From: Patellaria atrata CBS 101060
Lineage: Eukaryota > Ascomycota > Dothideomycetes > Patellariales > Patellariaceae
DNA length: 64,000 nucleotides
NCBI GenBank assembly: GCA_010093705.1
Contig: MU006100.1
Span: 465,929-529,928, forward strand
Direction: 5' to 3'
Every line of letters begins with the position of its first letter. Position 1 is the first letter of the stretch. Of this stretch, positions 1-64,000 are shown one piece after another. The notes below the pieces were generated by a model that searched no databases, was not told the origin of the DNA, and was given only the letters and a program-made list of their open reading frames with translations. A program made the translations under genes and the position numbers.

Positions 1-90
1 GCGGCTTATGATAGGTGGGCGGAGAGGTATGTGGGGAAGGCAAAGTTGGAGGCGGTGGGAAGTGGGTGGTATAAGGGGGATAGGTCGTGA
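1..90 (+). CDS. 3' end of an unidentified protein gene
   Basis: Frame 1 is open from the window edge to a TGA at 88-90 and gives 29 residues beginning AAYDRWAERYVGKAKLEAVG. The composition (aromatic and charged, no low-complexity) looks like the end of a real protein. The fragment is too short for family assignment, and the start lies outside the window. It could also be a chance open stretch, since 29 codons is not significant on its own. Confidence 0.45.
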   Translation, partial: AAYDRWAERYVGKAKLEAVGSGWYKGDRS

Positions 91-612
91 TGGTGTAATC
101 TTGTGTGGGTAATGTTGTATATAAATAAAGGGGTAGATCCAATATGTATAATGCTGTAATGAGTAATCAAAGATTTTATAACTTTAGGAGCAGGGAATCG
201 ATGAACGTGCTATTGTCACAAATATGAGGGAAATGTTAAAAACAAACACTATATAAAATAACAATCATCTCGCTTATCCCGATTGAGCATCCATCGAATT
301 CTGTAGGTTCGCTGAATATCTCCAAGAGAAGGGGGGTCGAGCACAAAGATCAACCGACCTCTATCGTCTATGTAGATACGCATATAAGAGGGTACAGTAC
401 AATTGGCACGACAAGGGGAGGGATAAATATGCCACCATCCAATTCCCCCCTCATACACAGCAAAAAAACGACACGGGAGAAATACGAAATGAGTGCAAAA
501 AGACCAGCAGAAACTCGAGCCAAACCCGATGTGTCCGCAGGCAACACCAGTCCCACGACATACTCATCTCCAGACCCCTTGATCCGTCCCCTCACCTATA
601 AGTTCCAAGGAA
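91..612. other. intergenic, no gene seen
   Basis: Short frames occur on both strands but none carries a recognisable motif or clear splice structure. An AT-rich segment around 110-260 would fit the 3' untranslated region of the gene at the left edge. Confidence 0.5.
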
Positions 613-1380
613 TCAGCACCTCATAACCCGGTGGATTTTACGACAATGATCCAACATCTTGTCACGGCGGTAGAACACCTTCCAGAAATCTGGAGATGTG
701 CAGACGATATCGCGAGCACAAGAATCATGCTTCCGCATGTGGCGGTCGCGATCGATTTTCCGGGCGAAGGTGCGGAATTCGCAGCCTGGAGAGGTGCATT
801 TGAACAGGCGAGGTGGTGGGGTTTGTTACGGTGTTTTGGTAGCAGAAGGGGAATTGGTTGTGCGTGGAGTGGAGTCGGTACTTGCGGTTTCATGTGAGGG
901 AAGGGTTGGGATGGTGTAAAGAGTCGATGTCGTCGGTGATGGGTGGGTGTTGTCTAGTGTAGAGTAGGTTTGGTTGCTGTAGAGGATGTTAGGGTTTATA
1001 AATGTTTGTTCTGGGGTTCGATTCAGGACATACGCTGTGTGTGCACCAGCAGAGTGATCTAGGTTGAGCAGAAAGGGTTCAATAGTCCCAGAGCCGAGCG
1101 TTCCAGGGGGGAGCTCTATAGTTATGGGTGCTATGGGTTCTATGGAATGTGTTGGAGCTGGTTGACGATTGTCCGATGGAAGATTTGAAGGAACATGCGA
1201 TGTGCTATCAATCATGCTGTCAAGGGCCGTTTCATATGGGGCATTCGCTCCGAGTTCATGGCTAGGCGGTAGCACATGTTGTAAGCAGTCTTCGGGCGAA
1301 ATTATCGTTGCAAGGTCCAAACCAAAGTGTGATACTAAGCCTTGAAGATTATCACCGTCGAACTTGTCCCATCGAGCGCG
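613..1380 (-). pseudogene. C2H2 zinc-finger gene, interrupted
   Basis: Read on the minus strand, a Ser/Thr/Pro-rich region (about 1380 down to 829) runs in the same frame into a C-terminal C2H2 module (825-613). The first finger contains FKCTSPGCEF followed by RHMRKH (C-x4-C ... H-x3-H). A second, looser finger begins CARDIVCTSPDF and ends DHCRKIH. The two parts are separated only by an in-frame TAA at 826-828. Many Pezizomycotina proteins have this design of disordered N-terminus and terminal finger pair, probably DNA-binding. The 5' end is unclear: there is no convincing ATG in frame and stops lie just upstream of 1380, so a 5' exon may be missing or lost. It is either a pseudogene or contains an unrecognised splice; no good acceptor keeps the first cysteine pair. 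Confidence 0.6.
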
Positions 1381-2980
1381 GATGAGAATTTAGATTGAGC
1401 ATCGACTTGAGCATTATACTCCCTACCCGAGAAACTGGATGGCAATTGGATACCGGGAGTGAATTCAGTGCTCTCTTGAGGTTCGTTTGGTAACAAAGAG
1501 GAATTTTCGTACTTCCAATGAGTATCTGAACCGGTTGTGGAACGATGAAAGCAGAAGAAATGGTTCTATTGCAGTGACTGAGAGACTAGTTGAGTTCCAG
1601 ATGGGTGGACAGGATGAACCGGGACACTAAAGTGTTAGAAGAAATTTCATTACAATCAAGTCTTCGTTATGAAAACCTACCACAGGATCGGCCCACAAGA
1701 TGTCTCTACTTTGACCAGATCGCATAGACCGTAAGGACTGCATCTCTGCAGAACTGTTGATGTATCGTTGTAAAAGGTACAATTGGTCCTAAATGTTGCC
1801 GCCTTCGATTACGGTAAGTATGAATCTACGCTAACGAAGGGTTTAGTGGTTAGATGAACTTCCACTCACTCGTGCTAACGGTTCAGTACTAAAGCAACGA
1901 AAAAATACTTTATCATTGTATACTGAACCCTCAGTACGAGACATTTTGGGCCTCTGTATTGAGACTGGGTTATAGTCCTTCCAAGTATCCGGTTACGGCC
2001 AGGAACCCAATCCCACGTGCTGTAGTATCCTGTTGGATTCGTTCCCGTTTCCCTGGATTCAAATTTCTCCGGTAGATGGAGTTGTTAATCGAAAGCTCAG
2101 CCCTGATTCCGTCACAGACTATTAAGGCGAAAGTAAGGAACAACAGCGTTTGTTGATGAGAGTAATTGTTACATTCATCTAAGGAGATCAAAATCGAGGA
2201 ATAAAAATTAACTAGACCACTCTAGGGATGGAAAATATAGTCAGACAATATCCTCGTGAGATCCAGAATTGATTGACCCCTTAATCCTTAAAGATATTGG
2301 AGTAAGTGACCGAATGATCTAGGGAAGAGAGCGATGAGAATGGTAAGCTTATGCCACAGAATGAGTACCGGGTCCAGAGACAGCATATCCACGAAGTTCA
2401 GAAACGCAGAGAGCAATGACTCTGGAGCTTAACTAATTGCAAGTAAGTAATGCAGGAAGATTAGAAGCAGACTGATCCGTCCAAAGATATATTCGAGGTT
2501 CACGGCGCCCTTTAGCACTCCAATTTTGAGGGGTCGTAAATAAGGAAAAAAGGGCGCACGCCAAGAAAGAGGCAAAACGTTAACCACCTATCAAAACGGT
2601 TTATACCGTTATGTCTGCGCCCTTTTCGGTTCCGGTCAAGAGCTTCAACCTCGTAGAGATTAGAGCGGTACCTCTACCAATTCACCTTTTGATGTAGTAG
2701 CTTTTGATAGCGTTTAAGAGAAGAGAAATTTACGTCCGCTAATTAACCTTACCTTTACCGGTGTGATCCGAAATGGGATTTTGATGGGAGTACTCGACAT
2801 GACAAGACAACAGGCAAGCGTGAAATTGATCATAGTGTATATATAATGACTTGTGCAAAGTTCTTTCTTAATATATTACTGCATAAAAGGATGACCAAAT
2901 TGGGAGATAAAAGATAACGAAAGGTGTCGCAGAGCAACGAGACCCATGAAGCTAGTCGCCCTCAAGACGATTTGTCCTCT
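1381..2980. other. gene-poor stretch, degraded sequence
   Basis: No reading frame above about 75 codons and no protein motif on either strand. The sequence is moderately AT-rich. The only structured element seen is the nested inverted repeat at 2548-2626. Confidence 0.5.
2548..2626. repeat. nested inverted repeat (hairpin)
   Basis: The arms AAAAGGGCGCA (2548-2558) and TGCGCCCTTTT (2616-2626) are perfect reverse complements. Between them lies a second perfect hairpin, AACGGT (2595-2600), loop TTAT, ACCGTT (2605-2610). The 79-bp unit could be a very short MITE-like element or a structured RNA. No target-site duplication was evident next to the arms. Confidence 0.6.
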
Positions 2981-4300
2981 CTAATTACCTCTTGCTCTAA
3001 ACTCGCGCTCCATGGAACGTCCCGGGAGCGCTGGAAGCCCTTCAATCGATGTTAGCAATCATCGAGTAGTGCAGCTGCATAACATAGGGCCAAGGAGGAG
3101 AGATGACTTACATCCTTCAATATCTTCATCTACAACAGCTTTCTGCGAGCACTTGTTCATATCCGCAAACGATTGTGTCTTGAGAATAGGGCAGTTCACG
3201 TAACATTTGGAATCGAGAACCCTTTGGAGAGCATCGCCCTTCCACCCAAACATGTAGTCGCCATGGTTACCGTAGCCGAGCCTGATTGAGAATAAGACAT
3301 TACACATCGCGATACTCTAGCAGTATTACTTACGTGTCCCCAAAGCTCCAGACGAAGGGTTGAGAGCCATCTTCAGGCCACAATTTCGGATCGTTAAACG
3401 GTTTAGTGTCGAAGATAACCTCAAAGAAGAGCTGAGCTGTTCTAACTGGGTGCGAAGCCGGACAAGGGCCTCCAGACTCGAAGGTTCCGCTCTCTGGATA
3501 CGACATGTGGGCCATGTGATCGGGACTATCGAGGTTTACCCCGTCCCAACATCTTGACTTTATCAGCACACGAGTATCACCGGCGGCTACAGATACTTAC
3601 GTAGGGAATCGAAGGTTTACCATAATCCCTGCAGGACACGGTTTATCCGGGAATTCTAGAGTTTCGGGTGAACGGGTATTGATATTTTTGAGACAGGTAT
3701 AGGTAAGTTGGCGATACCTTTGGGCTTCTGCTCGTGTAGTGAAGGTGGGATTACCAATAATCATACGGAAGCCCTGAGCATTGTTAGAAAGTCTTTTGTG
3801 AGGAACAAGAATATTTTCTTCAGACACACGGGTTTAAATGCAGTGGTTTTGACCGCTTGTTGACGACTATCTTCTATGTAATAGACGGTCATCCCACCCT
3901 TTGCTGCCTCAAATCCGGAGTTGGGAATTTGTGGGACACGCTTGTATGTCCCGTTCCTGGCCTTGAAGTACAAGATGGCAGTCCAATAATTGGAGAAGTT
4001 CTCGGCAAACTGGCAGGTAGTGCAAGTAGATGATGCTGGCATATCTTTCTTAGGATCCATGGTGATATTGAATGAGTTCTATCGTATTTAGCTGTAAACT
4101 ATTCAGAGTCGATGCCAAAAGATACGCACTCCACCGATGATTTGATGCACGTGTGGCGATGGAGCCATTCCTGGGTTGACCAAGGGGTCAGTACGTTGAA
4201 CGACAAGCTGTGAGCAGCCAAATCGAAGCAGCGCATATGATGGCGTAATGAGCGCAACGGCGGCGAGGAATCCTAACTGCATCTTTATGCTTAGAGTCAT
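2981..4300 (-). CDS. secreted DUF1996-family protein
   Basis: Six exons joined by GT-AG introns of 48-72 bp: 4300-4130, 4078-3830, 3773-3601, 3552-3334, 3281-3112 and 3039-2981, giving 346 residues. The N-terminus is a signal peptide (MQLGFLAAVALITPSYA; an ATG six codons upstream at 4300 is also possible). The mature part starts with the family hallmark LRFGCSQLVVQRTDPLVNPG followed by PSPHVHQIIGG. It then shows STCTTCQF, GGMTVYYI, CWDGVNLDSPDH, LWPEDGSQPFVWS and YGNHGDYMFGWKGDALQR, all DUF1996 signature blocks in order. The last exon gives EGWLPALPGRS, matching the usual C-terminal WLxxLPG. The length fits the family core without the WSC extension some members carry. Molecular function is unknown; an extracellular or wall location is inferred from the signal peptide. 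All splice phases agree. Confidence 0.93.
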
Positions 4301-6737
4301 TGTGAAGATTAAATTAGAATCAGCAACAAACATAACATCATGGACGGCGGTCCGCTGTTCTTATGGACTCAGTGGCCGGCAAAGCACAGGAAATTGATAC
4401 GTTCTACACCTATCAGGATATTAGGAGAATTGCAATTCTAACGAATATAAAGCACTATTCAGTTCTTGTTAGTTATAGGGTCAAACTGCCGGGACTTGGA
4501 GAGCCTGAAGTGCAATATACTCGGTCTAGTCAACTTCGACATTAATATCAACGACTGTAACATCCTTCTAGCTAGCCACGAGACCTAATAGGTTTGTACA
4601 TTGAGACAAGCATTGTGCACTGACAAGGAAAAGAAGATCGTCCGCTGGGGTTTTGAATAGGGTATCATTGTCGCAGCGATACGGGTTGCATGATATCCAT
4701 GAGAAGGTCATGGAAATTCTTCCGTCTAGAAATTTGCTAAACCCGATAAGGTCCTCGATGCAGTGAGACACAAGTCTTCGAAACTTCTATCGTTTATCTG
4801 ATGTAAATGATACGTCCTGTCTGGTGGAATTGTTCACACATCCCACCGAAACAATCCGAGATCCCTGCATCTGATATATTTACTCCACTTCGTTTCACTT
4901 ACCGAACCTAGGCGAGCCTGGCAATAATAGGGATTTGACAGGATTATATATAATCGCTTCCTCTTGACAAACGAATAGTAATGAGGGATCTTGATGACCC
5001 TCGAGTTGGGAAAAGTAACATCAGGTAAAGGTACTGTACAAGTTGAAGAGATAAAAGCGAAAAGGCTTGTATTCTACGGCAACAGAAAAGGAGTGTCATG
5101 ATAAACGAAAGATATCATCGAGACATTTATAAGGCATAGACGACGAAAAACTCATAGGACTGAAGAAATGTATTAGGAGAGGATGTGATGAACAGTATGG
5201 TATTGAAGGAAGTACGAGAGCTGCGAAAGGATTCATATGTAAGCTGAGAACCGTGAGATAGAACTCTATGTTGGTGCACATTGGTCATCTAAACTTCTAG
5301 AGATAGTAAAAAGTGATGCAACCGCGTTGGTTGAGACAAATATGGTCAGACAGAAACAGATGTCATGGTGAGAAAAGATCGGCTTAATCATCGTGCGCTT
5401 AGACCATTAATTCTACTCGTACTTCCATACAAGGTTCCATTGCGATTGTGACGTTGCTCAGTTCATTTCAGCATCCTATACTTCCTGTCCATTGTAGCGT
5501 GATTAAAGTTGAATTAAACTCTAGAAAATGGTGACTCACTGCAATCGATCCCCTCAATAGCCACGCATGACCGAGCTTCCAACGCCCGTAGTTCTATACA
5601 CCTAACCTTCCTATTACGCAAACTCGTACTTTCATCGGTAGGCCCGGTGAGAAAGATATACAAAGAGACTTGGGCACTTTTCGACCAAAATCTGCTCTAT
5701 TGGATTATTTGTACGATTTCCAAGCGGTCCAGCTACCCTGCACCCCGTCGTTCATCGACAGTACCCGAGCATCTTCATTCGGACTCCTACGGTTGACTTC
5801 AAACCCTGAATTACCCCTTCTATGATATACGGACTGTTCAAGGGATGGACAATCTCAGAAGAGCGTATGTGAGAGCACATCCGCTAAGCTCGATGTCTAT
5901 ACTACTGTTGTCTACAAAGCACTCGGGATGATGGATGACAGGATCGGAAGTATATCGCTTCTGATCACGGCTAGAAATTGCGTACTGCTAAGAGAAGTGA
6001 CGTTATACCGTACTCGGGAAATTTTAGAACTGCAGCATCGAGTCTAGAGCGGCTGTAGTTTTAAGGCGGTTGGCCTTGGACAACACAACGTATTGTTCAC
6101 GGCTACAGGGGGTCTAGGAAGTCTTCTTTTTGCAATTGGATATACTCTTAACAGGTTTGCGACATATCGGACGTCGAGCTGACTGCTCTGTCACTTCTAC
6201 TCGATGATGCTTTTATCCATCGTTGTTCATGTTTGCACAGGATGAAGGAGCAGAAGTATGTAAGAGTGACCTCGTTCTCCCCTTTCTTAAGCCTTGCGAG
6301 TGGGTCACGTGATCGGAGAGAAACTATAACTCTGCTACATTTGTCTCCTCTGGAACTGCCTGATTCGGGCTTCGATGTACTGTTCTATTTTAATTACTGT
6401 GTCTCAATGTTGCTTTTCAGTCGATAATTTTTAATTCCAAGATAAACAAGGCTCAGCCTCAGCCATATCTCTTTCTCTGCCTAGATCATCATCAGGTTCA
6501 CGTCAACAAAATTAGCCTTGATAATAACCCTAGATCGTCACACAACAAAGCATATAAGTCTTGATTCCGCCTAAGAATATGTATCACGGTTGAAAATCTC
6601 ATTCAGTTTTTCGCTTTCATGGACTCATGAAGTACTTTGCTTTGCACTATCACCTGTTGTGAGATAGACAAGAATACTGAGTTCATATTCTCACATTTTC
6701 TCTTCAGCTAAGGGGTTGACCTATTACCGGCCGAATC
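4301..6737. other. gene-poor stretch
   Basis: Only short frames, none with a recognisable domain or a plausible exon chain. The part just upstream of 4300 is expected to hold the promoter of the DUF1996 gene. Nothing repetitive was identified by eye. Confidence 0.45.
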
Positions 6738-7435
6738 ATGGATCCAGATCATCCTTTAGACTGGAAACTAGAACTACCGGACTTTTCCGAGGAAATCGAC
6801 TGGGCTACTTGCGGAATCAATGAGATCTTCTCGGATACCTGTATTGCGTCGGGGGATTTACTCATGAGTCCTCATCTTGTGGATAATGCAATAGCTGTAC
6901 ATGCGGGCGAGCCCTTTGAAAATGTCGAGTTTCACTTCTACATCCGTAGTTAATCACCCTACCTACGATATGTACGATGGAGGATCTGGCCCTTGTGGGT
7001 TGGACTACTCGGATTTATCTTTGACCGACCCTCATTTACGTACCGATATAGCCCTACACGCACTAGCATCTACTACCTTCCAGATTTCTAAGAGTGATTT
7101 TCTATTAGACCGGGAGCTACCACTATCTGACCATTCAGAAGAAACCGATTGGACTACTTGCGGAATCAACAAAATCTTCTTGGGTACCTGTATTGTGTCG
7201 AGGGATTGACTCATTGATCCTCCTGTTGCAGAGAATAAAATAGCTGTACATACGGGCGAGTCCTTCGACGTGGACTTCACTTCCAGCTTCGCAGGTGATA
7301 ACCCTACCTACGGTGTGTACGATAGAGTAACTGTACCTTTTGGGTTGGAGTATCCGATCTATCGTGGAAGGACACTCATTTACATACGGATATGCCCCCA
7401 CACGCGCCGAAATCCAGCACCTTGGAGACCTCTCG
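6738..7435 (+). repeat. 349-bp diverged tandem duplication
   Basis: Unit 1 (about 6738-7086) and unit 2 (about 7087-7435) encode parallel peptides: DFSEEIDWATCGINEIFSDT against DHSEETDWTTCGINKIFLGT, and PTYDMYDG against PTYGVYDR. The shared GCGGAATCAA starts at 6811 and at 7160, an offset of 349 bp. Because 349 is not a multiple of three, the second unit is read in the next frame. Confidence 0.75.
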
Positions 7436-8520
7436 GGCTGACCCTCCTACAATAACGATACCTGTAAAAGTGAAAACCCCGCTGAAACGTGTGAAAGCGT
7501 CTCGCATACCATCACGAGCAAAGGACATATTATTTACCTTCTTTGGGCGTAGTTTCTACCCGACTAAGGTAGAGGAAGCTCCGATGGACGCAATTAAGAA
7601 AAATTCTCCTGCCCCGAAGAAGGCCTCTTTGCCTCCAAATTATTTTGCAAAACCCCGGAATGCGACCTCCTTGACAGGGCGGTCCATAGCTTCATCAGCT
7701 AGACGGTCAGCGGCATCTTCTGCTACTTCTTCGGGTGGTTTGTCGGCCGCATTGTCTGAAGCTAGCTCAGCAGCAGGTAGCTACGCAAGCGTGTCCAAAT
7801 TTGAGAGAGCACCTCACCAAGGACGTCGAATACTTGGATCAAAGATATATCCTCGGGCTAACGAATATTTGAATCGTTCGCCCGTGTCTGATGCAAAACC
7901 CAAATTCAACTGTGTGTTGTGCTACAGACCGTTCAAAACCAAGAACGACTGGAAACGACACGAAGAATTAATTTATGTGCTGTAGTACGATACATATGTG
8001 CTCTTAGCTTAAATATCCTTAAAGAGCGCTCTTCCTGGGATGCATATCCCACTCTCATACACCTCGCTTTGCCTACATATTCATCATGTGCAAAAAAAGT
8101 CCATTGGTTATAGTCGGAGAGATAATCTCTCGGCACATATTCGAAACGTGCAAAAGATCAAAATTTCAGCAGACATCAAAGAAAAAGTTCAGGGTTGGCG
8201 GGTTCCCGTAACGCTTCCACGCAATGATCCAGCACTCTAGTGTCTGTTCTGTAGTCAACAACTTCAGTCGTGGCCTAAACGAGTTCATCACGCAGCTGAC
8301 CACTTTAAGGACAGACGCGATATATCAGAGTGGCAATGGGCCACAATGGACAAAGAAATTGGCGGTTTTCTCATAACAGCACCACAGGAACACGATCCAG
8401 GCTCTTAGTACATGACTGGCGGTGTAGCTTCTTCTCGCCTCATTTCCTCGCATGTGAGCGATACTTATGGAGGACAAGAGTCAAGCCCACGTTGAGGTTG
8501 TTTAGCAGATAGTTACTCCC
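6738..8520 (+). pseudogene. degraded C2H2 zinc-finger gene
   Basis: An ATG at 6738 opens an acidic N-terminal region. Further on, a frame starting at 7392 carries a Ser/Ala-rich linker and then a finger CVLCYRPFKTKNDWKRHEE, the WKRHEE-type finger common in filamentous fungi. Downstream pieces in nearby frames resemble the rest of such a protein: KKSIGYSRRDNLSAHIRNVQ (about 8091-8150) and CLFCSQQLQSWPKRVHHAAD (about 8240-8300) followed by HFKDRRDISEW. The frame changes at the tandem duplication (6738-7435) and again before the linker. Stops interrupt it after WKRHEE, before CLFCSQ (TAG at 8238-8240) and near 8407. The parts are therefore collinear with a fungal C2H2 regulator but not translatable as one protein; short introns explain at most some breaks. 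Confidence 0.65.
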
Positions 8521-10640
8521 AGGGGCGGTATAGCAGAGTTTCAACGTAAGAGTATGGATATGTGGTCTGAAGTGGGCTCATTGGATGATGAGGTCTCCTT
8601 TTGTTCAGATAATCATTAAAGCGTCATAGTCCTGGGTCAGCGAGACTGTGCTGGCACTTGTGAAAAATGCACTCAGGGAGTATCCGCTGAAAAAAGGCAC
8701 AGGAAGCGCTCATGACTTGTATTACGTTTATCCATTATGATAGTCATTAGTAGTTACAGAATGAATACCTTTCTCGTTATTAATGCTAGTTCTAGATCAA
8801 TTGTGATATATGCTACTCTGTCGCGGGTTTTATCCCTTCGTCTTTGCCCCTTGCTAGATCAAACATATTGTCGAGGTGTACGCATGTAAAGTCAAGATCT
8901 CGATGATCTGTATACCTCGTTTGATCATATGCATATGAGTCCTCCTTACGTTCCCTTCATCCAGTATAGCAGTGTCAAAAATAGTGGGAGTAGTGAGGGT
9001 CCAGTATGGAATCTATACGGATAACTTTCTTGTACAGCTGAGAGCTCCCTATATGCTCTCCAATTCTTCGTTTACTCCGCTCGAGAATGATTTGAAGAGA
9101 AAACGTACGGTATGCTTACCTATATAAGTAAGGAATTTTCAAGGGTGAGGGTTTCCCCGTACGTTCTCACGTTAGTTTGATATTGAAGTTAGAACCCTTC
9201 CCAACCGGCAGCGAATAGTCTACTGATCTATATGGGCAGAGTATTGGTACGGCCGAGCATATGCAGTAAGCTTTCGCCTTTCTTATGACAGACTCAAAGA
9301 CAACCTCACGAGTTAGCGTATAGTAGGCAGGGTGATACGCGGAGATTATGTGTCTGAAAGGGAATTGTTTGTATATTCCTGCTTTCCTTATACAACAAAG
9401 TCAAGCACAGTTTGAAAAAAGAATGTACAGTAGACGAGTTTCTAGAATTAGGTAATCTGTACGGCCATGAGTGTCTGGTACGATCTGACCTTTCCTGTAC
9501 AGCAGAGTCAAATAAAGCCCTACATATGAGGATATAGCACCCGGATCTATGTTTTCAGCTTACGTGCGCGATTGGAAATTCTCTAATGTTCACGTGTTTC
9601 CTGTACAGTACAGTCAGGAACAGCGTCAATAAGGAGAGAACGGTAAGGTAGCATATCCACGACCAGGACCTTACAATATTCGGGAGTATATAAAAAATAA
9701 ATCGGATGATATCTGTTGATACTATGAGCTCTGGTGAAGACTGAGTTTGACCTTGTCCTTTCAATGTATGGGTCGGAAAGGGACGAGATATCCAGGATAC
9801 CAGTCAACCCATTTATAGATACTCCACGGGGGTTATTGCAGCTATGATTCTACCATGAGTGGAGGTGTACCCTACTTTACTGAGACCCGGTTCAACTTCT
9901 CATCTCGTACGACTTTTGGGGACTATATGCCTCTCCTATGATCTTAGATGTACTCTGTACGTGTAAGTTTCTTTCCTCTTAAATCCAGTACGATTTTGTA
10001 CACTCCAGTGATTGGTTAGGAGCTATGGAAGGGTATGTTTGCCTTCACCTCGAAACTGACACCCAAGAATCAAGAAGCTTTGTAAGAGAGAGATGAAAGT
10101 GCGTTTTGATTAGGGTTTTAATGCGCCGTCATTGAAGAGTAGCCAACCGTCAGGGAGTCTTTCAAACCTTAATCATTACTGTACAGTACAGAACAAGGTA
10201 CGAAGTCTCTCTCCTATATCCCTAGTTAGAGAAGAGATTTACGTAAATAAAAGTTTCCGAGTACTATTAATCAAGTAGTCAAGTCCGTTCTAGGGGTTGG
10301 AAGTGAAAGTTGCCGCCTCCTGGAACAAGTGAGGTGGTGTAGCATGGGCTGAGGCTGAACAATGCGCCTTGGCAAAAACCGCGGGAGCATCATCCGCAAC
10401 ATCTTGGCTTCTCACCTACAGTTTCAAAACCGCAGACGCGTGAGTTTCCCATCTCACTCCACGATAATCGATGTTATGATGATGTTTTTGATTCGTTTGA
10501 CAACGAATTTGAATCGCATACTTCTACCCTGTCATGGAATGTGAGCGCCACTACAAGGCCTCCTATTCGAATCAAGCTTCATCCCGCCGTCTCGACCTGC
10601 CTTTGCGTTTTTAATGAAGTCTATCACATATTCACGGCGC
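8521..10640. other. gene-poor, repeat-bearing stretch
   Basis: No credible coding frame. The interval contains the degenerate ~107-bp tandem repeat (9276-9700) and scattered TGTACAG/CTGTACA words, including TGTACAGTACAG near 9602 and 10180. It looks like decayed repetitive DNA. Confidence 0.5.
9276..9700. repeat. degenerate ~107-bp tandem repeat
   Basis: A block of the form TTTCCTGTACAGCAGAGTCA recurs with substitutions at about 9279, 9383, 9491 and 9597, i.e. spacings of 104, 108 and 106 bp. A word related to GTACGGCC lies a few dozen bases before at least two of these blocks. A weaker relative lies near 9026. The copies are diverged, so it is an old satellite-like array or a decayed multi-repeat element. 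Confidence 0.55.
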
Positions 10641-10649
10641 TTTTTCTAA

Positions 10650-11103
10650 AGGAGCATCATTGATCTTGGGGGTATCGCGTTTGAGGTTATCCCCGATGGA
10701 CATTCTTGGCTATTTTCAGACAATAGTGAACATGAGTCTCCACTTGGGGCGCTGGAACGGCGACAATTTCGCTATGGAGTACGCGTGGTCAGGTTGACCA
10801 ACATAATCTGGCCCTTGTGGTCCCCAAAGAAGGAGTTCTGCAATGAAGATGAGGCTCCAAATGGGAAGTATAGGGTCTATTCTTGGAACACTCTATGTTT
10901 CCTTAGCAGCTGCCTTTCCTTGCTCACGTTTTCTGATTTGCTTTTCCGCCCAGCTATATACCAAAGACCGTCCTACTCACATTGCTTTCATATGGTCTAT
11001 ATTCGTTAGTCTAAAAAACAATCTTTCATTCTCCGTCTTGCTGCTGGCCGGATTTATCTTGCTTGCGCTGGCCGCCTTCTTGTCCATACATTTAATTGAT
11101 TAA
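10650..11103 (+). pseudogene. possible enzyme C-terminus relic next to a membrane-segment frame
   Basis: From the TAA at 10647 a frame stays open to 11009 and contains FEVIPDGHSWLFSDN and ALERRQFRYGVRVVRLTN, then WPLWSPKKEF. The order 'xxRYGxRVxxLxx-xPLW' recalls the C-terminal part of DUF917/hydantoinase-linked proteins, but the match is weak and from memory only. An overlapping frame (10843-11103, 86 codons) holds two hydrophobic stretches (GSILGTLYVSLAAAF and FSVLLLAGFILLALAAFL). Neither has a convincing start or upstream exon. Likely decayed coding DNA; family uncertain. Confidence 0.25.
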
Positions 11104-11142
11104 CTTTATATAATTGCGCAGCATCGACATTTTCCCAACACC

Positions 11143-14100
11143 ATGATTGGAATGACTGAAGGTGTTTGTCCATTCTCTGGAGGACAGAGTACGAGGTCAG
11201 CCTCTGAAGCTGGCCCTGTTCGACGAGGACCCCGGGGATGTGCATTCGCAGGCTTCGGGGCTAATTGCCCATTACCTTCCGCATACTCAGATGTTAGTAT
11301 CACTATAGCACCGCGTATATATATCTAATCAAGTTAGGACCCTCATGAAGTTGAGAGACTTCATCTCCACGAACGTCGAACCATAAACGAAATGTTGCTA
11401 CCAGAAGCACCACCACGCGAGCTTACCAAAGGAATGAAGAATGCAGATAGCTTACCACCGGAAGATGATGCGGTTCTGGCCGTTGCTCTAGGAGCTCCTG
11501 CGCGTCGAGTCCTTATGCGTGCTGAAGAGATAGGACCTCGTACCGGGTGGAAGGATGGCTACCTGTCCGCTACCCATGGCTTTTGTGCCCCGGATCCATC
11601 GGACTCCCCAGTCGCGCTTCGTGCATCTCCAGGACGTGTGTGGTCAGACCTTTGCGAAAGGATGCCTGGTGTCGTCGCCCGCGGGAACATGCGAAACTCA
11701 ATTCTAGCTTTACCTTTGATCTATGCCACTCCGGATGTGATACCGGATCGTGCTCTTTGGGCTGCTACTGTGTGTCTTGGGATTCTAGCTAGTACATATA
11801 GGTATGAAGAACGAAACGACGGTAGTGAGGGTATCAGTGTTACGCCGCCACCGGGAACGTTCCGCAACATAACAGGAGATGCCGATGATGAAGAGGAGGA
11901 AACAAAGGGTATCCCAAGGAATATCGCTATTCCCTTGAAACAAGCTTGTGTCCGAATGGGGAGGCCTCTTCCTCATTTGACTCAATTTGATGTTAGCATT
12001 TATAATTTTAAGATCAGGGATCCCACCAGCGTCCATCCTTATGTTGCTAGATCGGAGAATATGGACCTCAGATGGCCAGTTAGTGGCCCACATCCTTATT
12101 CAAGTAATAGTCTAACATAAAGGATAGGTATTCAATGACCGCGGTGAGGCTATGTTTCTTCTATGCATGGCTGAGGTTCATGGATGCTTCGTTCCCGGTG
12201 TCGAAATTGTCACTCGTTGTCAAGAAGCTGTTATGAACCGCGACAAGGAAGGTCTGCTCCGCGAAATGGTGAAGTTGAAAGCTTTGATCGATCAGTTACC
12301 ATTCATCTTCCATAAGATTAGTGTGAATCCCAATTCAGGAGAGAACTTTGCCAATCCTGTAGAGTGGGGCCAAAGGTGAGATTCAGCATAACGGATTACG
12401 AAGAACTCGTAATTAACTTCATTAGATACGCCAAATGGTCAGCACCTCTTTCTCGGCGTGTGCCAGCACTCAGCGGGTTAGCCCTACCATTATTCCTGCT
12501 CATGGATGCCTTTCTGGGCAGAACAAAATACACTTCATTTTTGGGAATCGAAGCAGTACATCTCCGGAGATGGCTACCACTGAATATTAGAGCATTTATT
12601 GCAGCAATCGAGACAAGCTACAAGATCCCCGAATTTATCAATAACTCCAACGATTCTCGTCTAGAGGGTATTCTCGAAGGCTTGATTGAATCTTATGCCG
12701 GCGAGCGTGGATTCATGGGCACGCATCGATACAAGGTCTACGGCTTTCTAGAAGTAGTTGCAAAAACGGGTAGAACGGAGACTAATGGTAATGCAGGAGC
12801 TGGAGATTCGGAGGGACGGTACGTTAGATCACCCTATATGCAAAAGAACTTCCCTAACGAATGTTTAGTGCATGGGAAGAAGTTCATAGAACGCTCTCTG
12901 ATTCGATGAAAGAGCGACTTGATCCATACCGAGGCGCTGTAGCAGTTCAACCTCACGAGATGCGAGGCTCTTTTGAGGAATGCAGATTCAAAGCACGGAT
13001 TCTTGAACGACAAAATATCGACAATGACTCCGCAAGATCCACAGGAATGGTTACTTTCGACTTACAGGGAAGTGGAATAACATTTCAACCAGGTGATCGG
13101 CTCGCAGTTATGCCTTTCAATAATGCAACTGAAGTTGATAAGATGGCTGCGGCCCTCGGGCTCGACGAGCTCATGGACGTAATCGTACCTGTGGAGAAAG
13201 GGTCCGAATGGGCTCGCTTTTCTCGACATCTAGGAGTCGTCTCTCGAGCACCTATTGCAGGCTTAACTGTTAGGGATATTCTGAAAAGGGGTCATCTTGC
13301 GCCACTTACCAAGGACTTAGTGATGGCGTTCCATATGGCTCTTCGCGCTTCATCTCGGACCATCTTGAAAGTTTTAGCTTCAGAAGAATGGCCGGTTCCT
13401 GGGAGTGTGGGTGATCTGTTGCAAAAGGCGATTGGAGAAGTACCAGGCCCTGTTTGGGATCAAGCGTTCGAATTGGTGGATCTTTCTTGGCTTCCTAAAA
13501 TGATTCCACTGGAGGTTCCTCGTACATACAGTATCTCCAACTACTCACCTGAGCTGCTACCCAGCATGATAGACCTAACAGTTTCCCGGACTGAACGGGC
13601 AATCCACCCAGCTCTAGAACAGACTGAAGGCAAGACTACATCATGTGGCATCAGCAGTGGTTTCTTGAATCCAAAGCCAAAGACAGTTGGGTATCCTACT
13701 TCTTTGAACGACGAAGGGGTCCTCATCGGCATCTCCCGCCCGATAAACTTCCAACTTCCTCCATCTACCACTGCTCCAGTAGCAATGTTCGCTGGCGGCT
13801 CAGGAATTGCACCTTTCCGTGGCTTCTGGCAGGCGCGAGTTCACAATGGAATTGGCAGGAACGTCTTGTTCTTGGGTATCCAATCCCGCGAAAAATTCGT
13901 CTATGAAGATGAACTCCGCTCGCTTGTTCAGGAGGGTTCACTCGAGCTACATCTCGCTTTCTCTCGTGATAGACGTGGGCTCGTATACGATCCAATGTCT
14001 AGAGAATTAATTGAGCGAGATATGGAACCTCATTACATTGACTCTACTATCGTTGAACAAGGACGTATCGTTAGCGAGTTGGTCATGTCGAAGAGTCAAG

Positions 14101-16257
14101 GTGGACAAGCTGGCTATCTTTACGTTTGTGGCTCAGTTTCTGTATATGAGACTGTCATGTCGGGTATCCGGAAAGCTATCTATCAATACTCAGCTGCTAC
14201 GTCTGATACTGCTGACGCTATCCTGGCATCCGCATTCGCTGAAAGACGATTTATGCTAGGTAAGTGATTGATTCGGTCTCTCCTATCCGAATACGCTAAT
14301 ATAAGTAGATATCTTTATGACACCACGTCCTATGTCCTATAAGATGCCGACAATTTCTTTATCGCAACTCGCAAGGAATACGGGTCACAGAAAGGGCTCT
14401 AGAATGTGGATCGGTGTCCATGGAGGAGTGTACGATGTAACTGACTTCCTCGACATACACCCCGGTGGTACACTCATTGTAGCTGCAAGTGCTGGACTGG
14501 ACGCAACCAAAACATTCGATGATCTTGCACATACCTCCAATCCTGAGGTCTCCAGTCTCCTTTCAAAATACTTCATCGGACATCTTGCCACCAAACCGGA
14601 TTTCCGCTCGCCTGAGTTGAGCGATTTGTACAATGTTTTTTATCAGTACCTAAGGACCTGTGTTGAGAGCCTAACAACGTTATTCTTTGAAGCGAACCAT
14701 ATCTTAGAAAATTCGAAGGTTTGGTTTCAAGGCGGATTGCTCAATATAGGAGGTGTTCGGAAGTTCTACCAGTTTCAGAGTCGATTGATGCAAAATGGTT
14801 TCTCTACGCTTTTCGGTGGCAAGCTCCAGGAAATATACCTCAAACTTTCCTTCACACTCGCTAGCGCAGGAGCACCAAATGTCCAACTGCCGGATGTCAT
14901 TGGTACAATCACTCGAGCTCAGTCATCCCACGATGCCGCTATAGCCTCGAAAGAGATTTCTCAGATAGGCCAGTTCGTGTGCAACAGCAGCAAAACCGCA
15001 CAGTTCCATGAGAACGGTATCATCGAATATGCTCAAGCCGTCACTGAGATGGACATCACTTTTTTGGAACACATCCGTGATGAAGTCTGTATGGGAATGG
15101 ATGCATTCGACTCCTTAGCATCGATGGAAGAATCCAGTTCGCGCAAACAAGTGAAGCTATCCGCTTTCCTCCTCACTGTGCTTGAGCGCATTGCCAAACG
15201 TCTAGAGTCTTTCTATGCATCTCTCGCTCAACAATCAATATATAGACCCGAGATAGAACTCAACCCGGCGCGTTCCCGCTGGAATATGCTACGGCGCAAG
15301 ATCTTCGACGGGTCCCTCTTCATCCTTGCACAGGTTCCCCAACTCGACCATCACGACACTCGCGGCTCAATTTTCCGGCCCGGTGCTACGTCCACCGATG
15401 TTGATTTCACTCACGTCTTTGAGAGCGTGCAAAGGGCCCTCCGCGCTGATACCTCGGTCTCCTTTAATGCCATTGCTTCCGAGCCAAAGCGCCTTGCTGA
15501 TGCTCATACGGCACGTGCGAACACAAACGCCAGCGCCGCAAGCACGTTCGAGACTCGTGAAAATGCAGCAGCGCTTCGCCAACTTGGCGCTTTCATCTCA
15601 GAAAACGCGTCCTCCATTCGCCGCCTTAGCCGCATTCCCGCTGCGTACGACTTTGATCAGATCATGGCCGCGTACGGGGAGAAGTCGCCCAGCTCTCCCC
15701 ACCATGTGCGCACTCGTTCCGGCCTCAGTTCTACTTCAATGCCGAGACAGAAGGTGCAGACACCGCCTTCCCAACTTTCACCACCGTTGCAGAATGGAAC
15801 GCTGAACCGAAGGGCTCCTCCAGCTGAGTCGAGTCCTCCAGCTCCCCTATTTACAAATGAGAATGCCACCACAACAGCTACCACGGCACCAGCACCCCTC
15901 CACCGCCGTCAACCAACTCCCACCTCATCGCTTCCTCAACCCAAAACTTCACCCCCTCTCCCCATTTTACACAGGCGCGCCCCTCCCTCCACATCCGTAA
16001 CTTCCGCGTCCCAACCTCGTCGACAAGGATCCAATGAGTCCATGTCCTCGGCCTACCGTGCGGCGGCGTCCGTGGCTGGGAGCTTGCCAGGCACATTGGT
16101 GAGTGGAGGTGCGAAGGGTAGGGCGATGGGAGTGGGTGGACCGTTTCCAGTCCGAACTTACACGACTGCAGGACAGGGGCCTGGATTAAGGGCATTGAGG
16201 TTAGGCGCGGGTACGGGCCCTGGTGGGATAGAGAGGAAGGTTCAGGTTAGGGAATAG
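11143..16257 (+). CDS. IDO/PrnB-like haem domain - FAD/NADPH reductase - cytochrome b5 fusion protein
   Basis: Six exons (11143-11292, 11338-12078, 12128-12375, 12426-12818, 12869-14259, 14309-16257) with introns of 45-50 bp and all phases agreeing: 1623 residues. Residues 1-510 resemble the indoleamine-2,3-dioxygenase/PrnB (DUF1864) haem fold: RWPVFNDRGEAMFLLCMAEV, then FHKIS (~359), then ERGFMGTHRYKV, whose His (~480) is the candidate axial ligand. Residues ~530-975 form a P450-reductase-like FNR module without the FMN domain: FQPGDRLAVMPF, RTYSISNYS (~729, FAD), GGSGIAPFRGFWQAR (~820) and LFLGIQSREKFVYEDEL (NADPH side). Residues ~985-1065 are cytochrome b5: DFLDIHPGGT (~1025) and FDDLAHTSNP (His ~1049). 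A helical region and a Pro/Ser-rich tail follow. Inferred: a self-sufficient haem oxygenase fed by NADPH through FAD and b5; substrate unknown. No signal peptide or clear membrane anchor. Confidence 0.9.
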
Positions 16258-17242
16258 GTTAGATGGGTTGAATCTGGATGTGTAGATGTTGAGGTTTTGA
16301 GATATATTAGCTACATGCGCGGGTTTGATATAGACTTTTCGTTCAACTTAAATTGCTTTTTACGTGTTATGTCATCATGGTGATCGTAATTGGCGCTCAT
16401 TTGTGCGCATGTCGAAGAATCCACTCTCTTCCCAGCGCTAAAAACTATGACCGCGATGTTCTCCGATTTTTCTTTCTCTTCATTTGATGTTTCATGAGAG
16501 GTACGAGATTCGCTGTTGCTGTTCTTTGGTTTATGCTGCTTTATTCCATTCCTTTCGCAGTCCCTTCGCGTTTATACACTCTGAGCGATTCGTAACCGTC
16601 CATTCATAGAGCTCTGTGTAAATGATCCACATCGGATTCCCTAGGAAGGGAAGAACAGCTATGCAGCCAAGTTTTATGAAAGCATTTCGTAGCGCGTACG
16701 GGGTTATGTAGAGTGTTCTCTCTGCGGGTTTACAGGATGGTTTATTGCGGAGTTGATATAGGAGTGTTCGTAAGCTATTTGGCTTAGATGAAGTTAAATC
16801 GCGACTCGCAGGGCCTAGGAAGTGGAATGTGATCTAGGTGACTGTGAGGTTTAAAGGTCAGATTTTCAACTGTTTTTGGTTGTAAGATGCGGAAGAATCA
16901 TGGTTGTCTCAAACAGTTCGTCACTGGTGTTTTCTGCGAGAGGGTTGTAAACTGGATGGAATCTCAGTGGAATGAGAGCAGGATAGGTATGACGTAGAAC
17001 CAGCGATTGTCTGGTAAAAGAGGATTCCCTTAGAGATATATAGATTGCATGGAAACCGCTTAATAAAAACCAACGTTATTTTTGAATGTAGACTTGAAGA
17101 TTTGCACCCAAGCACTCAAGAGACACCAACGGTCTTCACGACCTCCCGCAACGTATCCATTCACCCAGATCCCATGACCAAATTCACCAAACACTCTTGC
17201 ACCTTAAAAACGACTCCTGCGCAGAATTTTTATAATAACCCA
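16258..17242. other. intergenic, no gene seen
   Basis: Downstream of the fusion gene; only short frames on either strand and no recognisable motif. It presumably holds the 3' untranslated region. It ends at the SINE beginning at 17243. Confidence 0.5.
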
Positions 17243-17441
17243 GGGCCTGTGGCGTAGTGGTGGGCAACTCACCCACCACACCGATCGGCCGTATACAGCA
17301 CGTCCTGGGTTCGATCCTGCGAGGGGGCGAAAAGCCCCCATATCCCCTTCGGGCCCGAAGTTTGAGGGCAGCAGATGTACCACGCTCTCTCGGGGGCGTG
17401 GGAACTGTTTTTAACTTTTTAATTTTTTTTAATTTTTTTTT
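17243..17441 (+). mobile_element. tRNA-derived SINE (copy 1 of family 1)
   Basis: Starts with an RNA-polymerase-III box-A-like stretch TGTGGCGTAGTGGTGGGCAA (17249-17268). A box B follows, GGGTTCGATCCTG, about 50 bp downstream. A GC-rich body comes next and ends in GTGGGAACTGTTTTT, and then a T-rich tail to 17441. The tRNA arms do not fold properly (T-stem mismatches), so it is not a functional tRNA gene. The same box A/CACCACAC/box B/GTGGGAACTGTTTTT order occurs on the minus strand at 40420-40608. Target-site duplications were not visible. Confidence 0.7.
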
Positions 17442-18127
17442 CCCGGTCGTAGATTTAAAAGTGCTTTTGTATAGTATCTGTTCTTTTACGAAATTTCTTA
17501 TGATAGCAGCAGGTTAGCTTGGTGATTTCCTTTTTTTTTTTGTAAATTAGACGTAAAATAAGAGAAATATCACTCACAAATAGTGTTACGGTTTTTTTCT
17601 GTTTGTTTTTTTTTTTTTTGACTGGGGTAAAAGTCCGGTCATACTAGGGCAGGGAATAGAATTGAGTAATATGATATTATTACCATAGTATGGTGGGCAT
17701 ATATCTCTTCGTTGTAGTTGCCATAGTTCTAAAAGTAAGAAGATTCAAACAAACTGGAATGATTGGAGTTTGACCCCTCTTTTCTCGAGTGCCGCTGGCA
17801 AAAGACTTGGATCCGTGTTAAACAATCGTACAATGGCCGTAAAATGTCTATTGCAACGGGGGGAATCATAGGGCGAAAGGTTCGTATGAAGAAACAAAGC
17901 TGGACAGCATTTCATGGTTTCGGAAAGAGTATAATAGACGCGAAAAGAGATGTTACCGCGAGAGCAAATTAGAATTTTGACGGACTCATAGGCAAATGTA
18001 TCGAATAACAGAGCTAGCAAACGTAACGCGCGAAGACACAGCCAGAGACCCATGATGTCATGCAATGCACATACCCCGGCCTACCCCTTTCCAAAGTCAT
18101 CTCAAATCATTAACCGTAAACCTACAA
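17442..18127. other. intergenic with T-runs
   Basis: Contains long T-runs near 17530 and 17607-17620 and no credible gene. A 106-codon minus-strand frame (17745-18065) has no motif and is judged chance. The right end borders the 3' end of MCM3. Confidence 0.45.
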
Positions 18128-21111
<2,984 letters not shown>

Positions 21112-21249
21112 GATGGTAGGAGAATCGGAATATTATAAATTGTAAAGGGTATCTCGTCTCAATAGAGCCGAAAATAAACAGCGACCAAAAAATGAGAGGA
21201 TATCGAGATGGAGGGGCTATGTGGAGGTTGGGTGGTTATTCAAGTGGAG

Positions 21250-21255
21250 ACGCGT
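21250..21255. promoter_or_regulatory. MCB element upstream of MCM3
   Basis: The palindrome ACGCGT lies 139 bp before the MCM3 ATG. In yeasts this is the MluI cell-cycle box bound by MBF, which drives G1/S genes including MCM genes. Its use here is inferred from position and target gene. Confidence 0.55.
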
Positions 21256-22119
21256 CGAGCGCGTTCGTGATGCGACCATTCCAAATTGGGGTCAAAGTGG
21301 TTTCTTGGCATTGAGACTAGAATTCTACAGTAGGAGAATTTGTTCCCACCTCAGATGAAATCCAACAACCCCTTGAACCATCAAGACGACAATCGAGCCC
21401 TTGCCTATACCTTTTAAAGATCAGAAGTCATAGGTATCATCAAGGAACCAGTTATTCATGTACTTCTAGCATCTACTACATCGATGACTGACTCAATACT
21501 GAACTCTACGTGCCGTTTCCGCCTCTCCCAAACACTCGATTCTCAGACTCTCTGCTTCGATGCTACAAAGTAGTCATTCTGTTGCTAAAGGAAACTCGGT
21601 TATAAAGCAATTGTACTTCATTATCTACTTCAAGCTTTGTGAAAAGCAGTGTCTGAGCACTAGAGAAAAGCCCCCTAGTAGTATGCATTTGCTATCCTAT
21701 GTTATGGACGCAAATGACCTGGGACACAGTACCTCTAGTATCTAGAAACAGAATATTAAAGTCCTTTGTACTCTCAGTCAACAGATCATAGAAATCCCAT
21801 TATTGTCGGTTTCGTGGCGAACTTCATGCATGTTTCTGTCTCAACCCAGCAAAATAGGCGCCAGCCCATACTATGCGAATGTGTCTGCGTCTGCAAGAAT
21901 AGGCCATATCCAAATATTAGTCATTCGCTTCCTTGTGTAAGATCAGAAGGTGGGGGTCGTATTCTTGTGTCGATCATTGCTGCGGAGTTGTTGCCTGGTA
22001 ACACGTGCAAAAGAACATAAAAGGTGAGCATATTCTTCTCACTTTTTCTCGCATTTAGTCATTGAACAAACTTCCAAAACCAAAACTTCTTCAGTCACTA
22101 TTTCATCAATCTGCCCACA
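21256..22119. other. divergent intergenic region between MCM3 and the AAA+ ATPase gene
   Basis: Together with 21112-21255 this separates two genes transcribed away from each other. A TATA-like ATAAAA lies near 22016 and a pyrimidine-rich stretch (about 22030-22110) runs up to the ATPase start, typical of fungal promoters. Small frames here lack motifs. Confidence 0.45.
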
Positions 22120-23817
22120 ATGTCTACCAACGAGCATACCGAGAGCAATTATGAAGTTTTTAGCGTGTACAAGAATCGCGCGGGTGGTCCAACGCACTTC
22201 AGCGAATCAGTGGCCATGGCTCAGGTTCGACGTACACATGAAGACTACCATGTCACCCGTGTCTCACCGGCAGCATTCGATCTCCTCGGTTTCGCTGCTG
22301 CTGGAAATGCAACAGCAAAGCTCGAAGTTGACGGCGAGTATTTCGATGCTGTCAGGTCGTATAAATCCGCGAATAAGAGTTCACTGAGGAAATCTCCACC
22401 AGCGACATTGACTGACGTAGTCAAATTTGGGCGGTATTCGTACTCGTGGAACAACTTCGATTTCATCGTGTACCAAATTGAGTGTAATGAAGGTGGCATG
22501 CGTTCAGCCTGCCCGTTTTTCTTCGTCCTCGCGCAACGTTCCGCGGCCCCGATCGAAAATGGTCATTCCCTGCTAACTGATTCCCTTCTCCTTGAGGTTG
22601 GCAACTGGAGCACACAGCTGCATGAAGAGGTTTACGTCTTTGATAATGGCCGCTGGATGAAGAACCATGAATTATGGCAGAGTGTTGAAGGTTCCTCCTG
22701 GGATGAAGTCATTCTCGACAATGCTATGAAGGCCAAACTAATCGAAGATGTACATGGCTTTTTCGACAGCAAAGAACTTTACAAACAGTTCTCCGTCCCT
22801 TGGAAACGCGGTATCATCATGCACGGTGTCCCCGGCAATGGAAAAACCGTCTCTATCAAAGCACTCATGAGCTCTTTGCAATCTCGCCCTACGCCTATTC
22901 CATCGCTCTATGTGAAGTCTTTAGACAACAGCAACGGTCCTCAGTATGCAATCCGTGCCATCTTCAACCTTGCTCGCTCCGTCTCTCCCTGCCTCCTCAT
23001 TTTCGAGGACCTCGATAGTCTAGTAACCGACAAATCGCGAAGCTACTTCCTAAACGAAGTTGATGGTCTTGAATCCAATGACGGAATCCTCATGATCGGC
23101 TCTACTAATCATCTCGACAAGCTAGACGCATCTATAACCAAGCGTCCCAGCCGCTTCGATCGGAAATACCACTATCGTCTCCCTGGCGATGCTGAGCGCA
23201 AAGCATACGCTGAGTTCTGGCACCGCAAGATCCTCGACAATCCCATGGTTGACTTCCCTGAAGATATGTGTGCCGTGATCGCACAGTTCACCGCCGGGTT
23301 CAGCTTTGCATACCTCAAAGAGCTATTTATGATGTCTCTTTTAATAATCGCTCGCGGCGGCGGCGATCTCCTCAACGACGAGTTTCAGATCGGAGAATCA
23401 AAGGCTACCTCGGAAAAGGTGCAACTTGAGGACAAAGACGACGACGCTCGCACTGATATCTCCTCATCCGACGAAGTGCGTTTCATCAAAGTTCCGCATT
23501 CGGTCTCCGAAACGGTAGACGCCGTTGCCCAGGGGACTGAAAGAGTCATCAAAAGCGTCGAGGAGGGTATCGACAAGCTTGTTCACAACAAGTCCTCGCT
23601 TCCTGATGTTGACGTTCCCGATCACCTTCGTGACAATATCCTCCTCAATGTCCTTATGGTTCAGGCTAAAGCACTGTTGGCAGAGATGGACAATACGAAA
23701 GTGGATGAGTGGCCTTCCGGCAAGCCGCCGGCGAACAGCGGGATGACGCTTGCGCAGTTGAGGAGGCCGATGCGGATGGTTAGGGCGGAGAACGTACAGG
23801 CCATCAATGTGCCCTGA
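22120..23817 (+). CDS. AAA+ ATPase, BCS1/26S-type, fungal-specific group
   Basis: A single uninterrupted exon of 565 residues starting at the ATG 22120, preceded by a pyrimidine-rich leader. A non-conserved N-terminal half (substrate or partner region) leads into the AAA module. It has Walker A GVPGNGKT (~236-243), Walker B LLIFEDLD (~292-299), sensor-1 IGSTNH (~327) and a PSRFDRKY arginine block (~343-350). The second half of the AAA lid (AGFSFAYLKELFM) is present, then an acidic charged tail. All catalytic motifs are intact, so it should hydrolyse ATP. The family is common in Pezizomycotina in several copies, usually labelled generically as AAA family ATPase; the target is unknown. No N-terminal membrane helix like that of mitochondrial BCS1 is seen, so a cytosolic location is more likely. 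Confidence 0.88.
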   Translation: MSTNEHTESNYEVFSVYKNRAGGPTHFSESVAMAQVRRTHEDYHVTRVSPAAFDLLGFAAAGNATAKLEVDGEYFDAVRSYKSANKSSLRKSPPATLTDVVKFGRYSYSWNNFDFIVYQIECNEGGMRSACPFFFVLAQRSAAPIENGHSLLTDSLLLEVGNWSTQLHEEVYVFDNGRWMKNHELWQSVEGSSWDEVILDNAMKAKLIEDVHGFFDSKELYKQFSVPWKRGIIMHGVPGNGKTVSIKALMSSLQSRPTPIPSLYVKSLDNSNGPQYAIRAIFNLARSVSPCLLIFEDLDSLVTDKSRSYFLNEVDGLESNDGILMIGSTNHLDKLDASITKRPSRFDRKYHYRLPGDAERKAYAEFWHRKILDNPMVDFPEDMCAVIAQFTAGFSFAYLKELFMMSLLIIARGGGDLLNDEFQIGESKATSEKVQLEDKDDDARTDISSSDEVRFIKVPHSVSETVDAVAQGTERVIKSVEEGIDKLVHNKSSLPDVDVPDHLRDNILLNVLMVQAKALLAEMDNTKVDEWPSGKPPANSGMTLAQLRRPMRMVRAENVQAINVP

Positions 23818-25020
23818 AATCTCAGTGCACAAGAAGAACAAAATCTGAAGATGCTACAGCTACGGGAGTTGAGCGATTTACCATCAGTAGTATAGTAATT
23901 ATCAATAGGGCTATTAGGGTACGTTAAACGAAATAAGGAATGCTATGACATTATATAAATTCTTTGGTGCGAACACCTGGCGGTGATTCAGAATGCAATG
24001 ACATGTAATACATTTTCATGGAGATTTCTTCAGTGAATATTACTCAACGGTCGCGGTGATAGCTTCTTTTGATCAAGTATGACATATGCCATCAGCACGC
24101 CCCTTTCCCTACCATCATCAAGCATCAGAACCCTCCGCGCAGAGCCATACGAGTTATCATCTCCCAATACAATCCATCCTCAAGTAAACCCAAAATCTCA
24201 AACCAAAACTACGCAAGAACCACAAAGGAACCAAGATCTGGACCCCAAATATTCCAATTAAGGGATGAGTGAATAGTCAGTCTGTATATAAATATACCAA
24301 AACCCAGTTATCTCGGTTCGACCTCGTTGTCACTACTACCCCTCTTATTTGTGCTACCTTTTGTTTCCCGGTTTCTAAGATTTGAGAGTGGTAGAGGAAA
24401 AGGGATAAATTTTTAATTTTTTTTTTTTTTTGAAAGCGGGGTGAGGCGGGGATGTATGGATGGATCACGGGTAGGGGGGTATGTAGATTGTGTGTTTATT
24501 GTGACTTGTGAGGAGAAAGAGGGTTAGGTTAGAGGAATACTCTACTCTGATTAATATTAGCTTCGAAGTTGGTGCATCAGTTCTTGACGGTGTAAGAGAG
24601 TGGAGTGAACCGATGGAGATGATATTTCGATCTTAACTTTTTCGAGGTTGCTGGCAGGACTTAGGGTGTTGGAGGGTTTACCATTATGAGCTTGATAAAG
24701 ACTGGCCTTGACGCACAATGACACAACAGAAGAATATAATCACTTAGGAGAGAGGCTCTGGATTTGAACTGGGGTGATTATGGCGATGGTGTCGAGTCTG
24801 AGTTGGTGGACGCATTATGAAAGAGATGGGAGGGTCAGCATAGATCGATGTTATGAAAGAGAGATGTATTTATTACTATTACTAAGGTCCGGTATACTTG
24901 GCGGAATATGGAATGCTAGGTTTTTGAGGCAACGGGATGGAAGACCTGAGGTGATATTTTCCTATAGGTAACTGTAAGTCGAATCCTGGAACTATGGAGC
25001 GCGCAATGTGGAGGTGGATT
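23818..25020. other. intergenic, no gene seen
   Basis: Short frames only. A T-run at about 24414-24430 follows a GGTTCGACCTC word near 24319, which made a further SINE worth considering. No box A at the right distance was found, so it is not called. Confidence 0.45.
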
Positions 25021-25024
25021 TTTT

Positions 25025-25287
25025 TTCCCTTGAAGTAGAGGAAGCATGGAAGAAACATACAATAGTCAAGTGATAGGGGATGCGTTACTATCAAAACTCT
25101 TCAGGATTACTATGGAAGCAGATAAAGATCTCTCTATTTCGGACGGATAAGGAAGATAGGAGATAAACTATAAACTTTGATTCCATGCACCACTTAAACT
25201 TTTACACAGTAAGTTAGTGCTTCCTCGAGCTACAGAAAACTCGGTCCTGGGAATCTCGTCGCGTTTGGCGTCGATTATTTGCAAAAT
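25025..25287. repeat. direct repeat, left copy flanking the HET-like gene
   Basis: Collinear with 26564-26890. Shared blocks include GAAACATAC, TGATAGGGGA, GGAGATAAA, TTCCATG and TTCCTCG. They are followed by GGTCCTGGGAATCTCGTCGCG here, against GGTCCCGGGAATTTCGCCGCG in the right copy. By eye the copies differ at roughly a quarter of positions, with one insertion of about 60 bp in the right copy. Confidence 0.7.
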
Positions 25288-25520
25288 ATTAATAAGGATA
25301 GAAAAAAGGGTGTAGAAGTACCTATAATACCACCTCTAGCACCAAAAGTTCATCTATAACAGACAGAAACTATAGATTGTGCCTCTCCGCTACGCTCCTT
25401 GACACCGGAGTGCGAGTTTAGCGGCCGAATGTTACAAAGAGTGCCAAGTAGCTATCTGGGACTGAGAAGATCGCCGTGGAGGATTCAAAGCTACTTCCCA
25501 TGAGTGAAGCCACTGACCGA

Positions 25521-26120
25521 TTATCGCTCAACCCACACCAGACCTCCCTGCTGATGGCTCTTAAGTCGCTCGCTATTAGCGAGAGCATTATCCAAAGCCA
25601 TGAGACTCGAGCCCAGAGAACCGTCGATATTTACGACCGGAGCAGTGTAAGCCACTTTTCCAGAGAAGATCTTCGCCTTCGGGCCCGTGAGATCCAGCAC
25701 GAAGGTAGCAGCCATCTGGATATACGATTCTAACTGCGCTTGGCTGGTCCGTTCGCTCTCATCTACTTCGTTAACGCAAAGGGCATCGAGCCAGAAACAC
25801 GGGGTCCAGCCGTGCGTGAGTCCCATGATCGGTTCGACGTTCTGGTCGAGGGCTCTAAGCGCGTTGGCGACGCTGGCTGGGACGCGGATGAGGTTTCCGT
25901 TGATGATTAATTCTTCTGTTTGGGTTGTATCGGGGCTCCGGATGTACTTGATGAAGAAGAAGAGGTTTACTTTGGAGGCGTCCACGGGGAAGACGGAGAA
26001 CCGTTTCGGAGAGCCTGGTTTGTCTTTTCTGTTGAAGATGGGCTTGAACATGCGGGTGTCAAATTGGCTGCTGCCGAGGGGTTCAAAGACCGGGCGGATC
26101 TTGCTTTGTTTGTGGCCCAT
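25521..26120 (-). CDS. HET-domain-like protein, short form
   Basis: Single frame of 199 residues from the ATG at 26120. Residues 1-50 are specific to this protein. After that come LFFFIKYIRS, a short strand region, VASVANALRALDQ, and the block CFWLDALCVNEVDESERTSQ. That block matches the HET-domain pattern 'lWiDAlCINQxdxxErs', and VLDLTGPKA takes the place of the usual 'VWLGP'. HET domains act in fungal non-self recognition and trigger cell death when activated. This one ends about where the first HET half ends, so it is truncated relative to full HET proteins, which usually carry long C-terminal regions. The N-terminus MGHKQS fits an N-myristoylation signal (Gly2, Ser6), which would place it at a membrane; this is inference. 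It sits between two diverged direct repeats. Confidence 0.65.
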   Translation of the reverse strand: MGHKQSKIRPVFEPLGSSQFDTRMFKPIFNRKDKPGSPKRFSVFPVDASKVNLFFFIKYIRSPDTTQTEELIINGNLIRVPASVANALRALDQNVEPIMGLTHGWTPCFWLDALCVNEVDESERTSQAQLESYIQMAATFVLDLTGPKAKIFSGKVAYTAPVVNIDGSLGSSLMALDNALANSERLKSHQQGGLVWVER

Positions 26121-26563
26121 GGTTGAGGATGTGGGGGAGTAGATCTTCTGGTAAAAGAATTGGTCTGCTATGCTATAGTACTGTATGTGATGTGGTACGT
26201 GCCGTGGTGTATGTTGTGATACGATTACTTTAAGAGAAGTAGATGACTTGAGAGAAAATATTTGAATTGAGAAGCGTGGCAGACGGAGAGAATTAATGGA
26301 TGTATAAATAAAGCCGTAGTATAGGTAAGTAAGGTGTATTTCTATACCTTATGGATATTGGTACTGTAGAAGCCAAGCACCAAGTGAGCAAGAAGCCCCC
26401 CAGCCAAGCCATATAACCTGCGTGCAAAGCCAATAGTACGCGAAAAGAAACGAAAAAGAAACGAATAAGGCTGGTGGGTGTGAGGCGGTGGCATTTCCAC
26501 AAAGGGTACCGGCAACGCTAAGCATTTGAACCACAGAGCAGCACTGCCTAAGGGGAACAAATT

Positions 26564-26890
26564 CTTTCCTTAAAGTAGAGACTAGAGGATGAAGGGCAAG
26601 AAACATACTGACAGACAAATGATAGGGGAGGCGTTGTTATCAAAATTCTTTAAATTACTGACGCAGATGCTGGGGCGAAGCAGTAAAGTTCTTTTGTAGT
26701 AAGGGTTATACAGTACCTCCTATTTCAGACGGATAGTTCTACCGGTACTGTACAGCAAGCAGTAGAGGAGATAAATGAAAAGTTTTATTCCATGAACACC
26801 TTGAGAAGTTTTGTACAGTAGTTCTTCCTCGTGCTCCAGACTTGGTCCCGGGAATTTCGCCGCGTCTGTCGTTGATTTATCTGCAAAAGC
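26564..26890. repeat. direct repeat, right copy flanking the HET-like gene
   Basis: Same orientation as 25025-25287 and about 1.54-1.60 kb away. It carries an extra segment of about 60 bp that contains GTACTGTACAG. The pair brackets the HET-like gene and most of its flanks. Confidence 0.7.
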
Positions 26891-27366
26891 TCGGTTACAT
26901 TTCCGGTGAAGAAAAGAATCAATCCCACACGATCAGTCTCAGCTCTTCAGTCCCAGCTCTTCAGTCCCGGGATGATCTCCCAGCCGATGCCGTCACATCA
27001 TGCCCGAATCGTGGTCGCTCCAGAACCCGGCTCAGCGCCTTTCTTGCAGCTTCTGCTTGGCGAGAGACTAGAATAGGATGGTCAAGGCTTGATCGAGCAG
27101 ATTTCTATGTGTTTTTCATGATATTCGTCACTAAAGGTTGTATTGTGGCTGATATGGCTGATATGGCTGATATGGCTTTCCCTTTAGCTTGCACTGGATC
27201 CGTATGGACTTTTGCGCTGGACACGAAAGAGCCGCTTCGTACTCCGCGCCTGCTTCGCCTCAAGTCTATCTGATATAGCTGGGGTTAAACCTTCAACTTC
27301 TCTTCGACACTTTTCTGCGTCTTGTTCTTGTATATATATGATTTAAAACTGTTTGATGAAGAGAAC
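26891..27366. other. 5' region of the membrane-protein gene, with a 9-bp repeat
   Basis: Just over three copies of GCTGATATG in tandem at 27148-27177. A frame through this stretch (26842-27273) has no other features and is not called as a gene. A TATATATATG stretch near 27332 lies about 30 bp upstream of the ATG at 27367. Confidence 0.45.
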
Positions 27367-29988
27367 ATGGCTGACGCCAACCATGCGTTTACCGGAGCGT
27401 GGGTAAATTGGAGTAAGGCCTCCTCCCCCTGCTACAGCCTCGGCAATATATTTACCTCCCTACCATCACCGCTGGCATTCCTCAACGTGATATCTGCTAT
27501 TCAATAAAGTACTGACACTTGGCCTTAGGCAAAGGAGGGACCTTAGGATCTACGGTTACGATATCTGCGACCCACGGCTCATTCCTCGTTGCCTTTCTCG
27601 CCCTCTTCGTCCGCTGGTCTGGTGCCCATCTGTGGGGTATCATATGTTATATCCTCCATCAATTCCGATCGACTCCAGAGCCTAGGGATGGATTATACCA
27701 TCAGCATCAAGCTGTACTTCGAAATGCCGTTAGCGACTCCAGTGCGCTGTGGTACTTTTCAAGTACGGCCTTCAGATGGAATGGCAACACTCAGGGTACA
27801 CTACGAAGATCGCTTCCGTTAATAGTCATTACCATCTCACACATGGCCATCTTCGCGATTTGTGGTATCTTTTCCTCTAGGGTTACGACGGCTGGCGAGG
27901 AAATGCTTGTTAATAGTGAGCATTGTGGGTTTATACAGGGGACCACATTCAGGGCAGACAATAACTATACGGCCCGTGAATGGGAGCTCTTAGACGCTAT
28001 ATACGTCTCTGCTCATTGGAGTACACAGAAGACGGCCAGTTATGCGCGCCAGTGCTACGCCCAAGAACACACAGATCGTACTTCGCTATGCAACGAACTG
28101 GCAGTCCCACGTATAGAATCCAATGTCTATACTTCGGAACCGTGTCCTTTCCAGGGAAGAGAAGTTTGCAACGGTTCTGCGATCAAGATTGACTCCGGTT
28201 GGATCAATTCTGATACACACCTTGGCATCAATGCCCCTCCCAAGAATCGAATCCAGATGAAGAAGGTCACGACCTGTGCTGTGATTCCTGCTGAAGAGAA
28301 ATACTCCACTTTGTTCCTAACTAACCCGGATGGCCACGTAAATGACCCTTTACCAGAGAATAGCTTCAAATATTACAACATGGGTGCGGATCTTATCAAT
28401 AAGAATAGCTATACCTACTATGTTAGTAATTACTCGATGTGGTCTGTTTCAGAGCCTTATATTCTAAGGTGAGCAACCTCCTTCTTTACCTTCCTTGTCG
28501 TAACTGCCTCTAATCGGTTTCTCTACACTTCATTTACTGAAAAGTTGTACTGTTATTCTCAAGATACCGTGAAATTTTACTGACCTGTACCGAAATGTTG
28601 TACGGCTAAGTCCGACTTTTTCGAGATTCCACCGATTTGTACAGCTCGAGGAAGATATTTTTTCGTCCTCGGCGTACAGTCAGAAAGAATATGCTGACAA
28701 CCCCTATAGAGGCTATACTGCTTATCTCAACAATCGCTCCGAGAGTGATTTTGCTCCGATTCGTGACTTTCAAACAGATGATTCAGATGTCACGTTGATG
28801 TCGCTGTTGAACTACGTTCGATATAATGGCCGAGTCGATGACCCTTGGTTTAGAGCTGATCAAGAATTTGCAAATGCGAATCTCGGTGTTCCATCGTCCG
28901 GGACATCTTGGCTTCCCAGCCATATCTCAAGCGTTCTCGGATGCACTGAACAGTACCAGTTTTGCAATGCAAAGCGTTCATGCACTCAACTCACTGGATT
29001 CCATGGAATCGATCCAGAGACGGTTAATGGATTAGAGTTGAACGAGGCGCAAAAGGACACGTTCAAACTTATCATGCATGTAGCGTATTACATGCGGCTT
29101 CAGATACTGGTCTTTTTCCTCAGAAGCCAGGCATTAGTTGCTCAACAGTATCTTTGGGGCCACAACTTTGTCTCGTCCGCTCTAGATCAAAACCAGTGGC
29201 ATATCGAGGTTGAGAACTTCCACAATATGTCGCTCGCAGCACTTCAGCGTGGTATTGTAGACCATGCTTCTCCTCCAATCCTGCAGATCCGACCAGGTGT
29301 GGAGTCTACGGACTACATCGTAAAACCCGAATCCGACGGTGAACGCAACCATTGCGGCAACCAGAAAATCCGGAGTACAGCTTACTCTTCCTTTAGTGTC
29401 CTAGGTCTCTCCATAATCATGGTCGGTGGCACTTTCATAATTCTAATCAACTTATGCCTCTCCGGCATCGTCGGATGGTTTCAGAAGCGCCATGGCAGCT
29501 ACAGATTCTTCGAATGGAACCAAGGCGACTATCTACAGTTACAACGTCTCGCCTTCGAAGGCGCCAACATCGGACCCTGGAAAGGCAAAGATGATGCTGT
29601 CCCCTTGACCGTGCACGCAGGTATGCGTTTCAGGATCCCGACCACACATCCAACGTGGAAGGCACCGATATCGCAGAATGAGCCGGGACAGCAGGAGGAC
29701 GAGATCCCGTTACGTGACATCAAGGCTCAGCAGGCTTTCAACTATGCACCTTCAACATCACAGACGGATCTTAAGTATGAGGCTATCAGGACCCAACAAC
29801 GGGAGTTCAGATACGTTCCCAATGATGATATCTCCATTGCTTCCGGGAGCATCGGAGGATATACTCCAGGAAGTAGTCGGAACCCCTTTTCACCGCTTAC
29901 CCCCTCACCGCCCGGTTATTCGTATGCTCCACCTCAGGATACGGCATATTTCGGATCCCGTGGTGATCCGATGTACAGGCCACAGTAG
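27367..29988 (+). CDS. fungal multi-pass membrane protein of unknown function
   Basis: Three exons (27367-27412, 27529-28468, 28710-29988), all phases agreeing, give 754 residues. The start MADANHAFTGAWVNW joined to SKGGTLGSTVTISATHGSFL is the typical beginning of a family widespread in Pezizomycotina and annotated only as hypothetical. Hydrophobic segments are at about 28-50 (FLVAFLALFV..IICYIL), 115-135 (LPLIVITISHMAIFAICGIF) and 563-590 (SIIMVGGTFIILINLCLSGI). The long loop between the second and third holds many Cys and N-glycosylation sequons (NYT, NGS, NYS), suggesting an extracellular or lumenal side. The C-terminus is Pro/Tyr/Ser-rich and probably cytoplasmic. The second intron, at 241 bp, is far longer than the others in the window. 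Confidence 0.8.
28469..28709 (+). other. unusually long intron
   Basis: Donor GTGAGC and acceptor CCCTATAG join AG to A with the frame kept. The intron contains several related words (GTTGTACTG, CTGTACCG, GTTGTACGG, TTGTACAGC), consistent with an old insertion. Confidence 0.6.
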
Positions 29989-30418
29989 TTGATATAATTG
30001 GCGTATACAGCTTCTTGCATTCTTTGGCGTTTTTCGATCTGGTTTGGTTAATATGGTTGGGACTTATGAGACTATGTATGACGTTCATAGGCGTTACGGT
30101 CTGAAGAGGAAGGAGTGTAATAAGCGTTATGAGTATTTAAGCTACCAAATCAAAGAGTATACACATGTAACTTCACACTTCAGCTATCTAATCATCTTCG
30201 TCCTTTGTTCGAAATTTCTCGAACGCTTGTACGATTGGTGAATATTTACGGGCGGGTGTTACATCTTCTCGAAGTACGGAGACCCGTCGAATCTCTGTTC
30301 GGTCAAACCCCCCGTAAAGGTACGGTGGAGATCCTTGGTATATTCTCCATTCCTCACAATCATATCCCTTCTCCTTTCGACCCAACATACAACCCTCCCC
30401 CCTCCCTACAACTACCCT
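29989..30418. other. convergent intergenic region
   Basis: Lies between the 3' ends of the membrane-protein gene (+) and the dehydrogenase gene (-). No coding frame with a motif. The right part is strongly C-rich on the plus strand. Confidence 0.45.
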
Positions 30419-31705
30419 TCACAGCCTACTCCCTCCATCCCTCTCTCGCTCCCCTTCCCCCGCAATCTCAACAACCAACTTCCCAAACTGCCTACCGGCC
30501 TTCATATCCTCGAACAAGCCATCGATCTTATCGACATCGAGGCCTTTCACGACGCGGGAGATGACGGGCCGGAGTTTGTGCGTTCGGACGAAGGCGAGCA
30601 TGGCGGCGAACTCAGCACGCGAACCCATGGTCGTGGTACGGATTTCGATGTTTTTGAGCACGGTGGGCATGGAGAGGGTTAGGGAGGGGGATGTCGTCAT
30701 GCCGTACAGGGATATGATGCCGCCGTGCTGGTTGGGGGGGTTAGTTGGGTGTGGGAAGTTTNNNNNNNNNNNNNNNNNNNNNNNNNNNNNNNNNNNNNNN
30801 NNNNNNNNNNNNNNNNNNNNNNNNNNNNNNNNNNNNNNNNNNNNNNNNNNNNNNNNNNNNNNNNNNNNNNNNNNNNNNNNNNNNNNNNNNNNNNNNNNNN
30901 NNNNNNNNNNNNNNNNNNNNNNNNNNNNNNNNNNNNNNNNNNNNNNNNNNNNNNNNNNNNNNNNNNNNNNNNNNNNNNNNNNNNNNNNNNNNNNNNNNNN
31001 NNNNNNNNNNNNNNNNNNNNNNNNNNNNNNNNNNNNNNNNNNNNNNNNNNNNNNNNNNNNNNNNNNNNNNNNNNNNNNNNNNNNNNCAAACACATTCGCC
31101 CCGACCCCCACCGCGAACAGCACAACCATAAGCGCAACCCCGCCCCCAACACCGGTCACCAACACATTCTTCCCCGCCCCCACATGTCCCGCACACTTCG
31201 TGAACAGCGCCCGCCACGCCGTCAGCCCCGTAAGCGGCAGCGCCGCGGCTTCCACATCTGACAGATGGCCGGGGACCTCTTCCACCTCGCCCGCCTCTAC
31301 CACGGCGTATTCCTGTAGCGTGCCGAGCGGTACGGTGGCCGTGCCCCCGAGAATCCTGTATCCGCCCTCGTCTTCGGGTCCGTCGGGGGAGGAGGCCCAG
31401 CCGTAGCCGGGGGTAAGGACGACGCGTTTCCCGGCCCAGCGTTTTGTGGCCGGGGAGGAGCCGGTGCCGATTACGATGCCGCAGCCGTCGGCGAGGAGGG
31501 GGGTGTGGAAGGAGATGCGCGGGTAGAGGTTTTGGCGGATGAAGAGGTCGCGATGGTTGAGGGAGGCGGCGGTTAGGCGGATTAGGACGGATGTGGGGCC
31601 GAGGGGCGGTATGTGGAGGGTGGTGCGGTGGAGGGGGTAGTATGTTTTTCCGGGGGGGCCGGGGGGGCCTTGGATTGTGATGCATGTGGAGCGGGTGGGG
31701 AGCAT
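30419..31705 (-). CDS. medium-chain (zinc-type alcohol dehydrogenase/quinone oxidoreductase family) dehydrogenase, split by an assembly gap
   Basis: Begins at the ATG 31705. The N-terminal GroES-like fold is clear: PPLGPTSVLIRLTAASLNHR, DLFIRQNLYP and PLLADGCGIVIGTG. Next comes EEVPGHLSDVEAAALPLTGL with TAWRALF, and the start of the Rossmann domain, GAGKNVLVTGVGGGVALMV. The next ~100 codons are lost in the N-run. Coding resumes after a probable acceptor (CCAACCAG, exon from 30727) with HGGIISLYG and ends VKGLDVDKIDGLFEDMKAGR then QFGKLVVEI, stop at 30419. It matches the fungal NAD(P)-dependent MDR proteins near quinone oxidoreductase that lack the catalytic-zinc cysteine; substrate unknown. 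An upstream in-frame ATG at 31870 gives only a Pro-rich leader and is not preferred. Confidence 0.82.
   Translation of the reverse strand: MLPTRSTCITIQGPPGPPGKTYYPLHRTTLHIPPLGPTSVLIRLTAASLNHRDLFIRQNLYPRISFHTPLLADGCGIVIGTGSSPATKRWAGKRVVLTPGYGWASSPDGPEDEGGYRILGGTATVPLGTLQEYAVVEAGEVEEVPGHLSDVEAAALPLTGLTAWRALFTKCAGHVGAGKNVLVTGVGGGVALMVVLFAVGVGANVFXXXXXXXXXXXXXXXXXXXXXXXXXXXXXXXXXXXXXXXXXXXXXXXXXXXXXXXXXXXXXXXXXXXXXXXXXXXXXXXXXXXXXXXXXXXXXXXXXXXXXXXXXXXXXNFPHPTNPPNQHGGIISLYGMTTSPSLTLSMPTVLKNIEIRTTTMGSRAEFAAMLAFVRTHKLRPVISRVVKGLDVDKIDGLFEDMKAGRQFGKLVVEIAGEGERERDGGSRL
30762..31086. other. assembly gap, 325 N
   Basis: All bases are N. Reading frames across it cannot be trusted. Its flanks are G-runs and C-rich sequence, which may explain the failure to assemble. 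Confidence 0.99.
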
Positions 31706-32236
31706 TGTGGATTTGGGGGGAGGGGGTAGCGGATAGGGGGTTTGAGGGATTTCTTGGGGGGGAAGCTTGAGGTTTGGAGGGTTCGGGGGGAAAGGGTTAA
31801 TTGGGCTTTTAGTTTGGGTTTTGGGGATAGGAATTGGGAATTGGTGGTTATATATGGTATAGATGTACAATTTTGTAAAGGCGCAGATTGAGGTTGGGGT
31901 TGGTGAATGTTAAGGTAATGTAGAGCTGTGGTGATGGAGCTCGAAAAGCTATAAGGTTGTCTACGCTGGATGACGATGACCGAGCTCCCCTTCCTCCACA
32001 TTTTCCGAACCGAGGCTTGTGGGGGAAGCTCGGGATGCCGGCGTAAGGTCGGGCTATTTTAGGAAATATAATGATAACGACAATCGATATTTCATTAAGT
32101 TGTACTCTACTGTGATTAACGATCGCGTTCAACTCATCATCTTAACCTCCCTGACTCAGGTACTCGTTTTGATATCTTACCAGGTTAATCGTATTGTACA
32201 TATCTTTCATGGTAGAGTCTCGAACGATCCCACTAT
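31706..32236. other. intergenic between dehydrogenase and HET locus
   Basis: 5' flank of the dehydrogenase gene (minus strand); G-rich on the plus strand near 31706-31800. Overlapping short frames have no motif. Confidence 0.4.
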
Positions 32237-33740
32237 TTATGTCCCAAGCGCTTCAACAGATGGCTTCAAAGCGTTATAGTTAATGTTGTTAAGAGCTCCA
32301 TTCCCGACATCCTCATATGGCTTATGGAATTCCTCCAACAACACCTTCAGTCGTCCAGAACCAACCCAACCATGCAGGTGTCGGCATATCGGAAGACCAA
32401 TCAGCAGGCATTCCTCGAAATTTTCAGTGTTCAACTCTCTATAACCATTGACTAGTGAACAAACTCTCGTCATGATTCTAAATAGGTCACCCATACCCTC
32501 CAATCGTGAATATCCCGTGTAGCAAGCGCATCGGAATCGTTCCAGCGGGCGGAACGTTGGGATTTTGACCAACGATTGTCGCAAGGGTAGGTCTGCGGGA
32601 CACTCTGGAGACCCTCCATCATCTAGTTGGAACAATTTTGGTTTGTTATCTTTGTCCCATTCATCGTACTGAGTACGCCATAGTTCATTTGTTTTGTGAA
32701 ATTCGAAGCACACAACTCTGCAATTCGAGAAGATAACATCTACTATCTCCGAATGCGTTCCCGGATCGATCGATTGGTCATTTAATTTAAAATCTTGAGA
32801 AGGCATCGCCACAACCGGCTTCAACCAGCTTGAAGAGTACCTTGTATTTCCATCCCCTTGACTTGATTGTTGTTTCGAACCCTTGGTCTGTTTGTTTGGT
32901 CCTTTGTCCGATGCAGGCGATGGGTATCTAGCAGCGAATAGTTTGGATTCTATCAAACGTTAGAATTCTCATTGGCAACTGACCATCCATTCTTTTCTTT
33001 CACAATAGGAGTCGGCTTCAGTTGTTTCTCTAAGCTTACTGTTTGAGGACTTCTCGATCGCGTCACTAAGTCTCGTAAAAGCATTTTCCTCTCCTTCACC
33101 ATAGATAAGCGGTATGTGTATTTCAAATATTCCCATCAATGAATATGCCATATCTTCCTCACGCTTTGTCTGACGATTATCTGCCCATGAGATTCGGTCT
33201 TCAACGGAGAAGGAAGACAAACCATTTCCTCGAAGAGCATCAATAGGAACTCCAGTTATCTTTCCGAGTTGTTTCTCAAGCGATTTCTTGTCACCTAGCC
33301 GTGCTCCTTCTTTAGAAAAGAAGTGAACCTAATACGGAGCAATGAGTCCTTTAAGGGTCCAGCCTCGTATACACCACCTACTGTTTTCGATCCGCTCATT
33401 TATCGAGACGTCTGATAAGTACACATAACATCTTGCTGCTTCACAGTACCAGCGAAACATAGAGTTGATAGCCTCCTGAAGCTCGTTATTATCTGATTTG
33501 TCGATACAACATGTATCGATCCAGAAATATCCGAGGCCGTCGCGAGCAGCCTGCTCCCCGCAAAACCGAATCTTTTGACCCATCCTTCTTGCTCCCTGAG
33601 CGTTCCTTCAAGTCTTTAAATGGAACCTCTTGATCGTCGTTTCCCCAAGTATAGGATAGTATCGCATAAACAGGGATCTCTTTGAAAAGGTTCTCCGTCA
33701 GGCTGAACTCGCCATTGCTTAGACGCTCCAAAAGACGCAT
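32237..33740 (-). pseudogene. HET-domain incompatibility-type gene, broken
   Basis: Starts MRLLERLSNGEFSLTENLF with YAILSYTWG, the classic HET N-terminus. It then shows KIRFCGEQAARDGLGYFWID, TCCIDKSDNNELQEAINSMF and RWYCEAARCYVYLSDVS, and later RGWTLKGLIAP and FSVEDRISWADNRQTKREED followed by MAYSLMGIFEIHIPLIYGEG. These are the usual HET blocks in the usual order. The C-terminal part (about 32237-32950) is not recognised and follows a likely intron. HET proteins of this kind control vegetative incompatibility. The reading frame is interrupted at least twice between recognisable blocks, so the locus looks broken, though the high identity of the remaining blocks suggests recent loss. Confidence 0.75.
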
Positions 33741-34041
33741 TTGGAAGGAAAGGTATCAGAGCCTCCTCCTTTAGGGAGATATATATAATGGAAATGCGCA
33801 GAGAGAAATTCTTACGATGTACCAACGAGTTTAATTAAGTTGATTGAAATCTTTAATGGAAGTAAAGCGGAGTCGAGGGTCAGGCTGAGCCCACGGCCTT
33901 TGCACCAGTTACATATCTCAAGACTTATCTCCATAGCCAATGCCTGAGGTCAGATTGGCCAGGAGGGTTTGTCAGCTGCAGCGAGGCTGAGAAACCACAA
34001 CCCCCAAAAAAGGAAACTAAATAATAGATAGTGTAGTCGGC
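33741..34041. other. intergenic, no gene seen
   Basis: 5' flank of the broken HET locus; short frames only. ATATATATAATGG near 33779 could be a TATA region for the minus-strand gene. Confidence 0.35.
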
Positions 34042-34160
34042 CAAAAATTTAAAAAAAAAAAAAATTGATCCAGCAAAAAGTCGAACCCAGGTAACATTGA
34101 AGTCAACTGTGACGGCACTGCAGGTAGACGAAGTACCTGCCTACTCAGCCACATGCCCGA
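34042..34160 (-). mobile_element. tRNA-derived SINE-like element (family 2)
   Basis: On the minus strand a box A, TGTGGCTGAGTAGGCAGG, is followed by the strong hairpin GCAGGTA/TACCTGC. About 70 bp after box A is a box B, CTGGGTTCGAC, and then a T-run of about 14 and a second short T-run. The cloverleaf is incomplete, so it is not a working tRNA gene. The body differs from the elements at 17243 and 40420. Confidence 0.55.
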
Positions 34161-34754
34161 GTTCGATGGAAGAAAAAGTGCTTGGGGTTGTTTATGACTT
34201 GCAGACTGTGAGGGCAGTCAATTCGTGCTTTTGTACGTGACTTCCTCCCCTCGTGGTTTTTGTAAGTGTCTTCTTTGAGTTTCTTCCCTTCAAGGTACCC
34301 CACTGGCAGTGGTAGCAAAAGACACTATAGTTTATAGATCTCTTAAGTATATCTCCGCACTCCTTTATGCTTGAAAAGTTGGAGAATGGACCTATAATGG
34401 CAGGGAATCAACTATTTTTATTTCTAGATAAGATTGAAGCAAGAAAGTTATACTCCCTGCCTTAAGTAAGGAGTCTTTGCAACAAAGTGATATAATTAGT
34501 CTGGATCTAACCGCGTTCGGGTCAGGCGTCCAGGGTCATAATTAAACGTAGACAGACGTCAACTTGTCAATCTCACCTTTATATATCTGTACATACCTGT
34601 AAATCTGGGTTATTGGAACCTCTCATTCCAGTTGTTTCGTTCTTTACTCTAGGATAGTCATTTAATAAGTAACTTGGTTGTACTCACAGAACCAATCAAT
34701 CACCACTCGTTTCACCAGACCTGTACAGATCATATCGTCGCTATACCCGACACA
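34161..34754. other. upstream region of the P450 gene
   Basis: No coding frame. A TATATATCTG stretch near 34578 could be a TATA region for the P450 gene starting at 34755. Confidence 0.4.
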
Positions 34755-36502
34755 ATGGACGACAAGAGCTTCACTGGAGCTTTCGGTCTCAGTAATACAT
34801 CGATCATTTTTATCTTTGCGATTCTGGGAATATGCGCTCTTCATTATCACTTCCGCATCCGATTTGACCCGCGCGAACCACCCGTTATCCACCATCCTGT
34901 CCCTTATGTTGGACATATATGGGGTATGTTCAAGTATGGGGCAAAGTATTTTCAGATCGTGAAGTATGTACCTCTTCTCTTATATCCCACTCTATTTCAT
35001 TTCTCTAGTCAAAAGAAAACAAAATAGAAACTCTTATCGTACTATCCCTCACCTCACACATCATCCCCCTAAAACAGACCAACTAACCCCCACCCAGCCC
35101 TCAAAACTACCCAATCTACACCCTCCCAACACTCACATCCCGCACCTACATCACCACCTCCCCCACGCTCGCCTCCCTAGTCCAACGCACGCACCCAAAC
35201 CTCTCCTTCTACTCCATCATCCTCCCCATAACCCAACGTCTCTGCGCCCTCGACGAACCAACCATGCGCATCGTTCTGGCTAACGCAAACGGGAAACCCG
35301 GCCCCGAAGCCCTGATGCCCGAAATGCATGAAATGATCACCTCGACCCTCGGCCCCGGCGACGCCCTGCGCGAACTAACCGGGAGCCAAGTAGCGGAGAT
35401 GGGCCGGCTCTTCGCCCCCGTCGCGGAGGGAGAGGAAAAGGAGGTGCTGAGTCTGTACGGGTTCGTGACAGACGTGTTCACTAAGGCGAACGCGTGGGCT
35501 CTCTACGGGCCGCAGAACGTCTTCCGTCGGGATCCCGGGCTCATCCGGGACTTTTGGACTTACGAGGGCGGCATTGTGGGGTTGCTGGCAGATGTCGTGC
35601 CCTGGGTTACGGCGCGCAAGGCGTGGTTGGCACGGGAGAGGTTGATGAAGGCGTTCGAGACGTACGTGGCTGAGAAGGGGTATGAGGAGGCTTCGACGCT
35701 TATTCAGCGCCGCGTGGAGATGAATCGGAGACATGGGTTTAGCGTTAAGATGGCTGGACATGCGGAGTTGATCATGCTGTTTGGCGTCCTGGGGAACGCG
35801 GTGCCGACTAGCTTTTGGGTCGTTACTAACATCTTTTCGCGGCCGGAACTACTCGCTGAGCTGCGAGCTGAGTTGGAGAAGGTAGTGAGGGAAGAGGAGG
35901 GAGTCAGGGTGGTTAGTGTTACGGCATTGAGGGAACGCTGTCCGCTCCTCATCTCGACCATGCGCGAGACCATGCGTGTGATTGCCATTTTGGCCTCCGT
36001 TAAGTATGTTCTCGAGGATACCCTTATCGCGGATAAGTATCTGCTCAAGGCGAACTCGGTCGTGCAGATTGCGTCGGGTGTTACGCATATAGATGAAAAT
36101 ATATGGGGTGCGGACGCGAAGACCTTTAATCCCCGGCGTTTCATGGCTCCCAAGCCGGTTAACGGATCTACTGAGAAAGAGGTTATCGACAGGAAGGAGC
36201 CGGAGACGCAGCAGAGTGCGGTTAATCTCCCTAAGGGTGTTCCCTCAGCAGCATACAGGGTCTTCGGTGGAGGTAGTGTGATATGTCCCGGGAGACATTT
36301 TGCACAGAATGAGATAGCTGCTTTCACGGCGATGATGGTTCTCGGGTTTGATATGGAGGAAGCGGACGGGGGACGCATTCGGTTACCGGAGAAGGATGAG
36401 CAGACTGTCCCGTTGAGTGTGATGAAGCCGAAAAAGGATATTCAGGTTAGAATGATGAGGAGGGAGGGGTTTGAGAACGTGAAGTGGGAAATGGAGTTGT
36501 AA
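34755..36502 (+). CDS. cytochrome P450 monooxygenase
   Basis: Two exons, 34755-34963 and 35098-36502, joined AA|C in frame, give 537 residues. An N-terminal anchor helix (SIIFIFAILGICALHYHF) is followed by a Pro-rich hinge (PREPPVIHHPVPYVGHIWG), the standard microsomal P450 start. The K-helix ExxR is present as STMRETMR. The haem-binding loop is FGGGSVICPGRHFAQNEIA, with the Cys ligand in FxxGxxxCxGxxFA. The I-helix region (HAELIMLFGVLGNAVPTSFW) lacks the usual AGxDT triad, as in the CYP7/CYP8-like fungal P450s that act on steroid- or lipid-like substrates. PITQRLCALDEPT and ITTSPTLASLVQR also fit that group; this placement is from memory. It stands alone with no obvious biosynthetic neighbours. 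Exon 2 is clearly GC-richer than its surroundings. Confidence 0.92.
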
Positions 36503-36912
36503 ATATCCCATCCTTACAACGGGAGGAGATGCATGGCTACGCAAATGTCGAGTTACGGCGCTGTTACTGGTGCAAGACATTTTCAACCTAATGTGACGAC
36601 AAATGAATTGCGAAGGCCCATGGAACTAAAGGCCTAGACTTGGAGTTCGTCATAGGGTGTAAAATTATGGAAAGGGGCATGGAAACAAGACATAAACGCC
36701 AGTGATTAAACGTAACGCTCACTATAAGAAAATCCCGAACAATATGAAATTCCAGTTTTATTAAACCTTTCGTCTTTCCTGGTTGATCGTTGACTGCAGA
36801 ACGTCATGATCCCAGAGTGTTTCATTTGTCGAGATAAACACTGGGGGTTTTCAAAGGTATGATGGCACTGGAAAAGTTATTATTGGATCATCAAAAATAG
36901 GATGGTCCTGAC
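36503..36912. other. intergenic, no gene seen
   Basis: Convergent space between the P450 gene and the first member of the minus-strand family. No frame with a motif. Confidence 0.4.
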
Positions 36913-37800
36913 TTACTGAGGTTTCAAGTCCTCTGTCATCTTGTAATCAACCCCATACCGAAACTTCATATTCAGTGCAATGTCCTTTGGGACATGCAAC
37001 TTCACCGTCCACACACTGTAAGTACCTGATGCATCCCGCCTGATGTGGTTCTCCCAAGATGTATGTACAGTCTGCTTTGATCCGGGACCGTAGGCCATGA
37101 ATTCGACTGTTGTAACCTAATTCAACATGATTTAGCGGAAGGAAATGTTCAGATTGCGAAATCAACTCACAAAGTCCCTCCGTAGCGCAGGATGCTGGGA
37201 CGCCGATAGAGGCTCACAGTGATGGGCTGGAAACCCCCAAGAATGAACGTTCCAACTCGTGGGAAGCTTCTGTCCATAGAATTTGCCGGAATTCTTTGGC
37301 GAACACCGCTATGTTACCCCTAAATGGGTATTTGCAGTGGAAGCGTCTGCTAAACAGCCACAACATGATAAGTGATCAGCAATTGAAAAAAAGTCCCTAG
37401 ATATAGAAATACCTTCGTATTAATTTTCGAGCAAAGTGCTCTGGGACGGTAACTCTTCCAAATTTTCTACCTACCCATGCCACAGTTGTAATGCGCACCT
37501 CGAGAAAGGTCATGTTTTTGCAGATAGATATCTATTAAGAGATCAGTATTTCTTCCGTCTACGCCAGTAGTAACATGAAATAGATATCTTAGGGATCTCT
37601 ACAAGCCACTCGACAATGTTCTTGGAGCGGTCTGATTGAATCACACCACGCTCATCAAGTTCTGTCTCGTAAATCAATCCCCATTGTGAACGCTCTTTGG
37701 GAGAGCATGAACCAAATACGCATGATTGATTCTTTGTGTAGGTTGTCTTTCAGGATGGCAGGACCAGTAACTCCAAAGCGAAATTGAAAGATCCTCGATC
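36913..37800 (-). pseudogene. member A of an unrecognised three-gene family, interrupted
   Basis: Minus-strand exons separated by GT-AG introns resemble the intact gene at 41756-42518. MRIWFMLSQRAFTMG parallels LLRIWETLSLKALESQM; LIYETELDERGVIQSDRSKN with IVEWL parallels MVHETEFATD...IIDWL; and ITTVAWVGRKFGRVTVPEHF parallels FIEGSWHERKRLVLGFPSYY. These pieces lie in order but change frame at least twice within what should be single exons. A final exon pair reading RRDF/VTTVEFMAYGPGSK ends at 36913 and has no counterpart in the intact copy. The 5' end is not found. Function unknown. Confidence 0.45.
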
Positions 37801-38442
37801 AATGTGTGTGGAAGAGTTTTGTGTTGTTGTTGAGAAGAGACAACGGTTTGCGAACGCAGTTTAAGAATTTGGGTCACGCGATATGACGAACGAGTGATTG
37901 AACACCTTAGAGACACATGCAAATTTATTTGTGCACAGAAATTCGCGTCATGCCAAGAGTACTTGAACGGCATGGGATATTTTGGACATGTTGGGTGGGA
38001 GAAAGGGGATGGGAGGTGATGTGGGAGCTGGGAGTGCAACGTGACTTCCTGAAAATGGGTGCATGGGGATTTCTTTTTATTTTTTTATTTTTTTTGGAAA
38101 TATTATGAAATACTAATGAAGTAGTCAAGTGTGCTTCGTGCTGTTTCTGCTTCTGTCATTTCATATTCATATTGAAACTAGCGTGTCAAAGTGATCAAGT
38201 GACCTTCGAGCTGATAACATCCAAAGTAGCGGAAATGGTCACTAAAGTACAAACAAAGCGGAATAGCTAACAACCCACACAAGTAACCCGTAAGCTTTGG
38301 TACTGACTCCATCAAGATGCGGGAAATTCTAATATTCAAACTACTATCAGCACGTAAGGAACAAGATCACATCATCACAGCAACATTAGAGCATGAGGTT
38401 GAGTTGTGTTGAGTGACTTCGATGAGCCTCAGAGGAGGCTGG

Positions 38443-39937
38443 CTAGGAGATAGGGAGAAGTGTGGTAGGGGGGTGAAATGATCCTGAAACCGGTATCGGA
38501 AGGAGTATCATGGAAGAGAAAGTAAGGTAAGGAAAGAATTTCTGTGTCATGGTAGATGCTGGGGAGTCATTTGCCTCTAAATTTTTGACCGTGCTCCAAT
38601 ATCTTATGTTCAGATTTCCCACTGCCTTTGCTCTGTGGAACGAACTATCCACCAATATTAGAGAGATCACCCAGGAGAAGAATGCATCCGCGGACTTGGA
38701 ACGTCTCCCCACGTAGATCGTAATAGGATAATCCGTGAAGGTGAACAAAATATTCCTGTAACAACTGCGATCAGTGACTAAATTCGATGCACCATTGAAA
38801 TGAACATAGTCTACATACCTGTGGACAAAGTTCATCTCTAGTGTCCATTCCTCCCTGGTGATGGGTTCCGTCCCGAGAGTCCTATGGGTCCAAATGCATA
38901 TGAGAAAGTGTCTAACAAGGAGTAATCCTCCTGTAAGTCCTGTCCCAAAGTCTTCCTCTCTGGAGACAACAGAGTCGAACTAGAATAATCAAGTATGAGT
39001 GTGAGAGTTCGAGCACTGACGGATAAGGCCCCTCACGATCGCATCCCATATATAACGATATTCCTCCGTATCTAGATCATTGTTACAGTCCACCGCAAAC
39101 TCCTTTGAATGATTAAGTGCTTGATGCGAAGCTGATGACCACATTACATCTACGCAGCTATTGTATAGCTCTTGCTTCTCTGATAATTCAAAGACTTGTT
39201 CGCATTTATGAAGTCTACTCTCATACTCGCTAGTCCCTTGAACATTAGCATGATGATACTAATTCTTAGGGTAATGTTTGTCTCTGCTGATAATTACCAT
39301 GCTGGGAATTAGTATTTTGGATACTTTAAGATCGCCGTCCTTTTGTTTTCCCAAAAGGCTGTATGTACCTCGAATCATCTGCGGATATTTTCCCGTATAC
39401 AGAAAGCTGTCCGCTCTCAATCAGCAAAACACAAAGATACTGAATAGGCACGTAGTTTGCGGGACTCACCAGCCATGCAATGATCTGAGGAGCGTGTCCA
39501 AAGGGAATCATATGATTTTCTCCCACCTCCTCCTCAGAAACCATTTTCAGTTCGAGTGCCTTGAGTGAAAGCATTCCCCAAACGCGCAATAGCCATTCAT
39601 TCCAGCTTATATCCTTGAAGGTTTCTCCATGAAAGTGTTAGTGCAATCATTGAAACCCTCTGTAAATTTAGGACCTGACAACACAATTCCGGTGGGGTCC
39701 TTCCCCATGAGCGAATCTCTGAATTTGTTGTGGGTCATAGAGCTAGATTTGAGAGAGATGAGGTTGTGCGTGCCCTTTCTTTATCGTTTCAGTGAGAGCC
39801 AGTTCTCACGTTGGTTCATTATCATCACCTGAACCATCTTCCGAGCGAAGTAAAGTCTTTGACCGCTGTGTCCTCGACTGCTTTGTCTTCAACTGCTGTG
39901 TCTTTGCTCCTTTTGAAGGTGGTTCTTTCACACCCAT
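38443..39937 (-). pseudogene. member B of the same family, interrupted
   Basis: ATG at 39937 (MGVKEPPSKGAKTQQ). Exon 1 ends at 39810 and exon 2 starts at 39742 in frame (EPT/SMTHNKFRDSLMGKDP). It runs to WNEWLLRVWGMLSLKALELK and HAPQIIAWL at 39470, but needs a one-base frame change within the exon near 39635. The third block, CEQVFELSEKQELYNSC..EFAVD..DTEEYRYIW (about 39240-39020), matches the last exon of the intact gene (CEHTFEVTNKQILRN..EFILD..STREYHNLW). Unlike that gene it continues through exons 38979-38819 and 38755-38443, reading FTDYPITIYVGRRSKSADAF and HRAKAVGNLNIRYWS. It may be a fuller version of the family with a decayed middle. Function unknown. Confidence 0.5.
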
Positions 39938-40419
39938 CGTGAACGCAATGTAGCGAGCGAGATAAGGGTCAATCCAGGGAAAAGGAACGGATGGGTGAAG
40001 AGAAGATGAAAGAGGTAAAAACCCGAGTGTCCAAAGAGAAGATATGCCACAAAACACTCTAGTAGTGGTCAAACGGAACGCTAGCAGAGATAGACAACTC
40101 CACAATTACCGGATGTTTGAACAACACTGATGATACGCAAACGAAGAAAGATGGTAAAAGTTGAGAGAAGAATCCATATAAAAACATGACCGAATAAGGT
40201 GCGTTCGTCAGCAAACCCTATGACGTTCGGCTATCAAAGAACGTCTTAAATCTTCTGCTTTTGCATGAAATTTGAGTAGCAAGTCCCGCAGGAGAAACTT
40301 TTACGACAACGCGTTTGTAAAAGTGGGCTCTCGGACTGTCCCAGCAGCCTTTGAAGTATGTTTAACACTGCTTTGACAGATAAAATAATTATTTACTAAG
40401 AGAAGCGAATTACAAAGCC

Positions 40420-40608
40420 AAAAAAAAAAAAAGGAAAAAGGAAAAACAGTTCCCACCCGCTCCCCACACCCCACAGATCGAGATCCATGGAGCGATGAGG
40501 TACTTCTTCTTGAGGGCATTAACCCCCCTCTCATGTTCGACCTCTGGAACGGTTGGTTTTGACCTGACCAGTGTGGTGGGGGGTTTTCTACCATTAGGCC
40601 ATGGGTCT
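40420..40608 (-). mobile_element. tRNA-derived SINE (copy 2 of family 1)
   Basis: Reading the minus strand from 40608: GACCCATGGCCTAATGGTAG (box A), ACCCCCCACCACACTGG, AGAGGTCGAACATGAG (worn box B), a GC-rich body, GTGGGAACTGTTTTT, then a T-rich tail ending at 40420. It aligns along its full length with 17243-17441, including the shared CACCACAC and the 3' GTGGGAACTGTTTTT. It lies between members B and C of the unrecognised gene family. Confidence 0.7.
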
Positions 40609-41755
40609 CTGGGATCTGGAAAGAATTCACGGTTCGTTTGTTGATAAGCTGCAAATAAGTTAGAAGGAATGTATTTGGGGCTGACTAAGCATGGATGAAG
40701 AAAAAAAATTATAAGAATTCATCCAGGGCATCCGTGTGGCGCCATTACGCTACTATAGACAGAGATACTTTCTATCAGCCTAGAAAATAAAAACCCCAAG
40801 TGAATTCTGTTTTTTTTTTTTTAAAAAAAACTCTGTCAAACTATGCTTTGCGAGCGTGACTTGTCTCTTCCCTCATCGTCGCATCCCCAATACACCATAC
40901 ACTCTATACACAAGATGTCTCCGCCCATACTATACGAGAAGTAGGGAAAGTAAGGAAATTCGTACTTTCACAGACCAATAGCCCATGTAAAGTGCGGAAA
41001 GTACATCAGCATCTCCTCCGGTTGTGGTTGAAGAAAGATGTACATAAGCGAGAGTAGGTATGGGTTTTATCAAGGCATATAACAATCGAACAAGACATTC
41101 GGAGGTTCATGAGAAAAAATTTAGTTTGGGAAAAATTTGTTTTAGGAGCGAGAACTGTGATAAAATTGAATGTGGGAGAGAAAGTCCAGTTTCTACATAA
41201 TTACAGGATTGAAACAGCGCTAAAGAACGTCTAAAAAGATATCCTAAAATGCGGTAGGTCTCATTATACTATACGCATGGATTCTAGTGAATTCATGCAT
41301 TATTCCCAAGAACTAGCTTTAGACGACGGAAGAGGATAACAGCTCATGATTCCAACTCCATAAATGTGGTGAAAGAGGGGTGGATCCTGGAGAATCGATA
41401 GAGGGCCTATAAAATATATCTCGTGTCGGGGTCATGGGGCTCGCGGGCGGACGGTACGTGCCCCCGGATATGTTATGATGTCGGTGTATATTTCCAAAGT
41501 GTCGCCACTATGTTTAGCAATTTGTGTCAGTAAATGAGTATGAGAGATAAAGAGAGCAGAATGCATACTTTAAGCCAAGACACCGTGCTATCTCAGTGGG
41601 AAAGCGTAGCTTCAGATGCCATGTCGTCTGCTCGTCCATGTGGACTTGATCCCAAACTATTCCCACAGCGTTGTAGGGTATCAATTCTGCGCGTGCTTGT
41701 TCGGAGCACTCATAACAAATGAGATCGTAGACGCGGGACTAGAGAACCATAAGCT
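40609..41755. other. intergenic, no gene seen
   Basis: Contains a T-run directly followed by an A-run near 40811-40830. Otherwise only short frames without motifs. Confidence 0.4.
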
Positions 41756-42518
41756 TTAGAAGATAGGATGTGCGATCGACAGACCCACAACTCTACTCCA
41801 CAGATTGTGGTATTCACGAGTAGAGAGATTCCCATAGGAATCGAGAATAAACTCATGACCTTCTGCCGGTGCCAGCTTTGAAATCCTCATCCAAGCTTCC
41901 ATAAGAAAGCGGTTCCGCAGTATTTGTTTGTTTGTCACCTCAAAAGTGTGCTCACACTGATATTGTTTTTCTCTAGAAAGATATCAGCATGGTGACATTA
42001 CACGGAGTAAATACATCTGTAGGGGCTTACCCTTTGGGAGTATAATACGATGGAAACCCCAAGACGAGCCTCTTCCTCTCGTGCCATGAACCTTCAATGA
42101 ACCTTGTATCCCGAGCATCCATTTTGTCATATTTGCAGAGCTTTAATACCCATTAGCTACATCAGATCACATCTATTCAGCGTAGAGGGTCACTTACAAG
42201 CCAGTCGATAATTTGGGGGCAACGTTTGCAAGGAATCATGCCATCCGTGGCAAACTCTGTCTCGTGTACCATTTGTGATTCGAGGGCCTTCAGACTAAGG
42301 GTTTCCCAGATCCGCAATAACCACTCGCTTCGCTTGGTCTCTTGCACGATCCCTTCCATCAATATACTCGAGCAGTTCTTGAAATGATCTGTGATACCAG
42401 AGTCCTTAGACTCGAAATCGAATAATCTACTCTGTGCTCGAAAAGGTTTATGTAGAGTGAGAACTCCGTCTTTGTTTGAAAGGACATTGCGAATAAAAGG
42501 TTCGCTATCTTGTTCCAT
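41756..42518 (-). CDS. member C of an unrecognised gene family, intact
   Basis: Three exons, 42518-42198, 42140-42031 and 41972-41756, with introns of 57-58 bp, good GTAAGT/GTAAGC donors and AAAG/CTAG acceptors. All phases agree and the product is 215 residues. The protein begins MEQDSEPFIRNVLSNKDGVL and contains EWLLRIWETLSLKALESQMV, PQIIDWLLCKYDKMDARDTR, KRLVLGFPSYYTPKGEKQYQ and CEHTFEVTNKQILRN, and ends GLSIAHPIF. It has no signal peptide, no membrane segment and no domain I recognise. It is a soluble, mixed helical/strand protein by composition. Two related but interrupted genes lie 3' of it on the same strand (38443-39937 and 36913-37800), so the locus arose by tandem duplication. Function unknown. 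Confidence 0.7.
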
Positions 42519-43442
42519 TGGTTGGTTAGGTAGAATCTCGGCTTTGGTTTTTCATCCTCATCATTCTCGATAGGAATTTACAATGGTGTGCATTGTCTAT
42601 TTGTTTTCACAAGCTTCCGGAGTGGGTGTAATCTGTCTGGAGCAGGTTTAGAGCTCATAGTAATTACAGCGTTCGGTAGGAAGGAACTGGTCTAAGAACG
42701 CGTGAGTGTGTAAGGCAGTGTCGTTGTTAAACGTTGGAATATGAGGAAGCAGGGACACAAGTCAAAGGGAAATACTAATTTCACGGTACCTGCCGAGATT
42801 ACAAACAGATTAGATCTCCCGGGACTCTCTGATTATAGAATATTGATAAGCAAAAGAAATCATGACTATAGAAAACGTAGTGAGCTGTTATAAGAAATAA
42901 TTTGCGCGAGCATCCTACGGTAGAAGTGTCAGCAATCCCTTATCTTCTATACGATTGAGCTCTTGGTACACTTCGGATCCACCTTACACAACAGACCTTC
43001 TTGTACAGTAACGTGGGAAGCCCCTTTGAGAGTGAAAGTACAGGAGGTGAGGATTGTTATGATAGGAGACGTGACATACTTAACGAAGCTGGGACCAGGG
43101 ACATCTGAACATGAAAGAATCGAGATTCATCGGGATACTCTTTGACTGAACTCCCTAAGTTGATAATCAAATTGTTCGACGATAGAAGACAACCATTGGA
43201 GAGATTTGATGAACTGGAAAGAATACCTCAAAGCAATTACAAAAAGTGACCTAAACTTCATTCTCCGCGGGTAATATAAGTGTCCCGTCCGTAGACTAGT
43301 CTTTTGAACAACGCCCAAGAAAACTGGACGAACACGAAAAGCTGCCCGTTCTAGAAAGCAGCCACCTATCTACATCAACTCCCAAAGTTTACACATAACA
43401 CATTAATCAAACAAAACTACACGAACATGTTGAAAAGCACTT
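42519..43442. other. intergenic, no gene seen
   Basis: Upstream of member C and downstream of the SulP gene. Short frames only; TTGTACAGTAACG occurs near 42996. Confidence 0.4.
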
Positions 43443-46209
43443 TTACCGCGATGTCACCTGATCCGCTGGCCCCCTTTCCGTAGACTGCGTCCTATCATTG
43501 TGGTTAACCTCTTCCGTGACAGTCTCCACTTCGGTCATCTTAAGCGCTTCATCGACGTGGTTAACAAAATGGCTTTCTCCCCCGCACATTTCTACGATAC
43601 CCGACGCTTCAAATAGCCTCCAGACTTGCTTTCGGGATCTAGAAACGCGGCAGAAGAAGACACGTACGCCGCGGTTACGGTACGATTCCACGATATCTGC
43701 TAGTACTTGTGCGCCGGCGCCGTCAAGTGAGGTCACACCATGAACGTCAAAGATGAGGTTCTTGTTGTGCTCTTCCCTGCGCACGCGAGGAAGAGCGGGA
43801 TGTGCGGCGATGGTCCCATGCTCTTCAAGTCTCTTTAACCTGTGTCTGAGATCGCCTGTGTTGGCGAAGGTCAGTGGTTCTGGTATCTTTACGATAAGGC
43901 ATCCTTCAATAAATTCCAGGCGGCCGGGATCGGCTTCAGCATTTTCGAACCGGTCCGTTCCGGGTACGCGTCCAAGAATTTGAATTCGCGGCCGAGTGCT
44001 ATGACGGACAACCCGGAGTAGAGATAACCCAATCCCGACAGCAATACCGACTTTGATATCCCAAAAGACAGTTGCTAGGAAGATCACGAACATGAGAATA
44101 AGTTCGGACCAGCCACGAATGCGCCAGAAAAACTCGATGTCGTGCGGCGCTTCTTCAACTAGAGAGTACGCAACTACCGAAATCATAGCTGACAGTACGC
44201 CTCTCTGTGAATTCGATCAGCAGGGTCCTTTTGGACAGTTGGGAGGAAGACATTACCGGTAGGTAGTAAAAGTAAGGAAGGAGAAAGAAGACACATAATA
44301 GGGTGATTACGCTCAGAAAGACACTACTCATTGGTGTCTTACCCCCCGTGGACGCATTGACTTTGCTCCGTCCATATCCACCAAACGCGGGGAGTGCCAT
44401 GAACAACCCCCCTAACATATTTGCCACTCCGAGAGCGACAAGTTCACGGTTTGCGCTCAGTGGAAGGGTAATAGCCTTGCCCTCGCCAGAACCAAGACTT
44501 TTCGCTGCCACCGATGACTCGAAGAAACCTAGCAATGCTATACTAAAGGATGTGGTAAATGCGTCTGATGCGTACTTCAAGTGCGAAAGTTTGAATGGAA
44601 AGTGAACCCTAAAAAGAGAACCTCCAGCTTTGACGTTACCCAAGACCTCGATACCTTTCTTATCGAATTCGTAACGCCAAGCTAGCACAGCGGAAAGAAC
44701 GACGACAATAAAGCGATCCGGCACATAGGCGATGCTGGGATATCTTGGTTGAAGACGCTTTTTTACTTCCCTATATCTCGTGTCAGTGGTAAATAATCGG
44801 ATGTTTAGGGATGGGCTAGTCTCTTACCTGAGTAGCATTATGATTCCGAAGGCACCAAACGATACAGCGCATGTCGGACCATGTGCTTGCCGCCAATGCT
44901 GAAATATAAATATCACTTTATCCAAACAGCTCCCATGAGAAACCCCTCCTTTATGCGACGCGATTTTGGTAAGACCCATCTCAGGAAGTAATTGATCAAT
45001 GAAAATAACAACCCCAATGGCGGAAATAAAACCGCGAAGAAATGGTCTACTAAGGACGTTATCCAAAAAACCAAGGCGGAATAAACCAGAAAGAAATATG
45101 ACACCTCCTGCCATGCAAGTTACGATTCCTCCTATTTCTGAGTTGATTTCTCCATTGTCGTCACTACCGCCCTTCTCAATGTTCGCTTTCACCACGGTGC
45201 CCGTCAATAGAGAGCCGGCCGCTTCGGGTCCAACAACCATTTGCGGACAAGTGCCGAGTATAGCATACACTATGGGATTGAATACGAAACTATACATCCC
45301 GTTGATTGGGGGGACATGTCCGAGATTAGAGGCAAGCGAGAGAGACATGGGAATGTAGAATGAGGCCATGGTGATGGCAGCAATTAGATCCCCCTTCAGA
45401 TAAGATAGCCTATACTGGGGGATCCAATTTGTGATCGGGATGTAATAGTTGAAATACCTAGAAAAATTGCCAAATTAGAATTTATACTGAAATATGTTTT
45501 CTTAATTGAATTTGAGTCACTAGATAGGAAGTATTCATGGCGGGACGGATCTCGAAGAAGTCAAGGGAGATTTTAACACATACATCCATCTCCTATTACG
45601 CACCCCATATCTTTTTGCTAGATACTCAGTCGTGCTTATCTTATTGTTCCGCGCACCTCCAAGAACACCGTCGGCAATCGTATCACCTAATAGCGCATGT
45701 GTAGCATCAGGACTATCTTCGACAGCCTCGTCTATACCCCCAAAGAACCTTCCACCAAACCCACGTATTGATCTGTCTGACATGGACATAAAGCTTCCAT
45801 AACTTCTCTGGGTCGATGGCCGCGACGAGAATATACCATGATTGGAGTTCTCTTGCCCGTACTCTGGAGACTGGTCCCATTGCTTACGTAGTCTTGTCCG
45901 TATATCCGGTTGCACTGTTCGTTCTACATGCTCCTGGGTTGAATCCTCTGTCGGATTTGTGGTTGCAAAGTCTTGATATGACTCGGGAGGGCTATGCGCT
46001 GATTCCTCAAATCCATCCATAGACCTACTTTCTGGCTGTGGCTGGGACATACTGGCTTCTGGCGAAGGGGATGGAAGATGGGTTTCGCGGAGCTGACTCG
46101 GATTCATTGGAGCATGTTGGTGGGGTCGCAAACTTGAGGCGGAAGGGTTGGAAGAATGCACGGAATTCGGCGGTGACGGAGTAGGAGGTTTCGACGGTTT
46201 CGACGACAT
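43443..46209 (-). CDS. SulP-family anion/amino-acid transporter with STAS domain (Vsb1/YGR125W-like)
   Basis: Four exons (46209-45584, 45457-44828, 44770-44257, 44204-43443), phases consistent, 843 residues. Residues 1-205 are a Ser/Pro-rich cytosolic tail. The membrane core begins YFNYYIPITNWIPQYRLSYL with KGDLIAAITMASFYIPMSLS and LGHVPPINGMYSFVFNPIVY. It carries the SulP hallmark VGPEAAGSLLTGTVV and the ANMLGGLFMALPAFGGYGRS block that matches fungal sulphate-transporter-like proteins. The C-terminal STAS domain spans about 620-800 (KIPEPLTFANTGDLRHRLK, NLIFDVHGVTSLDGAGAQVL). The long N-terminus and core sequence fit the vacuolar branch represented by yeast YGR125W/Vsb1, linked to basic amino-acid storage, better than plasma-membrane Sul1/2; the substrate is inferred, not shown. 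The 126-bp first intron is longer than the others. Confidence 0.9.
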
Positions 46210-47560
46210 CGTGGACCCAAATACTGAAGGGTAAATGTGAAGCTGTATTTCTCTTTGCTAACAGGGCAGTGGCTCTCATGTGCCACCCTTCCACACCTTT
46301 ATCATGATTTATGCTCAAGCATCGATAAGCACACTCATTTCTCTCGAGAGGACAATTTTGACCGCGGAACTGCTCGAATATATAAGCATTAGGTAGGATT
46401 GAACGAGATTTATGTCAAAGATATTTTGCTTTTGCGAGACGGAATGTGGATCATCCAACGGTCCAAGGGGTCCGACGTATGAGCGCGTGGCTATCGTTCA
46501 TGTGCCAAGCAACACCGAAGCATTTGCAAATTCGCTAAGAACTGTTGAGGGATTTGCACTTTAACGGAACCTCACAGGTGTCACAATCTCAGTCAACGTG
46601 ATAGAAGGTTTCTTCAATGTTTTATAATGGGTCCGGTGGAACCTTAAAGACTTCATGAGCTCTTGGCCCAAGCAGAAGAGTTCCATGTCCGTCTTACCAA
46701 AACTCCGAATCCTATATTACCGGTGCAGGAAAATACAAAATCATGAAGTTCTCGTAAATTAAGTAAACAAACGTAAAATACTACGCAAGCGATCAACCTC
46801 GGAAGGAAATAGCGCCAGTATATTAGTCACGCTTTTCTCGGGTTCCCAAAATTTGTCACGGGGTTTGCTATGTTACTTTTATCATGCCCAGCTGACGAGT
46901 AACTTATGGTATGCTAGGGCGTTGCATCTGAAAGACTGAAATTCTAGCTTGGCGGTACTATTTCTCTTTTTTCTTCTTGCGCCCGCTCAAGATGACAAAC
47001 ACGTGGAGGGAAAAAACTTACTTGCAAGATCAGCCCGTGTTCTTTTCATTGTTATTTTGAGGGGGAGGGGACATCGAAATATTTCCTTCGTAGGCCCATC
47101 GCATGTTGATACCTCATTTGGGTAGGATTCTACGCAGTGAAAGCTTTGATAGGAAACCTTTAAATGAGATCTTGCGCTTTTTGTTACACATCTTCGCTAC
47201 GGTGCTGACTCGTCGACGGATCTTCTTAGATACGGGGCATAGTACAAGTACATGAACCAAATATCAGATGAAAAGCATGTCTCGTCGTCTCCGAGGGAAA
47301 TTTTGGAGTGATGTAATCCAATACCTTATTCTTGTACTGTTGGACGTGTTTGATATGTTTGCTGCATTAGCTTGGCGAAAAATCACGCTGGGACCGACTC
47401 GGACCTGGCCCGAGCGGTGAAGCATTGCTAGACAGGCCCGGATTTCGCTCACGTTCTCCCATGACCAGAAAGTCTTTCACACTCCCGATCCTAATTATCT
47501 CAACCATACCTTAACATCAGTCAATTGCTCCGTCTATCTCCTCTCCTCATCTCTACCACA
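46210..47560. other. divergent intergenic region, no gene seen
   Basis: Separates the SulP gene (-) and malate dehydrogenase (+) and must contain both promoters. A CT-rich stretch directly before 47561 fits a fungal leader. Short frames lack motifs. Confidence 0.45.
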
Positions 47561-48891
47561 ATGTATGCTGCTCGTCGGATAGCAACTGGCTTTGCCCAGC
47601 GAAGAGCTTTCTCTGTTTCTGCTAAGCAGGTAGGTCCGCTCTTAGATGTATTGCTTTTGCAATAGCTTTTTGTCACCAATTGCTTGTCATAACATTTTGA
47701 AATTCTAACCCGGCCATGATAGTCATCCAAGGTTACCGTCCTCGGCGCATCTGGTGGCATTGGCCAACCACTCTCTCTCCTTTTGAAACTCAATCCTCGA
47801 GTTAGCGAATTAGCATTGTACGATGTACGCGGAGGTCCAGGTTAGTGAAATATCCCGAAGACGGTCAAAACGTGGCTGATATTGACTACAATAGGTGTCG
47901 CCGCCGATATTAGTCACATCAATACGAAGAGCACAGTATGGTTCCCCAAGCGCCTGCAAACATGCCGGTTGTTAAGCTTGAGATAGGTGAAAGGTTATGA
48001 CCCAACCCCATCAGGTCTGAGAGAAGCACTCACTGGCAGTGAGATCATCTTGATCCCCGCTGGTGTCCCTCGCAAACCCGGAATGACCCGTGATGGTTCG
48101 TATTCAGCCTTTCTAGACCTACAATCTTCACACTGCTAAACCCTTGTCAGACTTGTTCAATACCAACGCCTCAATTGTGAGGGACTTGGCTAAGGCTGCG
48201 GCGGAAGCTGCTCCAGAAGCCAATCTACTGATCATTTCCAATCCTGTAAGCTTACCAATATTGTATTCTCTAGATTCAGTGCTCATTCGAATAGGTCAAC
48301 TCCACCGTCCCTATCGCCGCTGAAGTCTACAAGTCCGTCGGTGTGTATAACCCCAAGCGCATGTTTGGTGTTACTACTCTTGATGTTGTCCGTGCTTCCC
48401 GTTTCATTTCCCAACTGAAGGGAACTGATCCTGCGAGCGAGAACATCACCGTCGTCGGTGGTCACTCTGGCGCCACCATTGTTCCTCTACTATCTCAATC
48501 CGGATATAACCTAGAGGGCCAACAACTTGATGACTATGTTTACCGCGTACAGTTTGGTGGTGACGAAGTTGTCAAGGCTAAAGATGGTGCTGGTTCGGCA
48601 ACTCTCTCCATGGCCATGGCTGGTGCGCGCTTCGCTGAGAGCCTGCTTAAGGCCACCCAAGGCCAGAAGGGTGTTATTGAACCAACATTCGTCGAGAGCC
48701 CACTGTACAAGGATCAAGGCGCCATTTTCTTTGCTTCCAATGTTGAACTTGGACCTAACGGTGTTGAGAAGATCTACCCGATCGGCAAGATCACTGATTA
48801 TGAGCAGAAGCTTCTAGATGTTGCAGTGAAGGATTTGGCTGGTAACATCAAGAAGGGTGTTGACTTTGTGAAGGCTAATCCTCCTAAGTAA
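47561..48891 (+). CDS. MDH1: mitochondrial malate dehydrogenase
   Basis: Six exons (47561-47629, 47723-47840, 47895-47935, 47987-48095, 48151-48245, 48295-48891), phases consistent, 342 residues, the usual length. The first exon encodes an Arg/Ala-rich presequence ([20 protein letters not shown]), typical for mitochondrial import. The NAD-binding loop is [19 protein letters not shown]. The substrate loop is [17 protein letters not shown] with its arginines. The Asp/Arg block is [11 protein letters not shown] and the catalytic His lies in [16 protein letters not shown]. It catalyses malate + NAD+ to oxaloacetate + NADH in the citric-acid cycle. All catalytic residues are present. The C-terminus KANPPK is not a peroxisomal signal, supporting the mitochondrial isoform. 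Confidence 0.97.
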
Positions 48892-49203
48892 GGAGCTAAA
48901 AATGGTGGTGGAAGGATCGAGGGAGGGAAATTCGATCTTGTACAATCACTAAGGGAGATAATCTTCAGCTTGGGAGTAGTGCGTTGGAACGGTGGGTTGC
49001 ATTAACTTTCCTTTCCATTCGCATGTAGATCTCATTGTATTTTCGGATCTTCAATTCGTGATCTTCTATCCTAAGTCGACTATTGATAATTGATACATCC
49101 CAAGCCCGATCCTTCCCCAAGAGGTAGCATTTTCTTGATACTGTAAGGTAAACTCAACCATAGACGCTGAATTTACAGATTCGGCAGGAGCAAATGCGCT
49201 ACA
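48892..49203. other. convergent intergenic region
   Basis: 3' flanks of malate dehydrogenase (+) and the coiled-coil gene (-). Nothing else seen. Confidence 0.4.
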
Positions 49204-50377
49204 TCATTCCCACATGCTCTCCCCCCCACCTCCGTCTTCGTTCTCTCTATCTTCTCGTCTCACATTCAAAACGCTTCGCGCCTCCGCAGTTGCCTTATGG
49301 AATTCCTTACGCGCCTCATCTGGCACGCCCTTGATTTCACCGGTTTTGGGCAACGTATCAGTCAGCGCCTCCGCGACACCACTGGGCTGCTGAACCTCTT
49401 TCTTGAGCTCTTCAGTCTCCTTGTTTTCAGCTAATCTCCGTCTATTCTTCCCCGTTCTCCCGAACACAGTGTACAGCAACTCCGTGATCCTGTGTTCTTT
49501 GAAATGAAATTCTTGAATTACGTCGTTGAGCTTGTCGTGCATTGATGTCTCAAGGTCAAACAGCTGAGCGTCTCTCATGCCTACCAGCTGTCGGAGCTCT
49601 TTGATCTCGCCGAGAAGTGTGTTTTCGCATTGTTGCTCCTTCAGCACTCTAATCTCCAGGTCCTTCTTCCTGATTTCCACTCGCTTTTCTTCTTTCACTC
49701 GTTCGATCTTTCGTTCCAACTTCGCCTTTTCATGATCGAATTTGGTCTCTTTGTCGACATTTTTCTCAACCCAGGGTAGTAAATCGGCAAGGCTCTTCCG
49801 CAGGCGGATAATTTCCACGTCTTTTACTTGCAGCTGTATGATAGCTGTATCGTCGGAATCAGCCAGTTCCGTGAGTTTTGCAAAATTCTTCTCGAACTGC
49901 TTTCGATGTCGCCCGACTAGTTGATCGATCTCTGCCTTCAAATTTGTGATTTCCGCATCATTTAGTTGCAGCCGGGGCGATATGTGTATTGGTCGACATA
50001 GCCAGGTCTTGGGTTTGAACATCATTCGTCTCAACCTCATTTTGATTTCCTTCGCCGCGTGGTTGCATCTCTCCCTTCAAAGCCTCGATTTCAACGTCCT
50101 TTCCTTTGGCATACTGTACAAACTCCGCCCTCTTGCGATCAAGTTGCCCACAGAGTTCGTTATAGGTGTTGCGTACGCGTGCTAGTTCGGACTGCGCATT
50201 AGATAGCTCTTGCGCCTGGTTGTTAACTTGGGCGTACGCTTGGATCTGGGCGTGGCTTTTACCGTCCAAGGGAGAGTGATTGATTGAGAAATGGGAAGCG
50301 GTGACAGTAGCGTCAATGGAGAGGCAGTGTTGAGGGTTGCGAGTTTTGGGACTATTTAGGTTCGAAGGTAAATTCAT
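49204..50377 (-). CDS. coiled-coil protein of unknown function
   Basis: ATG at 50377 (MNLPSNLNSPKTRN). An N-terminal frame ends near 50021 and a second frame runs from about 49935 to the stop at 49204. They can be joined by an intron with a weak donor (GTTCAA at 50020, or GTTGAG at 50035), a CTAAAT branch point and acceptor TTGAAG, keeping the frame and giving about 362 residues. Most of the protein is charged heptad-like sequence (AQELSNAQSELARVRNTYNE, KLERKIERVKEEKRVEIRKK, EIKELRQLVGMRDAQLFDLE), so a long coiled coil is expected. The C-terminus is Gly/Glu-rich and ends ESMWE. No catalytic motif, signal or membrane segment. It could be a cytoskeletal or nuclear scaffold component; no homologue recognised. 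Confidence 0.65.
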
Positions 50378-51197
50378 GGTTGGTTTTGTTTTGGGACGGT
50401 TTTGATTGTGGTGAGGGTGCCTCAGAAACCGCCTTCTGAGGACGTTGTGGGTTGGGATCTGGTGTCATCTTGGCCAAGGGAGAATGCTTGTTGACAGTCC
50501 CGTTTCGCGTTTGTTTTGCTGCGTTCTGTTCTTTAATGTTGCGGAGGTGGTTTGATGTTTTTCTTACACCGACGCCCGCGTTACTTACGGATCGATAATG
50601 ACGTAAGCTGAGGGTTGAAGTGGTCTACGAACTAAGGGAAGGAAAGCAAGACCGAATTACCCTCCTTTAGGTCGTTATTTGGCTCAAGGGTTAGTTGGGT
50701 ATTTTGGGTTGAAGTATGTGGAAATGCGGATGATGGCTTTGATGGCCTTGTGGACTCGTGTTGCGGGTTAATGCGGGATATAAGTGAGTGTTTATTGTTT
50801 TTTTTTCCTTTGACTTATGAAGGCGCGTGGATATGTGATACTTATCGCTGTCTCATTAGGTACTGCGCCTGGGGCTGCCAAGATTCGTTGCTCATCCTAC
50901 GAGATTTTATTGCCCGTCTCTCCCTCCACTATTACACCAAGGGACTGCTCTCATGTGTATTGCTCTGTTGCGTAGGGGGTCTTCGCTTGGAGTCTATGTT
51001 ACAAACCGTAGTTCTCCGCTTTTTCTCCTGTTCAACTGGTTCGCGCATCCCGGAAAAGATGGGAGTAAATAGAGTTACTGGGTAAAGGATGAGCTATCCA
51101 GACCCAAAAATTAAGTTACAAGAGCGGTTTACCTACCAGTAATAGTACATATCATTAATACATCGCATTATCGTCATATCTATTCCGACCATTACTA
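50378..51197. other. intergenic, no gene seen
   Basis: A 111-codon plus-strand frame (50750-51085) is Cys/Leu-rich without motif, lies between two minus-strand genes and is not called. Confidence 0.4.
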
Positions 51198-52150
51198 TCA
51201 CGTCTTCCGTTCTTCTGTTTTCTCTTCCACAGGTCTTGCAGTCGCCTTTTCTATATGTGCTTTCTCATCCTCGAGCTCCTCTTTTGCTTTTATACTGGCT
51301 TCGACCTGGTTCACCGCCCTTTCTATCTCTACCCTCATTTCGGGGAGGTTGAATCTCTCCGCAATTAACTTTCCGTTCCAAGCTTTCAAGAGCATCACAT
51401 CTTCAGTACCATCCTTAGTCTGCGCTGTGACTAAATCTGCTACTTTTCTCGCCTCTTCTAAGGTTGGGTTGGGTTCGTTGCGAGATTTCTCGCGTGTAGG
51501 ATGCATTAGTCCGGCAGCGTATAGCTCGTCTAAAACCGTTGAGGGTGTACTCTTGAACAATGAGCTGTTCACGAGATACTCCAAATGGCGAGACCCAGAA
51601 AGAGCTTTCCAGTGAGAATACGCTCGGAATACTAGATAGAAGAAGGGAAGATTAGGTACTCTGCTGCAGTGTTAGCAAATTGGAGCTTCCATACCCGATC
51701 GAGGCTTTCATACATTGGAACCAGCGCAAATGGCGCACTTATGGGCATTCCAACAATACTCCATATCAATCGTTTCCTATGCAATGATTGTCTCTCCTGT
51801 GCCAATTGCCTTAAAATCTCCGGTACCTTAGCTTCGTTAAGGAATAGCCCAGGAAATAGCACCTCCGCATTCTCCTTTCCTTCCTTAAGAGCTATCTTCC
51901 GCCTTTCACTGAGCGCTGGAATCGATTTCAAACCCCATTCCTCGTACGGGATGCGCTTAAATATCGATTCTCCTTTTCTCGTCACCCATCGCTTCCAACC
52001 ACCCTCCTCCTTTTCCCACCTCGCCCATGTCTCGCTTGATTTGTTTATAACCCTGTCGACGATTGACAATTTAGCATCAGGCCTTTGTGGGATACGTTCA
52101 CTGTAAATGAGGGCCCGACGCGTCGAGATGGGAAGGAGAAAGAGGCGCAT
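51198..52150 (-). CDS. mitochondrial K+/H+ exchange-related protein (Mit_KHE1, YDL183C family)
   Basis: The N-terminal part from the ATG 52150 reads MRLFLLPISTRRALIYSERI, GGWKRWVTRKGESIFKR and IPYEEWGLKSIPALSERRK, the defining blocks of the Mit_KHE1 family. It then has RLIWSIVGMPISAPFALVPM, a hydrophobic segment. The second part, VPNLPFFYLVFRAYSHWKAL followed by SGSRHLEYLVN and a charged C-terminal tail, is in another frame and must follow SLDR directly in the family. The junction lies near 51650-51695. GTATGG and GCTAAC are there, but no AG acceptor restores the frame, so a very short or non-canonical intron or a one-base error is needed. In yeast the relatives support mitochondrial K+/H+ exchange; an inner-membrane location is inferred from the family. 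Confidence 0.82.
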
Positions 52151-52729
52151 TGTTCGGAGTTGACGGGGGTGAGGTCGCGCTGGTGGTAAGGATAGGCTAG
52201 GCGATTGAGGAGGGATTTGGCTGCATTATGGTCAATAATACAATGTATGGGAATACAGACCGTTTAAGGACTCATGATAGCTTTAAAATGACTGTTGTGG
52301 TCAGGATAGAAATTTGGGTGTCGAGTCAAGGTTCTGTTGCTAACGTCATGCGGTACCTACCAAGTTCCAACACCTGAAACTCTTACTCAGCCACACTTTC
52401 TGCCACAGCAGGTTCCTGATCGACGAACTCGCAATCTAAACAACCATCAAGCTTCGAAACAATCCCCTTCAACCTGAACATTCACCGTGCTTGTTTTAGC
52501 CTTGCCGCAGACCATCCCACGATCTCTTTTGTACGGCTACACTACTCTATCTGATCATGCGCGCAGCAGTCGGTGTCCCTCAGCATTACGCTTGCTCGTA
52601 GACCGCACCCGTGGTTCCCGCCGTGGAGCTACCTAACCCCCAACCTACAAAAGGTGCCGTATGCCGCTCTTCCCGCCAGTAAATCAGGAATCACTGACTG
52701 ATTGATTGTGAAGGCCAGCACGCTCAATT
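52151..52729. promoter_or_regulatory. shared divergent promoter region
   Basis: 579 bp between the Mit_KHE1 gene (-) and SRF1 (+). Both start codons face outward, so both promoters must lie here. No specific factor site was identified. Confidence 0.45.
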
Positions 52730-54238
52730 ATGAGTACGGCTTCGAGAGGCGACGCGGGAAATCACAATGGCTCCCAATTACGCGCTGCTGGATTGCTTCA
52801 TCCAAGGTCTGGGTCTGGCCAAGAAATGACCGAATTCACGTCCTTGAGACCCACTTCTGGAGCATCACACGCTTCGTCCAATACACCGTTGAGTGAGAGG
52901 AGTTCTGGGAAACAACCCGCTACGAGAGGTTTACACTCAAATTCCGTGTCGTCGAATGCCGCCAGCAGCTCACGGGGAAGCGCCGCAGCTGAAGGCCGGG
53001 AAAAGAATAGAACTGTGCGGACCTTACCACGTATGTGAACTTCCATATTTGCTACTTTACCTCAGCATGGCATTGGGAAATTGTTAGAGGCTAACGGGCG
53101 CTGTACAGCATGGGTGCAATCAGTAGAAGAAGACGATGACGATCTAGAAGCAGCGCGCCGTCTACCTCCGCGAACCCCTCCTTCTGCCCGGCCGGCTTAC
53201 CATCCTTATATACCGACCCCGAAACCAAATGCGGACCGAGGCCGTGTATTTGATCATGTAAGGGAAGGGACGCCAGTAACGATTACCACTCCTGTCAGTG
53301 AGACAGCATCCAAATGGCAGGCTTTTGCCAAGTCCTCGGGGTACGTACGCCCAGAATCACAAAGAGAGATCTTGGTAGATGAGGACTGGATGAAGGAGAA
53401 TATGGCCGATTTAGATGCACCTTGGAGACCGGAGACTGGGATAAATGAAAAACAGAGAATTCCCGGGTATTGGCTTTTCGTCCCTCAAAAACGGAAGCTG
53501 AAGCTGAAAAAGTTGCACGTGAGTACACCAATTTTGCGAGTTTTGCCCTTATCTAGAAGAAAAAGAGGAACTATGGGACTGTATACTGTTCCTATTATTC
53601 GTCGACCACCTTCATTCGTCTTCACTGTTCTAACCATACTGACCCCTCCTAGCGAAACCTTATGCACAACCCAATGGTCCCTCTAATAGTCCGTCTCATC
53701 GTGCTCACGTTCTCCACCCTCGCTCTCGCCCTCGCCGGCTCCATATTCCAAAAAGCCAATCGCTCCGGCTGCACTCGCGGTCCCTCAACCTACATGGCCA
53801 TAATCATCGACGTCATCGCCATCGTCTACACCTGCTACATCACCTACGACGAATACACATCCAAACCGTTAGGCCTTCGCTCCCCTCGCGCTAAAATGCG
53901 ACTCATCTTCCTCGATCTCATCTTTATCGTCTTCGACTCCGCCAATTTGAGCTTGGCGTTTGATAGTCTGACGGATGAGAGGTGGGCGTGTAGAGAGGGC
54001 ATCTTTGCTGACAACCAGGGGCAGGAAGGGATAAGTTCACTCTCGACTTGTACTCTGAACCATGAGATTTGCGTGAGGCAGCAGGCGTTGACAGCTACAC
54101 TTTTGATCGCGCTGGTGGCGTGGTTGGTAACGTTCGCTGTTAGTACGTTGAGGTATGTGCATCCAATCCGAGCGTTTTCTTCAACTTTAGGATGTAGCAC
54201 TGATATGATGCAGACTTATCGAACGAGTGGTAAAGTGA
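52730..54238 (+). CDS. SRF1: regulator of phospholipase D, SRF1 family
   Basis: Four exons (52730-53030, 53109-53518, 53653-54152, 54214-54238), phases consistent, 411 residues. The N-terminal ~100 residues are Ser/Gly-rich and disordered. The middle has EEDDDDLEAARRLPPRTPP, SETASKWQAFAKSSGYVRPE and IPGYWLFVPQKRK. The C-terminal half carries the family core: HNPMVPLIVRLIVLTFSTLA, MAIIIDVIAIVYTCYITYDE, YTSKPLGLRSPRAKMRLIFL, DLIFIVFDSANLSLAF and LLIALVAWLVTFAVSTLRLI, i.e. four or five membrane spans. This is the fungal SRF1 family, which in yeast regulates phospholipase D (Spo14). The last coding exon is only 25 nt and ends RLIERVVK. Membrane location follows from the spans; the regulatory role is by family. 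Confidence 0.9.
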
Positions 54239-56964
54239 TCCCCAACCTCTTCGTGACTTTTTTATACCGGTTTTGTCCCAGTCATGTACCATTACCTAAA
54301 CATTCATTATAATCAGATCTCCTTACCACGTACGTTATTACCAATGAAGAATGTCAGAATGAGAGCAAAAGTGTCGAAAAGAACGCTGGGTAATTCGTAA
54401 TACTCCTGTACCCCTCACTACTACTACGACGGCGATGTTTTATAGTCAGCTGAGCCTGTCTGTCCCTATCGAAGACTATACCTCGCTTTTTAGATATCTC
54501 GTTTGTTAGATCATGAGATACGGATTAGCACGGCGTTGCGAGATCTGAATGCGGCGTATGGTTCGGGTGTCCATTATGCGAGCGCCGTAGCGCGCGGCCT
54601 TTTCACATGTTTTATTCGTCACTTCACGGCTGGCTTTATTTTCCTTTTGCTAGTCCCTCGCATCGATTAGGTTTTAGTGTATTAGTACAGCGGGGTTAAG
54701 GAGTAGTGGTGAAGACGAGTATAGTGTTGGGAACTGAAGTCTGATAAGGTAGTAATAGCTATGAATGGACCGTGTACATAGGTGTGCTCGGTAATTATCG
54801 TGATGTGTGAAGAACCTCAGAGCTCGGGTGGTTTGGTCTTGCTGATCAGAGTCCCGGTGATGGGCCTGTCTATCGGTCTCGTGAACGGTGTCATTGTGAG
54901 TGTTCGTTCGACTTCTTGTGGACTTAGGTATTGTATAACGCGGAACAGGCTGGGTTTGATGTCTGTAGATGTGGGAGTACTGTATAATAGTTCTTACTGG
55001 ATGGCCCCTCCATCTCCTACTCAGCCAACACTTCCCCGGTTCCTACACCACCGCACCCAAGCCGATGACAGCGTGAAATTCGATAGGGTAGGGTAGGGCT
55101 ATGGTGTACAGATGCGATGCACGCACATGAAATATCACCGATAAATGGTAATTAGGGGCTTTGGCACGAGTGAGGAGGCGAAGCAGGTGTACGAATACCA
55201 TCCCGAGAGAGGACGAGTAGAATACCGCAGGGATTTGCCGGCTTCCGAGGGTAGGTCCCGCGATATTATCATCGAATGGGGGGGTTGGGGAGACTGCACA
55301 TGAGAGAGAACGGGAGGAGGTGTACGGGAACGGTCCGGAGCTTGGTATCCCACTACTAGTAGAAGGAGTGGTGTTCGGTTGTTGTACGGGCTCGCTTATC
55401 CCGAAGGGCGGTATGGAGAGTCGATATTGCCGACGAGCGGCGGTTGGGATATTCCGTACCCGTGGGGATGTCGGGTGAAGTGTACGGGTTCGCTTCGTAC
55501 AGAGCGAGGCTCGTCGGTTTCATGAAGGGAGGTTTGCGTGGGTTGGAGGGGTAGTTGTTCACGATGAGCTGTATGGTGGTAGGATTTTTCTGGGGAATGG
55601 TGGGTCTCTAATTTAAGTGGTTGGAGTCTTTTGCTACAAATCATGATATGAGTCGGTATCCCTTTTGGAGCCACAGCAACCTACGCGGCCTGCTCTCTCC
55701 CACCAACTCCTTGGTACTAAACCAGCGGGGAACCTCCACGGTATCAACGGTTGCTGTTTCGGCGCTGAATTTCAAACCTGCAAATGGCTCTCTTCGAGGG
55801 GGATCTTTGTAGTCTGTTAATCTACCGGAGTACAGTACCAGCGGCGTCGGCTTTGACCCGTGATTGATCTAGGGCCGTCCATCTACGGACTGACTAAAGG
55901 TCTTCAACGAGTTTACGGGCAGCTGCGATTTTCTTGGTTCGGGGATATTGAAGACGAAATATTTCGACGCTTGAGCTGAAATACGGCACCCGTCGATCGC
56001 CGGGTGTTTCAGATGGTGTTCATGCGCTTGCGATATCTTGGGGAGCTGGATATGGTTCTGGTGACTCTTTCTTCGACGCGGGTTAGGATATTGAAGCCTT
56101 TAGCGAGGTATATCTGATTCGTAATGTCAACTAGACATATATCTCGTGCAGTGTTTGCTGGTAACTTCACCGGTAATCCATAAATGCTGAATCTATTATA
56201 CTAATAAATTGCCACTCACTACCCAAAAATAGATAACTCTTATAAGACCAGATGGACCGAGTTATTCCACAGCGAACAGTCCGTACATTGTAAACCCCTT
56301 CGTCGTCAAGGTTAGGGGCTCAGTCATTCCACAGCTCGTTATATATGGGTTCGTTTCACGGTCGAGCGATACGGCTGCTCAACGCCAGTTCGTGGCTCTC
56401 GTACAGACGGTTTAGTGAGGTGGGATATATGCGTATAGTTCGTACAATATCCGTCCTGCCGCGGTTGAAGTTGGTGATATGGTTGCCGCATGGCCGATCG
56501 AATATGGATCCCTTCTATGCTGAATAGATACTACAATGCGAGTAAAAATTTAGGAATTCGGTACGCGTAGGGGAGCGAGTAGACAGTACGAGTACTGTCC
56601 GTACATCTTAAGACAAGCCGCCTCTTGACTACGAATTCGTGGCGCTATACATGCATTCGAGATAGACAAGGAATGAGGAAGAGAAGATACCGCTACTCAG
56701 GGAGAGTTAGAGGGCTGTAGGTAGCCAAATTGAGTTTGGGGGGGTTATCCCAGTTTGTTATACCCCAGCGTTCTTGAACAGAGTAGAAGTGGGAATTCCA
56801 GTTGCTGTACGATCCCGCGGGTGGAAATACGACATAAGATCGAACAACGCGTAAAGTTCAAGCAACTGTATAACAAGGCATTCATACACTCAGCAGCTCC
56901 CTCATCAAATCCAAATTTGCCGAACCTCTTCCTCATATAGTACAGTGACACGCATCTCCCGCTC
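54239..56964. other. gene-poor stretch with possible decayed coding DNA
   Basis: Overlapping minus-strand frames at 55135-55674 are Pro/Ser/Thr-rich (e.g. LYEANPYTSPDIPTG) but change frame, lack splice signals and match nothing I know. A plus-strand frame at 54782-55096 has two hydrophobic patches and no motif. I see no gene I can defend here. Confidence 0.4.
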
Positions 56965-57666
56965 TTACCACAAATTCCCTCCTCGGTCCTCACTCTCCGC
57001 CAACCCCTCAGCTTTCAAGGTCTCCCTTGACCCACTCTCCTCACTCTCTTCACTGCCTCTCCTCCTACTCATCTCAAAATAACCCTCACTCCCCTCCCCA
57101 TTCCCACTTCCATTCCCACCCGCATTCGGCGTTCTCGCCCTACTGGCCACCGGACTCATCCTCATGGTCTCGGGCGGCCAGCTCAGTCTCTGGCTTCCAC
57201 CCGTCAAGCTTCTCGTATGCCGTCGCTCAGCAGGGAGCTCCAGCCGCGCGTTCATTCCCATCCACAACGCTTCTTCTTCGGATGAAGAGGAGGTGATGCG
57301 CCATCCGCCCACACCTTCGAAGTCGCGGTTTGTGTTGTTGGGGAGGAGGGTGCTGAGACTGGAGGTCGAGACGACGGAGCTAGGGCGTCGCTTGTGGGAT
57401 GTGTTTGGGGGCGAAGAGGTCGCAGTAGGGGTGTGTGAGCGAGAGCGCGAGCTTTTGAAGGGTTTTTGGTTAGGGGGTTTGGAGTGGGGTTTGGATACGC
57501 AGACCCAGGAGTGGAGGAGTGCGATTCCAAGTTCGAAGTAGACGATTGAGACGCGGATGAAAAGGGTTGTGAAAGCGAGGGTGGTGGTGAGGGTAGCAAA
57601 GAGGGCGAGTGGGATCGAGATGAGGAGAAGAAGGGGTGGATTGAGGATGGTTAGGAGAGAGGGCAT
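56965..57666 (-). CDS. small membrane protein with Ser-rich cytosolic tail
   Basis: Single exon from the ATG 57666 (233 residues). An ATG 17 codons upstream gives a His/Leu leader that looks like untranslated sequence. The N-terminus MPSLLTILNPPLLLLISIPL continues through ALFATLTTTLAFTTLFIRVS, IVYFELGIALLHSWV, giving two membrane segments. The remainder is Ser/Thr/Arg-rich (KPFKSSRSRSHTPTATSS, SEEEALWMGMNARLELP) and likely phosphorylated. The pattern is familiar from many Pezizomycotina hypothetical proteins in which the N-terminal membrane region is the conserved part. Function unknown. It shares a short divergent promoter with the TatD-type gene. Confidence 0.75.
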   Translation of the reverse strand: MPSLLTILNPPLLLLISIPLALFATLTTTLAFTTLFIRVSIVYFELGIALLHSWVCVSKPHSKPPNQKPFKSSRSRSHTPTATSSPPNTSHKRRPSSVVSTSSLSTLLPNNTNRDFEGVGGWRITSSSSEEEALWMGMNARLELPAERRHTRSLTGGSQRLSWPPETMRMSPVASRARTPNAGGNGSGNGEGSEGYFEMSRRRGSEESEESGSRETLKAEGLAESEDRGGNLW

Positions 57667-58005
57667 GGTCACTCGGTCAGCGTGTGTGGTATGAAGGTAG
57701 TGGAGGTGGAGATGCAAGGCATATGGTGGTGTGGGAGATTGGAGGTGTGAAAGGGGGGTTTAGAGGAGGGGTCATTTTCAACGTGTGACTCTGAGTGAAA
57801 ATAAAGTTGGAGATTTCGAGTCATGGGAGGTGGAGGCACAAAGAACACCGTTCGCATGTGAAAGTTGACGTCGAGATTAGAACTAGACGCGAGCGGAGTT
57901 AAGCGCGGTTGAGCGGATATTAGCCGCGGACGAAATTAACTCATAGATCGCGGAGATATCATTCATAAACAAGTCTTCAACTTTTCCCATCGACTGTATC
58001 ATACA
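57667..58005. promoter_or_regulatory. shared divergent promoter region
   Basis: 339 bp between outward-facing starts of the small membrane protein (-) and the TatD-type nuclease (+). No named factor site was recognised. Confidence 0.45.
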
Positions 58006-59199
58006 ATGCCGAAGGCCTCAGTTCATAGAGAGGAGGAAGAGTTCCCATGGGATCTCGGCGTTTTTGACGCTCATTGTCATCCTACAGATACAATGACATC
58101 CCTCGACTCCATACCGAGTATGAAAGCTAAAGGACTAACAGTAATGGCTACGAGAGCACAAGATCAGGTATTGGTAGCTTGCGCTGCAGATAGGTTGGGT
58201 ATTCCTACAGATACCAATCCGGAAGACTGGACCCGAGACCAGAAGATCATCCCATGTTTTGGATGGCATCCGTGGTTCTCCCATCAAATGTTCGATGTTA
58301 ATACCTATGATGGAAAAGAGCAACTGGACGAGGAATCAAAGATTGCCCACTATCAAACAGTTCTAACTCCAAAGTCGGATGATCGTGACTTTCTGCTAGC
58401 CCTACCTGACCCTCGATCTTTCGCTCATTTTCTGCAACAGACGCATCAATACCTTGAACGGTATCCGCTAGCCTTGGTAGGCGAGATCGGACTGGACAAG
58501 CAATTCCGTATACCTGGATCATGGCTTCCAGAAAATTACGAAAGTAGAGATGATTCTTTGACACCTGGTGGTCGAGAAGGGCGGGACCTCTCCCCTTACC
58601 GTGTTCATATGGACCATCAAAAGAAAGTATTGACGGCGCAATTGAATCTAGCCGGGGAACTACAGCGAGCGGTTTCAATACATGGCGTGCAAGCTCACGG
58701 CATCTTATTTGAAACGTTACAGCAGACGTGGAAAGGGTATGAAAAGCGCGTTCCGAGCAAAAGAGAGTTGAAAAAAAGAGCAAATGATCAGAACGCGAAT
58801 ATCGAAGAAGAGCAGATTCAAAAAATCGAGGATAGTAGCTCTCCGAAACCTTACCCTCCGAGGATCTGTCTCCATTCATATTCAGGCACTGCGGAGACGC
58901 TTAAACAGTATTGTCATCCATCCATACCAACGGAAGTCTTCTTCTCCTTTTCCACAACTATCAACTTTTCTCATCCGGCTGGTTCTAAAACGGAGACGGT
59001 AATCCAAGCTTGTCCGGACGACAAGATACTGATCGAAAGCGATTTGCATACCGCAGGAGACAGGATGGATTACTACCTTGAAGAGATTGTGCGTAAAGTT
59101 TGTCAACTGAAAGATTGGAGTCTTTCTGATGGTGTCAACCGATTGGCCGAGAACTGGCACCGATTCGTATTCGGCCATATCGACCCTCATAAACATTAG
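58006..59199 (+). CDS. TatD-type metal-dependent hydrolase (Scn1/Cut9-interacting group)
   Basis: Single exon, 397 residues. TatD metal-binding residues are in order: FDAHCHP (HxH, ~20-26), VGEIGLD (Glu, ~158-164), HGVQAHG, CLHSYSGT (His, ~287-294) and ILIESDLHT (Asp, ~341-349). CFGWHPWFSHQMF is the strand before the Glu. A charged insertion (KRELKKRANDQNANIEEEQI) is typical of the fungal branch related to fission-yeast Scn1, found as a Cut9-interacting protein. The family hydrolyses phosphodiester bonds in DNA in bacteria (TatD) and yeast (Tat-D/YBL055C). The active site looks complete, so a nuclease or related hydrolase role is plausible; the biological substrate is unknown. No targeting signal. 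Confidence 0.92.
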   Translation: MPKASVHREEEEFPWDLGVFDAHCHPTDTMTSLDSIPSMKAKGLTVMATRAQDQVLVACAADRLGIPTDTNPEDWTRDQKIIPCFGWHPWFSHQMFDVNTYDGKEQLDEESKIAHYQTVLTPKSDDRDFLLALPDPRSFAHFLQQTHQYLERYPLALVGEIGLDKQFRIPGSWLPENYESRDDSLTPGGREGRDLSPYRVHMDHQKKVLTAQLNLAGELQRAVSIHGVQAHGILFETLQQTWKGYEKRVPSKRELKKRANDQNANIEEEQIQKIEDSSSPKPYPPRICLHSYSGTAETLKQYCHPSIPTEVFFSFSTTINFSHPAGSKTETVIQACPDDKILIESDLHTAGDRMDYYLEEIVRKVCQLKDWSLSDGVNRLAENWHRFVFGHIDPHKH

Positions 59200-59679
59200 T
59201 GTACTGTAATACGCTCTGGTTAGCAATATTTTCAGTTAACACCCACTTCATTACAAGTAAACCTGAAGTCTTGCATTCTACTTATTAATATGTCTATCTC
59301 TCAGCTATGAATTTGATAGTTACCTTACGATAGAATATTGATTTAGCCTCTACACAAATTCGTCATATGCTTTATTTATCTTTGTTTCATTGTTTCGTCG
59401 GTGTTTAGCGCTCATCTAACAATGAGATTATAGTTTTCAATGTGTGCTAATTCTATCTAGACAAAGAGCGTTTTATTTAGATTTCTCTTTGTGTTAAACA
59501 TTCCCAACCGATATACATACAGTTCATCGGGCTTGTGGGGATATTACCTATTTCCCTTGAAAAATTTCGCGTCCTCAGAGATATATTTCGAGCTGGTCTC
59601 GAAGTGTATCATAAAATATCGGTTTGGAGCAGCTAACTATCAGATACGCCGAAGAAACTAACAGAACATTATAAACATC
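59200..59679. other. intergenic, no gene seen
   Basis: AT-rich; short frames only. It should contain the TatD-gene 3' end and the promoter of the locus at 59680. Confidence 0.4.
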
Positions 59680-62160
59680 ATGGCTTCTGACGCGGCCCCC
59701 ACCGATATCCCAAAGTCACCGGAAGATATAATACTTATCTGGCCGAACTTTACAGAAGGTTCAATTACGGAACAATTACTCCTCAACATAAATCCAACAG
59801 CATTGCCAAAATTTATAGAGTGCAGTAAGAGAGACTTGAAAACAGTCTGGACATCCCCAGCTAGGCATTTGTGTGGGCTCGAAGCCCTCCGGAAGTCCAT
59901 AAACCCAATCCTAAGGAACTACGGGAAGCTTGATCTTGATATGAACGAGTTGCAGAGACTTTATCGGGGCCGAAAACATACGGAAATAGCGAATAGGAAA
60001 ATCGCGGAGCTCACCAATGAATCATCTCAAAGAAATCTACGGGAAGAATTATTCAGTGACGACAACCTCATAGATAAAACGCTGCAGATTATGGCCTGCG
60101 TAATTGCAAAAGAAAGGGGGATAGGTCCTATCCAATTGGAAGTGTTTTTCAAACAGGCTCACGAACCTGCCGGACCGGAACGCTACGAATTATTTAGCTA
60201 CGAACCAGCTGTCTCCGCAGTGCCTAAGCATGTAATATGGTTGGTAAATGACAATGCGACACAGCTCGTTGGTCCATCAACTATTTCTCACTGGACTGCT
60301 ACTGAGTATGATATGGATAACTTTCCCCCCGAGACAATAGCTTTATTTTCAGAAATTATAAATCTCCAGCACGTCCAAGAAGTCTACGATATCCTCGTGA
60401 GGAGGTTTGAAGTTGAGATACGAAGTGTCGACCAGATGCCTAATACTATACGTGTGGGAGCGTGCCCTATTTCTCCTTGTAGCATCATTGGTTGCAATCG
60501 CTAGCTCTATATTAGCCAGCCAGTTAAGGTTCCAAATACAGTATCTATGAATGAGCAGCCTAGATAGGATGCAAAAATTAAGGGAGTACATCCAGCTGAA
60601 CAACAAGCGTTCATTCAGATATTGGAAATACAGAGTCTACAGCCCCATAGTTCGACCGGAACGGGCTCAGCTGGAATTCCAATCTCCTGCAGGGATCTGG
60701 ATGGAGACTATGTAATGTTGGATATCAACAACGAGCTTACCAGCTATCTCTACATCCGAGATTATGACGGTAACTGGCGACGTGTTCCAAGGGATATTCT
60801 TACAGTCCAAACACAAATGGAGCCTCATAGGACCTGCGGTGTCAATTGGACCCGTCACGCTCGCATAACACCATCCCCAAAGCGAAAAACCTGCATCAGC
60901 GTCGTACGAGACGCCAATTCAAGAGTGAACTCGCACCGCGTTGCCTGGAGAGCATGTAGATGGATCCCTCCTCATAACAGACCATCCATCAAGGCCACAG
61001 TCCCGTTCCGTCCCGTCAAGGACAAAATGAAGGTCACGAGGGGCTTTACCCCCTCACACAAGTGTAGAAAAAATTTCAGTCGTCTCCATAAATGGGACGG
61101 GGGTATTAGTAGGAAACCCCTTCACACACTGCGCAAACTATTATGGGACCCCCGCAAAACTGTGCCCGGACTCTTTCGTCCTGAGATGGAGAGCTGGGAT
61201 TCCGCGAGGAGGGCATTCGCGCCCGCTGCCGCGGCTTCCAGCGACTGGGAAAGACTTAATGATAAGCCGAACTCCTGACCGACCGCCGCACCTTTGGACG
61301 ATTTCGGAAGTGAGGGCTTAGACACCGCTTCCGACATGGACCAGTCCGGCAAGGACAATTGCGCCTGTGAGTACAAGCGCTCCCGTCATACGCCAAAATA
61401 CGGAGTATGGAATATGTTTTACTGGCCAGTCGAAAACTACCGCACAATGGAAAGATTCATGCGGCTTCTGAACCCTGGACTCTCGGGGACACAGATCAGT
61501 ATCGAAGAAATTCAGAATTAGGTAAGATTACACCCCTTCCCTTTCACCTTCACTCTGCCGCAAGGTAAAAATACCTCTCCCCGTTCTGATATGCAGGGCG
61601 ATATCCGTTATCATGGCGCTTGTAGGATCTCCGCTACCTTCGCGGTGCCAGAGCTCGAGAGCTTCTTGCATGATTTAGTCTGTGGAGCTCGTGTAATGGG
61701 GATTGGAGATCGTGCGTTAGACCGCGTCATGGAGGCGCTGAGGGGGTACGTTGAGAGCGGGAGGGTGGTTGGGACGGAGTTTAGATTTGATGCCTAGGGA
61801 CGGTTTGAGCGGCTTGTATTGGACGCTACCGACGATAGCCGGGAAAGTGGAGATGGGAACACGGGTAAGGGACGTGAGGGGGAAACTGATGAGGTGTGTA
61901 TTTTCTCATGCGGTAAGGGAGAGGGAGAGGCGGAGGGAGATACTACTGAAGCTGCTGTGGGTGGTTGTAGCTCGATATGTAAGTGCGGGGGCAAATGTGG
62001 ATGTGGCTGCGGATGTCGATGCGTAGGTTGCGTTTCCGATACTACGCTTCCTATTGAGACGGCAGCTCCTGCGCAACTTGCTGCGACTGGAAGCGGGACT
62101 TCGGAGGCGTGGTGGGTACCGAGGCCTACGGTTGAGGACGACTCTGATGACGAGCTTTAG
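59680..62160 (+). pseudogene. locus with one long frame broken only by stop codons
   Basis: ATG at 59680 opens 274 codons (MASDAAPTDIPKSPEDIILI; a helical protein, no known domain) up to TAG at 60502-60504. The same frame continues after that with stops at 60565-60567 (TAG), 61276-61278 (TGA), 61519-61521 (TAG) and 61795-61797 (TAG), ending at 62158-62160. The later segments look protein-like: LDGDYVMLDINNELTSYLYI, YGVWNMFYWPVENYRTMERF, and LDRVMEALRGYVESGRVVGT then EFRFD. A good intron (GTAAGA at 61522 to ATGCAG at 61596, 75 nt, a multiple of three) directly follows the third TAG. The final part is acidic with a Cys cluster. In a second frame, about 60445-60540, there is a strong membrane helix (ALFLLVASLVAIASSILAS), so the first segment might instead end there. 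It is either a decayed gene, two genes, or a recoded one. Confidence 0.5.
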
Positions 62161-63202
62161 GGTAGGAGCAGGACCGGGGAGAGGGAACGGTAGAGGTAAG
62201 TTTGAGTTTTTGTTTTCATTTCGTTTTGTTTTGGAGTTTTTGGAGTTTTTGGCTTTTAGGGATGGGGTGGTGTGGTGTGATAATGCTGGATGAGTTTCAT
62301 CGTCCAGTTGTAATGTTTCTTCTCGGTTTATCAAAGGTACGGCGTTTTTCCTTTTAACTGATTCTCGCATCGTGTTGTCTCCTGCTTCTTTACTACAGTA
62401 CAGTACAGTACAGCATAAAGTGTAAACGTGACGGAATACAGGGAAACCTGACGTCGTTCTATCCCGCGTGTTTGGCGACAGATGGTATTGTTTACTCTTG
62501 TGTTATGGTTATAATATAGCATGTCATGTACCTGTATTGTACTGTACTATGCTACACAGTACATATAATACCGTAACATCATCGTTCTCGTGGAGATCAC
62601 CCCTTTTTTCCATAACGGTCCACAGTGTTATCTTGACTTATAGTACAACATCCGCGCATTTTCAGCGAACGCTGGTTATGTCGATTCCGTTTATATCTGG
62701 ATTGTCTGGGTTAGAGGTTTCTGAAGAGTCTGAGGTAACCTCATTCTGCTCTTTAGATCTATGATGTGGAGCAATCTAATGTAGTGTGAATATATCCCCC
62801 CAACGACGTGGTAGGACATAGAGTCAGACCGGTTATTAGCGAACCATCTATGGGAATGGATATTTGACCCTTTATTACGTGTCATTGCGAATACAGACAT
62901 TGTTGGGAGGGGGATGGAGCAGTGGTGTTGTTTCCTGATTTCATTTACTCTACTCTACTCTACTGAGGCCATTTTAAGATAGAACGTATCTCTGAGAGCA
63001 CGCACCAGACAGCAGAGACCAGAGCACCATCGCTGATACATACGCCTGCTGACCCAGCATCTCGAACCATGCAACGCGTGAGCGTCCAAGTCGCGATTTA
63101 CCGAATCCAATCATAGAAACCAGCAGCGCTCACCAGCCAGCGCAATCCAATCCGATCCACGCAAAACGCAAAACGCAAACTCAACGTCCCAACAACTCGA
63201 TC
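62161..63202. other. intergenic with short tandem repeats
   Basis: Contains four TACAG units (62394-62413), a TGTACTGTACTATG run near 62536, and four TACTC units (62946-62965). No credible gene. The right end is the 3' flank of the SNF2 gene. Confidence 0.55.
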
Positions 63203-64000
63203 CTAAGCCTTCAACCCCTCCATCAAATCCCCCTCCCTCGCCGCACCAACCACACTCCTAAAAACCCCCCCGGTCTCCTCCTCCCCCTTCTCCGCCCTCT
63301 CATAAGCACCCTCACTCCTATCCAACAGAACCCTCAAATCGCCCTCCCCAAGTACATCACCAAGATGAACGCTCTCCCCATCCTCCCGTCGTAACATCCG
63401 TCTCAGCTCCTCCATCTCGTCTTCCTCTTCCTCCCCATCCCCCTTTCTCCCACCCTTCCCCCCAGTCCCCACCCCGCCCTTCCTGATCACCAGTTTCTCG
63501 AGCCGGCGCTTCGACCCCGCGCTCTGTAGCAAGCGCTGCTCGACGGTCCCGCGCGTGGCGAAACGGTACACGATGACGTTTTTCGTCTGTCCGATGCGGT
63601 GCGCGCGGTCTTGCGCTTGCAGGTCTTGCTGTGGGTTCCAGTCCGAGTCGAAGAGGATGACTGTGTCTGCGGCCGCGAGGTTGATGCCTTGGCCGCCGGC
63701 GCGAGTGGAGAGGAGGAAGAGGTTGCGGGGTCGGGTGTCATGCTCACCGTCACTGTCATCTTGACCCTCTACTTCATCGGCGTCTTGTTGTTTGTCCTTA
63801 CGTTGGGATTTGCGGGGGGGTTTGGCGGTGGGTTTGGCTTTGGTGTTAGTGGACCCAGGCCGATTGAAAGCGAGGATCTGAGCCTGACGCTCGCTCTGCG
63901 GTACCGAGCCGTCGATACGGCAGATGCGCCAGTTTCGGAGTGTCGTGGCGTACAGCTCGATCAGGTCGAGTTGGCTCTTGAACTGCGAAAACAGGAGGAC
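63203..64000 (-). CDS. SNF2-family chromatin remodeller, C-terminal part (LSH/DDM1/MUS-30-like), 5' end outside window
   Basis: The minus-strand frame is open from the window edge to TAG at 63203. It starts in helicase motif IV (VLLFSQFKSQLDLIE) and continues with WRICRIDGSVPQSERQAQIL. It then shows motif V (FLLSTRAGGQGINLAAADTV), ILFDSDWNPQQDLQAQDRAH and motif VI (RAHRIGQTKNVIVYR), then FATRGTVEQRLL and KRRLEKLVI. The C-terminus, LRRMLRREDGE and LRVLLDRSEGAYERAEKG, resembles fungal relatives of mammalian LSH, plant DDM1 and Neurospora MUS-30 (yeast Irc5). A charged insertion (about 40 residues) separates motifs IV and V. These ATPases remodel nucleosomes; the group acts in heterochromatin, DNA methylation or repair. 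The frame is intact to the edge. Class assignment rests on the C-terminal half only. Confidence 0.9.
   Translation of the reverse strand, partial: VLLFSQFKSQLDLIELYATTLRNWRICRIDGSVPQSERQAQILAFNRPGSTNTKAKPTAKPPRKSQRKDKQQDADEVEGQDDSDGEHDTRPRNLFLLSTRAGGQGINLAAADTVILFDSDWNPQQDLQAQDRAHRIGQTKNVIVYRFATRGTVEQRLLQSAGSKRRLEKLVIRKGGVGTGGKGGRKGDGEEEEDEMEELRRMLRREDGESVHLGDVLGEGDLRVLLDRSEGAYERAEKGEEETGGVFRSVVGAAREGDLMEGLKA

Follow-up and report, generated by a model that had tools for sequence, protein, structure and literature searches.

Haem oxygenases that share one chain with an NADPH reductase are known from the self-sufficient P450s and nitric oxide synthase. In eukaryotic nitrate reductase, electrons pass from NAD(P)H to FAD, then to cytochrome b5 and finally to the active site, all within a single chain.

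In oxygenases of the IDO group, a single initiating reduction is enough for dioxygenation (PMC5350241), and for monooxygenation by IDO the iron has to be reduced again at turnover (PMC12921851). The initial annotation of the locus described here held that IDO needs no dedicated reductase. This needs correction: besides the initiating reduction, CPR can sustain the activity of IDO1 in vitro whether b5 is present or not, a role called unclear in vivo in a 2026 paper (PMC13142367), and b5 has been put forward as its physiological electron donor (PMC4191572). PrnB and the other haem-dependent aromatic oxygenases belong to a superfamily that is now described as including IDO (PMC12921851). With PrnB, a trial of CPR and b5 is reported to have given no product (PMC11791213).

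A gene of Patellaria atrata CBS 101060 appears, from its predicted translation, to encode an IDO-like domain, a reductase and a b5 in one protein. The chain would share with the self-sufficient P450s and nitric oxide synthase the joining of haem oxygenase and NADPH reductase; its head, however, is IDO-like and by inference His-ligated instead of Cys-ligated, and b5 takes the place of the FMN domain. With nitrate reductase it would have the same flow of electrons in common, but the FAD family, the domain order and the active site are different. Among the matches listed in a literature search, judged by titles and abstract openings and covering few subscription journals, none describes such a fusion; the single listed paper that came up with DUF1864 concerns corals.

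Gene structure

The gene is located on the forward strand of contig MU006100.1, at 11143..16257 of the window, the 64,000-nt stretch of DNA analysed here, whose coordinates are used throughout. Six exons (11143-11292, 11338-12078, 12128-12375, 12426-12818, 12869-14259 and 14309-16257) join in frame into a stop-terminated protein of 1623 residues, and the ATG is preceded upstream by an in-frame stop. The five introns are 45-50 nt each. Each begins with GT, ends with TAG and has, 13-16 nt before its 3' end, a motif resembling a branch site (CTAAY/TTAAC). According to codon-preference scores, the coding frame beats the two other sense frames in five of the six exons. The initial annotation's single 1623-residue protein from six exons is thus upheld as a predicted gene model by the joining, the intron signals and the scores, and the motifs it named (GFMGTHRYKV, RTYSISNY, GGSGIAPFRG, HPGG and HTSN) are all present in the translation.

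The least certain exon is the first (11143..11292, forward strand; residues 1-50), as the codon score does not favour the frame of its 50 codons. It contains two Cys-Pro motifs, VCPF at residues 8-11 and NCPL at 41-44. In exon 6, nine 200-nt steps were scored, and the last two favour another frame; they concern the tail of the protein (residues 1431-1623; 15676..16254, forward strand), in which Pro, Ser, Thr, Ala and Gly make up 59% of the residues.

The gene model places the oxygenase-like head and the reductase in one predicted polypeptide. If intron 4 were retained, translation would stop at 12909 and yield an IDO-only protein, and the join at this intron falls between domains, as expected if two neighbouring genes, one IDO-like and one for a reductase-b5 protein, had been wrongly joined there. 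Such an artefact is nevertheless highly improbable: the splice signals of intron 4 (GTACGT donor, CTAAC at -15, TAG acceptor) resemble those of the remaining introns, no stop or intergenic space separates the two parts, and coding scores are found on both sides.

The IDO-like head

Four Pfam families match above their cut-offs, in the order IDO (127-362), FAD_binding_1 (550-749), NAD_binding_1 (817-874) and Cyt-b5 (1001-1067), which is the fused architecture first read from the sequence. The head, approximately residues 120-510, is encoded at 11545..12818 (forward strand) by three exons with two introns inside. It matches PF01231 with 48.1 bits in the whole protein and 52.5 bits for residues 1-563 (cut-off 26), over profile positions 8-211 of 412 only, stopping short of His480. 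A phmmer search against the IDO1 chains of the PDB gave a best E of 7.3e-8, and hhalign aligned the head with IDO over 380 columns. At ~20% identity to IDO1 and the fungal IDOs, the domain is very divergent, but the homology extends across the head. With a profile built from eight IDO sequences, residues 120-362 scored 48.5 bits and residues 363-540 scored 14.9 bits; both halves are higher than the best of 500 shuffles each (0.9 and 0.7, respectively, from 215 and 292 rows above the listing threshold in total, real sequence counted). The structure predicted for residues 102-535 with one relative is of low confidence (mean pLDDT 35).

The head had originally been described as IDO/PrnB-like, and a profile comparison with both families separates the two halves of that description. 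The match to PF01231 holds, and PF08933 (PrnB/DUF1864) is unmatched at E <=1 in the full protein and at E <=10 in residues 1-563, bearing in mind that the HMMER filters drop most matches above E ~0.1. PrnB membership was therefore rejected, and the head is better regarded as a divergent domain of the IDO family. A PF08933 search of the fungus's own genome matched at no locus, its controls included, and carries no weight of its own.

The best candidate for the proximal haem ligand in the head is His480 (codon 12724..12726, forward strand). It pairs with His346 of IDO1, which we take to be the proximal haem histidine, in mafft (twice) and in hhalign; hmmalign leaves it unaligned. The initial annotation's choice of this residue is hence backed by two programs and left unplaced by a third. 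The spacing from His480 to the R.x.P motif is 53, compared with 49-56 in seven IDOs, with anchors picked by eye and the eighth IDO (L042) excluded because of a Tyr at that place. Arg343 of IDO1 does not vary among the eight reference sequences; in the ungapped hhalign register its place is apparently taken by Met477, so that the presumed haem binding by the head is not certain.

On the distal side, GGSxxQSS is replaced by LSGLALP, in a register anchored by the LMDAFLG that follows, and the position of Gln266 is occupied by Ala. The motif is also variable among the eight reference IDOs, the second Gly in five and the Gln in one. This replacement makes L-Trp unlikely as a substrate. Arg231 of IDO1 is presumably the Arg that holds the Trp carboxylate; its position in the head is a gap, Asn or Glu across three alignments, and a register with Arg380 is possible by eye. 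Retention of intron 3 was considered as the origin of the missing distal motif and rejected by eye and from the ORFs, as it adds a stop or a motif-free frame.

These changes bear on whether the head is still an IDO-type dioxygenase that cleaves an indole-like ring, with the fused FAD-b5 part only keeping the haem ferrous and repairing ferric enzyme. This explanation, which we consider unlikely though the strongest competitor, draws on b5 and CPR being the partners proposed for IDO1 (PMC4191572, PMC13142367) and on fungal IDOs being described as repurposed for secondary metabolism (PMC7448278). It is opposed by LSGLALP in place of the distal motif and by the Ala for Gln266. Moreover, the same genome encodes a canonical IDO (PF01231, 559 bits) and a second, divergent and unfused one, and one initiating reduction, the need stated for dioxygenases (PMC5350241), should not call for a covalent reductase.

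The altered Trp-site motif would also suit an IDO-derived counterpart of the flavohaemoglobins, in which an O2-binding haem would draw electrons from FAD and b5 to act on NO, nitrite or O2 itself. A haem head with an NAD(P)H-FAD module is indeed the flavohaemoglobin plan, and an IDO-like oxygen-binding myoglobin is known; the same source, however, describes this turbo myoglobin as unable to dioxygenate NO (PMC3820574). The fusion protein has no globin domain, the four Pfam families above being the only ones found at E <=1, and we regard this function as very unlikely.

Reductase, cytochrome b5 and C-terminal part

The reductase module (approximately residues 541-977; 12957..14316, forward strand, with intron 5 inside) belongs to the CPR/sulfite reductase family. 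FAD_binding_1 scores 52.8 bits (cut-off 32.3) and NAD_binding_1 35.2 bits (cut-off 22), and the sulfite reductase alpha model matches residues 541-976 with E 1.8e-27, under that model's own cut-off. The module matches CPR and SiR structures in the PDB, and self-sufficient P450 and nitric oxide synthase entries are among the matches listed, at least 50 PDB sequences. No FMN (flavodoxin) domain was found in the fusion protein by Pfam at E <=1; as a positive control, the same library finds Flavodoxin_1 (7e-38) in the genome's own separate CPR-type reductase. The FAD/NADPH module without FMN domain of the initial annotation is thereby supported. The motifs RTYS (S732), GISSGFL, AFSRD, YVCG (C931) and LDIF (D975) were aligned with the genome's own reductases as far as their open frames reach. 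The Ser, Cys and Asp that we take to be the hydride-transfer residues of the CPR family are all kept (S732, C931 and D975). At the LDIF end, the fusion has Phe977 where CPR presumably has Trp; in the alignment this end reads LEVY in L008 and QDTW in L010, L009 differs, and the frame of L007 stops before it.

The b5 domain (approximately residues 981-1070; 14326..14595, forward strand) matches PF00173 with E 3.8e-15 and 56.1 bits (cut-off 23.7). Both axial histidines that the b5 assignment calls for are present, His1025 of HPGG and, 24 residues further, His1049. The IDO head and b5 flank the reductase on opposite sides, a layout that speaks against a chain from reductase through b5 to head.

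Residues 1070-1447 have no Pfam match. A search of residues 1071-1430 (14596..15675, forward strand) against the PDB gave matches only at E 0.9 and 2.3, and this segment is perhaps helical, judging from helices in a single-sequence model of residues 982-1430 of low confidence (mean pLDDT 38). The long C-terminal part, residues 1071-1623, may have a function that is ignored by the reading proposed here, and this counts against it.

It is common for an FAD module to reduce b5 on behalf of a separate enzyme. The reductase and b5 might accordingly serve another partner, such as a desaturase, a P450 or a sterol enzyme, with the head acting as a sensor (haem or redox) or as a decayed enzyme that regulates them. 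The strong divergence of the head, the possible loss of Arg343 and a P450-matching ORF at 35087-36502 are compatible with this. Yet that ORF lies ~19 kb from the fusion gene, His480, Asp407 and the C-terminal helix spacing are retained, and the frame is open across 1623 residues; this arrangement is improbable.

Relatives, genomic context and proposed electron path

Relatives were sought in genome contigs, viral contigs, plasmids and phages, with fungal coverage consisting of the source genome. No fused relative was found in this set, so conservation of the fusion does not speak for the reading proposed here. Scans with a query led by the fusion IDO domain gave 113 pattern matches in genome contigs and 28 in viral contigs, with no relative in either. 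Led by the canonical IDO, they gave 105 in genome contigs, one of them a relative (L042), and 37 in viral contigs, without relatives. With the IDO domain, tblastn recovered five plasmid records at E <=10, two of them haloarchaeal and IDO-type (best E 0.07) and three by chance, and two phage matches, both by chance. In the sampled bacterial phylum, few genomes match PF01231 (2 of 395, including the one on which the sample was centred).

In a selection of 18 longer ORFs of the window scanned with Pfam, matches above cut-off near the gene are MCM3-like (with an overlapping Mg_chelatase), AAA ATPase, HET (23.0 bits, cut-off 22.5), P450, sulfate permease, STAS and TatD. A biosynthetic cluster was considered; no backbone synthase is among these ORFs. 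Given the separate CPR-type reductase and the canonical IDO of the genome, neither job requires the fusion gene.

For the fusion protein, we infer the following order of electron transfer, reaction and substrate. NADPH would hand a hydride to the FAD of the CPR-type module, which would give single electrons to the tethered b5, substituting for the absent FMN domain. The b5 would then reduce the His-ligated haem of the IDO-like head, and the head would oxygenate an aromatic substrate other than free L-tryptophan. The initial annotation had proposed the same path, with an indole- or phenol-like compound as the putative substrate. Monooxygenation is the likeliest reaction, because a lasting supply of electrons pays off most where each turnover consumes them. 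We give this path, with an electron-consuming reaction at its end, about an even chance. More tentatively, the protein could give the IDO group its first self-sufficient member, a His-ligated haem monooxygenase driven by NADPH, in which the IDO fold is fused to the kinds of redox partner long suspected of reducing IDO.

How cells reduce IDO is still disputed. If real, the covalent link between an IDO-like head, a CPR-type module and b5 would count as evolutionary evidence for the CPR/b5 route of IDO reduction, and the fusion would offer one protein for measuring electron flow to such a haem. Should it be a monooxygenase, it would parallel the self-sufficient P450s with a His-ligated haem, which would make it interesting for biocatalysis.

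Gene structure of the fusion

The fusion gene (window 11143-16257, plus strand) was initially annotated as six cleanly joining exons, and spliced translation bears this out, with a product of 1623 residues. The splice sites lie at 11292/11338, 12078/12128, 12375/12426, 12818/12869 and 14259/14309, delimiting introns of 45, 49, 50, 50 and 49 nt, all five of which start with GTNNGN, end in TAG and carry CTAAY or TTAAC 13-16 nt before the 3' end. A stop codon is present in frame upstream of the ATG. By a codon score derived from 4036 codons in six further reading frames of the same genome, the gene's frame ranks above both alternative sense frames in exons 2 to 6. Exon 1, with 50 codons, does not favour it, and neither do the final two of nine 200-nt steps along exon 6, which encode a Pro/Ser/Thr/Ala/Gly-rich tail. 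Exon 1, the least certain, holds two Cys-Pro motifs near the N-terminus (VCPF and NCPL, window 11164-11274); motifs of this kind occur in haem regulatory motifs. When intron 4 is kept (window 12819-12909), 29 extra residues are followed by a stop at 12909; an IDO-only product is hence conceivable, and alternative splicing by intron 4 retention is possible.

The IDO-like head and its relatives

Judging from its sequence, the head of the fusion protein is IDO-like. The initial annotation had placed it in the IDO/PrnB group, of which the IDO part stands: PF01231 matches residues 127-362 with 48.1 bits in the Pfam scan of the whole protein and rises to 52.5 bits when residues 1-563 are scanned alone (cut-off 26). 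The PrnB part does not, as no PF08933 match was found in either scan. A single-sequence search of the PDB with the head found IDO1 chains (best E 7.3e-8), and hhalign against eight IDOs aligned 380 columns with a probability of 99.1%, the accompanying E-value referring to one target only. These references are PDB IDO1 and IDO2 chains, two P. atrata proteins, the relatives L042 and L044, and two haloarchaeal plasmid proteins. Because the PF01231 match stops ahead of the proximal-histidine helix, the halves of the head were scored apart with the eight-IDO profile: residues 120-362 reach 48.5 bits (best shuffle 0.9) and residues 363-540 reach 14.9 (best shuffle 0.7), where, from 500 shuffles per half, only 215 and 292 rows, respectively, the real one included, came over the listing threshold.

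The relevant IDO1 residues are His346 (proximal), Asp274, Arg343, Phe226 and Arg231. His480, proposed earlier as axial ligand, is paired with His346 by mafft, in two alignments, and by hhalign; hmmalign leaves the helix unaligned. Its distance from the R.x.P motif, 53 residues, compares with 49-56 in seven IDOs (anchors picked by eye), the eighth, L042, being omitted as it has Tyr at the proximal-His position. His480 stays a candidate for the proximal ligand. The remaining histidines within residues 363-545 are 425, 517 and 540. Asp407 is found opposite Asp274, invariant in the references (8/8). Arg343, also invariant (8/8), corresponds to Met477 in the ungapped hhalign register; in mafft, a three-residue gap places an Arg there.

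The distal GGSxxQSS is replaced by LSGLALP, in a register anchored by LMDAFLG just after; this motif is also variable among the references (second Gly in 5/8, Gln in 1/8). At the position of Arg231, kept in 7/8 references, a gap, Asn or Glu stands in the fusion protein, as seen in three alignments, and the Phe226/Arg231 segment has no firm placement; in a by-eye register, Arg380 in NPVEWGQRY could be the equivalent. With the distal motif replaced and this segment unalignable, the Trp pocket is changed; the loss of an Arg231 equivalent is not proven. The predicted structure of the head is of low confidence (mean pLDDT 35.3).

In P. atrata, the PF01231 profile search found three loci (six exon matches): a canonical IDO on contig C9 (559 bits over residues 8-437), a divergent, apparently unfused IDO, L040, at C5:263510-265036 (137 bits), and the fusion gene. 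No FAD_binding_1 match lies on C5. L040 keeps the proximal His, has GESGANDS as distal motif and seems to resemble a low-activity fungal IDO type. A bacterial IDO, L044 (1255-2676 of its locus, genome G318), has a similar look to L040, and its adjoining ORF looks like a metallo-hydrolase. L042 (4593-5606), from Saprospiraceae, is short (337 aa) and possibly truncated. On two haloarchaeal plasmids, an IDO-type gene is located near kynureninase (kynU; L045, 2692-3852, and L046, 2869-4029), that of L045 being annotated merely "hypothetical protein". Searches of prokaryote, plasmid, phage and viral collections yielded no relatives of the head besides two weak haloarchaeal IDO matches.

Reductase module, cytochrome b5 and C-terminal part

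The FAD/NADPH module without an FMN domain and the cytochrome b5 behind it, both called initially, were recovered. The sulfite reductase alpha model aligns to residues 541-976 at E 1.8e-27, its 96 bits falling short of the model's cut-off of 432, and FAD_binding_1 (residues 550-749) and NAD_binding_1 (817-874) are over their Pfam cut-offs. Among the 50 PDB sequences matched by the module are CPR, sulfite reductase, NOS and self-sufficient P450 structures. RTYS, GISSGFL (flavin), AFSRD, YVCG and LDIF are retained in comparison with the P. atrata reductases; the Ser-Arg of AFSRD binds, in CPR, the 2'-phosphate of NADPH. Pfam found no FMN domain in the fusion protein, and the same library detects one in the organism's own CPR. 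The cytochrome b5 (PF00173, 56.1 bits) has His1025, in HPGG, and His1049, separated by 24. Further on, residues 1070-1447 gave no Pfam match at E up to 10 and no PDB match below E 0.9; a low-confidence model of residues 982-1430 is predicted to be mostly helical beyond b5.

Genome-wide, FAD_binding_1 occurs in five places, including the CPR-type frame L007 with its FMN domain, and Cyt-b5 gives 20 matches, some being exons of one gene. A full-protein search, with the best candidates scored, found no second copy of the fusion. In the window, a HET domain is just over its cut-off, a run of N (30762-31086), standing for missing or withheld sequence, lies within a long minus-strand ORF (30419-31909), and no backbone synthase was found among the 18 neighbouring ORFs scanned. 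Together with the introns, the HET domain would point to a filamentous ascomycete.

Possible role of the fused chain

One initiating reduction of the ferric haem is enough for the dioxygenases, without continuous re-reduction by a reductase (PMC5350241), and monooxygenation by IDO is also possible, turnover then needing the iron re-reduced (PMC12921851). A covalent NADPH-FAD-b5 chain, which would re-reduce the haem of the head, fits monooxygenation better than dioxygenation. The rival reading, a chain that only maintains the ferrous haem, is in line with b5 having been proposed as the physiological reductant of IDO (PMC4191572) and with reports of IDO1 activity sustained in vitro by CPR, whether or not b5 is present, the role in vivo being unclear (PMC13142367). 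The boldest alternative, a flavohaemoglobin-like role, is weakened by the IDO-like turbo myoglobin, described as unable to dioxygenate NO (PMC3820574).

Since no product was obtained from PrnB when CPR or b5 was supplied (PMC11791213), lessons from the fusion need not extend to PrnB. The recruitment of fungal IDOs into secondary metabolism is known (PMC7448278). The separate modules of the fusion are each already known; their combination, an IDO-like head, reductase and b5 in one protein, was not found described among the papers listed in the literature searched. Unannotated fusions of the same kind may well be present in databases.
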